Shown: positions 1 to 53,570 of the stretch, one piece after another
Position numbering within the stretch: the stretch's first letter is position 1
How the letters are laid out: every line of letters begins with the position of its first letter
Assembly: GCA_027489875.1 (NCBI GenBank)
Contig: JAIXZE010000368.1
Span: 1-53,570 of the forward strand
Length of the DNA stretch: 53,570 nucleotides
Source: Verrucomicrobiales bacterium
GTDB lineage: Bacteria; Verrucomicrobiota; Verrucomicrobiia; Limisphaerales; UBA9464
Direction of reading: 5' to 3'
Made by a program: the position numbers and the translations under genes
Notes under the pieces: generated by a model
The model's input: only the letters and a program-made list of their open reading frames with translations
Told to the model about the DNA's origin: nothing
The model's database searches: none

Positions 1-942
1 ATCTTCCTCCAGCCCAATCCGCCGGTGGGGGCTGTGCGGGTGACCCTCAGCGACCTGCCGACCGGGCGGTATACCTTGCTGGCCTACGGCCACGGTGGGC
101 CTGCGGATTCGCACAACACCGTGTTCAACCTGCAGTCCGCCGGACTCAGCCTTGGCGATCGAGCCACGGCCACGGATTCCCGATGGCGAAGCCTGACTTG
201 GGCGGAAGGTGCCCAGTACGTCGCGTACTCGAACTTCTTCGTCGGCTCCAGTCGTTCCATTGTCCTCACGGCGAGTCGAGGATCGGGGCCGACCCCGGCG
301 ATCAACGGCCTGCAACTGCTGTTTGAGGAAGCTTCCACTCTCTTCTTCGCCAGCTCCCAGCGTCTGTTCACCAACCTGACGGAGGTCGTGCTGTTGAAGG
401 GGATCGCCGATGCGGAAATCCGCTTTACCACGAACGGCAGCCAACCCGGGGCGGCTTCGCCTCTTTACACAGCACCCATCCGGATCACGACCGCAACGGA
501 GATCAAGGCGCGCCTGTTCTCTGCCGGCCAACCGGTTTCCGAGACCATCACGGGTCTCTTCCAACGGGTGTACGCGTTGAACGATGGAATCGCGGCCTCC
601 TGGCGCGAGCAGTTCTTTGGTCCCGGCTACCTCACTGATCCTCGCGTGGCCGCGGATGCAGACCCCGACAACGACGGGGCGAACAACGCGCAGGAGTTCG
701 CCAACCAGTCCAACCCGTTGGATCCCCTGAGCGGATTCGCGGTCCAGGTTCGAATGGTTCCTTCGATCCAATGGACGGCGGTTCCCGGAGCCCGGTATCG
801 GGTGCTCCGCAAGGATGTCGTTGATTCGCCGACATGGACGGAGATCCAGCAGATCACGCCGGAAGGCAATCTTGGGAAGTTCACGGATGAGTCCGTGACG
901 GACCTGCCGCGTTTCTACCTGATCGAGGCCGTGCGCCAGTGA
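1..942 (+). CDS. Secreted multidomain protein, C-terminal part (5' truncated)
   Basis: The reading frame is open from the first base, so the gene begins upstream of the window; at least 313 residues are present. In order: a beta-rich domain with the pattern PTGRYTLLAYGHG, a stretch resembling the chitobiase/hexosaminidase C-terminal fold (IRFTTNGSQPG, then TATEIKARLF), and a segment with DADPDNDGANNAQEF, the calcium-binding-like Asp repeat often found just before the C-terminal beta domain of secreted verrucomicrobial and planctomycete proteins. The last 70 residues look like an all-beta fold. No catalytic domain lies in the visible part, so the function is open; a secreted or surface protein, possibly acting on polysaccharide, is inferred from domain type only. 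The stop is followed directly by an intergenic repeat. Confidence 0.8.
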   Translation: MFLQPNPPVGAVRVTLSDLPTGRYTLLAYGHGGPADSHNTVFNLQSAGLSLGDRATATDSRWRSLTWAEGAQYVAYSNFFVGSSRSIVLTASRGSGPTPAINGLQLLFEEASTLFFASSQRLFTNLTEVVLLKGIADAEIRFTTNGSQPGAASPLYTAPIRITTATEIKARLFSAGQPVSETITGLFQRVYALNDGIAASWREQFFGPGYLTDPRVAADADPDNDGANNAQEFANQSNPLDPLSGFAVQVRMVPSIQWTAVPGARYRVLRKDVVDSPTWTEIQQITPEGNLGKFTDESVTDLPRFYLIEAVRQ

Positions 943-953
943 GGATTTGGATT

Positions 954-990
954 GGCGACGAGGACGTCTCCACCCCGTTCCATGCGGGGC
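954..990 (+). repeat. Partial copy of paired-palindrome intergenic repeat (copy A)
   Basis: Contains the imperfect palindrome GGCGACGAGGACGTCTCC at 954-971 followed by ACCCCGTTCC and a GCGGGG motif. This is the right half of the element seen complete at 1053-1130 and, inverted, at 8686-8769. Confidence 0.7.
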
Positions 991-1052
991 AGTATCCAGA
1001 TGCTACCAGCGGCGGGGCGCATCTTGGCACTGCCCCCTTTTGGAAAGGATCC

Positions 1053-1130
1053 GGGGTGGCGATGTCCTCATCGCCTTGGGAATGGTTTTGGAACGGCGAC
1101 GAGGACGTCGCCACCCCGTTCCGTGCGGGG
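1053..1130 (+). repeat. Paired-palindrome intergenic repeat (copy B)
   Basis: Two 18-bp near-palindromes, GGCGATGTCCTCATCGCC at 1058-1075 and GGCGACGAGGACGTCGCC at 1095-1112, are separated by a 19-bp spacer and followed by ACCCCGTTCC and GCGGGG. The copy at 8686-8769 is the same element inverted, with the same half order and a spacer of the same length. It sits between genes and has no transposase, so it is a REP- or MITE-like non-autonomous element by inference. Confidence 0.75.
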
Positions 1131-1201
1131 ACTGTGTCGCGATGAGCGCTGGAGCGGATCCGGGATCGACTCCGGAGACGGGCTGGGTAGGGTTGGTGGC
1201 G

Positions 1202-2101
1202 ATGATTCCCCGCAAGTTTTCACGGCGCGCCTTTCTGGGCTCGGTTGCGGTCGTGCCGATGACCGGACTGTGTGTTGAACCGTTCACGCGGAAAGGGCCG
1301 CCTCGGCTGCGTCTGTCGCTCGCCGCCTACTCGTTCCGCGACCAGTTCGTGAAGGGGAAGGATGGGGCACCGGCGAAGATGGACATGTTCCGCTTCCTTG
1401 ATTACTGCGCGGAGCACGGATGCGACGGGGCGGAGTTGACGAGTTATTACTTCGAGGATCCGGCGACCGATGCCTATCTGCGGCAGGTTCAGCGGCACGC
1501 CTTCCTGCGCGGGGTCAGCGTCAGCGGAACCGCGATAGGCAACACCTTCACGCTGCCGGCGGGGAAGGATCGGGAGAAGGAACTGGAACTGACGCGGACG
1601 TGGATCGCCCGCGCGGCGGTGATCGGCGCGCCCCACATCCGGGTGTTCGCGGGTGAAGCCAAGGGTTCGCCCAAGGCCGACGCCAAGCGGCGGACAATCG
1701 AAGCCCTGGAAGAAATGGGCGACCTCGCTGGCCGTCACGGGATCTTCCTCGGGGTCGAAAACCATGGCGGCATCGTGGCCGAAGCGGACGATCTCCTCGA
1801 GATTGTGCGGACCGTCCGGAGCCCATGGGTAGGCATCAACCTCGACATCGGAAACTTCAACACGACCGACCCGTACGCGGACCTTGCCCGTTGCGCTCCG
1901 TACGCGGTGAACGTCCAGTACAAGGGACTGATGCGCCCGCGGGGATCCCGCCAGTCCGTGCCGACGGACCTGCCGCGGGTCGTGAAGATGCTGCGGGATG
2001 CGGGCTATCAGGGATGGTTCGTCCTGGAGTATGAGATGCCGGAGGATCCGTATGTGCGCGTCCCGACAATGCTGGACGAGATGCGGGCCGCGTTGCGTTG
2101 A
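1202..2101 (+). CDS. Tat-exported sugar phosphate isomerase/epimerase-like TIM-barrel protein
   Basis: 299 residues. The N-terminus has a twin-arginine signal (SRRAFLGS, then a hydrophobic stretch), so export by the Tat route is likely. The body matches the xylose-isomerase-like / AP endonuclease family 2 TIM barrel: LAAYSFRDQF near the first strand, HIRVFAGE in the middle, GVENHGG and GINLDIGNFN for metal-binding strands, and a C-terminal WFVLEYE. Family members isomerise or epimerise sugars with a divalent metal; the substrate cannot be read here. The ATG at 1202 was chosen because it gives an intact Tat signal; the frame is open upstream but runs through the repeat. The next gene starts 20 bases downstream. 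Confidence 0.88.
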   Translation: MIPRKFSRRAFLGSVAVVPMTGLCVEPFTRKGPPRLRLSLAAYSFRDQFVKGKDGAPAKMDMFRFLDYCAEHGCDGAELTSYYFEDPATDAYLRQVQRHAFLRGVSVSGTAIGNTFTLPAGKDREKELELTRTWIARAAVIGAPHIRVFAGEAKGSPKADAKRRTIEALEEMGDLAGRHGIFLGVENHGGIVAEADDLLEIVRTVRSPWVGINLDIGNFNTTDPYADLARCAPYAVNVQYKGLMRPRGSRQSVPTDLPRVVKMLRDAGYQGWFVLEYEMPEDPYVRVPTMLDEMRAALR

Positions 2102-2121
2102 ACCACCTTTGTCTGGGTCGC

Positions 2122-3426
2122 ATGTCCCACCCGTCACCGCGGTCATCAAAGCGCATCGGGGTCTTCGGAAAGTGTTCGGGTTTGCTCCTTTTCGTTGCCC
2201 TGCTGGTGGTTGGTTATTTGGTTTGGGCCGCCCGGGGCACCAGCGGTGTGGCTGCCCAACGCCGGGAGTTGCGGGATCGTGGATTGCCGGGATCCATGGA
2301 GGAGTTGGAAGGCCGCCGCCTTGCGGGCCAAGGCAATCCCTCGCGCCTGGACCGTCTTCTCCTGCTGGCCCGGGCGGGAATCGGTGCCAGCCCCGGATTG
2401 GAAGGACAGTTGGGCAAGGATCCGCCAGCGATGTCCGTGCCTGCCTCGCGTCGTCGGGAGATCCGCGAGGGCTTGCGAGGGCTGACGCGCCTGCCGGCAG
2501 GACTCTGGAGCATCGCGGAGTCGAACCAGATTCCGATGATGCGGGATTCCATGCTCCTGACTCGCGAGGTCTCGTGGATGGCGGATGAAGCCGTCGGACG
2601 CGGCGAGAGGAGCGAGGCCGCCGAGTGCGCGTTGGATCTGCTCGCGATTGCCGAAGCCTTCGAAGCCGAGCCCGGCATGGTTGCACTCATCCTGAGGAAC
2701 CGGGCGCTGGAATCGGCGGTGCTGGGAGTCCTTCCAAAGCTGGCGGGTGTTTCCGTCGAGTCGGTGCCATGGGCAGTCATCCAGGATCGACTGGCGCGTA
2801 CAGAGGATGTTCCGGCGCTGGAGATGGCCGACCTTCCCGAACTCCTCGGCACGCTGGATGTGGTCGAGGCCGTTTCGAATGGGTTCTGGAAACCGCCCAC
2901 CGCGGAGTGGAACGTCCTGGGAAAGGGATGGAAACATTTTGGTCCCCTGCTGCGGACACCGGCCATTGCCCGGCGCTTGCTGGAGCATCAGGTGGCGCTT
3001 TTCCAGTCGGCCCGATTGCCGTATCCGGAGTGTATCCAGGATCGGGATGCGCTCTGGAATCGACGCCTCCGCCAGATTCCGAACAGCGACGAGAAGGCTT
3101 TGGGAATCGGGGTGATCATGAGCCGCGCGGAGATGGTATCCGCGATCGGCGTCCTTGCAGCCCGGATGGGTTCGGCACTCTGTGCGGCCGAGCGTTACCG
3201 GATCCGGGAAGCCGGCAGGATTCCAGCGCGGATGGAAGATCTGGCGGTGCCGGGCGCGGGTTTCCTTCAGCAGATTCCTCGGGATCCTTTCAGCGGACAA
3301 CCGCTGATCCTGGAGTTGATCGAGAGCGGCTACCGGATCCGCCGACCGCCAGGCGAGGCACCGGGCGTCAGCCGCGAGTTTGTCGAGGGGTCGCTGGTGA
3401 GCTGGGAACTGCGGGTCCTGCGGTGA
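2122..3426 (+). CDS. Membrane-anchored hypothetical protein
   Basis: 434 residues with one N-terminal transmembrane segment (SGLLLFVALLVVGYLVWAA). The rest is probably outside the membrane and mainly helical. The C-terminal motif (RYRIREAGRIPARMEDL, then IPRDPFSGQPL) recurs in uncharacterised planctomycete and verrucomicrobial proteins that carry the same short pilin-like tail. I do not recognise a catalytic motif. The frame allows a TTG start at 2098 overlapping the previous stop, but the ATG at 2122 places the hydrophobic segment normally. Co-transcription with the upstream epimerase is likely from the spacing. Confidence 0.75.
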   Translation: MSHPSPRSSKRIGVFGKCSGLLLFVALLVVGYLVWAARGTSGVAAQRRELRDRGLPGSMEELEGRRLAGQGNPSRLDRLLLLARAGIGASPGLEGQLGKDPPAMSVPASRRREIREGLRGLTRLPAGLWSIAESNQIPMMRDSMLLTREVSWMADEAVGRGERSEAAECALDLLAIAEAFEAEPGMVALILRNRALESAVLGVLPKLAGVSVESVPWAVIQDRLARTEDVPALEMADLPELLGTLDVVEAVSNGFWKPPTAEWNVLGKGWKHFGPLLRTPAIARRLLEHQVALFQSARLPYPECIQDRDALWNRRLRQIPNSDEKALGIGVIMSRAEMVSAIGVLAARMGSALCAAERYRIREAGRIPARMEDLAVPGAGFLQQIPRDPFSGQPLILELIESGYRIRRPPGEAPGVSREFVEGSLVSWELRVLR

Positions 3427-3475
3427 TCCGCCTCCGGGCTTGAGCGATACGGCGAAGGCGGCGACGTTGCGGGAA

Positions 3476-3679
3476 ATGAGCCGGGTGATTGCGAACGGGG
3501 AATCAATGGAGGCCGAGCTGCCGTGCAGCCTTGAGGCGTTCCTGGTGAAGTGCGGGCTGCCGCCGCGCTCGGTCGTCGTTGAACACAATGGCGAGGCGGT
3601 CGCGCCATCGGAGTTCCCGACGCGTTCGTTGGCCGAGGGTGACCGGCTCTGGATCGCCCGGATTTCGTCCGGAGGCTAA
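3476..3679 (+). CDS. thiS: ThiS-like sulfur carrier protein
   Basis: 67 residues with a beta-grasp layout: an N-terminal strand with NGES, a central VVVEHNGEAV, then SLAEGDRLWIARISSGG. The C-terminal Gly-Gly is the residue pair that is adenylated and thiocarboxylated in ThiS, the sulfur donor for the thiazole ring of thiamine. The ATG at 3476 gives the usual ThiS length; a TTG at 3440 in the same frame would add 12 residues that do not match the family. No thiG, thiF or thiE lies nearby, so whether it serves thiamine synthesis is inference. Confidence 0.78.
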   Translation: MSRVIANGESMEAELPCSLEAFLVKCGLPPRSVVVEHNGEAVAPSEFPTRSLAEGDRLWIARISSGG

Positions 3680-3688
3680 GCGGGCGCC

Positions 3689-4924
3689 TCATTCCACGGC
3701 CTGCATGACGGCCGTCCGGAATCGCGTGAACAGGGAATGCTGGTCGAAAGGAAGATGCTGGCAGAAGACGAGCGCCACGATCTCCTCCTTGGGATCCACG
3801 AAGAAGTGTGTTGTGGCGGCCCCGCTCCAGAAAAAGGTGCCTTCGCTGGCGGGTTCCCCAGCGCGCGCCGGATCGAGACGGATGGCGCTGAAAAGTCCCC
3901 ATCCATCCGAGGCTGAAAAGGCGTTTATTCCTGGCGGGAGGGAATTCATGCGGGCGAGTTCGACCGTCTTCCGACCGAGGATGCGCGTGCCGTCCAGTTC
4001 GCCGCCGTTGAGGAGGCATTGCGCAAAGCGGGCGTAGTCGCCGATCGTCGAGAAGAGCCCTGCCCCACCACAGGGAATGCCACGCCCCGCTTCTGCATGG
4101 GCTCCCAGGATTTCGGGTGTCGTGCGGAGCCGTCCATCGCGTATTTCATGCAGGCGCGATACGCGATGCATCTTCGACGGCGGGACATCGAAGGCGGTGT
4201 CGGTCATGTGCAGGGGGAGGGTGATGTGCTTCGCGACGTAGTCCTCGAACCTGATCCCGGAAACGCGTTGCACCAGCACGCCGAGGATGTCGTCGGAAAT
4301 GCTGTAATTGTAGGCTGTGCCCGGCTGTGCCATCAGGGGCAACCGGCCGACCTTGGTCATGAACTCGTCGAGTGTGGCCGATTCCCACAGGTTCGCCCGC
4401 TTGTAGAGTTCATGGACCGGCGAACCCGCAAAGAAGTCATAGGTGAATCCCGCCGTGTGGTTGAGGAGCATCCGGACGGTGATGGGGGTTGCGGCCGGGG
4501 CGAGGGTCGGTTGGTCTGCTGTTCCACCCGTCAGCACCTTGGGTTCACGAAGTTCCGGCAACCATTCAGCAATCGGGGAATCCAGGTTGAAACGGTTCTG
4601 CTCGAACAGCTGCAGGACCGCCACCGCGGTCACCACCTTGGTCATCGAATAGATCCGGACGATGGTGTCCCTTTCCACGGGCTTTCCGGAGTCGAGATCA
4701 CGCACTCCAAACTGGCGCCAACCTACGATCCGTCCGCGTCGCGCGACGAGGACCGATGCACCGGCATGCTTTCCGTCTTTCACCGTCGTTCCCACCAGAT
4801 CGAACACCCGTTCAAGGCGCTCCGGATCCATGCCTACGGATCTCGAGCGGGCGGTGGGGAGTGGTTCTCCCGCCAGCGAGGCCAGACAGAGCAGGGTGCT
4901 TAGAAGGAAGGAGGGGATTCGCAT
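3689..4924 (-). CDS. Secreted serine hydrolase, class C beta-lactamase/esterase family
   Basis: 411 residues. A signal peptide (MRIPSFLLSTLLCLASLAGE) opens the protein; the frame could extend 32 residues further upstream but those residues mask the signal. The catalytic SxxK motif is SMTK at residues 93-96 and the YxN-type motif is YNYS. The fold family covers class C beta-lactamases, DD-peptidases and EstB-type esterases. Sequences with this architecture are most often esterases or of unknown substrate, so resistance should not be assumed. It ends 10 bases from the convergent ThiS-like gene. Confidence 0.88.
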   Translation of the reverse strand: MRIPSFLLSTLLCLASLAGEPLPTARSRSVGMDPERLERVFDLVGTTVKDGKHAGASVLVARRGRIVGWRQFGVRDLDSGKPVERDTIVRIYSMTKVVTAVAVLQLFEQNRFNLDSPIAEWLPELREPKVLTGGTADQPTLAPAATPITVRMLLNHTAGFTYDFFAGSPVHELYKRANLWESATLDEFMTKVGRLPLMAQPGTAYNYSISDDILGVLVQRVSGIRFEDYVAKHITLPLHMTDTAFDVPPSKMHRVSRLHEIRDGRLRTTPEILGAHAEAGRGIPCGGAGLFSTIGDYARFAQCLLNGGELDGTRILGRKTVELARMNSLPPGINAFSASDGWGLFSAIRLDPARAGEPASEGTFFWSGAATTHFFVDPKEEIVALVFCQHLPFDQHSLFTRFRTAVMQAVE

Positions 4925-4968
4925 GGGAACGGTCGTGAATTGAGGTTGGTGAAGTGCTTTCCGAAGCC

Positions 4969-5541
4969 TTAATCGACCGCTTTCCAGACATACTGGATGA
5001 GGCCTGTTTTTGGATTCCATGTCATGGTGGTCGACTCGAATGCGGCAACGGCATTGGCCGCACGCTGGGTGAAATCACTGGAGTGGTGGTAGGCTTCCGC
5101 TTCGGCTGGGTTCGAGGGAGTCCACCACTCCGGAGTGACGTTAGGTGTCGGGATCTCGGTGTCCTTCCTGGAGAGGTGTTTCGGCAGGAGCAACCTGAAG
5201 GTCGCTTCATCCGTCGTAAATTGCAGGACGCGTGAAGCGGAATCAGGCCCGTAAAAGGCGATGCCCTGAAGATTTGTTATCGACGCAGGGGGAGCGGCGT
5301 TGAAGGCGTGTTCATAAACGGAAGTCGCGTCCGTTGTGGGACCCCAGAGCAGTTGGTTGCACCCCGCCACCAGACCAAGGGCGAGTAGCGAGACACAAAG
5401 CCCAAGTCCGCCCAGGGTCAGGGCGAACTTGCGAACGAGTTTCTTCGTCAGGCAGCCGAACAGGAGGACTCCGACGCTGCCGAGGACACCGGCGAAGCAG
5501 ATCAGGAGGAGCAGGCCGCCGAAGAGATAGAAGATGTTCAT
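4969..5541 (-). CDS. Hypothetical membrane protein
   Basis: 190 residues. Two transmembrane segments near the N-terminus (about residues 5-29 and 40-60) are followed by an extracytoplasmic domain of about 130 residues. No family is recognised. A Cys just after the second hydrophobic segment (VAGCNQ) resembles a lipobox but is too internal for a normal lipoprotein. It starts 40 bases downstream of the ABC permease on the same strand, so the two are probably co-transcribed. Confidence 0.7.
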   Translation of the reverse strand: MNIFYLFGGLLLLICFAGVLGSVGVLLFGCLTKKLVRKFALTLGGLGLCVSLLALGLVAGCNQLLWGPTTDATSVYEHAFNAAPPASITNLQGIAFYGPDSASRVLQFTTDEATFRLLLPKHLSRKDTEIPTPNVTPEWWTPSNPAEAEAYHHSSDFTQRAANAVAAFESTTMTWNPKTGLIQYVWKAVD

Positions 5542-5581
5542 GGCAAGGACGGAGATCTGGGTTCGTGGTGGGGATCCGTTC

Positions 5582-7204
5582 TCATCGCACGGTCGTCGGC
5601 GCGGATTCGATGCGTTGGGTGGCGAGGGTGCGGAGATACAGGTTGAGGGTGATGCCGGCCTTGGTTGCGGCCACGAAGGAGACCACGAGTTGGACGAGAG
5701 TGAAGGTCACGAACAGGACCGACATCTCGCCATCGTTGATGCCGTTGGTCCCGCAGATGAACAGCGCCAGGGCGCTGCACCACGGTGGGAGGATCACGGG
5801 GAGGAGCGTCCGGGTCAGGACGGATCCGAGCTTCCGTTGGCGCAACGAATGCAGGAAGGCTCCGTGGATCAGGGTGGGAAGGTCCACCCACAGCGAAAGG
5901 ATCCCTCCGAGGAAAAGGGAGAGGAATATGGTTCGGATGGTGGCGTCGTTGATGTCGAGGTTCTGGTCGATGAGGTTGAGGCACAGGACGAGGTTGACGA
6001 TGGTCAGGGTCCATCGCTGCCGGGAGACATGGTTTCGGACGGCTTGCCCGTGGCCTTCGCGCAGGGAGTAGAGGTTCAGGGGAGTACTGAGGAGGAGTTC
6101 GAGGCCGCCCTGCTGGATTTCCTCAAACCAGGGTGCGCCCGCGGCGAGGGCGGTGCGGATCTTGAAGACGACGTGGAGGCCATACGCCACGAGCATCGCG
6201 GTGATGAACATCGGAATGGCCGTTCGGTCGGGCAGGGTGAACGCCGCCAATTGGAATCCCGCGAAGGCCAGGAGGCCGAGGGTTTGGATCCATTCAAGCG
6301 CCCGCGTGCGCGAGATGCGTTGCGCGTACTGGCGGGCGAAGGGGTTGGTCAGGACATTCTTCGCACTGGGCTGGTGCGCCCGGGCATGGGTGGCTCCTGC
6401 ATTCGAGTTCGGCTTTGCTTCCGATTGGCGGGGCCGGTCCCTGCGACCGTTGCGTTGGAGTTGCCGGGCGGCGAGAAGGGTGAGCAGCGTGGCCAAACTC
6501 AGGGAGATGGCGGCCGAGAACAGGGCGCGGTTCCGTCCGGTGGTGGCCACCGAGTCTGCCATCCATCCGTACGCGAGGCTTCCGATGGGGCTGAGCAATT
6601 CGACATGGAGCACGAAGTCGGGGGGAAACAGCGCGGATTCCCGCATCATCCAGCCGAGAAAGGGCGGCAGGGCGCAGAAGGCCAGCAGCAGGAGCAGCGC
6701 GAGGGAATAGGCCGCTGGGGCGGAGTCGGAACGTGCCGAGGCCCAGAGACCGATGGCGCTGGAACAGGCGAAGGTGGCCAGCAAGCCCAGGCTCGTGGTC
6801 CAGAAGGCGGTGCCGCTGATGCCGCCCATCATCAGGGGCACGGCGAGGATGGGGAGAATGCCGAGCAGGGCGCACAGGCCCCGGATGCCACACGCGACCA
6901 GCTTGCCGGTGCTGACATCGAACCCGCCGAGCGGTGTGAGGAACAGGAGGCCAAGGGTGCCATTCCGGCGTTCCGCCACGATCGAGTCGGCACTGAGGAA
7001 CATGCCGCCCAGGAGGCACGCGGCGAACACGGTGGAGGAGACGATCTTGAAGGTTCCCTGCGGGATGCTGCCGCCACCGGAGAACCCCAGAAGGACCGCG
7101 CTGAGGGCCGTCAACAGGACCGCCGCGAGGACCCGGGTGTGATAGGTCCAGCTCTGTCGGCCAGCCACGATCAGTTCGCGATGGGCGATGGGCAGGGAGC
7201 GCAT
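5582..7204 (-). CDS. ABC-2 type transporter permease
   Basis: 540 residues with roughly twelve hydrophobic segments in two halves, split by a hydrophilic linker near residue 260. The first half carries the signature ERRNGTLGLLFLTPL, characteristic of ABC-2 permeases of the NosY / multicopper-maturation type, where a cytoplasmic loop precedes the third membrane span. The protein should sit in the inner membrane and need an ATPase partner, but no ABC ATPase gene is in the window. The substrate is unknown. The second half seems to be a divergent repeat of the first. Confidence 0.8.
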   Translation of the reverse strand: MRSLPIAHRELIVAGRQSWTYHTRVLAAVLLTALSAVLLGFSGGGSIPQGTFKIVSSTVFAACLLGGMFLSADSIVAERRNGTLGLLFLTPLGGFDVSTGKLVACGIRGLCALLGILPILAVPLMMGGISGTAFWTTSLGLLATFACSSAIGLWASARSDSAPAAYSLALLLLLAFCALPPFLGWMMRESALFPPDFVLHVELLSPIGSLAYGWMADSVATTGRNRALFSAAISLSLATLLTLLAARQLQRNGRRDRPRQSEAKPNSNAGATHARAHQPSAKNVLTNPFARQYAQRISRTRALEWIQTLGLLAFAGFQLAAFTLPDRTAIPMFITAMLVAYGLHVVFKIRTALAAGAPWFEEIQQGGLELLLSTPLNLYSLREGHGQAVRNHVSRQRWTLTIVNLVLCLNLIDQNLDINDATIRTIFLSLFLGGILSLWVDLPTLIHGAFLHSLRQRKLGSVLTRTLLPVILPPWCSALALFICGTNGINDGEMSVLFVTFTLVQLVVSFVAATKAGITLNLYLRTLATQRIESAPTTVR

Positions 7205-7299
7205 GGCAATGGGGCAGGGTCAGGGTTGCAGTCGATGGCTGGCAAGAAGTGGCAGGGGGTGTCCGCGCTGTTTCGGTGTGGAAAGGGGTGATCGCGTTG

Positions 7300-7329
7300 T
7301 TGCGTGAGCAGGCTTGGTTTCCCTAACGT
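7300..7329 (+). promoter_or_regulatory. Candidate promoter of dapL
   Basis: TTGCGT at 7300-7305, an 18-base spacer and TAACGT at 7324-7329, about 64 bases before the dapL ATG. The rpsP promoter at 16131 has the same -35, the same spacing and the same CCGC after the -10. Confidence 0.5.
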
Positions 7330-7392
7330 CCGCCGCCGTTCGGGGAACCGGTCGACGATGGACGCCGACTGGGACTGCCAACGTGATTTGCC

Positions 7393-8631
7393 ATGGCCTA
7401 TTTGAACGAGAATTACCTGAAGCTGAAGGCGGGATACCTTTTTCCGGAGATCGGGCGCCGTGTGAAGGCGTTCTGTGAGGGGAATCCGGAGGCGGCGAAA
7501 CGGTTGATCCGCTGTGGCATCGGGGACGTGACCGAGCCGTTGCCGGCAGCGGTTGTGGCGGCGATGCACCGGGCCGTGGATGAGATGGCAGTGCGGGATA
7601 CCTTCAAGGGCTACGGTCCGGAGCAGGGCTACGAGTGGTTGCGGGGTGCCATTGCGCAGAACGATTACCGGGCCCACGGCCTGGAGGTGGCAGACGACGA
7701 GATCTTTGTCAGCGACGGGTCCAAGTGCGACTGCGGTGCGATCCTGGACATCCTGGGCGACCGGAATCGGCTGGCGATCACGGATCCGGTGTACCCCGTT
7801 TACGTGGACACCAACGTGATGGTGGGGCACACGGGCGAAGCAGACGCCAACGGTGCCTATGCCGGGATCCATTACCTGCCGTGTACGCAGGCGAATGGGT
7901 TCATTCCCGAGCCGCCCCAGGAGGCGGTCGATGTGGTTTACTTGTGCTCGCCGAACAATCCGACGGGTGCGGCGGCAACCCGGGAGCAGCTCGAAGCGTG
8001 GGTGACGTATGCGCGGAAACATGGGGCGATCCTGCTCTTTGACGCGGCCTACGAGGCATACATCACGCAGCCGGGGATTCCGCATTCGATCTATGAGATT
8101 CCCGGAGCCCGGGAATGCGCGATCGAGTTCCGGAGTTTCTCGAAGAACGGCGGGTTCACCGGGGTGCGCTGCGCGTTCACGGTGGTTCCGAAGACGTTGA
8201 AGGCGAAGACGGTTGCGGGCGAGAGCCTGCCGTTGCATCCGCTGTGGTCGCGTCGGATGACGACGAAGTTCAACGGGGTTTCGTACATGGTCCAACGGGC
8301 GGCTGAGGCGTTGTACTCCGCGGAAGGCAAGGCGCAGGTCCGGGCGTTGATCGAACATTACATGGGTAACGCCCGGATCCTGGTCGCGGGTGCCAAGGCG
8401 GCCGGGCTGACGGTCCTGGGCGGCGTGAACGCGCCCTACATCTGGGTGGGGGCACCGGCCGGCTACACGAGTTGGCAGGCCTTCGACAAGATCCTGGGCG
8501 AGGCGAACGTCGTGATCACGCCCGGTTCCGGGTTTGGCCGGAACGGGGAGGGATGGTTCCGGGTAAGCGCCTTCAACAGCCGTGCAAATGCCGAGGAGGT
8601 CTCGCGTCGGTTGCAGGCGCTCCGCTGGTAG
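7393..8631 (+). CDS. dapL: LL-diaminopimelate aminotransferase
   Basis: 412 residues, full length for the family. It converts tetrahydrodipicolinate directly to LL-diaminopimelate with glutamate as amino donor, the short route to lysine and meso-DAP used by plants, Chlamydiae and Verrucomicrobia. Visible landmarks: [20 protein letters not shown] at the N-terminus, [11 protein letters not shown], the aminotransferase motif CSPNNPTGA, and the PLP lysine in [10 protein letters not shown] (K251), ending with FRVSAFN. The start is the first ATG and needs no correction. It is monocistronic, followed by an intergenic repeat. Confidence 0.96.
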
Positions 8632-8685
8632 AACCTTGGGGTGGGCACCCGGACCTGGCACTCCTGCCCGGTCCCGCTGAAGGTT

Positions 8686-8769
8686 GCACTGCCCCGTTTT
8701 CGGAACGGGGTGGCGACGTCCTCGTCGCCGTTCCAAAGCTTTTCTCAGGGCGATGAGGACATCGCCGCC
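8686..8769 (-). repeat. Paired-palindrome intergenic repeat (copy C, inverted)
   Basis: The two palindromes are at 8712-8729 and 8749-8766. Read on the minus strand the order is GGCGATGTCCTCATCGCC, a 19-base spacer, GGCGACGAGGACGTCGCC, ACCCCGTTCC, and an end GGGGCAGTGC, matching copy B along nearly its full length. It occupies the gap between dapL and the sigma factor gene. Confidence 0.75.
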
Positions 8770-8882
8770 CAGCACCCATTCCCAACCTGGGGGCGGGGTG
8801 CGGGGTGCGGCATGCACCCCGCCCGATCGGATTCCAAACTTCCAACTCCAAACTTGCCCGGGGCGTGTGGTAGGAGTGGTGC

Positions 8883-9662
8883 GTGAACTTTCCGTCGACG
8901 CATTGGAGCATCCTGGGACACGCGACCAAGAGCGGCGGGGATCGGCAGGCGGCGGCGCTTGAAGAGATGTGCAAGCGCTACTGGGTACCGGTCTTCTACG
9001 CCCTTCGGCAGCGGGGATACGTGGAGGCGGAGGCCCAGGATCTCACGCAGGAGTTCCTGATGCAGCTGACCGACCACTCGGCGTGGCGCCGGGCGGATCC
9101 GCATCGGGGGCGTTTCCGCTCCTTCCTGCTGGGGTCGCTCAGCCGTTTCCTCCGCGAGGTGGAAGTCCGGCGCCGGGCTCAGAAGCGGGGCGGCGACGTG
9201 CAACACCTGAGCGCAAGCGAGGACGGAATGGCGGAGACGCTCGCGGACGCGACGGTGACCGAGGATGTGGTGCGGTCGTTTGACCGGAATTGGGCTCTGG
9301 AATTGATGGGGCGGGCGTTCGAGCGGACCCGGAAGGAGTATGCGGCCAACGGGAAGGCGCATCTGTTCACGCACCTGAAGGCGTTCCTTCCGGTGGGAAA
9401 GGAACCTCCAACCTATGAAGTGACCGCTGCGACGCTGGGGATTTCCCTGGCGGCCCTCAAGACCGAGATCTTCCGGCTGAGGAACGCCTTTCGCGTCAAC
9501 GTCCGTTCCGAAGTGGCACAGACGGTCTCCGCCCCGCACGAAATTGACGCTGAACTGGCTTGGTTGCAGCGGGTACTCATGGACCGGGGCAGCGACCTGC
9601 CGCCAAACGGGGTGGGCAATGCGTCGGGTGAGCCGCCGCCAGCAGCAGCCGACAACCCATGA
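8883..9662 (+). CDS. RNA polymerase sigma-70 family (ECF-like) factor
   Basis: 259 residues. Region 2 is visible as YVEAEAQDLTQEFLMQL with a following FRSFLLGSLSRFLRE. Region 4 is seen around TYEVTAATLGISLAALKTE, then IFRLRNAFR. This matches the large ECF-like sigma factors of Planctomycetes, Verrucomicrobia and Acidobacteria (N-terminus THWSIL) that are encoded next to serine/threonine kinases. The GTG at 8883 has AGGAG at 8872-8876, correctly spaced. The stop overlaps the kinase start (ATGA at 9659-9662), so the two are translationally coupled and probably work together, the kinase perhaps controlling the sigma factor; that link is inference. Confidence 0.9.
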   Translation: MNFPSTHWSILGHATKSGGDRQAAALEEMCKRYWVPVFYALRQRGYVEAEAQDLTQEFLMQLTDHSAWRRADPHRGRFRSFLLGSLSRFLREVEVRRRAQKRGGDVQHLSASEDGMAETLADATVTEDVVRSFDRNWALELMGRAFERTRKEYAANGKAHLFTHLKAFLPVGKEPPTYEVTAATLGISLAALKTEIFRLRNAFRVNVRSEVAQTVSAPHEIDAELAWLQRVLMDRGSDLPPNGVGNASGEPPPAAADNP

Positions 9663-12600
9663 GCGATCGTCGGTGCCCGGAATGTCAGGCTCCGCTGGAG
9701 TCCGGAGCCTTGGACGGCATCTGTCCGAGGTGCCTTGCCGGACTGTTGTTTGATCCGGGCCCGATTCCAGAGGCGACGCTGGTCACGGAGGAGAACCGGG
9801 CCACCACGCCGCCGATGACGACGCGGAGCGTCCTTCTGGAGTTGCCCGGGTATGAGGTGACCCGGGAGTTGGCCCGGGGCGGGATGGGGATCGTCTATCA
9901 GGCTACCCAACTCGAACCGCGACGGGAGGTGGCGCTGAAGATGTTGCTTCCGCATCAGTTGGAGGCGGAGGCCTTCCAGGAACGCTTCCTCCTCGAGGCA
10001 CGGGCGATCGCCCGCCTGGAGCATCCCCACATTCTTCCGGTCTATCAGGTCGGCGAGCACGACGGCGTGCCCTTCTTCACCATGAAGTTGGCTGCGGGAG
10101 GCAGCCTGGCCGAGCGCCGGACGCGGTATCGTCGGAGTTGGCGTGAGATCGCCGAGTTGGTCGCCACCCTCGCGGACGCCGTCCAGTACGCCCACGAACG
10201 CGGCGTGCTGCACCGGGACCTCAAGCCGGGGAATGTATTGTTCGACGACACCGGGCGTCCGTACGTCAGCGATTTCGGACTCGCCAAGCTGGCGGATGAC
10301 ACGATGCCGGAGGAAGAACCCGGTCAGGTCATCGGTACCCCACGTTACGTGGCTCCCGAGGTGGCAGGGCAGGGCTCGCAGCTCGCGACGGTTGCCAGCG
10401 ACATCTACGGACTGGGGATCATCCTTTACGAGATGCTGGCCCAGAAGTCGCCGTTCGCCGCCTTGAGCCAGCAGGCGCTCCTTCGGATGGTGGCCGATGC
10501 CCCACCGCCGCCACCCAGCGTCGAGTTGCGCGGTGTCCCGCATGAACTGGACATCATCTGCATGCGATGTCTGGAGAAGGATCCCCACCGGCGCTTCCAG
10601 ACTGCGGGGGCGTTGACGCAGGAGTTGAAGCGGTGGTTGGCGGGGGAACCCATCGAATCCCTGCCGGCTACCCGTCAGGAGCAATTTTGGCGCTGGTTGC
10701 GCCAACAGCAGGCAATCGTCGGCTTGACCGCAGCCATTGCGGTCCTCGGGTTGGTGCTGGTGGTGGGGTCGGTGTGGGTAGCCTTTTCGCTGATGGCCTC
10801 CCGTCGTGCGGTTGTCAGCGAACGCGATCGCGCACGTGGGGATCTGGTCAAGGCGCGCCTCGGCGAGGCGCGCGGGTTGCGTTTGTCCGGGCACATCCAG
10901 AATCGTTCGAGGGCACTTGAACTTCTGTCCGGTGCCGCACAGGCGGAAGATCCAGTGGAACTCCGGAACGAGGCCGCCGCCATGCTGGGCCGATGGGATG
11001 TCGGACCGGAGGAGGATCGGCATCGCCACGCAGGCGCTGGGTTGCCCGTGGCCCTTTCCGCGAGTCTGGACCTGGTTGCCGATGCGCGCGCGGATGGCGA
11101 GGTACGCGTCTGGAAGCGCGCGACAGGTTCACAATTGTGGAAATTGCCCGGTGCCGGTGCCCTCGTACCGAGCCAGCTGGAATTCAGTCCAGGGGCCCGA
11201 TGGGTCGTGGTGGCTTTCGGGGATAAATTCCGGGTGGTGGAGGTGTCGACCGGGGCTCTTGCCGTCGATCAGTCGGGCCGCTGGTTGGGTTTTTCCGGCG
11301 ATGGACAGTTGGCAATCTATCGGACTCCCGACCGTTACATCGAATTCCGGGACATCGCCTCGAAGCGTGTCCGGCGACGGATGCCACTTCCTGCCGATGC
11401 ATTGGAGGCGATCGCGGTGTCCGATGCCACTCCGTTGCCGGACGTGCTGGTCCAATGGCGTGATCATCTCGAGGTGCTCGCCCCTGAGACGGGAAATTCG
11501 CTGCAATGGCTGCCGTTTCATCGTGGGGAAGTGCGGGCGGTGACGTGGAAGGACGGCTACATCCTCGTCGGAGACAATACCGGAGGTCTTCGCCTTTGGA
11601 ACATGCGCAGTGGGCGCCTGCGGGATCTCGCGGGGCATCGCGGGCCGGTTCGCCGCCTTGTGGTTTCGCCCGATGGCAGTCTGGCATGGTCTGTTTCCGA
11701 CGATGGGCAGACGCGTCTCTGGCACGTCCGGACAGGCCAGTTGCTGGGTGTCGCCGAGTTGTGGGCTCCATTGCAGTTCAGTCAGGATGGCTCGCGCCTG
11801 GTCTATGTGGATGGGCCCTCGTTTGGCATCGCACCGATGATGGCTCCTGTGGCCGTCCAGATGGTGCCGCTTCGGTTCGGAGGCAGTGTTCGACACCTCG
11901 AGTTCAGCCCCGATGGCCGTTGGTTGGTTGGGGTTGGCCAACGGGGGGTTGCCGTCCTCGAGCCGTTCGGTGGCCAGTTGGTCTACTCGGTTGAAATACC
12001 GGGCGCTGTGTCGGCTCACTTCCAGCCGGAGGGACATCGATTGGCGGTGGTGCATCGCACGGGCATCCGGTGGTTTGAGTTTCGCGAGGAATCCAAGCGC
12101 GTGCGCCTGGTGCCAGAGGCGGAGGTTCGCCCGCCCCAGCCCCAGTGGATGGGGCGCGCCCTCGGGGACGGGGATGGAAAGACCCTGCTGATCCCTACTG
12201 CTGGAGGCACCCTGCTGGGGTTTGACCTCGTGGATGGCCGATGGATCCCTGTTCCTCGCGAAGTGGGGCCTGCCGGTGATGCGATGATTGATCCCGAAGG
12301 CCGATGGATTGCCTTGAAGGCGGGCGGGACCCAGATGTCCGTGTTCCCCGCTGCGGGCGGCAAGGTGCTTCGGTTGCTGGAGCCCGGTTACGGAAGTCCT
12401 TTCTTCAGTCCGGATGGGCGTCACCTGCTGGTTGCCGGCGGGGAAATGCACCAAGTCTACACCACGGAGGATTGGCGGGTGACGACCATCGAACCGACCG
12501 GGGGCGGGAGCACCACTCCCGGAATGGGACGATGGTCCAAATACGGCAGGGTCTTTGCCGTGGCTGGACCCCGGTCCGGGGTCAGCATCGTCTCAACCGA

Positions 12601-13462
12601 AACATGGAAAACGGTGGTCCGTCTGGAAGCACAGCTCCCCGTCTCGTGTCTGGCAATTGGTCCCCATGGGCGCCACGTGGCCGCTGGGACGGATGACGAT
12701 CATGTGGCGATCTGGGGTTTGCCTGAACTGCGCATGGCGATGAATCCGTTGGGATTGAACTGGACCGAGCGCATTTCTCCCGACGGTGTCATCCCGCCTT
12801 CGTCCGGAGCGGGTACCGCCGGCGAAAGTTGGCCGGTTGTCGCCACCGAGGTGCGTATCCCCAGGCGGTCGACCGGGGTTAGGAAGGAGTGCATCGATTT
12901 TGGAAACGCCCTGAACGAGCCTCTGGATTCCGTGGAAGGTGTCTACACAAGTCCACGGGACCGGCCTTTTGGGCTGGGGTCCGGTCCAAACCAGATCGGA
13001 GGCGAGGAATTCGACATCCGAGGTTTTCTCAGGATTTCCGACGGTCCAGACGCAGAAAGGGAGGGTGCTTGGCCGCGGCAATCGATTCCGGTTGGGATCG
13101 GTCGCCCCATCTCGGGGATATCGACGTTGCTGGCGGCAATCCCGCCACGGGGCAGTGCCCGTGGGTTGGAATGCGGGCGAATGCGTGTTCGGTGGGCGGA
13201 TGGGGAAGAAGCTGATGTCCCCATGCGCCTAGGGGTGGAAGTTGGCCCCTGGCACGGAAGCGTTGGCGATGCGCTGGTGGGGAACGCGAAGGTTGTATGG
13301 GAAGGCTTGAGCGAGGTCTCCGAGGGGAGTCAGTGTTTGATTCGTCTCTACCGTTATTCATGGGTGAATACCCGGCCTAAAGTTGCGGTAGACCGCATTG
13401 GGTGGCAGGCCTCCACGGGTGGTGGTTCGTTGCGCGTGCTTGGCATGGTAGCCCGCGATTGA
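9659..13462 (+). CDS. Serine/threonine protein kinase with WD40-type propeller
   Basis: 1267 residues. An N-terminal zinc ribbon has Cys at 6, 9, 22 and 25. The Hanks-type kinase domain starts about residue 64 (GGMGIVYQA glycine loop), with ALKMLLP carrying the ATP-binding lysine, HRDLKPGN (H185, catalytic D187) and DFG (D205). One membrane span follows at about residues 353-378. The rest is outside: blades with WD40-like strands (VRRLVVSPDGSLAWSVSDDG, LWHVRTG) to about residue 1040, and a C-terminal beta domain (RVRWADGEEADVPMRLG) found in other verrucomicrobial secreted proteins. It probably senses something outside and signals to the co-encoded sigma factor; the ligand is unknown. Confidence 0.92.
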   Translation: MSDRRCPECQAPLESGALDGICPRCLAGLLFDPGPIPEATLVTEENRATTPPMTTRSVLLELPGYEVTRELARGGMGIVYQATQLEPRREVALKMLLPHQLEAEAFQERFLLEARAIARLEHPHILPVYQVGEHDGVPFFTMKLAAGGSLAERRTRYRRSWREIAELVATLADAVQYAHERGVLHRDLKPGNVLFDDTGRPYVSDFGLAKLADDTMPEEEPGQVIGTPRYVAPEVAGQGSQLATVASDIYGLGIILYEMLAQKSPFAALSQQALLRMVADAPPPPPSVELRGVPHELDIICMRCLEKDPHRRFQTAGALTQELKRWLAGEPIESLPATRQEQFWRWLRQQQAIVGLTAAIAVLGLVLVVGSVWVAFSLMASRRAVVSERDRARGDLVKARLGEARGLRLSGHIQNRSRALELLSGAAQAEDPVELRNEAAAMLGRWDVGPEEDRHRHAGAGLPVALSASLDLVADARADGEVRVWKRATGSQLWKLPGAGALVPSQLEFSPGARWVVVAFGDKFRVVEVSTGALAVDQSGRWLGFSGDGQLAIYRTPDRYIEFRDIASKRVRRRMPLPADALEAIAVSDATPLPDVLVQWRDHLEVLAPETGNSLQWLPFHRGEVRAVTWKDGYILVGDNTGGLRLWNMRSGRLRDLAGHRGPVRRLVVSPDGSLAWSVSDDGQTRLWHVRTGQLLGVAELWAPLQFSQDGSRLVYVDGPSFGIAPMMAPVAVQMVPLRFGGSVRHLEFSPDGRWLVGVGQRGVAVLEPFGGQLVYSVEIPGAVSAHFQPEGHRLAVVHRTGIRWFEFREESKRVRLVPEAEVRPPQPQWMGRALGDGDGKTLLIPTAGGTLLGFDLVDGRWIPVPREVGPAGDAMIDPEGRWIALKAGGTQMSVFPAAGGKVLRLLEPGYGSPFFSPDGRHLLVAGGEMHQVYTTEDWRVTTIEPTGGGSTTPGMGRWSKYGRVFAVAGPRSGVSIVSTETWKTVVRLEAQLPVSCLAIGPHGRHVAAGTDDDHVAIWGLPELRMAMNPLGLNWTERISPDGVIPPSSGAGTAGESWPVVATEVRIPRRSTGVRKECIDFGNALNEPLDSVEGVYTSPRDRPFGLGSGPNQIGGEEFDIRGFLRISDGPDAEREGAWPRQSIPVGIGRPISGISTLLAAIPPRGSARGLECGRMRVRWADGEEADVPMRLGVEVGPWHGSVGDALVGNAKVVWEGLSEVSEGSQCLIRLYRYSWVNTRPKVAVDRIGWQASTGGGSLRVLGMVARD

Positions 13463-13478
13463 TCCCGGATTGATCCCG
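13457..13478. repeat. Tandem 11-bp duplication across the kinase stop codon
   Basis: GATTGATCCCG occurs twice in direct contact. The TGA stop of the kinase gene (13460-13462) lies in the first copy. It looks like a recent slippage event with no effect on the protein. Confidence 0.8.
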
Positions 13479-13553
13479 GAGCCGACCTTCGGTCAAGGCA
13501 CAGTCCACGAGCGCGACCGATGTGTCTGTCGCCAAGACGAATGTTGGATGGGC

Positions 13554-13589
13554 AAAAAAAACGCCGCCCGGCCGTAAGGCCGGGCGGTG
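13554..13589 (-). terminator. Intrinsic terminator, minus strand
   Basis: A 10-bp perfect stem (CCGCCCGGCC at 13564-13573, GGCCGGGCGG at 13578-13587) with a GTAA loop; two more pairs extend it. Eight A at 13554-13561 give a U8 tract only in minus-strand RNA. Reading plus, the stem is followed by TGAACC, so it is not a good terminator for the kinase gene. Confidence 0.8.
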
Positions 13590-13776
13590 AACCAACACAC
13601 CTCAACGAAGACCGGACGTCGAGGCACACGATCGGCGCTTTCCTCGTGACTGACCTGTGCAAGTCCAACTGGGGAAGTTGGAGGTTCGTCACTCAGTAAC
13701 GCCATCATGTACTCTGGCAATGCGAACGCAGAAGTTGCTGAAAGTTTATGGTGAAGGCTTGGGTGTCTTCTTGATT
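13554..13776 (-). ncRNA. Candidate structured small RNA (minus strand)
   Basis: This lies in the 617-base gap between the kinase gene and miaB, which holds no convincing ORF. Read on the minus strand it runs from an AT-rich promoter-like stretch through a series of hairpins to an intrinsic terminator. The strongest hairpin is 13646-13692: GTGAC/GTCAC, ACCT/AGGT and CCAACT/AGTTGG stack to 15 pairs. A second stem, CGAGG with CCTCG, spans 13620-13646, and a weak GCCA/TGGC hairpin lies upstream. The 5' end is estimated from the -10 at 13783-13788. I do not recognise the family; conserved tmRNA, SRP and RNase P signatures are absent. A long untranslated region or repeat is the alternative. Confidence 0.45.
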
Positions 13777-13782
13777 TTGTTC

Positions 13783-13811
13783 TAAGTATCTTTCGCTGTT
13801 TTGTTTGTGAA
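13783..13811 (-). promoter_or_regulatory. Candidate minus-strand promoter for the small RNA
   Basis: On the minus strand: TTCACA (13806-13811), 17-base spacer, TACTTA (13783-13788), in a stretch (13741-13835) far richer in A and T than anything around it. Confidence 0.35.
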
Positions 13812-13953
13812 GTAAACTTTCTTTCGCGCATTCATGTCCTGATCTGGTCGATGCCTATCCGCACCTCGGAAACTCAGGGTATGGGGCTCTCGGTCCGGGG
13901 GAGAGAATCGCGAATTCCTGTTCGTCCTCTGTCATTTGTTCTCGGTTGACGGG

Positions 13954-13979
13954 GGCGGAAGCGATCGCCACCCCGTTCC
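13954..13979 (+). repeat. Degenerate copy of the intergenic repeat (copy D)
   Basis: GGCGGAAGCGATCGCC followed by ACCCCGTTCC keeps the 3' half of the element. The palindrome core has decayed. It lies 100 bases upstream of miaB. Confidence 0.45.
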
Positions 13980-14033
13980 CGGCGGCGGCAGTGTGGAGGT
14001 ACGCTCCATGCTGGTCAGGAATCGGGTTCCGGC

Positions 14034-14062
14034 TTTCCATTCGCTGTTGGCTTCCCTAGGTT
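14034..14062 (+). promoter_or_regulatory. Candidate promoter of miaB
   Basis: TTTCCA at 14034-14039, 17-base spacer, TAGGTT at 14057-14062, 17 bases before the ATG. The -10 matches the TAA/TAG type seen before several genes in this window; the -35 is weak. Confidence 0.35.
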
Positions 14063-14079
14063 TTCGGATCTTTCAGCGA

Positions 14080-15522
14080 ATGCCGACAGTTTACATCAAG
14101 ACGTACGGATGCCAGATGAACGAACGCGACAGCGAGGCTGTCGCCGCGCAGTTGGTTGGGCGGGGCTATACTCTCGTTCTCGATGAGAAGTCCGCGGATG
14201 TGGTCTTGCTGAACACGTGTAGCGTTCGGGATCTTGCTGAGCAGAAAGCCATTGGAAAGATGCAGGCGATGGTTGGGCATTCCCGCAAGCATCGTGAAAA
14301 GCAGGTCTTCGGGTACCTCGGTTGCATGGCCCAGAGCCGGGGCAGTGATCTGGTCCAGGATGGCAGTGGAGTCCAATTGGTCGTCGGAACCCAGAAGTTC
14401 CACCGGGTGGCGGACCATGTGGACGCTCTGGTGGCAGGACGCGCCGAATCCCTCGTGGACGTGGACTCGGAAGAGGGGAGTCAGTCCCGGTTGTCCGAGC
14501 ACCTTGCTTTGAATGAAGGCGCGACCCGGCGACAGGTTTCGGCGTTCGTGAGCATCATGCAGGGGTGCAATCAGCACTGTACCTTCTGCATTGTCCCCTA
14601 CACCCGCGGTCGCGAGCGGAGTCGGACCATTCAGGAGATTGTCGAGGAGTGTCGGGGCCTGGTGGACAAAGGGGTGCGGGAGATCACTTTGCTCGGTCAG
14701 ATCGTGACGAGTTTTGGACGCCGTGAAATGGCTTCAGTGGACGGCAGGAGTCCGTTCGTCCAACTGCTGGAGGCCGTTCATGGCATCGATGGATTGGAGC
14801 GTATCCGATTCACCTCTCCCCATCCCAAGGGCTATGGACAAGACCTGATCGAGGCCTACGGACGCCTCCCGAAGTTGGTGGAAAGCGCCCACATTCCGCT
14901 GCAATCGGGATCAGACAGGGTGTTGAAGGCAATGCACCGCGGATACACCGCGGAGCGGTTTGAAGGCATCGTGGCTGGATTGCGTGCTGTCCGTCCCGAG
15001 ATGGGGTTGACGACGGACATCATCGTCGGTTTTCCGGGTGAGACCGAGGCTGAGTTTGAGGAAACCATCGGTCTGTGCCAACGGGTGCAGTTCGATAATG
15101 CATTTGTCTTCAAGTATTCGCCACGAAAGGACACGCCAGCCGCGTCCATGGAGGGAGCCCTCCCGGAGGAAGTGATCGAGGAGCGTCATCGTCGCTTGTT
15201 GGACGTCATCAACACCGTTGGAGCCAGCAAGTACGATGCGCTCGTCGGGCGTCGCATGTCGATCCTGGTCGAGGGCGTCAGTCGTCGGAACCCTGCGCGG
15301 TACGAAGGAAGGACCCGGTGCAACAAGATCGTCGTCTTTTCGGGTGGGCCACGACACGTCGGGCAAACCATCGACGTCCGAATTGAGCGGGTGGGAACAT
15401 TCACGCTTTATGGAGATCCCGCCGTTCTCGGTTTGGGGTTGGAGGAGGATTTGGCCAACGGTGAACGTGGTGGCCGAGGCGTGCAGGTGGAGTCCGTTGT
15501 GTTGGAAGAGGCAAATCGATGA
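14080..15522 (+). CDS. miaB: tRNA-2-methylthio-N6-dimethylallyladenosine synthase
   Basis: 480 residues. A radical-SAM methylthiotransferase that adds the 2-methylthio group to i6A37 in tRNAs reading UNN codons. The N-terminal domain binds one 4Fe-4S cluster with C11 (TYGCQMNERDSE), C47 (NTCSVRD) and C82 (GYLGCMAQ); the radical-SAM cluster cysteines are C163, C167 and C170 (GCNQHCTFCIVPYTRGRE). A TRAM-like tail follows. The frame is open 144 bases upstream, but the ATG at 14080 gives the family N-terminus MPTVYIKTYGCQMNE. The usual LGQNVN motif reads LGQIVTSFG, a slight divergence. It overlaps the next gene by four bases. Confidence 0.95.
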   Translation: MPTVYIKTYGCQMNERDSEAVAAQLVGRGYTLVLDEKSADVVLLNTCSVRDLAEQKAIGKMQAMVGHSRKHREKQVFGYLGCMAQSRGSDLVQDGSGVQLVVGTQKFHRVADHVDALVAGRAESLVDVDSEEGSQSRLSEHLALNEGATRRQVSAFVSIMQGCNQHCTFCIVPYTRGRERSRTIQEIVEECRGLVDKGVREITLLGQIVTSFGRREMASVDGRSPFVQLLEAVHGIDGLERIRFTSPHPKGYGQDLIEAYGRLPKLVESAHIPLQSGSDRVLKAMHRGYTAERFEGIVAGLRAVRPEMGLTTDIIVGFPGETEAEFEETIGLCQRVQFDNAFVFKYSPRKDTPAASMEGALPEEVIEERHRRLLDVINTVGASKYDALVGRRMSILVEGVSRRNPARYEGRTRCNKIVVFSGGPRHVGQTIDVRIERVGTFTLYGDPAVLGLGLEEDLANGERGGRGVQVESVVLEEANR

Positions 15523-16061
15523 CATTGACACAGATCTTTCTGCTGCTGGGGTCGACCCATGCGCTGGCGGGACTTTGGCTTGGATTGGCTCCGGACAAGG
15601 CGGGAAGCTGGTTGAAGCGCTTCCCTCGTCAGGTGGCCCCCGGCGTCCTGCTGATGCTGCTGGGAACCGGATGGTTTGTTGCGAATCTCTATCGGTCGGA
15701 TGTGACTGACTTCAAGGAGTGGCAGCACCTGCTGTTGGCGGGGTTCACGTTGCTGGGTGTGGGATGCTGCTTTTTTGTTCAGGATTATCTTTCGATCCGG
15801 GGCGGCGGAGTGGTGGCGCTTCTGGTGTGCGACTACTTTCTGGATGTGCGTCGTCCCAGTGACAACCCGTGGAGCATCGTGTTGTCCGTTTGGTGCTATG
15901 TCGTGATCGTGTGTTCGGTGTGGTGGGTGGGTTCGCCCTGGCGTGTGCGGGATCTGATTGGTTGGATGACGGCAGAGAGCGGACGTCTGGCTCGCGTCGG
16001 CTATGCCCTGGTGGGTTTTGGTGCAGTCCTGGCAGGGATGGGCGTCACGCTGATCCGGTAA
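15519..16061 (+). CDS. Hypothetical integral membrane protein
   Basis: 180 residues with about five transmembrane segments (around residues 5-22, 38-55, 67-86, 95-110 and 123-140) and a final one near 155-175. No family is recognised. The ATG at 15519 overlaps the miaB stop (ATGA), so it is translated from the same mRNA. Charged residues cluster in short loops. Nothing in the sequence links it functionally to tRNA modification. Confidence 0.75.
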   Translation: MTLTQIFLLLGSTHALAGLWLGLAPDKAGSWLKRFPRQVAPGVLLMLLGTGWFVANLYRSDVTDFKEWQHLLLAGFTLLGVGCCFFVQDYLSIRGGGVVALLVCDYFLDVRRPSDNPWSIVLSVWCYVVIVCSVWWVGSPWRVRDLIGWMTAESGRLARVGYALVGFGAVLAGMGVTLIR

Positions 16062-16130
16062 AGACGCGATGGCTGAGGACGTCCGGATTTTGGGGAGGCT
16101 TCGATGGATGAATTGAAAGCAAATCAGGGC

Positions 16131-16160
16131 TTGCGTGACCTCACGGCGGGGGTCTAAGGT
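16131..16160 (+). promoter_or_regulatory. Candidate promoter of the rpsP operon
   Basis: TTGCGT at 16131-16136, an 18-base spacer, TAAGGT at 16155-16160, then CCGC; the start codon is 60 bases further on. It is nearly identical in layout to the dapL promoter at 7300. Confidence 0.55.
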
Positions 16161-16220
16161 CCGCGCTCCTTTACGGGTCTGGATCGGATACTGATCCGGA
16201 CCGCACGATTTATTTGGATT

Positions 16221-16484
16221 ATGTCAGTCAAGATTCGCCTGAAGCGCACTGGAGCCAAGAACAGCCCCGTGTATCGGATTGTGGTTGCCGACAACCGGAG
16301 CCCGCGTGACGGCAAGTTCATCGAGGAACTTGGCGTTTATCAACCCCGGCAGAAGGGCACAAATTATTCCCTGAACCTGGAGCGAGCCAAGTACTGGATC
16401 AGCGTGGGTGCCTTGCCGTCCGATACGGTTGCATCCTTCATCAAGAAGGCTGATCGCGCTGCTGCCGCAACCGCGGCCGCTTGA
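16221..16484 (+). CDS. rpsP: 30S ribosomal protein S16
   Basis: 87 residues. It opens with [20 protein letters not shown] and continues [19 protein letters not shown], the hallmark of S16, which binds 16S rRNA early in small-subunit assembly. An alanine-rich tail (AAAATAAA region) ends it. First gene of the operon rpsP-khpA-trmD-rplS. Confidence 0.98.
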
Positions 16485-16560
16485 TCGACCGCTGATGCTT
16501 CTGGCTCCGTCGAGTCAGACGACCCTCGTGACAACCACGTAACCCTCAACCACTCCCTGC

Positions 16561-16794
16561 ATGGACGAGTTTGTCGAATTTGTAGCGCGAGGCCTGGTGG
16601 ATGACCCTGAATCCGTCAGTGTGACCACCGTTGAACGTGGGGGAATGTCCGTGATCGAACTGCGTGTGGCTCCGGCCGACGTTGGAAAGGTCATTGGTCG
16701 ACGTGGGACCACCATTCAGGCTGTTCGATCCTTGGTTCAAGTGGGTGGTGCAAAGGCAGGTCGCCGTTGTACCGTCGATTTGGTCGAGGACTGA
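16561..16794 (+). CDS. khpA: KH-domain RNA-binding protein KhpA
   Basis: 77 residues, the usual size of KhpA/YlqC. The RNA-binding GxxG loop is seen in [19 protein letters not shown], and the N-terminus [17 protein letters not shown] is typical. In Gram-positive species KhpA pairs with KhpB and affects cell division and small RNAs. Position between rpsP and trmD is the conserved one. The gap after rpsP is 76 bases. Confidence 0.94.
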
Positions 16795-16813
16795 TTTCCT
16801 ACCCGCCCACAGG

Positions 16814-17524
16814 ATGCGGGTTGATGTATTGACGTTGTTTCCTGCGATGTTCGCAGGACCGCTGGACGAGAGCATTGTCCGGCGGGCAAGGGTTGCAGGC
16901 TTGTTGGATCTCAAAATCCATAACCTGCGCGACTGGGCGAAGGATCGACACAAGACCGTGGACGATCGTCCGTTTGGCGGAGGGCCAGGAATGGTTCTTA
17001 AACCCGAGCCGCTCTTTGAAGCTGTTGAGTCGTTGCGGGGAGAAGGAACCCGGGTGGTTCTGACCTCTCCGAGTGGAGCTGTTTTCAATCAGGCAATGGC
17101 GCGCCGTTGGTCTCGGGAGCCGCATTTGATCTTCATTTGCGGAAGCTACGAGGGTTACGACGAGCGTGTCCGGCGCTACTTGGCCGATGAGGATGTGTCC
17201 ATTGGTGACTTTGTGCTGACCAACGGAGCCTTGCCGGCCATGGTAATGATTGATTCAGTGACGCGGCTGATTCCGGGTGCATTGGGAGACGATGAAAGTG
17301 CTGTGGACGAGTCCTTCAGCGCTGGTCTTCTGGAATACCCGCATTACACGCGTCCCGCGGAGTTTCGGGGGTGGGCGGTGCCTGAGGTGCTGCTCTCCGG
17401 AAACCATGCGGACATCGCCCGATGGAGGCGTTTGCAGGCGATGAGAAGAACGGCTGAACGGCGACCGGATTTGTGGGAAGGGTGGCGATGGGAAAAACCT
17501 TCGCGCCGACCCAAGCAAGCTTAA
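16814..17524 (+). CDS. trmD: tRNA (guanine-N1-)-methyltransferase
   Basis: 236 residues. It methylates G37 at N1 in tRNAs next to the anticodon, preventing +1 frameshifting; it uses S-adenosylmethionine bound in a trefoil-knot (SPOUT) fold. Seen: [47 protein letters not shown], and [14 protein letters not shown], all TrmD signatures, with the LEYPHYTRP motif near the C-terminus. The frame is open upstream of 16814 inside khpA, but the first ATG giving the family N-terminus is at 16814, 19 bases after the khpA stop. rimM, which normally precedes trmD, is absent. Confidence 0.97.
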
Positions 17525-17547
17525 CGACAGAGTAAGAGGATCTAGGC

Positions 17548-17937
17548 ATGAACAAGGCTGCACTGTTTGACAAGATTGAGGGCGAGCAATTCCGCAAGGA
17601 TTCGCCGAAGTTCGAGGTGGGTGATTCAGTTCGCGTCCACACCAAGGTCGTGGAAGGTGACAAGGAGCGTATCCAGGCCTTTGCGGGCGTTGTGATCGGC
17701 ATCCGTGGCCGTGGCTTGAACCAGACATTCACGGTCCGCCGAATCAGCTACGGCGAGGGCGTCGAGCGTATCTTCCCGACTCATTCCCCGCGTGTGGATC
17801 GCATCGAGGTCGAGCGAGAAGGTTCCGTGCGCCGGGCCAAGCTGACGTACCTTCGTGGTCGTATCGGCAAGGGTGCCATGGCGGTCAAGGAGCGCGAGCA
17901 GACCACGTCTGTTGAGGCTCCCGCGTCCAAGAAGTAA
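17548..17937 (+). CDS. rplS: 50S ribosomal protein L19
   Basis: 129 residues. [40 protein letters not shown] and [20 protein letters not shown] identify L19, which lies at the 30S-50S interface. A tail of about 15 residues beyond the usual [13 protein letters not shown] end is a small extension. The ribosome binding site AGAGGAT lies about nine bases before the ATG. A strong terminator follows. Confidence 0.98.
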
Positions 17938-17957
17938 TCACTCGATTGCCATTTCCC

Positions 17958-17995
17958 GGGCCTCTGGAGGATCCTCCAGAGGCCCGTTTCGTTTG
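17958..17995 (+). terminator. Terminator of the rpsP-rplS operon
   Basis: A perfect 28-base inverted repeat (17958-17985, stem starting GGGCCTCTGGAGG) followed by the T-rich GTTTCGTTTG, 20 bases after the rplS stop. Confidence 0.8.
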
Positions 17996-18030
17996 TCTCG
18001 GCAAGCTGTGGACAACGCCCGACAAGACAA

Positions 18031-18059
18031 CTGACAACAGATTCAGGATGGGATAAGTT
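18031..18059 (+). promoter_or_regulatory. Candidate promoter of coaB
   Basis: CTGACA at 18031-18036, 17-base spacer, TAAGTT at 18054-18059. The GTG start is at 18066, so the expected transcription start coincides with the start codon. There is no Shine-Dalgarno sequence in between, suggesting a leaderless mRNA. Confidence 0.5.
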
Positions 18060-18065
18060 TTTCAG

Positions 18066-18719
18066 GTGCGCTGCCTCGTCACCGCGGGTGCTACGTTGGA
18101 ATCGTTGGACCAAGTCCGGCGATTGACGAATTTTTCCACAGGCCAACTTGGGACTGGGCTTGCTGGGGATCTCGCGATGCGTGGGCATGAGGTTACCCTC
18201 CTGCGCAGCGAATCGGCGACTGCCCACTTGCCGCCTCCCCAGGTTCGGGTCGCTTCATTTCGGAGCACCTTCGATCTGGCTTCGCGTTTCCTGGAGTATT
18301 CGAGTGATGAACCCATTGCCATCTTCCACGCGGCGGCTGTCAGTGATTTTACAGTTGGGTTGGTCTATCAGCGGGAGGAAGGAAATCGTCTGAGGGCGGT
18401 ATGCAGCTCCAAGTTCTCGACCCGGAGCGGCAACCTCCTTGTGGAACTTCGGCCCACGCCAAAATTGCTGCCTGGTTTGAGGGAATGGTTCCCGTCGGCC
18501 CTGATCTACGGGTGGAAATTTGAAGTGGAAGGAGACCGCGAAGCAGCCATTGATGCTGGTTTACGGCAAATCCAAGAGGGTCGCCTTGACGGATGCGTCG
18601 TAAACGGGCCGGCCCACGGTGATGGATTCACCTTGGTTGAAGCGATTGGTCGGCGGGAGTCCATCTCCAGCCCGGGCGAACTATACTCCCTGCTCGGGAG
18701 ACGACTTGTTGCTCACTGA
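18066..18719 (+). CDS. coaB: Phosphopantothenate-cysteine ligase domain protein (CoaB-like)
   Basis: 217 residues. The protein matches the CoaB half of the Dfp flavoprotein: VTAGATLESLDQVRRLTNFS, then STGQLG, HAAAVSDF, and LRPTPKLL. CoaB joins cysteine to 4'-phosphopantothenate in coenzyme A synthesis. The flavin decarboxylase half (CoaC) is missing, so coaC must be elsewhere. The lysine of the usual KIKK motif is seen as SSKFSTRSG, a divergent form. The start is GTG at 18066. Confidence 0.82.
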   Translation: MRCLVTAGATLESLDQVRRLTNFSTGQLGTGLAGDLAMRGHEVTLLRSESATAHLPPPQVRVASFRSTFDLASRFLEYSSDEPIAIFHAAAVSDFTVGLVYQREEGNRLRAVCSSKFSTRSGNLLVELRPTPKLLPGLREWFPSALIYGWKFEVEGDREAAIDAGLRQIQEGRLDGCVVNGPAHGDGFTLVEAIGRRESISSPGELYSLLGRRLVAH

Positions 18720-18730
18720 GGCTTCCGGAG

Positions 18731-18753
18731 GCTCCAGGATTACCTGCTGGAGC
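18731..18753. terminator. Weak hairpin between convergent genes
   Basis: GCTCCAG at 18731-18737 pairs with CTGGAGC at 18747-18753. There is no T run on either side, so a terminator role is only possible. It overlaps the 3' end of the next gene. Confidence 0.25.
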
Positions 18754-19450
18754 GATTGAGGGCGATCAGTTCGCCAAGTCTCTTGTTATCATTGCGGATC
18801 CGGGCGGTCAGCGTGCGCCCAAGCGCGAGCAGGAAGGGGGTGGCGAGGTCTGCCTGCTCGCGGCACATCCGATCAAAGCGGTCGCCTGGTATCCGGAGCA
18901 GGGTGCTGTCGACGTTGGCAAGGACATCCGCGGATCGTGGTCCATCGTCGAAGAGGCAGATTTCCCCGAATACATCGCCTGCCTGGAACGTTGCGAGAGT
19001 TGTTTCACGTCCACCAACGAGAATTCGGGCGCGGACTTCCCCATCCAGCACACAGTACATGGCGTCACCCGGGCCGCCCTGGTGGCAAATTTCCCGGAAG
19101 GCTGGGATCTTCTCGATCTCCATCAGTTGGACGAAACGTCCAAGCTGCTGATCCGTCATCGTTGCGAAGATCTTCACCCGGCGAAGCATTCCCGCCTTGA
19201 TCCCTGGAATCAGCGGTTCCGCGGTGGCTGGTCCATTGGACGTGGAAGGTGATCGATCGAACAGGCCGCGGAGTTCATCGAGATCCTGGGCGCGAATCCA
19301 GTTCTGTGAATCCAGCTTGAAGAGCCAGGTTTCGCCGAGAACGCGCTCTTCGCTGATCCACTCGACGAGGTGTGGCAGATCCACTGGACCGTAGACCACA
19401 TCGTCAACACCCCAGATCTTGTACCCCGATGCAGCGCTGTCGTTTCCCAT
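18740..19450 (-). CDS. Cyclic nucleotide-binding domain protein with N-terminal GYF-like domain
   Basis: 236 residues. Residues 8-65 resemble the GYF_2 / DUF4339 fold (VYGPVDLPHLVEWI, ETWLFKLDSQNW), which binds peptides. Residues 90-215 form a cNMP-binding beta-roll: QGGPGDAMYCVLDGEVRARI, then AGDVFGEICLFDDGPRSADV, the phosphate-binding cassette. There is no helix-turn-helix, so it is not a Crp-type regulator by itself. The ligand (cAMP or cGMP) and any partner are unknown. Confidence 0.88.
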   Translation of the reverse strand: MGNDSAASGYKIWGVDDVVYGPVDLPHLVEWISEERVLGETWLFKLDSQNWIRAQDLDELRGLFDRSPSTSNGPATAEPLIPGIKAGMLRRVKIFATMTDQQLGRFVQLMEIEKIPAFREICHQGGPGDAMYCVLDGEVRARILVGGRETTLATFQAGDVFGEICLFDDGPRSADVLANVDSTLLRIPGDRFDRMCREQADLATPFLLALGRTLTARIRNDNKRLGELIALNRSSR

Positions 19451-19524
19451 GTCGTCGAATCAAAGCGAGCCGGGAGCCCGCTGAAAAGAGGCGAATCGTG
19501 TTGAACCCCATCTTCATTGATTGA

Positions 19525-21216
19525 TCACACGAGCGGCTGAATGTGGTCGTCCCTGACAACCACCGTTCCGGCAAGGCGGTCATGCCAGGTTTGGCGGCGT
19601 TCGTCCCAGCTCGCCCAGAACCAACCGATACCGATGCAAAGTCCACTCAGGATGGCGGCGACGGCGCGCACCAGAGCAACCGTTCGATCTATTGGCCGAC
19701 CGTCGATCCGAACCACTCGAAGTCCCAGAACCATCCCGCCCAACGTTGTTCCACGCCAAGCGATGAAGGAGGTGAAGTACGCGACGCCGAGTGTGATGCG
19801 GAGAAATCCACCCATTCCCTCAATATTGATGAACAGGAAGCGATCCGGGAGCATGCCAATCAGGAAGAAGATTGGCATCCAATCAATCAGCAGGGCTCCG
19901 AGACGGCGACCCGTGGTGGGACGTGGTGACAGAAGAGGATCGATAGGGGACGGGGTTGAGCGATCCTCGGTCCACCCCAGGCTGGGACTGCCGGCTCCCG
20001 CGGAAGCATCCGCGGCCGCTGGAATGGCGGCCGAGGCCACTGTAATCGGCGCGCCCACGTTCGGGGTTGCAGCGGGTTCGGCGTCGTTGGACTGCGTGGC
20101 GGATTCCTTCGGTTGAAAGCGTTCGCCGAGTGGATTCGGCATTCCTTCCGTCCCGTAAGTGGCTCCTGCACGGCCTTCGCTCGTGGTCCGCACCTTGTCC
20201 CGCCTGAAAAGGGCCATCAAGATGCCGCCCAGAGCCCAGAGCAGGAAGAGCATCCATACAAGCAGGCCGACGAAAGGGATGAGAAACAGGCCGACGGCGA
20301 TGACGGCACCCGTTGCAAACTCGGCGGCTGGATGGGGTTCCCGAAGATCAAACAGGCGAAGGATCCTTGAACCGATGATGCGGAGGATGGCTATCCGGCC
20401 GATAAAGAGGCCAATGAAGAGAGCCGCGATCAGGAACGGAACGGCAAGGCTCGCGATAAGGGTCAGGGTCAGGATCAAGGACGCCAGAAGGATCAACGGA
20501 AGACCCAGAATGCCGAGAAGCGCTGTCCCGCCCGGCCGTTCGCGCATCGCCCTCATCGTTGCCTGGGTTGCCTCGGGAAAAAGGAGGCCGATGAGCGACT
20601 GCAAAGCCAACATTGCGCCCAACAGGAGCCAGACGAAAGGAACCCGGAGCGAGAGGGGGCGCGCAAGCATGACGCACTCCTCAAAAAACAGCAGCGCTTG
20701 CGTCCGCACTGATTCCGGCAGCGCTGCCAGCCCGAGATTCGTTACTTCACCCTGAACCACGCCATCCGGTTCCCTGAAGACCCCAAATCCGATAGCCAGA
20801 ACGTCGCCACCGATGAACCCTCCATTCTCGACGCGGATCCCGCGCCCGATGTTGAATGCGTCACCGGCGACCTTTCCGTGGAGGGTTGCCTTTCCCATGA
20901 TGACGACGAGGTCGCCTGTGACTTCACCCTCAACAACAATATCTCCCCCGGTCACGGAGACGTCGTGGACGATCTCGCCGGGGCGGATATGAACATCCGA
21001 ACCCGTGACAACGATGTCTCGGCCGACACGATCCAGTGTTGTAACGACATCGTCGTCCGTATCGGCAGTCTCTGCCGGAGCATTTGGGGTGGCGGCAGAT
21101 TCCGGCGTGGGCGGTGGCGGAGGAGGGGATTGCGCGAGAAGCCGTGGGGTCCAGGTCGTCGCGAGGGAGAATGCGAGCAGGACGGAATGCAGGAATCGGG
21201 AATCGAAGGGCTTCAT
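19525..21216 (-). CDS. RDD-family membrane protein with bactofilin-like N-terminal repeats
   Basis: 563 residues. A signal peptide (MKPFDSRFLHSVLLAFSLA) leads into a Pro-rich linker, then right-handed beta-like repeats (GDIVVEGEVTGDLVVIMGKA, LHGKVAGDAFNIG) of the polymer-forming type. Several transmembrane segments follow (residues about 190-330), then a linker rich in Ala and Pro, and an RDD domain (RRLGALLIDWMPIFFLIG, VVRIDGRPIDRT). The frame is open 58 residues upstream, but the signal peptide starts at the ATG at 21216. The gene starts 4 bases after the preceding gene of the same operon. Function unknown; envelope role inferred. Confidence 0.8.
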   Translation of the reverse strand: MKPFDSRFLHSVLLAFSLATTWTPRLLAQSPPPPPPTPESAATPNAPAETADTDDDVVTTLDRVGRDIVVTGSDVHIRPGEIVHDVSVTGGDIVVEGEVTGDLVVIMGKATLHGKVAGDAFNIGRGIRVENGGFIGGDVLAIGFGVFREPDGVVQGEVTNLGLAALPESVRTQALLFFEECVMLARPLSLRVPFVWLLLGAMLALQSLIGLLFPEATQATMRAMRERPGGTALLGILGLPLILLASLILTLTLIASLAVPFLIAALFIGLFIGRIAILRIIGSRILRLFDLREPHPAAEFATGAVIAVGLFLIPFVGLLVWMLFLLWALGGILMALFRRDKVRTTSEGRAGATYGTEGMPNPLGERFQPKESATQSNDAEPAATPNVGAPITVASAAIPAAADASAGAGSPSLGWTEDRSTPSPIDPLLSPRPTTGRRLGALLIDWMPIFFLIGMLPDRFLFINIEGMGGFLRITLGVAYFTSFIAWRGTTLGGMVLGLRVVRIDGRPIDRTVALVRAVAAILSGLCIGIGWFWASWDERRQTWHDRLAGTVVVRDDHIQPLV

Positions 21217-21220
21217 GGGA

Positions 21221-21694
21221 TCATCGGTCTTGGGATGCGACGCGCCAGCAGGCAGCGCCCAGACCCAGGGTGGAAAGCCAGGCGGCGACGAGGGATCCAA
21301 CGGCGAGCAGCAGGTGGGTGGGGGAAAGTTGGCCTGCGAGTTGCCTGAAATAGGGGGTGATCTTGAATGCAGCTGATTGAATCGCCCCAATCGAGTCGAT
21401 GGCTGCCGATGCCTTGACAGCGGCGGGGGACTGGGCGGCGGTCGACTGGAGCAGGGGAAGTCCGATTCCGAAGATTCCTACCACAAGGGCGGCAACCATG
21501 AGGGCGGACAGCCATTGTTGGAGGCTCGGCCACTGGGTCCAAGGTCGCTCGTACCAAGGAAGATTGGCGCGCCTCCGGATTTCGGAAAGGACCCGGAGGG
21601 CAAAGCCGTCGGGTGCCTTCCGGGCAGGTAGCTGGCGCAGTGCGGAGTCCGTCCAGCGGTTCAGAGGGTCCGATGTTTCATCCAGTGGATTCAT
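21221..21694 (-). CDS. Small membrane protein in sigma factor operon, possible anti-sigma factor
   Basis: 157 residues. The cytoplasmic N-terminus has DETSDPLNRWTDSALRQLP and a conserved-looking RVLSEIRRRA helix. Two transmembrane segments follow (about residues 62-80 and 125-147). Such a protein just downstream of an ECF sigma gene is often its membrane anti-sigma factor, but no ZAS or RskA motif is seen, so that is inference from position. It starts 12 bases downstream of the sigma gene and overlaps little with the next. Confidence 0.7.
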   Translation of the reverse strand: MNPLDETSDPLNRWTDSALRQLPARKAPDGFALRVLSEIRRRANLPWYERPWTQWPSLQQWLSALMVAALVVGIFGIGLPLLQSTAAQSPAAVKASAAIDSIGAIQSAAFKITPYFRQLAGQLSPTHLLLAVGSLVAAWLSTLGLGAACWRVASQDR

Positions 21695-21706
21695 GGTGCT
21701 GACTTT

Positions 21707-22258
21707 CTAAACACCCAGTTCCTCGCGTCTTGGTTGCAATCTTTTGAAGAGGGCCAGACGGGCCCGGTGAATGTCGGTCTTCACCTTGCCGAGGCTCACG
21801 TGGAGACGCTCGGCAATCTCGGTGTAATCCAGGTCCTCGTAGTGATAGAGAACCAAAGCGATACGCTGATCCTCGGGAAGTCGTTCGAGGGCTTCTTCGA
21901 GAACGCTTCTCTGGTCTGCTGTGAGCAGTTCGGTGTCCAACGTTTCCGGGGCGGCGAATGTGGCCTCCAAACCGGGTTCATCATCCTGAGCATCCGCCGA
22001 CTTGAGGTCCGTGAAGAATTTCCACCGCGCTCGATAGCGTTGTAAGTGGTTGATGCAGAGGTTTCTTGTGACGGTCTTGAGCCATCCTCCGACGGTTGGG
22101 CTTTGTGAGAGCTGCTCCCAGTGCTCCCAGGCGCGAAGGAAAACCTCCTGACTTACATCCCGGGCCTCCGCCTCCTGGCCAAGGAGGCGGTATGCCGTGG
22201 AGTACACCATGTCCTGATAATTGATCAGGAACTGTTCAAACTGGGCCGGATCACTCAT
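21707..22258 (-). CDS. ECF RNA polymerase sigma factor
   Basis: 183 residues from the ATG at 22258 (14 further residues are possible from 22300). Region 2: FLINYQDMVYSTAYRLLG and EAEARDVSQEVFLRAW, then GGWLKTVTRNLCINHLQRYR. Region 4: LERLPEDQRIALVLYHYED and YTEIAERLHVSLGKVKTDIH. This is a complete, typical ECF factor with a short C-terminus. It is first in an operon with a putative anti-sigma protein and the RDD protein, so it probably controls an envelope function; the signal is unknown. Confidence 0.93.
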   Translation of the reverse strand: MSDPAQFEQFLINYQDMVYSTAYRLLGQEAEARDVSQEVFLRAWEHWEQLSQSPTVGGWLKTVTRNLCINHLQRYRARWKFFTDLKSADAQDDEPGLEATFAAPETLDTELLTADQRSVLEEALERLPEDQRIALVLYHYEDLDYTEIAERLHVSLGKVKTDIHRARLALFKRLQPRREELGV

Positions 22259-22372
22259 CCCAATTTCCGCGACTGCGGAACGACCGAAGGCGCTGAGCAC
22301 ACAGGCAACCCGGTAAAGGTTTCATTCCTTTGCCGTCCGGGAAGGATTGGTCTGCGGCCTTTCCATGGGAAC

Positions 22373-22407
22373 AAAAAAGGCCGCCCACCGGATTCCGGGG
22401 GGCGGCC
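22373..22407 (-). terminator. Terminator of the SH3-domain gene
   Basis: On the minus strand, GGCCGCC at the 5' side pairs with GGCGGCC (22379-22407) and is followed by six T (AAAAAA at 22373-22378 on plus). Confidence 0.8.
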
Positions 22408-22428
22408 GAGTTGGAAGCGGTCCTGCTC

Positions 22429-23553
22429 TCAGTAGGCAGGCTGGATCGCGGTCACCTTGATGACCGCGGACTTCGGCCAGCGGGCATCCACGTATTCCTC
22501 ACCGGTGATCAGAACTCGACGCCAGCGCCATGACGACAGCTTGATCTCTGGGTCATCCGTGTAGAGGAAGGCGATCATCCCCTCGCGTTTGCGGAAGTTG
22601 TCGAGTTGGTAATTGCCTGGAGCCTGAGGGGTGAGGGCAACTGCAACCACGCCTTCACGGATGACCTGCCGCGGGCGTTCAACGTGGACGATCGTTGGTT
22701 GCGAGGGGATGGAGGAAGCTGGGAGTGTTGGAGCAGGAATCACCGCCGGAGGGACCGTGGGTGCCGTGGTTTCGGATGGCGGGGGAGTCGACGGAGGGGG
22801 CTGGAGCACGGGTTCCGCCGTGACGACCTCCGGAATCGGCTGAGCGACCCGGGGCGGTGCGGGCTGGATTCGCGTGGCAGGGATACTGTTGAGGGGGCGC
22901 GATTCGACTGTGGGATCGGCAGGAATGGCCCGAGCTGCCAGCGTTGGCTCCCGATTCACGGATTCGGGAAGGGGTATGGGGCGACGGGTTGGAGGTGCCG
23001 TGCGCGTGGTGACGGCAGGAGGCTCGATGGGCTTTCCTTCCGGCTTCGCTGCGACGCCTTCGGGAGCGCTCCGGACCAGCGATTTAGCAATGTAACCGAC
23101 GACTGCTCCCTCAGGGGCGGCGATCTGGAGCCAACCATCGGCTGCGCGCAACTCCTGAACGACAGCACCTTCGACCAGGTAACCGACTTCTGCGTAGTTC
23201 CGACCGGGACCAGCGCGGAGATTGGCCTTCTTGGCGCGGACTGTTTTGGTGTTGGAATCCACAAGGGCGGCGAAGATCCAGACCTTTGTTCCGGCTGGAG
23301 CCGCGACCTCAACCCATTCCCTCGGCTCGTCGGCGGGAGCCTTGGGATCCTCTGCGGTACCGACCTGCAGGAGTTCCTGGCCCTTTTTCAGGGAAACCAG
23401 GATCTCGGCGGACATCGACGGCTTTGAGCGCAGGTTGGCGCTGCCGGTGGTAACGATGGGCCCCGGGGGCTTTGGCGAGAGGCCCCAAGTGCTCAGTGCG
23501 GGCAGGAATGCCGCAAGAAGGAAGGCAAGGAGGACAAGTAGACGACGGTTCAT
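22429..23553 (-). CDS. Secreted protein with two SH3b domains
   Basis: 374 residues. A signal peptide (MNRRLLVLLAFLLAAFLPAL) precedes two bacterial SH3 domains: TGSANLRSKPSMSAEILVSL, then KKANLRAGPGRNYAEVGYLV with DGWLQI. Residues about 160-300 are a low-complexity region rich in Pro, Ala and Thr that could span the periplasm or peptidoglycan. A conserved-looking C-terminal domain ends with LSSWRWRRVLITGEEY. SH3b domains often bind peptidoglycan. Start chosen at the ATG before the signal, 12 residues inside the longest frame. Confidence 0.85.
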   Translation of the reverse strand: MNRRLLVLLAFLLAAFLPALSTWGLSPKPPGPIVTTGSANLRSKPSMSAEILVSLKKGQELLQVGTAEDPKAPADEPREWVEVAAPAGTKVWIFAALVDSNTKTVRAKKANLRAGPGRNYAEVGYLVEGAVVQELRAADGWLQIAAPEGAVVGYIAKSLVRSAPEGVAAKPEGKPIEPPAVTTRTAPPTRRPIPLPESVNREPTLAARAIPADPTVESRPLNSIPATRIQPAPPRVAQPIPEVVTAEPVLQPPPSTPPPSETTAPTVPPAVIPAPTLPASSIPSQPTIVHVERPRQVIREGVVAVALTPQAPGNYQLDNFRKREGMIAFLYTDDPEIKLSSWRWRRVLITGEEYVDARWPKSAVIKVTAIQPAY

Positions 23554-23598
23554 CGTGAGGGCGGCACCCGTGGCACCGGTAGGCTTCAAAATCAGGGC

Positions 23599-24318
23599 TC
23601 AGGTCTCGCTGGGCAAGAGCGATTTGATTTCCGTGGGGTTCAGGATGCGCCATTTGCCCACGGGAAGTTCACCAAGCCGGATCGGACCGATCTGGGTGCG
23701 ACGGAGTTGGACGACTTCGTGGCCGAGAGCAGCAAAAAGGCGGCGGACCTCACGGTTGCGTCCTTGGGCCAGTTCGAGTTCGACGCTGCTGTGGCTGTTG
23801 TTGGACGCAAGCAGGATGGCACGTTCGGCCTTGAGCAGTTCGCCGGCGTCTTCCACGCCCTGGGTAAAGCGGCGCAACTGGCTTTCGTCGATACGGCCTT
23901 CAACGACGGCGAGGTATTTTTTCCTGACTCCGTATCGAGGGTGGGTGAGGCGGAGACTGAAGGAGCCATCGTTGGTCAGGAAGAGGAGGCCTTCGCTGTC
24001 CTGATCAAGCCTGCCCACAGGGAAGAGGTTGTTCCATTCCCGTGGGAGGAGATCCAGAACCGTCCGGCGCTCTTCGGGATCACTGCGGGTGCAAAGGAAA
24101 CCGCGAGGCTTGTGCAATGCGACATAGACCTTGCGGCGGGTTCGAACCACCTTGCCATCTACAGCAACCTCTACCTGCGCCGGTTCGATCTTGGTGCCGA
24201 GAGTCCGGACGGCCTGACCGTCCACCGTGATGTGGCCATCCGTGATGAGCTTCTCGGCCGCCCTACGTGAGGCGACGCCGGCTTCGGCGAGGAATTTCTG
24301 GAGACGGACGAGAGCCAT
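23599..24318 (-). CDS. rluB: Pseudouridine synthase of the RsuA/RluB family
   Basis: 239 residues. An N-terminal S4 RNA-binding domain (VRLQKFLAEAGVASRRAAEK) is followed by the catalytic domain with the active Asp in GRLDQDSEGLLFLTNDG, and the C-terminal GRNREVRRLFAALGHEV. These enzymes isomerise uridine in 16S (RsuA) or 23S rRNA (RluB, E, F); the match to RluB is best by overall pattern, but the exact site is not certain. Confidence 0.88.
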   Translation of the reverse strand: MALVRLQKFLAEAGVASRRAAEKLITDGHITVDGQAVRTLGTKIEPAQVEVAVDGKVVRTRRKVYVALHKPRGFLCTRSDPEERRTVLDLLPREWNNLFPVGRLDQDSEGLLFLTNDGSFSLRLTHPRYGVRKKYLAVVEGRIDESQLRRFTQGVEDAGELLKAERAILLASNNSHSSVELELAQGRNREVRRLFAALGHEVVQLRRTQIGPIRLGELPVGKWRILNPTEIKSLLPSET

Positions 24319-24419
24319 GCGATGGAAAAATGGAAAAAGCCGACTGCGGCATCAGGCCGACAATCGGCATTCGTAAAGGGTGGTGATCCTGAAGGAGTGA
24401 GAGCTGGAAGCTGCTCGGT

Positions 24420-24578
24420 TCACTCAGGCGGCAGGGTCTTGCGGAGGCCGACGACGCGGTCGCCGTCTTTCCATTGGCCACGAGCCTTGAGCAGGGCGAC
24501 GCGTTCGAAACGCTTGAGGACATTGCGCTTTGCGCCGGTGGTGCCAGCGGCGGCGCGGAGACTGTTGTGCTGCGACAT
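24420..24578 (-). CDS. Chlamydiae/Verrucomicrobia small basic protein
   Basis: 52 residues, very basic: MSQHNSLRAAAGTTGAKRNV, LKRFERVALLKARGQWKDGD, ending LRKTLPPE. This matches the short basic protein restricted to Chlamydiae and Verrucomicrobia (TIGR04137 type, my recollection), thought to act with the ribosome or RNA. The longer frame from 24656 adds 26 residues that do not fit, so the ATG at 24578 is used. A leader hairpin (24602-24618, CTTCGGC/GCCGAAG) lies upstream. Confidence 0.85.
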   Translation of the reverse strand: MSQHNSLRAAAGTTGAKRNVLKRFERVALLKARGQWKDGDRVVGLRKTLPPE

Positions 24579-24628
24579 AAAACTGGTTTTCTTGCGTGTG
24601 TCTTCGGCCGGGCCGAAGAGGAGCGGTG

Positions 24629-24656
24629 TGTGTAGCAGAGAGTTGTAAGGTGGCAA
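24629..24656 (-). promoter_or_regulatory. Candidate promoter of the small basic protein gene
   Basis: Minus strand: TTGCCA (24651-24656), 16-base spacer, TACACA (24629-24634). Confidence 0.4.
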
Positions 24657-24689
24657 ACAGGATTTTTCGGGTGATCACCGCCGACACGC

Positions 24690-24717
24690 TTGGCAGGACA
24701 GGCAGTTTGGCTAACCT
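24690..24717 (+). promoter_or_regulatory. Candidate promoter of aceE
   Basis: TTGGCA at 24690-24695, 16-base spacer, TAACCT at 24712-24717, 30 bases before the TTG start. It is divergent from the small basic protein promoter. Confidence 0.5.
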
Positions 24718-24747
24718 TGGCGCGGCTTCGTCGCCGCACATTCCACT

Positions 24748-27492
24748 TTGAAGACCACTGCATCTGAACCGACCTCGGCCGTCCTCAACGGCACCGGCAA
24801 CGCCAATACGGCCCTGCGAACCCGCCCGGCACCCCAACTGACGCGTCATGCCGCCTCCATCGAGGAGCTGATGGATCTCGTCCTGTCCGGGAAGGCTCCC
24901 GAAGAGGCGAAGGTGATCGTCTCCGACCTGATCGGCGGGCTTCGTGGCCGCGGTCACCCGATTCCGGACGTCACCAGCACTCCTTACTTCAACACCATCC
25001 CCGTTTCCGAAGAACCGGAGTATCCCGGGGACCTTGAGATGGAGCGATTGATCCGTGCGCACGTGCGCTGGAACGCGATGGCCATGGTGGTCCGTGCGAA
25101 TGCCGGGAGCCTTGGCGTGGGTGGTCACATCGCGACCTTTGCGTCGCTGGCGACCCTTTACGAGGTGGGGTTCAACCATTTCTTCCGCGGTGGTGATGAG
25201 GGGCGGATCGGCGACATGATTTATTTCCAGGGTCATGCCTCCCCGGGGAATTACTCCCGTTCCTACCTCGAATACCGCCTGGACGAGCAGCACCTCATCA
25301 ATTTCCGTCAGGAGCTGCAGGCGCATCCCGGTCTCTCCAGCTATCCGCATCCTTACCTGATGCCGGACTACTGGCAGTTCCCGACGGTGTCGATGGGGCT
25401 GGGCCCGATCCACTCGATCTACCAGGCCCGGTTCAGCCGCTACCTCCAGCACCGGGGTCTCGTTCAGGTTCCCCGTGAAGAGGAACCGCGGATCTGGTGC
25501 TTCATCGGTGACGGAGAGAGCGATGAGCCCGAGACATTGGGTCAGATCAACGTGGCAGGACGCGAGGGGCTCGACAATCTTGTCTGGGTCATCAACTGCA
25601 ACCTGCAGCGCCTGGATGGGCCGGTTCGTGGCAACGGAAAGATCATCCAGGAATTGGAAGGCGTATTCCGGGGCGCGAACTGGAATGTCATCAAGGTCAT
25701 CTGGGGCGGAAACTGGGACGAACTCCTGACCCGGGACGTTACCGGCCTGCTGGCGAAGCGGATGGAAGAGGTGATCGATGGCGAGTACCAGAAGTACATC
25801 GTCGAACCGGGCAGTTACATCCGGAAGAACTTCTTCGGCAAGTATCCCGAGCTGCTGCGCCTGGTCGACCACCTGACCGACGATCAGTTGAAGCACCTCA
25901 TGAGGGGTGGTCACGATCCCCGGAAGGTCTACGCGGCTTACAACCGTGCGGTGAACCAGCGTAACGGGCGTCCCACGGTGATTCTCGCCAAGACGGTGAA
26001 GGGATACGGTCTGGGTGAAGCGGGCGAGGGACGCAATCCTTCGCACCAGCAGAAGACGCTAGCGGAGCGGGACCTCCGGCACTTTGCCTCCCGTTTCAGT
26101 GTGCCCGTCGGTGACGAGGAGATTGCAGAGATGCCGTTCTTCCGCCCGCCGTTGGACAGCGCCGAGACGCAATACCTGCTCGCCCGTCGCAAGGCCCTGG
26201 GTGGATTCCTTCCGAAGCGGGAGGTGCGTGCGCCAGCCCTCAAGACGCCGCGTTACTCGGATTTTCCCGGGCTCATCAATGCATCCGTGCTGAAGGGGGC
26301 ATCCACCACGAAGGCCTACACGGTCATGCTCAGTGCCATGCTTCGTGACCCGAACATCGGGAAGTTCATTGTTCCTATTGTTCCGGACGAAGCCCGGACC
26401 TTCGGCATGGAAGGCTTGTTCAAGCAGGTGGGCATCTACTCCTCGAAGGGACAGTTGTACAACCCAGTGGACAAGGCAGAACTGGCTCCGTACGTCGAAC
26501 TGAGAAACGGCCAGTTGCTCGAAGAGGGAATCAACGAAGCGGGCTCCATGGGCAGCTTTGTTGCGGCCGGCACTGCTGTGACGAACTACGGTGTTCCGAC
26601 CATCCCGCTTTACATTTACTACTCGATGTTCGGGTTCCAGCGGGTTGGCGACCAGATCTGGCTCGCTGGCGACAGCCGGGCGCGGGGGTTCCTGATTGGA
26701 GCAACCTCGGGCCGTACCACGTTGAACGGCGAGGGGCTCCAGCACCAGGATGCGCACAGTCATCTGGTCGCCAGTTCGGTGCCGAACCTTTACGCCTATG
26801 AGCCTGCCTTTGGCTATGAGTTGGCGGTTATCCTCTGCGATGGCATCCGTCGCATGCATGAGGACGGAGAGGATGTCTTCTATTACGTCTCGGTCCACAA
26901 CGAGAACTATGATCATGCTCCGATGCCAGAGGGCGCGGAGGTTGCCGATCAGATCCTGAAGGGCATGTACAAGTTCCGCCCCGGAAAGGAGGGATTACCG
27001 CACAAGGCCCAGTTGCTCGGTTCCGGAGCCATCCTGCAGCAGGCGCTGCGGGCACAAGGGTTGCTCGAGAAGTATGGGGTCTCCGTGGATGTGTGGAGCG
27101 TGACGAGTTACAAGCGTCTCCGTTCCGAGGCGCAAGCGGCGCGGCGGTGGAACATGCTGCATCCCACCGAGAGTCCTCGGCGTTCCTATCTCGAGGATGT
27201 CGTAGCAGGGCAGGCGGGGCCATGGATTGCGGTCAGCGACAACCTCAAGTTGGTCGCCGATCAGGTGGCCCCGTGGATCCCAGGCGGGCTCATGACGCTC
27301 GGCTGTGATGGTTTCGGACGCTCGGAAGCCCGGCCTGTTCTACGGCGCTTCTTTGAAATTGATGCTGAGTGCACGGCGATCGCGACCCTCTATGCCCTTT
27401 CGCAACGCGGTGCAGTACCCGCCGCCTTGGTTGCCCAGGCCATCAAGGACCTTGGCGTGGATCCTGAGAAGGCCTTCGGCGTGTGCGTCTGA
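24748..27492 (+). CDS. aceE: Pyruvate dehydrogenase E1 component, homodimeric type
   Basis: 914 residues, slightly longer than E. coli AceE. It decarboxylates pyruvate with thiamine diphosphate and passes the acetyl group to the E2 lipoyl domain. Visible: YFNTIPVSEEPEYPGDLEME, GGHIATFASLATLYEVGFNH, SSYPHPYLMPDYWQFPTVSM, the TPP site GDGESDEPE (about residue 254) with NCNLQRLDGPV, and the second half YIYYSMFGFQRVGDQ, SGRTTLNGEGLQHQD, RWNMLHP. The start is TTG at 24748; no in-frame ATG gives a full N-terminus. No aceF or lpd is adjacent. tmk follows 18 bases later. Confidence 0.97.
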   Translation: MKTTASEPTSAVLNGTGNANTALRTRPAPQLTRHAASIEELMDLVLSGKAPEEAKVIVSDLIGGLRGRGHPIPDVTSTPYFNTIPVSEEPEYPGDLEMERLIRAHVRWNAMAMVVRANAGSLGVGGHIATFASLATLYEVGFNHFFRGGDEGRIGDMIYFQGHASPGNYSRSYLEYRLDEQHLINFRQELQAHPGLSSYPHPYLMPDYWQFPTVSMGLGPIHSIYQARFSRYLQHRGLVQVPREEEPRIWCFIGDGESDEPETLGQINVAGREGLDNLVWVINCNLQRLDGPVRGNGKIIQELEGVFRGANWNVIKVIWGGNWDELLTRDVTGLLAKRMEEVIDGEYQKYIVEPGSYIRKNFFGKYPELLRLVDHLTDDQLKHLMRGGHDPRKVYAAYNRAVNQRNGRPTVILAKTVKGYGLGEAGEGRNPSHQQKTLAERDLRHFASRFSVPVGDEEIAEMPFFRPPLDSAETQYLLARRKALGGFLPKREVRAPALKTPRYSDFPGLINASVLKGASTTKAYTVMLSAMLRDPNIGKFIVPIVPDEARTFGMEGLFKQVGIYSSKGQLYNPVDKAELAPYVELRNGQLLEEGINEAGSMGSFVAAGTAVTNYGVPTIPLYIYYSMFGFQRVGDQIWLAGDSRARGFLIGATSGRTTLNGEGLQHQDAHSHLVASSVPNLYAYEPAFGYELAVILCDGIRRMHEDGEDVFYYVSVHNENYDHAPMPEGAEVADQILKGMYKFRPGKEGLPHKAQLLGSGAILQQALRAQGLLEKYGVSVDVWSVTSYKRLRSEAQAARRWNMLHPTESPRRSYLEDVVAGQAGPWIAVSDNLKLVADQVAPWIPGGLMTLGCDGFGRSEARPVLRRFFEIDAECTAIATLYALSQRGAVPAALVAQAIKDLGVDPEKAFGVCV

Positions 27493-27510
27493 GACCACTT
27501 CCGGAGTTGA

Positions 27511-28221
27511 ATGACAACGTCCCCTGCGGAAAGACAATCCCCCAGCCCAATGGGCCGGGGGATCCTCGTAGTCTTCGAAGGGATTGACGGGGCGGGTAAA
27601 AGCACCCAGGTGCGCCTGTTGACCCAGTCGCTGCGGGCACTGGGGGTTCCTCTGCGGGTGGATCGAGAGCCCACGGACGGCCCTCATGGACGTCGTCTCA
27701 GGGCTTCCGCTACGCTTGGTCGGCTCAGTGCTGAAGAAGAGCTGGAGCTGTTCATTCTCGACCGGAAGGAGCACGTCGCGGGTTTCATCGAGCCGGGCCT
27801 TGCGGCAGGGGAGGTCGTGATCCTGGATCGGTACTATTTTTCCAACGCTGCGTATCAGGGGAGCCGCGGTCTGGATTGGAAGGAGATCTTGCGTCGGAAC
27901 GAGGGCTTTGCTCCCGCCCCTGACGTCCTGCTCCTGCTGGACCTATCCATTGATGCGTCATCCGAGCGAATCCACTCGCGGGGCGAAGGCGGAACCGAGT
28001 TTGAAAAGCGTGGAGTCCTGGAGCGATGCAGCGAGATCTATGCACAGATCCGACATCCTGCGTTGCGTCGCGTGGATGCGCGGCAGTCTGTTGATCTGGT
28101 TGCCCAGGCTTGTCTTGCCGAGGTTCAGTTGGCTTTGGTGCAGCGGTTGGTTTCCGAGCAGCACCTGACGGCCCTTGAGTTGATGAGGTGGGTACGCCGG
28201 TGGATGGCTCTGCCCTGTTGA
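27511..28221 (+). CDS. tmk: Thymidylate kinase
   Basis: 236 residues, about 25 longer than usual at the ends. It phosphorylates dTMP to dTDP. The P-loop is GIDGAGKST; DREPTDG binds dTMP; the DRY motif is DRYYFSNAAYQG. A ribosome binding site (CCGGAG) lies at the right distance from the ATG at 27511, although an ATG at 27550 also fits the family. It lies 18 bases after aceE and is probably co-transcribed. Confidence 0.93.
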   Translation: MTTSPAERQSPSPMGRGILVVFEGIDGAGKSTQVRLLTQSLRALGVPLRVDREPTDGPHGRRLRASATLGRLSAEEELELFILDRKEHVAGFIEPGLAAGEVVILDRYYFSNAAYQGSRGLDWKEILRRNEGFAPAPDVLLLLDLSIDASSERIHSRGEGGTEFEKRGVLERCSEIYAQIRHPALRRVDARQSVDLVAQACLAEVQLALVQRLVSEQHLTALELMRWVRRWMALPC

Positions 28222-28275
28222 GGAGAGCGAACGGGGGCAAACAATTCCGGAAAATGAAGTTGCGGCTCCCGGATC

Positions 28276-28309
28276 ATACGTGTACGTATCCCCGTGTCAG
28301 AGGTCTGAC
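28276..28309. other. Two short palindromes in the rho leader region
   Basis: ATACGTGTACGTAT at 28276-28289 and GTCAGAGGTCTGAC at 28296-28309 lie in the 211-base gap before rho. They could be operator half-sites or a leader hairpin; nothing decides between these. Confidence 0.3.
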
Positions 28310-28390
28310 TACCCCCGAAGGTTTCAATCCCGGGTGGGTGGCTTCCCCAATTTCTAAGTTCCGCGGCACATTCTTTCTTTCCCGCCGCTC

Positions 28391-28418
28391 TTGGGTTCAG
28401 ACCGTTCCGACATATACC
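28391..28418 (+). promoter_or_regulatory. Candidate promoter of rho
   Basis: TTGGGT at 28391-28396, 16-base spacer, TATACC at 28413-28418, 14 bases before the ATG. Confidence 0.4.
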
Positions 28419-28432
28419 AGTCCGTATTTGAC

Positions 28433-30496
28433 ATGAGTAACGACAATGTGAGGTCGGAATCTTCCCGCTCAGCCGGGTATTCCGACTCCCCGAGTGGTCA
28501 GGGTTCCCAAAGCCGCGGGGGTGGTTATCGATCCCGGGATCCGCAAGAACGATCCAGTGATCGCCCGACAGACCGCCCCGTTGAGCGGGTCTCGGAACGG
28601 ACTTCCCAGCGGCCTGCTCCCCGTTCTTCAGATCGGGGTGGCGAACGGTCGTCTGATCGGCCTGCGGAGCGGATCGCGGATCGCGGAACCGATCGCATTG
28701 CAGACCGTGGCACAGACCGTGGCACAGACCGTGGCACAGACCGTGGCACAGACCGTACCGAAGAGCGCTATGTGGACCGTACCGACGATCGCGATCGAGG
28801 TGCGGATCGTGGACCGGATCGGGCTCCTGAGCGTCGTTCCGATGTTGGGGATCGGGGCGTCAGTGATCGTTCCGATCGTTATGTGGATCGAGCCCCGGAT
28901 CGTTCGACCGATCGAGGCGGAGATCGGGTTGCTGATCGTTCTGACGTTCGTGTGGATGATCGGGATCGCGGCTATGATCGCCCGGCCGAGCGACCGGCCG
29001 AAGGCCGTGACAATCGGGATTCCAGGGATTATCGGGACAGCCGTGAATCTGGACGGGTAGACCGTGGACCGGAGCGCGTGGCCGATCGGCCCGCGGATCG
29101 GCCCGTTGAGCGTCCTGTGGACAACCGCGACCGGCAGGGTGGTGGCGGCGGCGGTGGTGGTGGTGGTGGTGGTGGACAGCGCCACTCTGGAGGTGGTCAC
29201 CGTGGCGGGGGACGCGATTTCCGGGACAACCGGGATTTCCGATCACAAGGTGGTGGTGGCGGCGGCGGACATCGCCAGCAGCAGGGCGGCGGACATAATC
29301 CGCAGCGTCATCAGAATCATGGAGGGGGCGGTGGTGGTCAAAATGGCCCGCGCCAACAGTCGCAGGCCCCGGCCCAGCCGGTGGTGCAGGCGGAACCTGT
29401 GATCCATGATGGGTATCTGGAGATTTCGGAGAAGGGGTTTGGATTTCTTCGCTCAGCCAAGTCCCACTTTGCTCCCAAGCCCAGTGACGTCTTCCTGACA
29501 CCTGATTCGATCAAGCGGTTGGCGCTGCGCGAGGGGTGTCACATCAAGTGCACGGTGAATCCACCGCACCGAGGGAACAGTCCGCAATTGCGAGAGGTTC
29601 TCGAGGTCAACACGCGTCCCTACCAGGACTACCTGCATGCCCTGCGGTTTGAGAACCTGACCACGATTGATCCCGTGGAGAAGTTCCAGTTGGAGACGGC
29701 TCCCGATCAGATCGAGACGCGGATCATTGATCTGGTGACCCCGATTGGAAAGGGGACGCGCGGTTTGATTGTCGCGCCGCCGCGCACGGGCAAGACGACC
29801 GTGTTGAAGCAGATCTGCAATGCCATCACCACAAACCATCCTGAGGTGCACTGTCTGGTGCTCCTGATCGATGAGCGTCCGGAGGAAGTCACCGATTTCC
29901 AGCGGTCCGTGAAGGCCGAGGTCGTCGCTTCAAGCAATGATCAGGACTTGGAGACGCACGTGCGCCTGAGCCGGTTCATGATCGAGCGCTCGAAGCGCAT
30001 GGTCGAGGCTGGCAAGGACGTGTTCGTCCTTCTGGACTCACTGACGCGTGTGGCTCGCGCGTATAACTCCGTGCACGGCGGTTCTGGGCGGACAATGACA
30101 GGCGGTGTCGACGCACGCGCCCTGGAGATTCCGCGCAAGATGTTCGCCGCGGCTAGAAAGGTCGAGGAGGGTGGATCACTGACGATTCTTGCCACCGCGC
30201 TCATTGATACTGGATCGCGGATGGATGAGCTGATTTTCCAGGAGTTCAAGGGTACGGGCAACATGGAGCTGATCCTGGATCGCAAGCTCGCGGAGCGGCG
30301 CCTGTTTCCGGCGATCGACATTCCCAAGTCGGGAACCCGGAAGGAAGAAAAGCTCTTTTTGCCACGTCACCTCGAAGCCATCCGCAAGTTGCGCCGGATG
30401 ATGACCGACCTTCAGCCGGTTGAGGCCATGGAGACGCTTCAGGGCGCGCTCCGGAAGTACAAGACCAACGAAGAGTTGCTCGCCAAGCTCGGCTGA
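28433..30496 (+). CDS. rho: Transcription termination factor Rho with long disordered N-terminus
   Basis: 687 residues; the Rho core is about residues 327-687. It is the ATP-driven RNA helicase that ends transcription. Core landmarks: GYLEISEKGFGFLRS (RNA-binding cold-shock domain), GLIVAPPRTGKTT (P-loop, canonical PPKAGKT), LIDERPEEVTDF, and TALIDTGSRMDE with EFKGTGNMELILDR. Residues 1-325 are low-complexity, first Arg/Asp-rich (repeats of TDRG, DRP), then Gly-rich (13 consecutive Gly), then Gln/Gly/His-rich, and the usual N-terminal helix bundle (Rho_N) is not recognisable. The ATG at 28433 is used; 14 residues more are open upstream. Such insertions occur in other phyla. Confidence 0.95.
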   Translation: MSNDNVRSESSRSAGYSDSPSGQGSQSRGGGYRSRDPQERSSDRPTDRPVERVSERTSQRPAPRSSDRGGERSSDRPAERIADRGTDRIADRGTDRGTDRGTDRGTDRTEERYVDRTDDRDRGADRGPDRAPERRSDVGDRGVSDRSDRYVDRAPDRSTDRGGDRVADRSDVRVDDRDRGYDRPAERPAEGRDNRDSRDYRDSRESGRVDRGPERVADRPADRPVERPVDNRDRQGGGGGGGGGGGGGQRHSGGGHRGGGRDFRDNRDFRSQGGGGGGGHRQQQGGGHNPQRHQNHGGGGGGQNGPRQQSQAPAQPVVQAEPVIHDGYLEISEKGFGFLRSAKSHFAPKPSDVFLTPDSIKRLALREGCHIKCTVNPPHRGNSPQLREVLEVNTRPYQDYLHALRFENLTTIDPVEKFQLETAPDQIETRIIDLVTPIGKGTRGLIVAPPRTGKTTVLKQICNAITTNHPEVHCLVLLIDERPEEVTDFQRSVKAEVVASSNDQDLETHVRLSRFMIERSKRMVEAGKDVFVLLDSLTRVARAYNSVHGGSGRTMTGGVDARALEIPRKMFAAARKVEEGGSLTILATALIDTGSRMDELIFQEFKGTGNMELILDRKLAERRLFPAIDIPKSGTRKEEKLFLPRHLEAIRKLRRMMTDLQPVEAMETLQGALRKYKTNEELLAKLG
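28700..28758 (+). repeat. 12-bp tandem repeat inside rho
   Basis: CACAGACCGTGG is repeated in four contiguous units (28711-28758, the last with two changed bases) and one partial unit before. It encodes TDRG repeats in frame, so length change would not break the gene. Confidence 0.85.
29138..29176 (+). repeat. Glycine-codon microsatellite in rho
   Basis: Thirteen consecutive glycine codons, mainly GGT and GGC. It could expand or contract by whole codons. Confidence 0.85.
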
Positions 30497-30525
30497 CCCT
30501 CAGGAGGCCTCGCTTGTCGACGCAG

Positions 30526-30558
30526 AAAGGCCCGCGGCAGATGCCGCGGGCCTTTTTT
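30526..30558 (+). terminator. Terminator of rho
   Basis: GGCCCGCGGC at 30529-30538, loop AGAT, GCCGCGGGCC at 30543-30552, then six T (30553-30558). AAA on the other side makes it usable in both directions, fitting the convergent gene that follows. Confidence 0.92.
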
Positions 30559-30586
30559 CTCAGCGGGGTGGGTTCCCGTGTTTGGG

Positions 30587-31534
30587 CTATTTATCTGCAG
30601 GCAGGAACTCGGCGACGAGCGGTCGATGGTCGCTGGCGACTCCCCAGTCGGGGAGGCTGAGGATGTAGGTTCCCTCCTTCCGCCATTCCCGCGCCATGCC
30701 TCGGCTGACGAGGATGTAATCGAGTCGGCTGTAGCTGTCCTCTTTCCCGTAATAGTGCGTCCAGGTCACGCGACGTGGGTCCCAGTTGGGGTTTTCGCTG
30801 GGAGCAGTGTCGCCATTCCTTTCTGCGGGGCGGGTGTCCATCAGGCTCTTGTTGCCCCGTCCCATGACCGCCCGGATGGCTGGCGTATCGCGGGTGTCAT
30901 TGAAGTCTCCACAGACGACAAAGTTGGCATCGGACTTTTGCTGGAGGAGGGCGTCGAGTTTTTCGCGCAGGATCATGGCCTCTTGAGTGCGCATTTCGGC
31001 TTCGTCGCCGTCGGCCACGGCCCGCTTGGACTTGAGGTGGGTGGTGAGGAGGGAGAAGCGGTAACCGGGGCGCGGTTCGATCTCCACCTCGGCAATGGCA
31101 CGACTTGTCCGGAAGCGCCGACCGTTGAGCAGGTAGCTCTCATTGGTATGGGGATGCCTCGAAACGATCGGAAACCGCGAAAGGACGGCAACGAAGATGT
31201 TGGTGTCGTAACCCCGGACGTGTTCTGCGTGTGGCAGGTCGAGTCCAGCGGCCTTCAGGCGACCCTGGAGTTCGGTGAGGGAATCCACGTCCCCGATTTC
31301 CTGAAGCGCGAGGACATCAGGTTTGAGGGCGACCAGGCCCTTGACGACCATGGCCCGGCTGGGTTCGGGCTTGATCTTCCGGGTTTCCGTGGGACGCACC
31401 AGATAGTTCTCCACGTTGTACGTGACCACGCGGAAAGGATCCTGAGCCAGGGCGGAAGACAGGAATGCAGCCACGATGGGCAGCAGTGGGAAGGCCCTTC
31501 GCAGGATCCTTCCACCTGGGTTTGGTTTCAACAT
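30587..31534 (-). CDS. Secreted endonuclease/exonuclease/phosphatase family protein
   Basis: 315 residues with a signal peptide (AFPLLPIVAAFLSSALAQ). The EEP fold is shown by RVVTYNVENYL, LQEIGDVDSL (metal-binding Glu), LLTTHLKSKR, GDFNDTRDTPA (catalytic Asp and Asn) and the final SDHRPLVAEF (catalytic Asp-His). It could be a nuclease or a phosphodiesterase; the family does not tell which. It is convergent with rho and shares its terminator. Confidence 0.9.
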   Translation of the reverse strand: MLKPNPGGRILRRAFPLLPIVAAFLSSALAQDPFRVVTYNVENYLVRPTETRKIKPEPSRAMVVKGLVALKPDVLALQEIGDVDSLTELQGRLKAAGLDLPHAEHVRGYDTNIFVAVLSRFPIVSRHPHTNESYLLNGRRFRTSRAIAEVEIEPRPGYRFSLLTTHLKSKRAVADGDEAEMRTQEAMILREKLDALLQQKSDANFVVCGDFNDTRDTPAIRAVMGRGNKSLMDTRPAERNGDTAPSENPNWDPRRVTWTHYYGKEDSYSRLDYILVSRGMAREWRKEGTYILSLPDWGVASDHRPLVAEFLPADK

Positions 31535-31599
31535 GGGCCGAGGCTAGCGCATGAACCCGCGGCGGTGAAGGGGAGGGGCAGAACGGATAAAGTGTTTTT

Positions 31600-31627
31600 T
31601 TGCCGTGGCGGAACTCCGTGGTAGCCT
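31600..31627 (+). promoter_or_regulatory. Candidate promoter of folE2
   Basis: TTGCCG at 31600-31605, 16-base spacer, TAGCCT at 31622-31627. The ATG is at 31633, only six bases after the -10, so the transcript should start at or next to the start codon. Confidence 0.5.
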
Positions 31628-31632
31628 TGCCC

Positions 31633-32496
31633 ATGTCTAACCTGACTTCGCTTGCCGAACGGCCTGCTCAGGCCGGCCCGGTACTGGCGGACGCCCGATT
31701 GAGTCTGAATTCATCACCCGTGAAGCCGCTGACTGATAAGCAAAATGAACCGGACATCCGAGGATTGCGCATCGACAAGGTCGGTGTGCGCGGCCTGAGG
31801 ATCCCGCTCCAGGTCCGAGACAAATCGCATCAGCTCCAGAACACGGTCGCGCGCGTTGGAATGTTTGTGGATCTCCCGAAGGAGTTCAAGGGGACCCACA
31901 TGAGCCGCTTCGTGGAGGTTCTGAACTCGCATGGATCAGTCGTCCACGTGGAGAACATCCCGGACATGTTGCGGGCGATGCAGGCCAAACTCCAGGCGCA
32001 GACTGCGCACCTCGAAATGGAGTTTCCTTACTTTCTCGTGAAGAAGGCACCTGTCTCGGGGAAGGAAGGGGTGCTGGATTACAATGTCCGCTTCGATGCG
32101 TCGATGAACGGCAACGACCTCGACTTCCTTCTGACGGTGCGTGTCACCGTGACGACGCTTTGCCCCTGCTCGAAGGCGATCTCCAAGTACGGGGCGCACA
32201 ACCAGCGGGGTGAGGTCACCGTGCAAGTCCGGTCCGACCGCATCGTATGGATCGAGGAGATCATCTCCTTGGTGGAATCCTCAGGCAGCAGCGAGATGTA
32301 CTCGCTGCTGAAGCGAGAGGACGAAAAGGCTGTGACGGAGCGTGCCTACGAGAATCCGGTTTTCGTGGAAGACCTCGTGCGCAACGTGGCGCTGCGGCTC
32401 AACGCGCATCCCGATGTGGCGTGGTACAAGGTGGAGGCGGAGAACTACGAAAGCATCCACAACCACAATGCCTACGCCTGCATCGAAAAGGGCTGA
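31633..32496 (+). CDS. folE2: GTP cyclohydrolase FolE2 (type IB)
   Basis: 287 residues. It opens GTP to dihydroneopterin triphosphate, the first step to folate and queuosine. The active-site Cys lies in TTLCPCSKAIS; GAHNQRGEVTV and YESIHNHNAYACIE are typical of FolE2. FolE2 enzymes use several metals and often replace the zinc-dependent FolE. The start at 31633 is the ATG directly following the promoter -10; an upstream 11-residue extension in the same frame lies in the promoter itself. Confidence 0.95.
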   Translation: MSNLTSLAERPAQAGPVLADARLSLNSSPVKPLTDKQNEPDIRGLRIDKVGVRGLRIPLQVRDKSHQLQNTVARVGMFVDLPKEFKGTHMSRFVEVLNSHGSVVHVENIPDMLRAMQAKLQAQTAHLEMEFPYFLVKKAPVSGKEGVLDYNVRFDASMNGNDLDFLLTVRVTVTTLCPCSKAISKYGAHNQRGEVTVQVRSDRIVWIEEIISLVESSGSSEMYSLLKREDEKAVTERAYENPVFVEDLVRNVALRLNAHPDVAWYKVEAENYESIHNHNAYACIEKG

Positions 32497-32508
32497 GCTA
32501 CTCCGCGG

Positions 32509-34548
32509 TCATTTCCAGGACCATTGCTCGTTGAAGAAGCCACCTGCGGCGACCTTGCCCGGATAGCGCGAGTTCGGCGGGGTGGAGAGATCGATGACGG
32601 CCCAATCCGGGAGTTTGGGCGTCTGGCGGGCGTTGTTGAGGTAGTCGTACTCGCGGAAGGTGAAGCTGCTGTTGACCACCACGTACCGCTCCGGGTTCAG
32701 TGGGTTGGGGAAGACCAGGATCGGGACGTGGTTGGTTGACGTGTAGGTCGTGCCATTCATCGTGAGGGATTCAGTGCTCCACTGGATCGGCAGTTTCGGG
32801 AGGATGCGGGCCAGCACCCGATTGCTCGTGGGGTCGCCCCAGAGGATGAGGTTGGCACTGGCGATCTGGTCGTCGGTTAGGGCGGTGTCCTCCACGACCG
32901 GTGCATCCCCGCGGTAATGACGACGCCAGTGTTCCCGGGCTCGGGTGACTTCAGAATTCACCCATTTCCCTGTGCCCTCGTTCATGGGTTGTCCGGTGGG
33001 GAGGACGAAGACGAAGCGGTTCATGAATGCGTCGTCGATGGGACCCTGAAGGCCGTGTTTCTTGCGGAGGGTTCCGTGCGGGAATCGGCCCGGGGCCCAT
33101 TCGGTGCCGGTCCAGTGGAACGAGGCGTCGATCGAGCCATCGGAACCGCGGACGCCGAGGTTGATGGGCTTGGGCCCCTGTCCGGGTAGGTTGCCGGAGA
33201 TGACGAAGGCAACACGCTCCATCTCGGGGAATGGGTTGTCACCGGGTTCGACGTGGATGGTGAAGGCGGTGACGTTGGTGGTGTTGAGGAAGCGGCCGGA
33301 GTCACCGGTGGGTGGCAGGGAACGGACGGAGGCGGGTTCCCAGTGTTCACCCATGCCGTCGATGGTGAACCAGCCCATGGTCGGATAGCGCAAGGAATGA
33401 GTGACGAAGGAGAGATCCCTGGGTGAGCGGATGCGGCCGCGGTTGGCGAGCAGGTCAATGCGGCGATTGAGTTCAGCCTTGGTGGAAGGTTCGTACTTGT
33501 GGCCGGTCTTGGGGCCGATGAGGTGGGTGAGCCTCAGCCCCAGCTCATCCATGGCCTTTTCAACGGCGCGTGCGGCCTGGATCTGGGAGTCATCGGCACC
33601 GCTGTACGCGACGACCGGGACCATGCGGAGGTTGGCGGCGTTCGCGGTGGCGTCATGGAGTCGCCAGAGCTTCTGTTCCCAGGGGAACGGCTGGAGCTTC
33701 TCCTTCTGGAATACGTTGAGGAACTCGGCGGTCTCGGAGAATCCAGCCCCGGGCGCGGAGGCGGCCCAGCGCGAGGCGTGATGGACGGTGAAGTGCCAGG
33801 CCGAGGCCCCTCCGAGACTGAACCCCCGGATCACCATCCGGTCCTCGTCGATCGGATACAGCTTCCGGACGTCGTCGAGGGCTTCCCAGAAGTCTGTTTC
33901 GCCCGCGAATCTCGAGCCATTGCAATAGCGCCCGTACAGGTGGAGGACGAAGGTGTCCTGGGCGGCAAACTCACCCAGATTGCGGGATCGATCCTGAATG
34001 AAGGCCAGTTCACTCAAGGTTTCCCCGCGACCGTGGAACCAGAAGTCGAGTCGCCACCGACGGCCACTGTTGGGTGTCCACGAGGTGGGAACGACAAGTC
34101 CGTAGGGTTGGACCGATCCATCGATGCGGGACTCGTAGCCTCGCACGGTCGGGCCAGTTTCGTTGGCCCACGGGATGGTCCCGGACTTGAGCGCGTCGAG
34201 ACGAGCGCGGCCTGCCTTCAACTGCTCGCTGGCCGCCGCAATCTCGTTTGTCTTGAAGATCTCATTGTACCGGACCGCCCAGTCCACGGCTTTCTGGAAG
34301 ATGGCGGCGTCTGCCCAGCGGCTCCGCAAGGTAGGGCGCTTTCCCAGCTCTTCCCGGAGGGTGTTCAGGTCGGCACCGAGTCTGGCGGATTCGGTGCTGA
34401 GTTCAGCCCGGACTTCCTCCGCGATCTGGATTCCCTGGGGGGGCACCGGGCGAACCTTGTCGGGAATGTTGTCTGCGGGACCGTCCGCCCGTGCGCTGAG
34501 GTGAAGCAGCATCAGGCCAATGAAGCACCTCCGGAGGATTGGATTCAT
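32509..34548 (-). CDS. Secreted alpha/beta hydrolase (prolyl-oligopeptidase/esterase type)
   Basis: 679 residues with a signal peptide (MNPILRRCFIGLMLLHLSA). The alpha/beta hydrolase core contains the nucleophile elbow RGFSLGGASAWH (Ser), SGADDSQIQAAR (candidate acid) and GHKYEPSTK (candidate His). A helical N-terminal domain and a C-terminal region of about 250 residues, possibly a beta domain, flank it. Substrate is unknown. The longest frame adds 28 residues, which are not signal-like. It shares 90 bases of divergent intergenic DNA with the subtilase. Confidence 0.83.
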   Translation of the reverse strand: MNPILRRCFIGLMLLHLSARADGPADNIPDKVRPVPPQGIQIAEEVRAELSTESARLGADLNTLREELGKRPTLRSRWADAAIFQKAVDWAVRYNEIFKTNEIAAASEQLKAGRARLDALKSGTIPWANETGPTVRGYESRIDGSVQPYGLVVPTSWTPNSGRRWRLDFWFHGRGETLSELAFIQDRSRNLGEFAAQDTFVLHLYGRYCNGSRFAGETDFWEALDDVRKLYPIDEDRMVIRGFSLGGASAWHFTVHHASRWAASAPGAGFSETAEFLNVFQKEKLQPFPWEQKLWRLHDATANAANLRMVPVVAYSGADDSQIQAARAVEKAMDELGLRLTHLIGPKTGHKYEPSTKAELNRRIDLLANRGRIRSPRDLSFVTHSLRYPTMGWFTIDGMGEHWEPASVRSLPPTGDSGRFLNTTNVTAFTIHVEPGDNPFPEMERVAFVISGNLPGQGPKPINLGVRGSDGSIDASFHWTGTEWAPGRFPHGTLRKKHGLQGPIDDAFMNRFVFVLPTGQPMNEGTGKWVNSEVTRAREHWRRHYRGDAPVVEDTALTDDQIASANLILWGDPTSNRVLARILPKLPIQWSTESLTMNGTTYTSTNHVPILVFPNPLNPERYVVVNSSFTFREYDYLNNARQTPKLPDWAVIDLSTPPNSRYPGKVAAGGFFNEQWSWK

Positions 34549-34638
34549 GGAATGCAGCGAGCAGAAGCGAACTCTTCTCCGTCTGCAACACGGAGTTGGG
34601 ATGGACTCCATCCAAAGGAGGACTAGTCTCACTGCCGC

Positions 34639-37299
34639 ATGTCTGCGCGATCAACCCGTTCCGTGCGGCCGACCCTGACCGCCATTCTTTCTTCCTGTGC
34701 TCTGGCTGGCTCCGTCGAAGCAGCAGATTCCTACCAGTTTCGAGAACCCATGCCAGTGCGGTACGTTCTCGAACAGCCGGAGCGAGGGGCAGCGCCATCG
34801 TCCGCACCATCCGATTGGGTCCCTGTGCGGCGTGCGGATGGGCGGGGAGGAAAGCTCGATATGGGGCGCCGGGTGGTTGTGGCGGCGGCGGATGGGGTAA
34901 AGGTGGCGGACCTTGTGTCGGGGCGGCCGCTGCAGTTTGTCAGGGAATTCGCCCCTGGCGTCGAAATCTGGGAGGCCGCGGACGTCCTGACGGCCGCCGA
35001 GCAGGCATCTGGACTGGCGGATCAGGAGGGCGTCCGGGCGGCCTATCCCGTGATGCGGCGCGACTGGGTCCTGCACACCCCTTACGCCGCCAAGCCGAGG
35101 GACACCCTTTATTCCCGGCTTTGGCATCTCGAGAACCGCTCGGCGAACCAACGCCAGCGTGGGGTCGATCTCGGGGTGAGGGCGGCTTGGCCGGTAAGCC
35201 GTGGCGAGGGCGTTGTGATTGCTGTCGTCGACAACGGTGTAGACATCGGGCACCTGGACCTGTCGGGCAGAGTAAACGGCCAACCCCACTTCGACTTCGC
35301 TGCTTCCATCGGCCGTGCCTTGGGAACAGCAGAGGGGGATCATGGAACCTGCGTTGCGGGGTTGATCGGGGCAACGGCGGACAACACGCGGGGGGTTGCG
35401 GGAGTCGCGCCGATGGCCTCCCTGGCTTCGTGGGTGATCTTCCAGCTGACGGATACCGGGAGTGAGCGGATCATTTCCGACGATGCGCTGGCGGACATGT
35501 TCCGGTTTGCGCCCGACAGGGTCCATGTGCAGAACCACAGCTGGGGCAATGGCAGCGGGTTCCAGTTCTCGATTGATTCCCTTTCGGACTCCGCCATCGA
35601 AACGGCGATTTCAACCGGCCGCGAAGGCAAGGGGGTGATCTTTGTCCGCTCCGCCGGGAACGGTCGGGAGGGTTTTGTGAATGCCGGGGATGACGGTTAT
35701 GCCTCGGATCCTCGTGCGATCGCGGTCGCGGCAGTACGCCCTGACGGGCGTGTGACCTCCTATAGCAGCCCTGGAGCCTGCATCTTGGTGGCCGGACCCA
35801 GCGGGGACCCCCGAGCCGACGGGTCCGAGGATCCCGCCGCTGCGAACCTGACAACCACCGACCGTCGTGGAGCGAGGGGATACAACACCACGTCGGGTGA
35901 GGCGGGCGATTACGCGCAGGGTACGTTGGGTTTCAACGGGACTTCCGCAGCAGCACCCCTCATCTCAGGCGTGGTCGGCTTGATCCTCGGTGCACAACCC
36001 GAACTCGGCTATCGGGATGTCCAACAGATCCTTGCGTTGTCTGCGCGACATTGGGATCTGACCGACCCGCACATGGTGACCAATGGCGTTGGATTGGTGG
36101 TCAGCCCCAACCTTGGCTTTGGGGTGCCGGATGCAGGCCTTGCCGTGGCACTTGCGAAGCATTGGAAGAATCGACCTGCACAACGACGGGTGCGGGTCGT
36201 GCGCAATTCGTCTGTAGCCATCCCTGACGACGCTTTCCGTGTGCTGACCACGGGTACTGGAATTCCCACAAACCTTCGTAATTTCCGGGTCCTTCCCTCC
36301 TTGGGTGCCTATCCGAACGGCGGGACGATCACCATGCCGCTCATTTACGTAGGACGTGGGCAGACAAACCTTCCGGCTTCTGTTGCCGGCCGCGCCGTGC
36401 TGATTGCGGGTGGCGTCAATACCTACGCCGACAAGATCCAGCGCGCCGCAAGGGCAGGTGCCCTCCTGGCGATCATCCATGGGAATGCGAACGGGACCGA
36501 TCTGGAGATCATGGAGGGCACACTGTATGCCTCCATTCCGGCCGTGTACGCCAGCCAGACGGACGGCGAAACCCTGGCGCGATTGATCGGGGCAAGGACC
36601 AACGTCACTGCGCGGATTTCGGCCAGCGTAGCCTCGGTCAGCTTCACGGTGTCTGACGTCGTGGCCTGCGAACATGTGGGCGTCCGGTTGCGCACGACCC
36701 ATTCCAGCCGGGGTGATCTTCGAATCAGCCTGGTATCGCCGAAGGGCACGCGGACGGTCCTGCAGAGCCTCAACGAAGATTTCTTTCAAGGCCCCGTGGA
36801 TTGGACCTATTGGAGCACACAGTTCCTGATGGAACCTTCCAAGGGTGTCTGGCGTCTCGAAGTCGCCGACCTGCGGGCGGAGGATTCCGGGTCCATCATC
36901 GGAGCGGAATTGCTGATTGATGGTGCCAACATCAGCGATGAGGACGGCGACGGGTTGGATGACGAGTGGGAGCGTCGTTGGTTCAGCGGATTGGATCGCG
37001 GCCCTGGGGACGATGTGGATGGGGACGGGTTGGATCTGGTCCGGGAGCAGCACCTTGACCTCTCGCCGGTTGATGGGAATCCCTTGTTCCCGGCGCAGGT
37101 GGCGATCGTCGACAACGTGGCCGTGCGTGCCACCTTTCCGACGCCTCTTCGGAAGCAGCACATCCTCGAATACTGGAATACGCTGGGTGGAACTCCGTTG
37201 GTTTATACCAACGGTCCAGGTCGATTGGGGTGGTCCGAGATCATGTTGCCGTTGGAGGCGAGGAACGAACGATGGTTTGGGATCCGTCCTGTGGAGTGA
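34639..37299 (+). CDS. Secreted subtilisin-family (kexin-like) serine protease
   Basis: 886 residues. After a signal-like N-terminus and a propeptide-like region, the S8 catalytic domain has D198 (AVVDNGVDIGHLDL), H235 (GDHGTCVAGLIG) and S436 (GTSAAAPLISGVVG). The Asp context and the C-terminal P/homoB-type domain (HSSRGDLRISLVSPKGTRTV, WRLEVADLRAEDSGS) point to the kexin/furin branch. A PA-like insert (VLIAGGVNTYADKI) precedes the P domain. The end has DEDGDGLDDEWE and DDVDGDGLDLV, calcium-binding-like repeats, then a beta tail. The next gene begins four bases after the stop. Confidence 0.92.
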   Translation: MSARSTRSVRPTLTAILSSCALAGSVEAADSYQFREPMPVRYVLEQPERGAAPSSAPSDWVPVRRADGRGGKLDMGRRVVVAAADGVKVADLVSGRPLQFVREFAPGVEIWEAADVLTAAEQASGLADQEGVRAAYPVMRRDWVLHTPYAAKPRDTLYSRLWHLENRSANQRQRGVDLGVRAAWPVSRGEGVVIAVVDNGVDIGHLDLSGRVNGQPHFDFAASIGRALGTAEGDHGTCVAGLIGATADNTRGVAGVAPMASLASWVIFQLTDTGSERIISDDALADMFRFAPDRVHVQNHSWGNGSGFQFSIDSLSDSAIETAISTGREGKGVIFVRSAGNGREGFVNAGDDGYASDPRAIAVAAVRPDGRVTSYSSPGACILVAGPSGDPRADGSEDPAAANLTTTDRRGARGYNTTSGEAGDYAQGTLGFNGTSAAAPLISGVVGLILGAQPELGYRDVQQILALSARHWDLTDPHMVTNGVGLVVSPNLGFGVPDAGLAVALAKHWKNRPAQRRVRVVRNSSVAIPDDAFRVLTTGTGIPTNLRNFRVLPSLGAYPNGGTITMPLIYVGRGQTNLPASVAGRAVLIAGGVNTYADKIQRAARAGALLAIIHGNANGTDLEIMEGTLYASIPAVYASQTDGETLARLIGARTNVTARISASVASVSFTVSDVVACEHVGVRLRTTHSSRGDLRISLVSPKGTRTVLQSLNEDFFQGPVDWTYWSTQFLMEPSKGVWRLEVADLRAEDSGSIIGAELLIDGANISDEDGDGLDDEWERRWFSGLDRGPGDDVDGDGLDLVREQHLDLSPVDGNPLFPAQVAIVDNVAVRATFPTPLRKQHILEYWNTLGGTPLVYTNGPGRLGWSEIMLPLEARNERWFGIRPVE

Positions 37300-37303
37300 G
37301 GGA

Positions 37304-38086
37304 ATGTTCGCCGCGATGACCATGGTTGTTGAAACCCTGCTGCAGCCGCTCTGTTGGGCATTTCTGGGCCTCTTTGGGATTGGGATCTCGAACCTCTGGA
37401 ATGGTCAGCGGCGGACGGGGCTTGCTGCCCTTGGGATTGGGCTGGCGGTCTGGGGAGTCGGCGCGACCCCGCTTGCACGGTGGCTGATCTCCGGGATGGA
37501 AGCACCCTACGTGCATGGCAGTCGTCAGGTGCCTACCGCGGATGCGGTGGTGATGCTGGGAGGAACCCACGACTATTCCACGTTGACGGTATTGCCGTTC
37601 AACATTGGTGAGGCGGCCGACCGCCCCTTGATTGCTCTTGAGCTCATGAGGCTGGGAAAGGCACCCACGCTGGTGCTTGGAGGTGTCGGGGTCTCGATTG
37701 GAGGAGGCCCCGTCTTCGCCGATGGCGAGATGCTGGCGGTATGGATGCGGGGTTGGGGAATTCCCCGGGGACGATTGGTGGTGCTCGGGCCGAGCAGGAA
37801 CACACGGGACGAGGCGGTGCAGGTGGCGGCGATGGCCAGGTCCAACGGTTGGCGCAGGATCATTCTGGTCACAAGTGGCTATCACTTGAAGCGAGGAGAG
37901 GCCGCGATGCGGAAGGCAGGGGTGCCGGAAATCCACCCGGTGGGCGCGGAGTTTTCCGGGTATGGATCCACGGGAGGGGCGGGACAGTGGCTGATCCTGC
38001 CCGAGGGCGAACGACTACGCTTGTTCGCCCGGTGGACCCACGAGCAATTGGGTTGGTGGTATTACCGATGGAAGGGGTGGGCCTGA
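37304..38086 (+). CDS. DUF218 family membrane protein (YdcF/SanA-like)
   Basis: 260 residues. Two N-terminal transmembrane segments (about residues 12-30 and 38-58) precede a DUF218 domain: ADAVVMLGGTHDYS, LVLGGVGVSIGG, SRNTRDEAVQVAAMA, ILVTSGYHLKRGEAAMRKAG. The family includes SanA and ElyC, linked to peptidoglycan and envelope-lipid metabolism in E. coli. The start at 37304 lies four bases after the subtilase stop; ATGs at 37316 and 37322 are alternatives. The long frame upstream is inside the subtilase gene. Confidence 0.88.
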   Translation: MFAAMTMVVETLLQPLCWAFLGLFGIGISNLWNGQRRTGLAALGIGLAVWGVGATPLARWLISGMEAPYVHGSRQVPTADAVVMLGGTHDYSTLTVLPFNIGEAADRPLIALELMRLGKAPTLVLGGVGVSIGGGPVFADGEMLAVWMRGWGIPRGRLVVLGPSRNTRDEAVQVAAMARSNGWRRIILVTSGYHLKRGEAAMRKAGVPEIHPVGAEFSGYGSTGGAGQWLILPEGERLRLFARWTHEQLGWWYYRWKGWA

Positions 38087-38133
38087 CTCCGGATTTGACA
38101 CAAGGACCCCATCCTCCGCCCAATCGCCGTCCT

Positions 38134-38877
38134 ATGAGTCAGCTTGCGCAGCAGATTGCAGTCGTCACCGGAGCAGGGCGTGGAATCGGTCGGGCCATTG
38201 CGCTCCGGTTTGCCGAAGCGGGCGCGGATGTGGTCTGCGTGTCCCGGACGGTCGAGAACTCCGAGAAGGTGGCGGGTGAGGTGAGGGCTTTGGGCCGGCG
38301 CGCGTGGGCCTTCGCCGTCGATGTCTCGGATGCCGGTCAGGTGACGGCCGCCGCAGAGCGCATCCTTTCGGAAACGGGGCGCGTGGACATCCTGGTCAAC
38401 AACGCGGGTGTGACTCGCGATGGGCTCCTGATGCGGATGAGCGAGGCAGATTGGGACGCAGTGCTGGGGACAAACCTCCGCGGAGCCTTCGTGTTCACCA
38501 AGGCGTTTACGCGTTCCCTGCTCAAGCAACGATCGGGTCGGATCATCAATATTGCTTCGGTGATCGGCTTGATGGGCAACGCCGGGCAGTGCAATTACGC
38601 AGCGAGCAAGGCGGGGTTGATCGGCTTCACGAAATCCGTTGCACGGGAGTTGGGATCACGGGGGATCACGTGCAATGCGATCGCTCCGGGATTCATCGAA
38701 ACGGACATGACCTCAGCCCTCAACGAAGAGCAACGAACCGGGTTGTTGAAGCAGATTCCGCTGGGCGGATTTGGTCGTGGAGAGGACATCGCGGAGGCTG
38801 CCTTGTACCTCGCGGGACCCGGCGGACGCTACGTCACGGGGCAGGTTCTGGTGGTCGATGGGGGAATGGTCATGTGA
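38134..38877 (+). CDS. fabG: 3-oxoacyl-[acyl-carrier-protein] reductase
   Basis: 247 residues. A short-chain dehydrogenase reducing beta-ketoacyl-ACP with NADPH. The nucleotide motif is TGAGRGIG; NNAGVTRDGLLMRM is typical of FabG; the catalytic residues are S142, Y155 and K159 (YAASK). It begins a short fatty-acid cluster with acpP and fabF. The longer frame upstream overlaps the DUF218 gene and was rejected. Confidence 0.95.
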   Translation: MSQLAQQIAVVTGAGRGIGRAIALRFAEAGADVVCVSRTVENSEKVAGEVRALGRRAWAFAVDVSDAGQVTAAAERILSETGRVDILVNNAGVTRDGLLMRMSEADWDAVLGTNLRGAFVFTKAFTRSLLKQRSGRIINIASVIGLMGNAGQCNYAASKAGLIGFTKSVARELGSRGITCNAIAPGFIETDMTSALNEEQRTGLLKQIPLGGFGRGEDIAEAALYLAGPGGRYVTGQVLVVDGGMVM

Positions 38878-38907
38878 TGGAAGCAAAATTTTGCATTGGA
38901 AGAGGGC

Positions 38908-38936
38908 TTGACGCTACCCACCCCCACGCCTAGACA
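38908..38936 (+). promoter_or_regulatory. Candidate promoter of acpP
   Basis: TTGACG at 38908-38913, 17-base spacer, TAGACA at 38931-38936, 28 bases before the ATG. A separate promoter would allow the very high expression expected of acyl carrier protein. Confidence 0.5.
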
Positions 38937-38964
38937 GGCCACGTAAATAACAACTGGAAGCACC

Positions 38965-39210
38965 ATGGCTGAAAAATCCATTGAGCAACGCATCAAGGAC
39001 ATCATCGTCGAACAGCTCGGCGTGAATGCGGACCAGGTCACTCCCGAAGCCAAGTTCATCGAGGACCTCGGTGCCGATTCGCTCGACACCGTGGAACTAG
39101 TGATGGCGTTGGAAGAGGAGTTTGGCCATGAGATCCCCGACGAAGAGGCCGAGAAATTGGCCAGCGTCGGAGATGTCATCCGCTACATCGAAGAAGTGCA
39201 GAGCAAGTAA
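38965..39210 (+). CDS. acpP: Acyl carrier protein
   Basis: 81 residues, acidic. The phosphopantetheine attachment serine is S39 in [19 protein letters not shown]. It carries growing fatty acyl chains. A good ribosome binding site (GGAAG) precedes the ATG. A strong terminator follows. Confidence 0.98.
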
Positions 39211-39228
39211 GCTGCAAACCGCGCAGAG

Positions 39229-39256
39229 GGGCAGCCCGGCTTCGGGCTGCCCTTTT
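39229..39256 (+). terminator. Terminator of acpP
   Basis: GGGCAGCCCG at 39229-39238, loop GCTT, CGGGCTGCCC at 39243-39252, then TTTT. Confidence 0.88.
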
Positions 39257-39333
39257 GCTTTTCCATGATCGCAGTCGGTTCCGCCGGGTTGAATTGCCGG
39301 GACGGCCAATTCCGGTGGTGAAGATCGTGGATT

Positions 39334-39362
39334 TTGTTTTCGCCGTCGCTCCGGCATAACAG
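39334..39362 (+). promoter_or_regulatory. Candidate promoter of fabF
   Basis: TTGTTT at 39334-39339, 17-base spacer, TAACAG at 39357-39362, 16 bases before the ATG. A hairpin (GAATTG/CAATTC) lies upstream at 39291-39312. Confidence 0.4.
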
Positions 39363-39378
39363 GCATCCTGCATTCGAT

Positions 39379-40638
39379 ATGGGCAGCAATTGGTCTGACC
39401 GCCGTGTGGTCGTCACCGGCTTGGGTTGTGTTTCCTCCTTGGGCACCGACGCGGACACCGTCTGGCGTAATGTCATCGCCGGGAAATGCGGCATTGATCG
39501 TGTCACGCGGTTCGACATCACCGGATACGACTGTCAGATCGCTGCCGAGGTTCGGGACTTCGATCCCACCCCTGGCTTTCCCGACCGCAAGGAAGTGCGC
39601 CGTACGGATCGCTTTACCCACTTCGGCGTCTACGCCGGTTGGGGGGCGTTGAAGGATTCTGGGCTGGATTTGGAAAAGGAGAACCTGGACGAGATCGGGG
39701 TTTTCCTCGGGTCCGGCATCGGTGGCCTGGAAACCACTGAGGAAGAACACAAGACCCTGCTCGCAAAGGGGCCGAGCCGCGTGTCTCCGTTCATGATCCC
39801 GATGCTGATCCTGAACATGGCTTCAGGTCTCTTCGCGCTCTACCACAAGTTCCGCGGTCCGAACTTCGCGACCTGCTCCGCCTGTGCGACGAGCAATCAT
39901 GCCATCGGGGAGGCGTGGGCAACGATCAAGCGAGGTGATGCCGCCGTCATGTTCGCCGGTGGTACCGAAGCCACGATCGTTCCCCTCGGAATGAGCGGCT
40001 TTGCCAAGATGCGGGCCATGAGTACCCGCAACGACGATCCCAAACGTTCCAGTCGGCCCTTCGACCGGGACCGGGACGGGTTCGTCATGGGAGAGGGTGG
40101 TGCTGTTCTGGTTCTGGAGGAATTGGAGCACGCGAAGAAGCGCGGTGCCCGGATCTATTGCGAGTTGCTGGGCTACGGCAACACCTGCGACGCCAATCAC
40201 ATGACTTCACCGGATCCCGAAGGGTCCGGAGCGGCCCGGGCGATCCAGATGGGCCTGCGCCACGCGGGGCTCAATCCGGACCAGGTGGACTACGTCAACG
40301 CCCACGCGACCTCCACGCCCGCGGGGGATATGTGCGAGGTGCGGGCGATCGAGCGGGTGTTTGGCGACCACGCGAAGAAGTTGGCGGTCAGTTCCACCAA
40401 GGGTGCCACCGGGCACATGCTCGGGGCCGCGGGCGGCATCGAAAGCGTGATCTGCTGCAAGGCCATCGAAGCCCAGGTCGCACCGCCGACCCTCAACCTC
40501 GACAACCCGGATCCCAACTGCACCTTGAATTGCGTGCCGCACACGCCGCAGGAACGCCGCATCGACGTCTTCCTCAACAACTCCTTCGGCTTCGGTGGTC
40601 ACAATTCCATCCTGATCGGCCGCCGGTTTCAGGGCTGA
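39379..40638 (+). CDS. fabF: Beta-ketoacyl-ACP synthase II
   Basis: 419 residues. Condenses malonyl-ACP with acyl-ACP. The catalytic residues are C169 (SACATSNHAIG), H309 (NAHATSTPAGD) and H346 (KGATGHMLGAAGG). The N-terminus is DRRVVVTGLGCVSSLG. The frame extends 15 residues further upstream; the ATG at 39379 gives the family N-terminus. Confidence 0.96.
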   Translation: MGSNWSDRRVVVTGLGCVSSLGTDADTVWRNVIAGKCGIDRVTRFDITGYDCQIAAEVRDFDPTPGFPDRKEVRRTDRFTHFGVYAGWGALKDSGLDLEKENLDEIGVFLGSGIGGLETTEEEHKTLLAKGPSRVSPFMIPMLILNMASGLFALYHKFRGPNFATCSACATSNHAIGEAWATIKRGDAAVMFAGGTEATIVPLGMSGFAKMRAMSTRNDDPKRSSRPFDRDRDGFVMGEGGAVLVLEELEHAKKRGARIYCELLGYGNTCDANHMTSPDPEGSGAARAIQMGLRHAGLNPDQVDYVNAHATSTPAGDMCEVRAIERVFGDHAKKLAVSSTKGATGHMLGAAGGIESVICCKAIEAQVAPPTLNLDNPDPNCTLNCVPHTPQERRIDVFLNNSFGFGGHNSILIGRRFQG

Positions 40639-40696
40639 GGTCCTGCCCCCCGTCTGGAATCAGGTTTCGACGCCCCGGTCGCGGTTCTGGTCGCCG

Positions 40697-40715
40697 CCTC
40701 AGGCCCAGCCTGAGG
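40697..40715. terminator. Possible bidirectional terminator
   Basis: CCTCAGGC and GCCTGAGG form a tight hairpin with loop CCA between the convergent fabF and DUF1801 genes. The T runs are weak. Confidence 0.4.
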
Positions 40716-40744
40716 GGCGGGCCGTTTAGAGCTTCTGTGGGCCT

Positions 40745-41347
40745 TTACGAGCGCTTGGCCTTGCTCGGTTTTGCGTTTGCGGGCTTGGCGCTGGGTTTTC
40801 CTGATTTGGAGGCCTTCGATGTGCTCGAGGCTTTGGCCGGAGTTGCCTTCTTTGTTGGTTGCCTGGCCTTGGCTTCGGCGGATGCCTTGCTCGAAGTGGA
40901 TCGGATATTGGCCTCGTAATGCTCCACGTAGGCCTTTGCGGTGACGCGACGAAGCAAGCCGGCGACCACGTCCAGAGGCACATCCTCGATCCGGCGGAAG
41001 CGAACACAGCACCGACCCATGTCCAATTTGTGTCCGGATTTGGCCCATTCTGCCGAAAACCACTTCAGGTCCGCTGACTCGGAGTAGAGACACATCAGGT
41101 AGATCGAGAGATGGTTCTTCTGTGAGGCCAGCCCAGCGAAAGACAGAGGCTGCCTCGGGTCGCAATGGTAGCCGGCTGGATAGACGCGATGGGGCAGGAA
41201 ATAGCCGATCATCCCGTACTGCATGCCTTCCTCAAAAAGCGGATCCATGTTTGCCGCAAAAACCTTGCGGAGGCTCTCGAGGGCGTTGCGGCGATCGTCT
41301 GGGAGTGAAGCGAGGTATTCAGGAACCGCGGAGGCCTTGCTTTGCAT
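40745..41347 (-). CDS. DUF1801 domain protein with lysine-alanine-rich tail
   Basis: 200 residues. Residues 8-145 match the YdhG-like DUF1801 fold: LASLPDDRRNALESLRKVFA, then MQYGMIGYFLP, SQKNHLSIYLMCL, and MGRCCVRFRRIEDVPLDVV. The last 50 residues are almost entirely Lys, Ala, Ser and Pro, like a histone H1-type tail, so nucleic acid binding is possible. The function of the family is not known. Confidence 0.85.
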   Translation of the reverse strand: MQSKASAVPEYLASLPDDRRNALESLRKVFAANMDPLFEEGMQYGMIGYFLPHRVYPAGYHCDPRQPLSFAGLASQKNHLSIYLMCLYSESADLKWFSAEWAKSGHKLDMGRCCVRFRRIEDVPLDVVAGLLRRVTAKAYVEHYEANIRSTSSKASAEAKARQPTKKATPAKASSTSKASKSGKPSAKPANAKPSKAKRS

Positions 41348-41401
41348 GGTCGGTTTCGAATACCCGGATCGATGCCGCCTCGCAATGGGGCAGGCGGGGG
41401 G

Positions 41402-42334
41402 CTACCGGGGATTGGAGGGTGGTTTGGACTTCAGATGGACATCGAACCACGCCGCCAGGTGGCGGACATCCAAAGGCATCGTCAGCCATCCGTGCTTCCC
41501 ACCCGGGTGATAGACGATCTCGACGGTGCGCCCGAGCGCCTGCGAGGCCTTCTGGAAACGCTCGGACTGCTCCGGTGGGGTCAGCGTGTCCGCTGTCCCG
41601 TGGTAGATCAGCACTGGGGGTTGGGATGTGTGGACGTGGTACAGCGGTGACAGAGCCCGTCCGATGTTCGTCCATGCGACGAGGTTGGTGACTGTGGGGC
41701 CGAAGGCCTTGGTGAACGACTTCGGCGGGCCGCCGTTGTGGAGGTTTTCCGTCGAGGTGCCGAGATCGATCAGGTCCGTGACCGGGTAGAAGATTGCTAC
41801 TGCTTGGACGGCGCTGCTGGCCCGGTCGATCGGGTCGGGGGCGTTTACGGGACCGGGACCTCCGCGGGTTGCGAGCATCAGGCTGAGGTGGCCGCCTGCG
41901 GAGCCGCCGATCACGCCGAGGCGATCCGGGTCGATCCCGTAGGTCGAAGCGTTGTGGCGGACGAACCGGATCCCGCGTTCGACATCCTCGAAGATCTCCT
42001 GGACGGAAGACTTGGGTTGGGAAACGTGGCAGATCGCAAAGACCGTGTAGCCGCGTCGCAGCACCGGCGCATACATCCAGGCGGGGGTTTCACCCGGGCC
42101 CTTGGATTTCCATCCACCCGAGACCATGAAGGCGACGCCCAGTCCATTGGGGTTCTTGGGGCGGAGGACATCGAGGGTGAGTGGCGTACCATTCCGGGTG
42201 CCGTATTGGATGCCATCCTGACGGGTGTGATCCGGCGTGAAGTAAATCCAGAGGGCGAGGACCAAAAGGGCCAGCAGGCCGACAACAACTGCCAGACCGG
42301 CAAGGATGCGTCGCGCAAGGCGCGGGAGTTTCAT
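41402..42334 (-). CDS. Membrane-anchored alpha/beta hydrolase (esterase/lipase)
   Basis: 310 residues. One N-terminal transmembrane segment (AGLAVVVGLLALLVLALWIY), then an alpha/beta hydrolase: VIGGSAGGHLSLMLAT (nucleophile Ser), HGTADTLTPPEQ (Asp) and GGKHGWLTM (His). It resembles the BD-FAE group of acetyl-esterases. The longest frame adds 119 residues upstream that cover a palindrome and overlap the divergent gene, so the ATG at 42334 is used. Confidence 0.88.
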   Translation of the reverse strand: MKLPRLARRILAGLAVVVGLLALLVLALWIYFTPDHTRQDGIQYGTRNGTPLTLDVLRPKNPNGLGVAFMVSGGWKSKGPGETPAWMYAPVLRRGYTVFAICHVSQPKSSVQEIFEDVERGIRFVRHNASTYGIDPDRLGVIGGSAGGHLSLMLATRGGPGPVNAPDPIDRASSAVQAVAIFYPVTDLIDLGTSTENLHNGGPPKSFTKAFGPTVTNLVAWTNIGRALSPLYHVHTSQPPVLIYHGTADTLTPPEQSERFQKASQALGRTVEIVYHPGGKHGWLTMPLDVRHLAAWFDVHLKSKPPSNPR

Positions 42335-42421
42335 GACCCGGGCACTGTGCCCACCGCTTGGGTGAAAGGGCAAGGCGGTGGACCTGGCTGGGCTGGCATC
42401 GGGCCTTTCCAAGGGTCTCCG

Positions 42422-42461
42422 TTTGCAACCGGACGTCGCATATGCGACGTCCGGTTGCAAA
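42422..42461. repeat. Perfect 40-bp palindrome
   Basis: Both 20-base arms are exact reverse complements with no loop, centred on CATATG (left arm starts TTTGCAACCGGACGTCGC). It lies in the gap between two divergent genes, about 90 bases upstream of the hydrolase start. No U tract follows, so it is not a terminator; it may be a binding site or a repeat. Confidence 0.85.
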
Positions 42462-42561
42462 TCGGGGGGGTGTCTCGTGCCTCGCGGGCGGCCGTGCCCG
42501 TCTCCAAAATCCGGAAACTGATCACTGAAAACGTCTGGGACCGGTGCTACGCTGCACCTGC

Positions 42562-43074
42562 GTGAGCGAAAGTGATCAGGAAGAACTGCCGTCGTCGGTG
42601 AAGCACGTGTTCGTGTTGTTCGTGGCGACGTTATTTGGGTACGTGACCATCTATGGCGGATGCCAGATGCTGCGACGCAAGGGGGGGCCATGGAATCTGA
42701 CCTATGCCTTGGGCAGCAACGGAGTGCCGGAGCTTCGGATCGAGCATCCGAAGGTCCTCGGCCCGCTTCCGGTTGTCGTTTCGTTTCCGGGTGAGAAGCC
42801 CGCGCGCACGGACCTACCGATCACCGCGGTCTTCAGTGTACCGATCACCAACGCGATGCCGTTCGGGCCGGTGATCTTTGTCGACAACACCCTGCTGCCG
42901 GGCACGGTGTGCGTGAACTGCTTTGGCCACGTCGTGGAGTTGGTTCCGAGGACCCTCTTCGTTGATATGCAGGACGTGGGTTGGGTTCCGGGCACGAACA
43001 TCGTCCTGAGCACAACCAACAAGCCGGATCCCTCGCGGATCCAGGTGAAAGGACAGCAGTGGAAGGCCAAATGA
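42562..43074 (+). CDS. Hypothetical membrane-anchored protein
   Basis: 170 residues from the GTG at 42562 (six more residues are possible from 42544). One transmembrane segment (VFVLFVATLFGYVTIYGG) and an extracytoplasmic beta-rich domain (RIEHPKVLGPLPVVVSFPGE, then FVDNTLLPGTVCVNCFGHVV). No family is recognised. Its stop overlaps the start of the U32 gene (ATGA), so the two are translationally coupled. Confidence 0.7.
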   Translation: MSESDQEELPSSVKHVFVLFVATLFGYVTIYGGCQMLRRKGGPWNLTYALGSNGVPELRIEHPKVLGPLPVVVSFPGEKPARTDLPITAVFSVPITNAMPFGPVIFVDNTLLPGTVCVNCFGHVVELVPRTLFVDMQDVGWVPGTNIVLSTTNKPDPSRIQVKGQQWKAK

Positions 43075-45671
43075 GTCCGGCGGGCCGCGCCGCCTTGCCT
43101 GAGTTGCTGGCCCCGGCAGGCGACTGGGAGTGCGCGCGTGCGGCCGTGGAAAACGGTGCGGATGCCATTTACTTCGGTCTGGATCGGTTCAACGCCCGGA
43201 TGCGGGCGCACAACTTCACGGAGGCGGACCTACCCGCCCTGATGGAGTTCCTCCACCGCCGCGGAGTGCGTGGGTACGTGACGTTCAACACGTTGGTCTT
43301 CACCGACGAATTGCCGGCTGCTGCGGAATACCTCCGATCCATCATCGCTGCCGGGGTGGACGCGGCCATTGTGCAGGATGTGGGTATCTGTCGATTGATC
43401 CGGCGGCTTTCACCGGACTTTCCAATCCACGGTTCGACGCAGATGACGATCACGAGTCCGGCAGGCGTGGACTTCGCCCGTGATCTCGGATGCGAGTTGG
43501 TGGTGTTGGCTCGCGAGAACTCCCTGAAGGAGATCGCAGCCATCCAGGCCGCGCAGGCCGCTCGTGCGAATCTGGAACCGGAGCGTTCACCCCTGCCATT
43601 GGAGGTCTTCGTCCATGGTGCCCTGTGCGTGGCGTATTCCGGGCAATGCCTGACGAGCGAATCGTTGGGAGGGCGCAGCGCCAACCGTGGTGAATGTGCC
43701 CAGGCCTGCCGGATGCCGTATGACCTGATTTCGGATGGAAAGAAGGTGGAACTCGGCGACCGCAGATACCTGTTATCACCGCAGGATCTGGCGGGGTTGG
43801 ATGTGCTTCCGGACCTCGTTCGGGTCGGGGTTTCGTCGTTGAAGATCGAGGGGCGCCTGAAGACGCCCGAGTACGTCGCCGCGGTGACCCGAGTCTACCG
43901 GAAGGCTCTGGACCAGATCGCCATCGCAGGTGGGAACGAGGCTGGGTCTGCCGTTGATCCGGCGGGTTTCGATGCGCGGCGGGCGCGCTACGAACTGGAG
44001 ATGGGGTTCTCACGTGGCCTCTACACGGGATGGTTCCGTGGGGTGAACAACCAAGAGCTCGCGCATGCACGCTTTGGCAAGAAGCGCGGGGTTTATCTGG
44101 GGGAAATCGTTCGCCTCGAGCGCACGGGACTCCTGCTTCAACCGGCCGGACCCATCCAACCGGGCGATGGGGTGGTCTTCGACGGCGGACGCCCGGATCT
44201 GGATGAAGAAGGCGGTCGTGTCTTCGCGGTGCATCCGCGACCGGATGGTCGGGTGGTCCTCGAGTTTGGGCACGGAGACATCGATTGGAGCCGGGTCCAG
44301 GCCGGGCATTTCCTTTGGAAGACCAACGACCCGGCGCTCGACCGCGACCTTCGTCGGACCTTTGAAGGCGAGCAGATCCGACACACCCGGCCGATTGTCG
44401 TCGAGGTTCACGGACACGCGGGTGTCCCGATGACGTTGATCCTGCGTAGCCAGGATGGGCATGTCGTCCAGGTTGCTTCGGCGCTGCCATTGGCGGTCGC
44501 CGAGAAGGTGCCGATGTCGACCGAACGGCTCCGGGATCAGCTGGGGCGTCTCGGCGGAACACCGTTTCATCTCGGGGAGCTTCGGAATCACCTCGAGGGG
44601 GCCGTGATCCTCCCGATGAGCGAATTGAACCGCCTGCGCCGTGAGGCGGTGGCAGCCCTCGAAACCGCGCTGGCCCGTGGGCGTCGATGGACGCTCAACC
44701 CGGTGTCAGATCCCCTCGTCTGCGAAGTGCCCGCGCAGGGTGCATCGATCGACGATCCGGCCGGCATTGGAGCAGGGGTTGGCGCTACGGACGGGTTGAT
44801 CGCGCTCGTCCGGAACATGGCGCAGTTGGAGGCGGCGCTTCGATGCGGGGTTCAGACGCTGTATTGCGACTTTGAGGACCCGAAGAAGTTCCGGGAAGCG
44901 GTCCAGCGGGTTCGGCAATCCTGCGGATGCCGGGTCCCGGGTGTCTCGGTGTGGGTGGCTCCGCCGCGGGTGTACAAGCCTGGGGAGGAATGGATCCTGA
45001 GGATCGTGGAATCCGCCGATCCGGACGGCTATCTCGTGCGGAACGCGGAGCATCTGCGGGCCTTCGCTGGGAAACCAATGCGCGGGGACTTTTCCCTGAA
45101 CGTGGCGAACCCGCTCACGGCATCGCATTACATCTGCAATGCAGGACTGCAACGCATCACCCCCTCCTACGACCTCAATGTCGAGCAGTTGGAAGGGTTG
45201 TTGCGGGGCGCTCCGGCTTCGTGGTTTGAAGTGACCATCCACCAGCACATGCCGATGTTTCACATGGAGCATTGCGTGTTCTGCGCCTTCCTCTCGAAGG
45301 GAACCGACTACACCAACTGCGGTCGGCCGTGCGACAAGCATGAGGTCCGGTTGAAGGACCGGGTGGGAATGGAGCATCCGTTGAAGGCGGACGCCGGTTG
45401 CCGGAACACCGTGTTCAATGCGCGGGCGCAGACTGGGGCGGAGGCAGTGGCGCGATTCCAGGCGCTGGGAGTCAGGCACTTCCGTGTGGAATTCGTGGAT
45501 GAGACACCGGCGGAGGTGGAGCGGACGCTGGGCCGTTACCGGGCGCTCCTGCGCGGTGAGATCACCGGGGAGACCCTGTGGCGGGAGTTGAAATTGCAGA
45601 ACCAGATCGGCGTCACGCGGGGGCAGATGGATCAGGTCGAAGTTCGACGCGTGTTCCCGAAGGCCCGGTGA
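43071..45671 (+). CDS. U32 family protein with two cysteine-cluster modules (RlhA-like)
   Basis: 866 residues, longer than the usual 400-650. The N-terminal module starts LPELLAPAGDWECARAAVEN and has C186, C193, C208 and C212 (GRSANRGECAQAC), the U32 motif that binds a 4Fe-4S cluster. The C-terminal module has C735, C738, C750 and C754 (HCVFCAFLS, NCGRPC), a second probable cluster. The family includes RlhA (23S rRNA hydroxycytidine) and UbiU/UbiV (oxygen-independent ubiquinone hydroxylation), so RNA or quinone hydroxylation rather than proteolysis is likely. Which one is not decided. Start ATG at 43071 overlaps the previous stop. Confidence 0.87.
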   Translation: MSPAGRAALPELLAPAGDWECARAAVENGADAIYFGLDRFNARMRAHNFTEADLPALMEFLHRRGVRGYVTFNTLVFTDELPAAAEYLRSIIAAGVDAAIVQDVGICRLIRRLSPDFPIHGSTQMTITSPAGVDFARDLGCELVVLARENSLKEIAAIQAAQAARANLEPERSPLPLEVFVHGALCVAYSGQCLTSESLGGRSANRGECAQACRMPYDLISDGKKVELGDRRYLLSPQDLAGLDVLPDLVRVGVSSLKIEGRLKTPEYVAAVTRVYRKALDQIAIAGGNEAGSAVDPAGFDARRARYELEMGFSRGLYTGWFRGVNNQELAHARFGKKRGVYLGEIVRLERTGLLLQPAGPIQPGDGVVFDGGRPDLDEEGGRVFAVHPRPDGRVVLEFGHGDIDWSRVQAGHFLWKTNDPALDRDLRRTFEGEQIRHTRPIVVEVHGHAGVPMTLILRSQDGHVVQVASALPLAVAEKVPMSTERLRDQLGRLGGTPFHLGELRNHLEGAVILPMSELNRLRREAVAALETALARGRRWTLNPVSDPLVCEVPAQGASIDDPAGIGAGVGATDGLIALVRNMAQLEAALRCGVQTLYCDFEDPKKFREAVQRVRQSCGCRVPGVSVWVAPPRVYKPGEEWILRIVESADPDGYLVRNAEHLRAFAGKPMRGDFSLNVANPLTASHYICNAGLQRITPSYDLNVEQLEGLLRGAPASWFEVTIHQHMPMFHMEHCVFCAFLSKGTDYTNCGRPCDKHEVRLKDRVGMEHPLKADAGCRNTVFNARAQTGAEAVARFQALGVRHFRVEFVDETPAEVERTLGRYRALLRGEITGETLWRELKLQNQIGVTRGQMDQVEVRRVFPKAR

Positions 45672-45697
45672 CGGCTGGGCGAGGTGTGATCAATAAT
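45669..45697 (+). promoter_or_regulatory. Candidate promoter of the structured RNA
   Basis: TGACGG at 45669-45674 (overlapping the U32 stop codon), 17-base spacer, AATAAT at 45692-45697. The start would be about 45704. A GATAAT-like site is also seen at 45711-45716. Confidence 0.35.
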
Positions 45698-45703
45698 GGC
45701 CAC

Positions 45704-45991
45704 CGTGCCGGATAATGCCCGGGTGCGGTGGTCGGACTGGCCCACAAATGCCGGGGCTCAGTGGAGGGCGGCGGGGGAAACAAGGTTGGCATCCCTGATG
45801 CTTTCCACTGATCCGTGGAATCCCCCGAGACAGATTGGCAACAAGCTGACTTGGGTCCCTCCGCGCCGCCGCTCTGGCATGGCGCACAGGTCCTACCTGA
45901 ATCCTCGACCGCGGCTGGCGAACAGGCCTGACGCGTTGCTTCCTGAAAACTGGCCTGGCGGACTTCCACAGTCCGCCAGGTTTCTTCTTTT
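45704..45991 (+). ncRNA. Candidate structured non-coding RNA
   Basis: The 371-base gap from 45672 to 46042 has no plausible gene, but pairs extensively. From outside in: GTGCG (45723) with CGCAC (45883); ATGCCGG (45748) with CTGGCAT (45874); GTGGAGGG (45761) with CCCTCCGC (45857); GGGGG (45773) with CCCCC (45822). The last encloses two hairpins, GCATC-CCT-GATGC (45789-45801) and TTCCAC-TGATCC-GTGGAA (45803-45820), giving a multi-way junction. A small hairpin CAGGT-CCT-ACCTG follows at 45887-45899, then an intrinsic terminator. This is what a standing non-coding RNA looks like. tmRNA, RNase P, SRP and 6S signatures were not found. A 3' untranslated region of the U32 gene is the alternative. 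Confidence 0.5.
45954..45991 (+). terminator. Intrinsic terminator ending the structured RNA
   Basis: CCTGGCGGACT at 45954-45964, loop TCCAC, AGTCCGCCAGG at 45970-45980, then TTTCTTCTTTT. It is 282 bases after the U32 stop. Confidence 0.82.
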
Positions 45992-46042
45992 CAGGGAGGT
46001 GTGCCCGACCGGTTCTCGATCAAGTCAGGCGATGAACCGGCT

Positions 46043-47224
46043 TCAGGCTTTGGCCTTGGCCTTGGCAGCCTTGGTGGCCTTCGGTTGCTTCACCTTGACC
46101 CACTTGCGGGAGCTGGCAGAGGAGAGCACGGCATCGACGACGTAATCCGTGGCGAGTCCGTCGGCGAAGTCGGGCTTTGCGGATGTCCCCGTTTCGAGAC
46201 CCTTGAGGAAGTCTGCGACCTGATGCACGAAGGAGTGTTCATAGCCGATCTGGAGACCCGGGACCCACCAGTTCTTGATATACGGATGGTCCCCGTCCGA
46301 GACGTGGATCGAGCGCCAACCGCGGAGGTTGCTCTGGTCCTTGTGGTCGAACCACTGGAGGCGGTGGAGGTCATGCAGGTCCCATTTGAGGGAGCCGTGC
46401 TCGCCGTTGACCTCGAAGGTGTAGAGCGCCTTGTGGCCGCGGGCGTAGCGCGTGGATTCGAAGAGCCCGAGGGAGCCGTTGGTGAAATGGCAGAGGAAGG
46501 CGCAGGCGTCGTCGATCTTCACCTTCTCGACCTTGCCGCTCAGGGTGTGCTTTCGCTCCTTGATGAACGTCTCGGTCATGGCGTTGACGTCGGCGATGCC
46601 GCCGTTGAGCCAGAGGGCGGTGTCGATGCAATGGGCGAGCAGGTCACCGGTGACGCCGGAGCCGGCGGCCTTGGCGTCGAGGCGCCAGAGGCCTGCGCCG
46701 CCCTGGGGCAGTTCGGGCGAGATGGTCCAGTCCTGGAGGAAGTTGGCGCGGTAGTGGAACACGCGGCCCAGGCGTCCCTCGTCGATGAGCTGCTTGGCGA
46801 GCATGACGGCCGGACAACGGCGGTAGTTGTACCAGACCATGTTCGGGACGCCGGCCTTGGCGATGGCGGCCACCATCTTCTCGGCTTCCTTGGGATTCAT
46901 GGCGAGCGGCTTCTCGCACAGGATCATCTTGCCGGCCTTGGCGGCGGCGATCGCCATCTCAGCGTGGAGGTTGTTCGGAACGGCGATGTCGATCAGGTCG
47001 ATGTCATCGCGTTCGATGAGTTTCTTCCAATCGGTTTCGGTGGATTGGTAACCCCAGCGCGCCGCGAAGGCCTTGACCTTCTCCTCGTCGCGGGCGCAGA
47101 CGGCCTGACGGACGAGTTCGTATTCGGAGTCGAAGAAGTTGCCGACCTTGGCGTAGGCGTTGGAGTGGGCGCGGCCCATGAAGCCGTAGCCGATGAGCCC
47201 GATGCGGATCTGTTTCTTGGCCAT
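46043..47224 (-). CDS. Gfo/Idh/MocA family oxidoreductase
   Basis: 393 residues. The NAD(P)-binding Rossmann motif is [17 protein letters not shown]; the catalytic-type motif is [15 protein letters not shown]. The C-terminal alpha/beta domain has [17 protein letters not shown]. The substrate is probably a sugar or inositol derivative, unspecified. A 17-residue Lys/Ala tail ([15 protein letters not shown]) ends the protein and resembles the tail of the DUF1801 protein. The longest frame adds 57 residues before the ATG at 47224 that are not conserved-looking. Confidence 0.9.
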
Positions 47225-47343
47225 AACTGGTGTTGCTCGTTGAATGACACGGCCGGCGCAGGACGGGTCAGCCGCCTTGCCGCCGGGGAACGGACGAAAG
47301 GCTATGGACGCCGCGCGCGGCGGGGAAGGGGGAATTGCGCTGT

Positions 47344-47670
47344 TCAGGGCTTCGCTGCATCGGGATGCGGGCGGCGGCGGAACAGGACGGCGCAATGTCC
47401 GATGGTCCAGACCAGGTGGCTGCGGGTGGATGCGGCCAGTTGGGGGGAGAGCTCGTGCTTCTGCTCCTTGAGGCCGGTGAACTTGACCTTCACCAGTTCG
47501 TGGAGCTCGAGGGCCTGGTCGAGACTCTTGATGAGTTCCGGGGTCAGGCCGGCATGGCCCACCTTGATGACGGGGTCCAATGTCTGGGCGCGGCTCTTGA
47601 GCTGGCGCACCATCGCGTTGGGTAACTTTTCCAGGGCATCGCCTGGCGTGGACGGATTCTCGTTCGACAT
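47344..47670 (-). CDS. yhbY: YhbY-type CRM-domain RNA-binding protein
   Basis: 108 residues. [20 protein letters not shown] and the [11 protein letters not shown] segment match the CRM domain of YhbY, which binds pre-50S ribosomal particles. The canonical GxxG loop is seen as GHAG. The long frame that includes this gene runs from 49080 through unrelated sequence; the ATG at 47670 is used. It lies five bases from rfaE2. Confidence 0.88.
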
Positions 47671-47675
47671 GAAAT

Positions 47676-48161
47676 TCAGAGTTTCTGGATCTTGGAAAGG
47701 AGCCCGGTCGTGCTGCGTCCGGGAAGGAAGGGAATGAACACGATCCGGCCGCCGTGGGACTCGACCGCGCGGCGTTCGTCCTGGTTGATCGTGTCGATCG
47801 TGTAGTCGCCGCCCTTCACGTAGACGTCCGGCTGGGCGACCTCCAGGAAGCGGATGGCACGCACTTCGGGGAAGATGCACACGGCGTCCACGCACCCCAG
47901 CGCGGCGAGCACGCGGGCGCGGTCGGCTTCCGGAACCACCGGACGGGAGGGACCCTTGAGCTGTCGCACGGAGTCGTCGCCATTGAGGCCGAGCAACAGG
48001 AGATCGCCTTCGGCGCGTGCGGATTCGAGATAACTCACGTGCCCGGCATGCAGCAGGTCGAAGCAGCCGTTGGTGACGACGACACGCCGGCCGGAGGCGC
48101 GCTGCTGTGCGCGCCACGAAGGCAGCGTGGCAGCATCCAGAATCTTGTCTGCGGACGACAT
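47676..48161 (-). CDS. rfaE2: D-glycero-beta-D-manno-heptose 1-phosphate adenylyltransferase
   Basis: 161 residues, the stand-alone nucleotidyltransferase half of Hld[21 protein letters not shown] holds the HxGH motif; [12 protein letters not shown] is the RfaE C-domain signature; [11 protein letters not shown] ends the protein. It makes ADP-heptose for lipopolysaccharide core. The kinase half is not in the window. It is probably co-transcribed with yhbY. Confidence 0.93.
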
Positions 48162-48285
48162 GGTCCAGACAGCCTAACGCAGGTCCCGCATCCGGCGCGC
48201 CCAATTTTTTCGGGAAGGCCTGGGTTACCCCGAGGCTTCCCATGGGCATCGGATTTGCTAAGTCACGGGCACCAACCGTCTGCAG

Positions 48286-48555
48286 ATGCCGACCGTCCAT
48301 TTCACCGCCAACCTTTCCCGACTGACCTCCGCACCCGTGGCATCCGTGGATGGCGCGACCGTGGGTTTGGTTCTGGAGTGTGTGTTCAGCCGGCATCCGC
48401 AGTTGCGTGGCTATGTGCTGGATGACCAAGGAGCGGTGCGGCGTCACGTGGTCGTGTTTGTGGACGGAGCCGCAGTTCAGGATCGGGTGGGACTTTCCGA
48501 TGCCGTGCGGCCGGATTCGGAAATCTACGTGATGCAGGCGCTCTCGGGAGGATGA
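48286..48555 (+). CDS. MoaD/ThiS-type ubiquitin-like carrier protein
   Basis: 89 residues of the beta-grasp type: the N-terminal strand PTVHFTANLSRL, middle RRHVVVFVDGAAVQD, and the end YVMQALSGG with the terminal Gly-Gly needed for adenylation. A -10-like TAAGTC lies 22 bases upstream. The next gene follows after three bases. No MoeB/ThiF or molybdopterin gene is present, so the target is unknown; see the propeller partner. Confidence 0.85.
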   Translation: MPTVHFTANLSRLTSAPVASVDGATVGLVLECVFSRHPQLRGYVLDDQGAVRRHVVVFVDGAAVQDRVGLSDAVRPDSEIYVMQALSGG

Positions 48556-48558
48556 ACC

Positions 48559-49668
48559 ATGGCGAATGAAGTGCTGATTGGAACCCGGAAGGGTTTGTTC
48601 GTGATCCAACGGAAATTGGGCCTCTGGCGCATCGAGCGGACCTCCTTCTCGGGAGCTCCCGTCTCCATGGTTTTGTCGGATCCGAGGGACGGACGTTGGT
48701 ACGCGGCCGTGGAACACGGCCACTACGGCACGAAGCTCCATGTTTCGGAAGATTGCGGGGCGACGTGGTCGGAAGTGGCCTGCCCGGCTTACCCTCCAAA
48801 GCCTGAAGGCACTCCGGACGTGTTGTGCCCGATGCGGCGGAAGCCGGTACCCTGGTCTTTGGAGAAGATCTGGTCCCTCGAAGCGGGCGGATCCAGCGAG
48901 CCGGGAACACTGTGGTGTGGTACCATTCCGGGAGGTTTGTTCCGGTCGGCTGACAGCGGAAGGACGTGGGAACTCAACCGGCCCTTGTGGGACATGCCGG
49001 AACGCGGAAAGTGGTTCGGCGGTGGGTATGACTGGCCGGGCATCCACTCGATCCTGGTGGATCCGTTGGATTCGCAGCACCTACTCATCTCGGTTTCCTG
49101 CGGGGGCGTTTGGGAAACCCTCGATGGCGGGGGTGCTTGGCGCCTGGTGGGCCAGGGACTGGTTGCCGACTACATGCCTCCCGAGCTGGCTGGGGATCCC
49201 GCGGTGCAGGACCCCCATCGCGTTGTGCATTGCCGGGCCGTTCCCTCGCGGGCATGGCTGCAGCACCACAGTGGGATCTTCCGTTCAGATGATGGTGGGG
49301 TGACGTGGCACCGGATGACGTCGGTGAAACCGGATTTTGGATTCGTGGTGGTGGCCCATCCGACGGATCCGGAAACGGCCTGGTTCGTTCCTGGAATCAA
49401 GGATGACGAGCGGATTCCGAAGGATGGGGCGATGAGTGTCTGGCGGACGCGGGATGGTGGGGCGACCTTCGAAAGCCTCCGGTTTGGCCTGCCTCAGGAA
49501 CACGCCTATCACCTGGTGTACCGGCACGCGATGGATGTGTCCCCGGACGGCAACACGCTGGTGATGGGATCTACAACGGGTTCCTTGTGGGTGAGCGACG
49601 ATGGCGGCGACTCGTGGGAGCGGATCAGTGCGGAACTGCCGCCCGTGTATTGTGTCCGGATGGCGTGA
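48559..49668 (+). CDS. BNR/Asp-box beta-propeller protein
   Basis: 369 residues with five Asp-box repeats: SEDCGATWSEV, SADSGRTWELN, SDDGGVTWHRM, TRDGGATFESL and SDDGGDSWERI. These form a propeller as in sialidases or YCF48-like factors, but the sialidase arginine triad is not evident and there is no signal peptide, so the protein is probably cytoplasmic. It begins EVLIGTRKGLFVIQR and is separated by three bases from the carrier gene, suggesting joint function. I know of similar pairs in other bacteria but not their activity. Confidence 0.87.
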   Translation: MANEVLIGTRKGLFVIQRKLGLWRIERTSFSGAPVSMVLSDPRDGRWYAAVEHGHYGTKLHVSEDCGATWSEVACPAYPPKPEGTPDVLCPMRRKPVPWSLEKIWSLEAGGSSEPGTLWCGTIPGGLFRSADSGRTWELNRPLWDMPERGKWFGGGYDWPGIHSILVDPLDSQHLLISVSCGGVWETLDGGGAWRLVGQGLVADYMPPELAGDPAVQDPHRVVHCRAVPSRAWLQHHSGIFRSDDGGVTWHRMTSVKPDFGFVVVAHPTDPETAWFVPGIKDDERIPKDGAMSVWRTRDGGATFESLRFGLPQEHAYHLVYRHAMDVSPDGNTLVMGSTTGSLWVSDDGGDSWERISAELPPVYCVRMA

Positions 49669-49786
49669 GCCTCGTGTGAAGGACGGGTGACAATTGACTT
49701 GGGGTTGGAGTGAACCCAAGCCGGACCTTGACCTTTTCGTGCGGGACGTGATGCTGCGCGGCTCCCCACCGGGGGGAATCGCGCAT

Positions 49787-51634
49787 ATGCAGCACATCCG
49801 TAACATTGCAATCATTGCCCACGTCGATCATGGCAAAACGACGTTGGTCGACTGCCTTCTGAAGCAGTCTGGAACTTTCCGCGCCAACCAGGCAGAGACG
49901 CAGGTGGAGCGTCTGATGGACTCGATGGACCTTGAAAAGGAGAAGGGCATCACGATCCGCGCCAAGAACGCCGCCTTCAAGTACAAGAACTACCACATCA
50001 ACATCGTCGACACTCCGGGCCACGCCGACTTCGGCGGCGAGGTGGAGCGTATCATGAACATGATCGACGGTGTGTTGCTGGTGGTGGACTCGGCGGAAGG
50101 CCCGCAGGCCCAGACCCGATTCGTGCTCCGCAAGGCATTGGAAGCCGGTGCCAAGCCGATCGTCGTCATCAACAAGATCGACCGCGAGAACGCCAACCCC
50201 AAGAAGGTTCTCGACCAGGTGTTCGAGCTCTTCATTTCGCTGAACGCGACCGACGAGCAGTTGGACTTCCCGTTCATCTACTGCTCGGCCAAGCAGGGTT
50301 ACGCCAAGCTCGAACTCGACCATGTCACCGGCACGATGGAGCCGTTGTTCGATGCCGTGGTGAAGCACATCCCCGCACCGCGCGCCCACGCTGGCGAGGG
50401 CTTCCAGTTGCTGGTCGCCAACCTGGATTACAGCGATTACATGGGGCGTATCGCCTTTGGAAAAATCTACTCGGGCAAGGTGACCGTCGGTGATCCTGCC
50501 ATCTGCCGCCATGGTGGTGGTCGCATCTCCAAGGGAAAGATCACCATGGTCTATCACTTCGAGGGCATGAAGCGGATCGAGGTCAAGGAAGCCCACGCCG
50601 GCGACATCGTCGGTCTGGCTGGCTTCGAGGACGTCTTCATCGGTGAGACCATCTGCGACTCCGACGTCCGCCCCGGTCTTCCGTACATCCCGGTGGATCC
50701 GCCGACCATTCAGATGGAATTCGCCGTCAATGACGGACCCCTGGGTGGCACGGACGGCAAATTGGTGACGGCGCGCCACCTGTGGGAGCGCCTCACCCGC
50801 GAGATCCGGACCAACGTCGCCCTCCGCATCGCCCAGACCTCCGACCCGAAGATCTTCGCGGTGTCCGGTCGCGGTGAGATGCAGATTGCGATCCTCGTCG
50901 AACAGATGCGCCGCGAAGGGTACGAGGTGCTCGTCTCCCGTCCCGAGGTGCTCTGGAAGAAGGGCGAGGATGGCAACCCCATGGAGCCGATCGAGAAGCT
51001 GTTCGTCGAAATCCCCTCCGAGAACCTCGGTGCCGTGATGGAAAACCTCTCCTTCCGGAAGGCCCAGATCACGAATATGAATCACGTCGGATCCCAGGTC
51101 TCCGTCGAGGCCCACATCCCCATGCGTGGTCTGATCGGGTTCGAAACCGACCTGGTCAACATGACCCGCGGCATGGGTGTGATGAGCCACTTGTTTCTCG
51201 AGTACGGCGAGGACCGTGGCGAGATCGCGGCGCGCAAGAATGGTTCCCTGGTCGCGATGGAGGCCGGTGAGGCCACGTCGTACGCCCTGAACATGGTTCA
51301 GGAGCGCGGCCGCCTGATGGTGGAGCCGGGCGAGCAGGTCTATGTTGGCATGATCATCGGCGAAAACGCCCGTGAGAATGACATCCCGGTGAACGCGGTC
51401 CGTGAAAAGAAGCTCACGAACATGCGCTCCCAGGGCGACGGCAAGGGCATCCAGCTGAACGCACCGCTCAAGCTCACCCTTGAGCGTGCGCTCGAGTACA
51501 TCGATGTCGATGAGTACGTCGAGGCCACGCCGCACCACCTGCGGTTGCGGAAGAAGATCCTGGACGAAAACGCGCGCAAGCGGTCGGAGAAGTCCCGCGT
51601 GATCAAGTTCGTCGAGGATCAGGCCGCGAGTTGA
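49787..51634 (+). CDS. typA: Translational GTPase TypA/BipA
   Basis: 615 residues. G domain motifs: AHVDHGKTT (G1), GITI (G2), DTPGH (G3), NKID (G4) and SAKQG (G5). The later region has FAVSGRGEMQIAILVEQMRR and MRSQGDGKGIQLN. TypA assists 50S assembly and stress growth. The frame is open 31 residues further upstream (TTG at 49694), but the ATG at 49787 gives the family N-terminus MQHIRNIAIIAHVDHGKTT. Confidence 0.97.
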   Translation: MQHIRNIAIIAHVDHGKTTLVDCLLKQSGTFRANQAETQVERLMDSMDLEKEKGITIRAKNAAFKYKNYHINIVDTPGHADFGGEVERIMNMIDGVLLVVDSAEGPQAQTRFVLRKALEAGAKPIVVINKIDRENANPKKVLDQVFELFISLNATDEQLDFPFIYCSAKQGYAKLELDHVTGTMEPLFDAVVKHIPAPRAHAGEGFQLLVANLDYSDYMGRIAFGKIYSGKVTVGDPAICRHGGGRISKGKITMVYHFEGMKRIEVKEAHAGDIVGLAGFEDVFIGETICDSDVRPGLPYIPVDPPTIQMEFAVNDGPLGGTDGKLVTARHLWERLTREIRTNVALRIAQTSDPKIFAVSGRGEMQIAILVEQMRREGYEVLVSRPEVLWKKGEDGNPMEPIEKLFVEIPSENLGAVMENLSFRKAQITNMNHVGSQVSVEAHIPMRGLIGFETDLVNMTRGMGVMSHLFLEYGEDRGEIAARKNGSLVAMEAGEATSYALNMVQERGRLMVEPGEQVYVGMIIGENARENDIPVNAVREKKLTNMRSQGDGKGIQLNAPLKLTLERALEYIDVDEYVEATPHHLRLRKKILDENARKRSEKSRVIKFVEDQAAS

Positions 51635-51669
51635 GCCGCCTTTCCCCGCAGTGATGCGCGGATGCCGAC

Positions 51670-51693
51670 GGGCCGGGTCGCAAGACCCGGCCC
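51670..51693 (+). terminator. Possible terminator of typA
   Basis: GGGCCGGGTC at 51670-51679, loop GCAA, GACCCGGCCC at 51684-51693. The T run (CTTTT) is seven bases away, so it is not ideal. Confidence 0.6.
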
Positions 51694-51766
51694 ATCGTGC
51701 TTTTCGGGGCTCTTTCCCGGGAACTTCCCCTTGGCCCGCGGAGGGACCGGCGACACACTTGGGCTC

Positions 51767-52072
51767 ATGGCCAAGTTGGGCATCCTGATTTCCAGCGCTC
51801 CCGACCGTCCCGCGTTCCGGCACGGGGTACGGTTTGCTGAGGCCGCGTTGGGGCGGGGTTTGGATGTGTATCTGTATTGCCTGGACGACGCGGTTTCCGG
51901 CGTGCGCGACGCCGACCTCCAGGGGCTGAAGGCCAAGGGGCTCAAGCTCTATGCCTGCGCCTACGGCGCGCACCAACGCGGATTGCCTGTCGATGATTCG
52001 GCTGCCTACGCCGGCCTGACCGTTGTCAGTGACCTTGTGGCTGGAACGGACCGTTTCGTGAGCTTCGACTGA
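51767..52072 (+). CDS. DsrE/DsrF-family sulfur-relay-like protein (first of cluster)
   Basis: 101 residues. AKLGILISSAPDRPAFRHGV and VYLYCLDDAV match the DsrE fold; C64 in KLYACAYGAHQRGL falls where the active cysteine of TusD/DsrE sits. The protein may pass persulfide sulfur in a relay. The frame opens 35 residues earlier, but the ATG at 51767 gives the family N-terminus. The next gene starts ten bases later. Confidence 0.78.
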   Translation: MAKLGILISSAPDRPAFRHGVRFAEAALGRGLDVYLYCLDDAVSGVRDADLQGLKAKGLKLYACAYGAHQRGLPVDDSAAYAGLTVVSDLVAGTDRFVSFD

Positions 52073-52082
52073 GACCTTCCTC

Positions 52083-52463
52083 ATGGCGACCACCACTCCA
52101 ACATCCACCGCACGGCGTCCCCTTGTGCTCTTCGTCGTGTGCAGTGATCCGCGCGAAACCCATCGGCCCGCCGAGGCGATCCGTGTGGCCGCCGGGTTGG
52201 GCGCATGGAAGAAGGCGGACGTCCGGGTCTACCTGCGCGGTCCCGCCATCCGCGCCCTCGGTGAATGGGTGGACGATCTGAAGATGGAGGACGATTTCAC
52301 CCGGTATCTCCCGATCATCCGTGACTGGGGCCATCCGGTGTGGGTGCAGGCAGGCGCTGCCGAGATTGCAGATCTGGGAGAGGCGACGGCTCCGTTCGCG
52401 GAATTGGATGATGGCGAACTCGCGAAGCGATGCGCCGAGGCGACGTCCGTACTGAGATTCTGA
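52083..52463 (+). CDS. DsrE-like protein (second of cluster)
   Basis: 126 residues: PLVLFVVCSDPRETHRPAEA with a shift to ADVRVYLRGPAIRALGEW, consistent with the DsrE/DsrF alpha/beta layout. Only one cysteine, near residue 20, is present, so it may be structural rather than catalytic. The assignment is by fold pattern and neighbours, not strong motif. Confidence 0.6.
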   Translation: MATTTPTSTARRPLVLFVVCSDPRETHRPAEAIRVAAGLGAWKKADVRVYLRGPAIRALGEWVDDLKMEDDFTRYLPIIRDWGHPVWVQAGAAEIADLGEATAPFAELDDGELAKRCAEATSVLRF

Positions 52464-52475
52464 ACCTGGATTCCG

Positions 52476-52649
52476 ATGAAGACCCTGCTTCACCTCCTGA
52501 ATGGCCCGCCCGACGAGATGGTCCGGGACCTGATCGCTGCCCAGCAGGCAGCCGGCCATCGCGTCGAGGTCATCCGCCTGGATGAAGTCACGGACTGGGG
52601 TGAGATTGTGGATCGCGTCCTGTGCGCGGAGACGGTGGCGACCTGGTGA
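52476..52649 (+). CDS. Small DsrH/TusB-like protein (third of cluster)
   Basis: 57 residues: MKTLLHLLNGPPDEMVRDLI, then VEVIRLDEVTDWGEIV, with a Cys near the end (RVLCAETVATW). TusB/DsrH proteins begin with the same HxLL-type strand and end in Trp, but are about 95 residues long, so this is a short relative or only a chance resemblance. It starts 12 bases after the previous gene. Confidence 0.5.
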   Translation: MKTLLHLLNGPPDEMVRDLIAAQQAAGHRVEVIRLDEVTDWGEIVDRVLCAETVATW

Positions 52650-52674
52650 GTGGCCGTGGGATGAGCTGGCGATC

Positions 52675-53570
52675 ATGACACCTTGGCTGATACTGGCGGT
52701 TGCGGGAGCCTATTTCGGGGCGTTGTGCACCATTGCCTGGTGGACCGGGCGCAAGGCGGACGCGGCCGGGTACTTCCTCGGGAACCGGCAGTCGCGGTGG
52801 TACGTGGTGGCCTTCGGGCTGATCGGAGATTCGCTGTCCGGGGTGACCTATATCTCGGTCCCGGGAAAGGTGGCGGTCGACCACTTCGGATACTTCCAGA
52901 TGGTGCTCGGTTACGTCCTCGGATACGCGCTGATCGCCGAGGTGCTGATCCCGATGTACTACCGACTGAACCTCACCTCGATCTACGGATTCCTGGGGGA
53001 ACGGTTCGGAACGGTGGCCCAGAAGACGGGCTCCGGATTCTTCCTGTTGTCACGGATGCTGGGTGCGGCGGCCCGACTGTATCTGGCGGCGAACGTGTTT
53101 CAGGAATTCGTGTTCAAGGGCCTCGGCGTCCCGTTCTTCGTCACCGTGGGCGTGATCATCCTGCTGATGTTGGCCTACACGCTGAAGGGGGGCATCCGCA
53201 CACTGGTGTGGACGGATTCGTTCCAAAGCCTGTTTCTCGTACTCGGGGTGGTGTTGAGCGTGGTGATCATCGGACACGACCTAGGATTGGGCGCGGGCGG
53301 GATGATCACACGCGTCTGGGAAAGCGAGATGTCCGGGGTGTTCAATTGGGATTGGCGGTCGCCCGGATACTTCTGGAAGCAGTTCCTGAGCGGGGCCGCC
53401 ATCACCCTGGTGATGACTGGTCTTGACCAGAACAACATGCAGAAGAGCCTCTCCTGTCCGACCCCGGGCACTGCGAAGAAGAACCTGTATTCCTTCGCGC
53501 TGGTGCAGGTGCCGGTGAACCTGTTCTTCCTGTCGCTGGGCGTCCTGCTGTTCGCCTATGCCAAGGAACG
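52675..53570 (+). CDS. Sodium:solute symporter (3' truncated by window end)
   Basis: At least 298 residues, open to the end of the window. SSS-family features: an N-terminal membrane segment (LILAVAGAYFGALCTIAWW), then ADAAGYFLGNRQSRWYVVAF, SGVTYISVPGKVA, GGIRTLVWTDSFQSLF and MTGLDQNNMQKSLSC. The substrate is not evident. It lies 25 bases after the small DsrH-like gene on the same strand, so it may be co-transcribed with the sulfur-relay-like cluster. Confidence 0.9.
   Translation, partial: MTPWLILAVAGAYFGALCTIAWWTGRKADAAGYFLGNRQSRWYVVAFGLIGDSLSGVTYISVPGKVAVDHFGYFQMVLGYVLGYALIAEVLIPMYYRLNLTSIYGFLGERFGTVAQKTGSGFFLLSRMLGAAARLYLAANVFQEFVFKGLGVPFFVTVGVIILLMLAYTLKGGIRTLVWTDSFQSLFLVLGVVLSVVIIGHDLGLGAGGMITRVWESEMSGVFNWDWRSPGYFWKQFLSGAAITLVMTGLDQNNMQKSLSCPTPGTAKKNLYSFALVQVPVNLFFLSLGVLLFAYAKE

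Follow-up and report, generated by a model that had tools for sequence, protein, structure and literature searches.

The locus and its promoter

The stretch at issue, positions 45704-45991 (288 nt), is in contig JAIXZE010000368.1 of a Verrucomicrobiales bacterium (GCA_027489875.1), of which the 53,570 nt analysed are here termed the window. Upstream, on the same strand, is a gene for a U32 peptidase (a protease) whose stop is at 45671, and downstream is a convergent gene for a GFO/IDH/MocA oxidoreductase. A preliminary description had the whole 288 nt as a multi-branched RNA of no known family, without an ORF and ending in a terminator some 282 bases past the U32 stop. What is found instead is a conserved, covarying RNA of about 178 nt at 45813-45991, its boundaries predicted from alignments and good to a few bases. 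A structured RNA, its terminator and the lack of a known family thus stand from the earlier account; the extent, the fold and the absence of an ORF do not. The terminator is a strong intrinsic one, and the distance to it from the U32 stop is, as described, 281-282 bases (281 by the present count).

Table 1. Features predicted at the locus, in window coordinates
Feature	Position	Strand	Particulars
Candidate enhancer site (weak)	45687..45702	+	TGATCAATAATGGCCA; Gibbs motif search of upstream regions
Sigma-54 promoter	45786..45801	+	TTGGCA-N8-GC; −24 TTGGCA 45786-45791, −12 TGC 45799-45801
RNA gene	45813..45991	+	about 178 nt; homologs in 35/50 family genomes and order-wide; covariation
Putative near-leaderless small ORF	45815..45931	+	VESPETDWQQADLGPSAPPLWHGAQVLPESSTAAGEQA*; GTG start at +3, 38 codons
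Hairpin P1	45823..45855	+	A1 columns 11-16/44-49; double changes in 6/6 pairs
Hairpin P2	45863..45885	+	GCGCCGC / ATGGCGC; A1 columns 58-64/74-80; double changes in 6/7 pairs
C-rich linker P2-P3	45886..45909	+	unpaired in family consensus; candidate base-pairing region
Hairpin P3	45910..45935	+	A1 columns 105-114/121-130; double changes in 6/9 pairs
Intrinsic terminator hairpin P4 and T-run	45952..45991	+	hairpin 45952-45982; consensus fold and covariation

The low folding energy of the entire stretch (−135.4 kcal/mol, z −3.55, 1/200 against shuffles) would suit a multibranched non-coding RNA starting at 45704. Conservation argues otherwise. BLASTN against 96 relatives gave homologs within the family and, at E values down to 1.7e-64, within the genus, and the best alignments of the same-genus homologs, at 82-85% identity, begin at query positions 120-127, equivalent to window 45779-45786; upstream of that point nothing aligns, even within the genus, either by BLASTN or in the alignment of relatives. 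It is because genus homologs align only from about 45779-45786, precisely at a sigma-54 promoter, that the RNA start is placed near 45813. As the promoter is inside the proposed fold, the upstream bases of that fold (its first 80 or so) are promoter and further upstream DNA, and the RNA proper would be four successive hairpins rather than a multi-branched structure. In the minimum-energy structure of the 288 nt, bases from above the promoter are paired to the RNA. An RNA of the full 288 nt can for practical purposes be discounted. The predicted +1, 45813, is 12 nt past the C of the −12 GC and directly before the next conserved block, GTGGAA.

The −24/−12 element of sigma-54 is GG-N10-GC, and the window box has this arrangement. 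All 22 aligned family sequences agree at T45787-A45791 and at the GC of 45800-45801, while the bases around and between them vary, and the genome also encodes RpoN (Sigma54_AID at 55 bits, above cut-off). Since the covariance models used to find homologs were built without the promoter, a box upstream of their matches is an independent test for one. Nearly all of the order-level matches to the promoter-free model have TGG(C/T)A-N7-TGCT about 12 bases ahead of the model start, and most of the matches to the second model have a sigma-54 box, those in G139 and G165 included. For L085 and L114/L116 a box appears once the displacement of the model start is allowed for (partly by eye). No recognisable box was found for two homologs within the order, L082 and G117; the G117 match was set aside, as were two from outside the order, in G618 and G416, that are also without a box. 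On this evidence an activator-dependent sigma-54 (RpoN) promoter is the predicted driver of the RNA.

The presence of its own promoter argues against the transcript being only read-through from the U32 gene. As its predicted start comes 142 nt after the U32 stop, on the same strand, the RNA might be viewed as merely the 3′ end of that gene, or as a cis-regulatory leader of a neighbour. Such an origin is very improbable for a gene with promoter and terminator of its own, and its surroundings are inconstant: in many other families an hscB-like gene is upstream, in some an iscA-like one, elsewhere the neighbours differ (names by eye), and the next gene in the window is convergent. A constant role in cis is made unlikely by this change of neighbours between genomes. 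(The hscB-like gene, again by eye, is upstream at L065-L068, L071, L072, L098, L103 and L104, which is probably the ancestral neighbourhood.) The reading of 45786-45991 as a free-standing sigma-54 RNA gene is very probably correct.

Hairpins and distribution of the RNA

Two alignments bear on the structure. A1, of 22 family sequences, was made with MAFFT without reference to structure, and A3, of 42 sequences from across the order, was fitted to the model and is hence biased towards it. In A1 there are four hairpins, and 21 of the 34 counted pairs have changed on both sides, with a covariation score of 0.430 against 0.180 for shuffled and at most 0.11 for slid controls. The corresponding score in A3 is 0.533 (0.208 shuffled, at most 0.11 slid), double changes being seen in 28 of 31 pairs with 92.4% of cells paired. 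The check for conservation and covariation in relatives that the preliminary description had called for thus came out clearly positive. Folded alone from its +1, the window RNA also forms successive hairpins (z −3.39), a fold that the covariation supports. The loop context of P3, GGCGAACAGGC, is almost invariant within the family; in the C-rich linker ahead of it CAGG and CCUG may pair locally in the window-only fold. Comparative analysis has this as a structured RNA with four conserved hairpins, of which the last is the predicted intrinsic terminator.

With the first covariance model the RNA was found in 35 of 50 family genomes, in one full copy each, the exceptions being G044, with a second match that is truncated, and G015, with one that is weak; some genera of the family (g2, g6) lack it. 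About 25 further genomes of the order matched, and a few of these were rejected. Those at L080 and L086-L089 were, because on visual inspection they cover the last part of an open coding frame with a terminator behind it. (In the f42 genomes among them, L080 and L086-L088, a similar GC-rich terminator after an S1-like frame, a ribosomal protein by eye, mimics the 3′ end of the RNA.) The second model extended the RNA to many further families of the order and gave only three weak matches outside it in the class sample and no match in a further 387 genomes sampled from the phylum. One RNA region is identical in G139, of the same order, and G365, of another (L129, L130), which suggests contamination of one of the assemblies. 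By these searches the RNA family is order-wide in the Verrucomicrobiota.

That it resembles no known family was borne out when Rfam 15 was searched: neither the window nor 13 order-level loci matched at the gathering cut-off, and the sub-threshold matches of the window are chance-like. A literature search for the Verrucomicrobiota did not find such an RNA. Judged from both searches the family is new, and Rfam 15 has no entry for it. With 6S RNA (RF00013) it has in common being a stable structured RNA of under 200 nt, and identity with 6S RNA was rejected, as the window matches no Rfam model and the same genome has a separate near-threshold 6S candidate. The latter is on another contig (G000:C123:1070-1247, L031) and scores 45 bits against a cut-off of 46.4.

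The start codon at the 5′ end

Contrary to the absence of an ORF earlier described, a frame that starts with GTG occupies 45815-45931, and every non-redundant homolog has an open counterpart of it. Nearly all homologs have ATG or GTG at +2 to +4 (13 of 14 in the later set), the start codon of L114/L116 being further in, and from this codon the 35 non-redundant sequences have 27-66 open codons. In the first set all the sequences (22/22) keep frame 0 open over 27 codons or more, where shuffles gave a mean of 10.4 and a maximum of 17 (1000 runs) and the other frames 7 and 18; the second set has 13/13, with a shuffled mean of 5.1 and maximum of 12 (2000 runs), and 1 and 9 for the other frames. The first base of the start codon alternates between A and G among homologs, which keeps it a start codon. 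The BLOSUM score of substitutions favours frame 0 in every identity bin, and an in-frame 6-nt indel does so too, with permutation tests of codon substitutions giving a weak to moderate signal (p 0.045 and 0.11; combined z about 2.4). Translation from the 5′ start codon is likely on these comparisons.

A peptide of fixed sequence is another matter. The frame is shifted relative to P2 in L065-L068, L073 and L110, in the family members L039 and L044 a 1-nt insertion moves it, and in some homologs, such as L037, there is no stop ahead of the terminator (in most there is); from these three features it follows that no fixed peptide is conserved. From one family to another the peptides have little amino-acid sequence in common, in contrast to the strong covariation of the base pairs within the frame, and Pfam had no match for five of the peptides.

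Two one-sided accounts can be set against these data. In one, the RNA is a purely non-coding sigma-54 small RNA, with the 5′ RTG an RNA motif and the open frame due to a C-rich composition low in stops. RNA structure kept far better than any peptide accords with that, as do the shifts against P2 in several lineages, the L039/L044 insertion and the frequent openness of frame 2 (18/22 and 9/13); it leaves unexplained why frame 0 is open in 35/35 when about half would be expected, why the A/G switch preserves the start codon, and why both the 6-nt indel and the substitution scores favour frame 0, and we regard it as unlikely though well worth bearing in mind. In the other, the transcript is a leaderless sigma-54 mRNA for a small protein and its hairpins only stabilise or regulate that mRNA, with no action in trans. 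The position of the start codon, the openness of the frame, the moderate codon signal and, in most members, the stop before the terminator would all be expected of such an mRNA, and yet a peptide that diverges so far between families while the pairs within its frame covary so strongly, together with the five peptides lacking a Pfam match, makes it improbable.

Candidate upstream enhancer site and possible function

The candidate enhancer site of the window is a weak example of a family motif. Family relatives share a site TTGgnCAAAAnncGaCA; of 25 non-redundant regions, about half have it exactly 77 nt upstream of the box, and the Gibbs search gave the motif a log-likelihood ratio (LLR) of 384, against 248-260 in shuffles. 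Other families have at about −80 the dyad TTGTCY-N7-RGACAA, enriched at order level at a spacing of 7 (z 8.9), its half-sites occurring at 1.66 per region as against 0.53 (z 9.6, again at order level). In the window's family this dyad has diverged.

The dyad of the other families recurs, equally spaced, ahead of secretin genes under sigma-54 control. In four RNA-bearing genomes, G150, G154, G070 and G178, it matches at 12/12 or 11/12 at −78 to −81 of the sigma-54 boxes of genes whose products are, by Pfam, Secretin in G150, G154 and G178 and, for the incomplete frame of G070, Secretin_N only. At L144, L145, L148 and L149 perfect or near-perfect dyads are about 80 nt above sigma-54 boxes that are themselves 61-76 nt before secretin-type genes of genomes in the order. 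Prepilin genes also have sigma-54 boxes, with weaker dyads; L159 (G154) has two tandem prepilin-like genes, each with its own box. In G085 a pair of similar sigma-54 promoters, separated by about 2 kb, has repeated GGACA half-sites (L152, L164), and L164 precedes a transglutaminase-like frame. In the window's family no sigma-54 box was seen near secretin genes, and a pattern search for its site there gave the RNA and about five other places, none of them clearly a co-regulated gene. One activator for secretin and RNA outside the window's family appears to be the simplest reading.

This activator may be PilR-like, which is a guess on our part, the half-site of PilR presumably being TGTC. The sigma-54 regulon of PEP-CTERM, PrsK/PrsR, is similar in combining an enhancer motif with a −24/−12 box at a spacer of about 60 nt. 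PrsR was nevertheless rejected as the activator because its motif differs, ending in TTTACA (PMC1569441) where the present dyad is TTGTCY-N7-RGACAA; PrsK/PrsR was also not found in Verrucomicrobium (PMC1569441).

The start codon and the open frame behind it suggest a dual function, a sigma-54 small RNA acting in trans that also has a near-leaderless small ORF, a proposal on which the arguments for and against are about evenly balanced. An NtrC-family enhancer-binding protein would bind some 80 bp above the promoter and activate the gene when a signal is received; in families other than that of the window, a secretin gene that depends on sigma-54 (type II secretion or type IV pilus class) would be driven by this same protein. 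The C-rich stretches that are unpaired in the consensus could then pair with other mRNAs at their ribosome-binding sites, and ribosomes loading at the start codon of the 5′ end would produce a peptide of about 27-45 residues that evolves quickly. (Against shuffles, duplexes of the RNA with the leaders of the four co-regulated secretin mRNAs showed no consistent advantage.)

Elements of the dual-function proposal have counterparts elsewhere. Among sigma-54-dependent small RNAs, which we take to include Qrr, GlmY and CrcZ, the likeness is in being short and structured, in the predicted use of RpoN with an enhancer-binding protein and, for some families, in an apparent link to a surface-appendage regulon; the present RNA differs in its 5′-end start codon and in having no Rfam match. 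Small RNAs that also bear a short ORF, such as SgrS/SgrT, are known as dual-function RNAs. In these the comparison is again partial: here, with the start codon at +2 to +4, a ribosome-binding site would not fit, and the putative frame overlaps covarying hairpins, in both of which respects the RNA also differs from VcdRP, a dual-function small RNA (PMC8672173). An RpoN-dependent precedent is CJnc230/FlmE of Campylobacter, which is mainly processed from mRNA (PMC11187230), in contrast to an RNA with its own predicted sigma-54 promoter and terminator. CJnc230 (PMC11187230) and VcdRP (PMC8672173) are the precedents for the proposal.

Extended to the order, the dual-function proposal would make this a class of near-leaderless messages whose coding region is at the same time a covarying regulatory RNA, and which share their activator with a secretin gene; this is put forward tentatively. 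Through the shared enhancer dyad a connection to a surface or secretion regulon could be tested, and with a start codon at its 5′ end the family may be well suited to the study of RNAs that serve as regulator and leaderless message at once.
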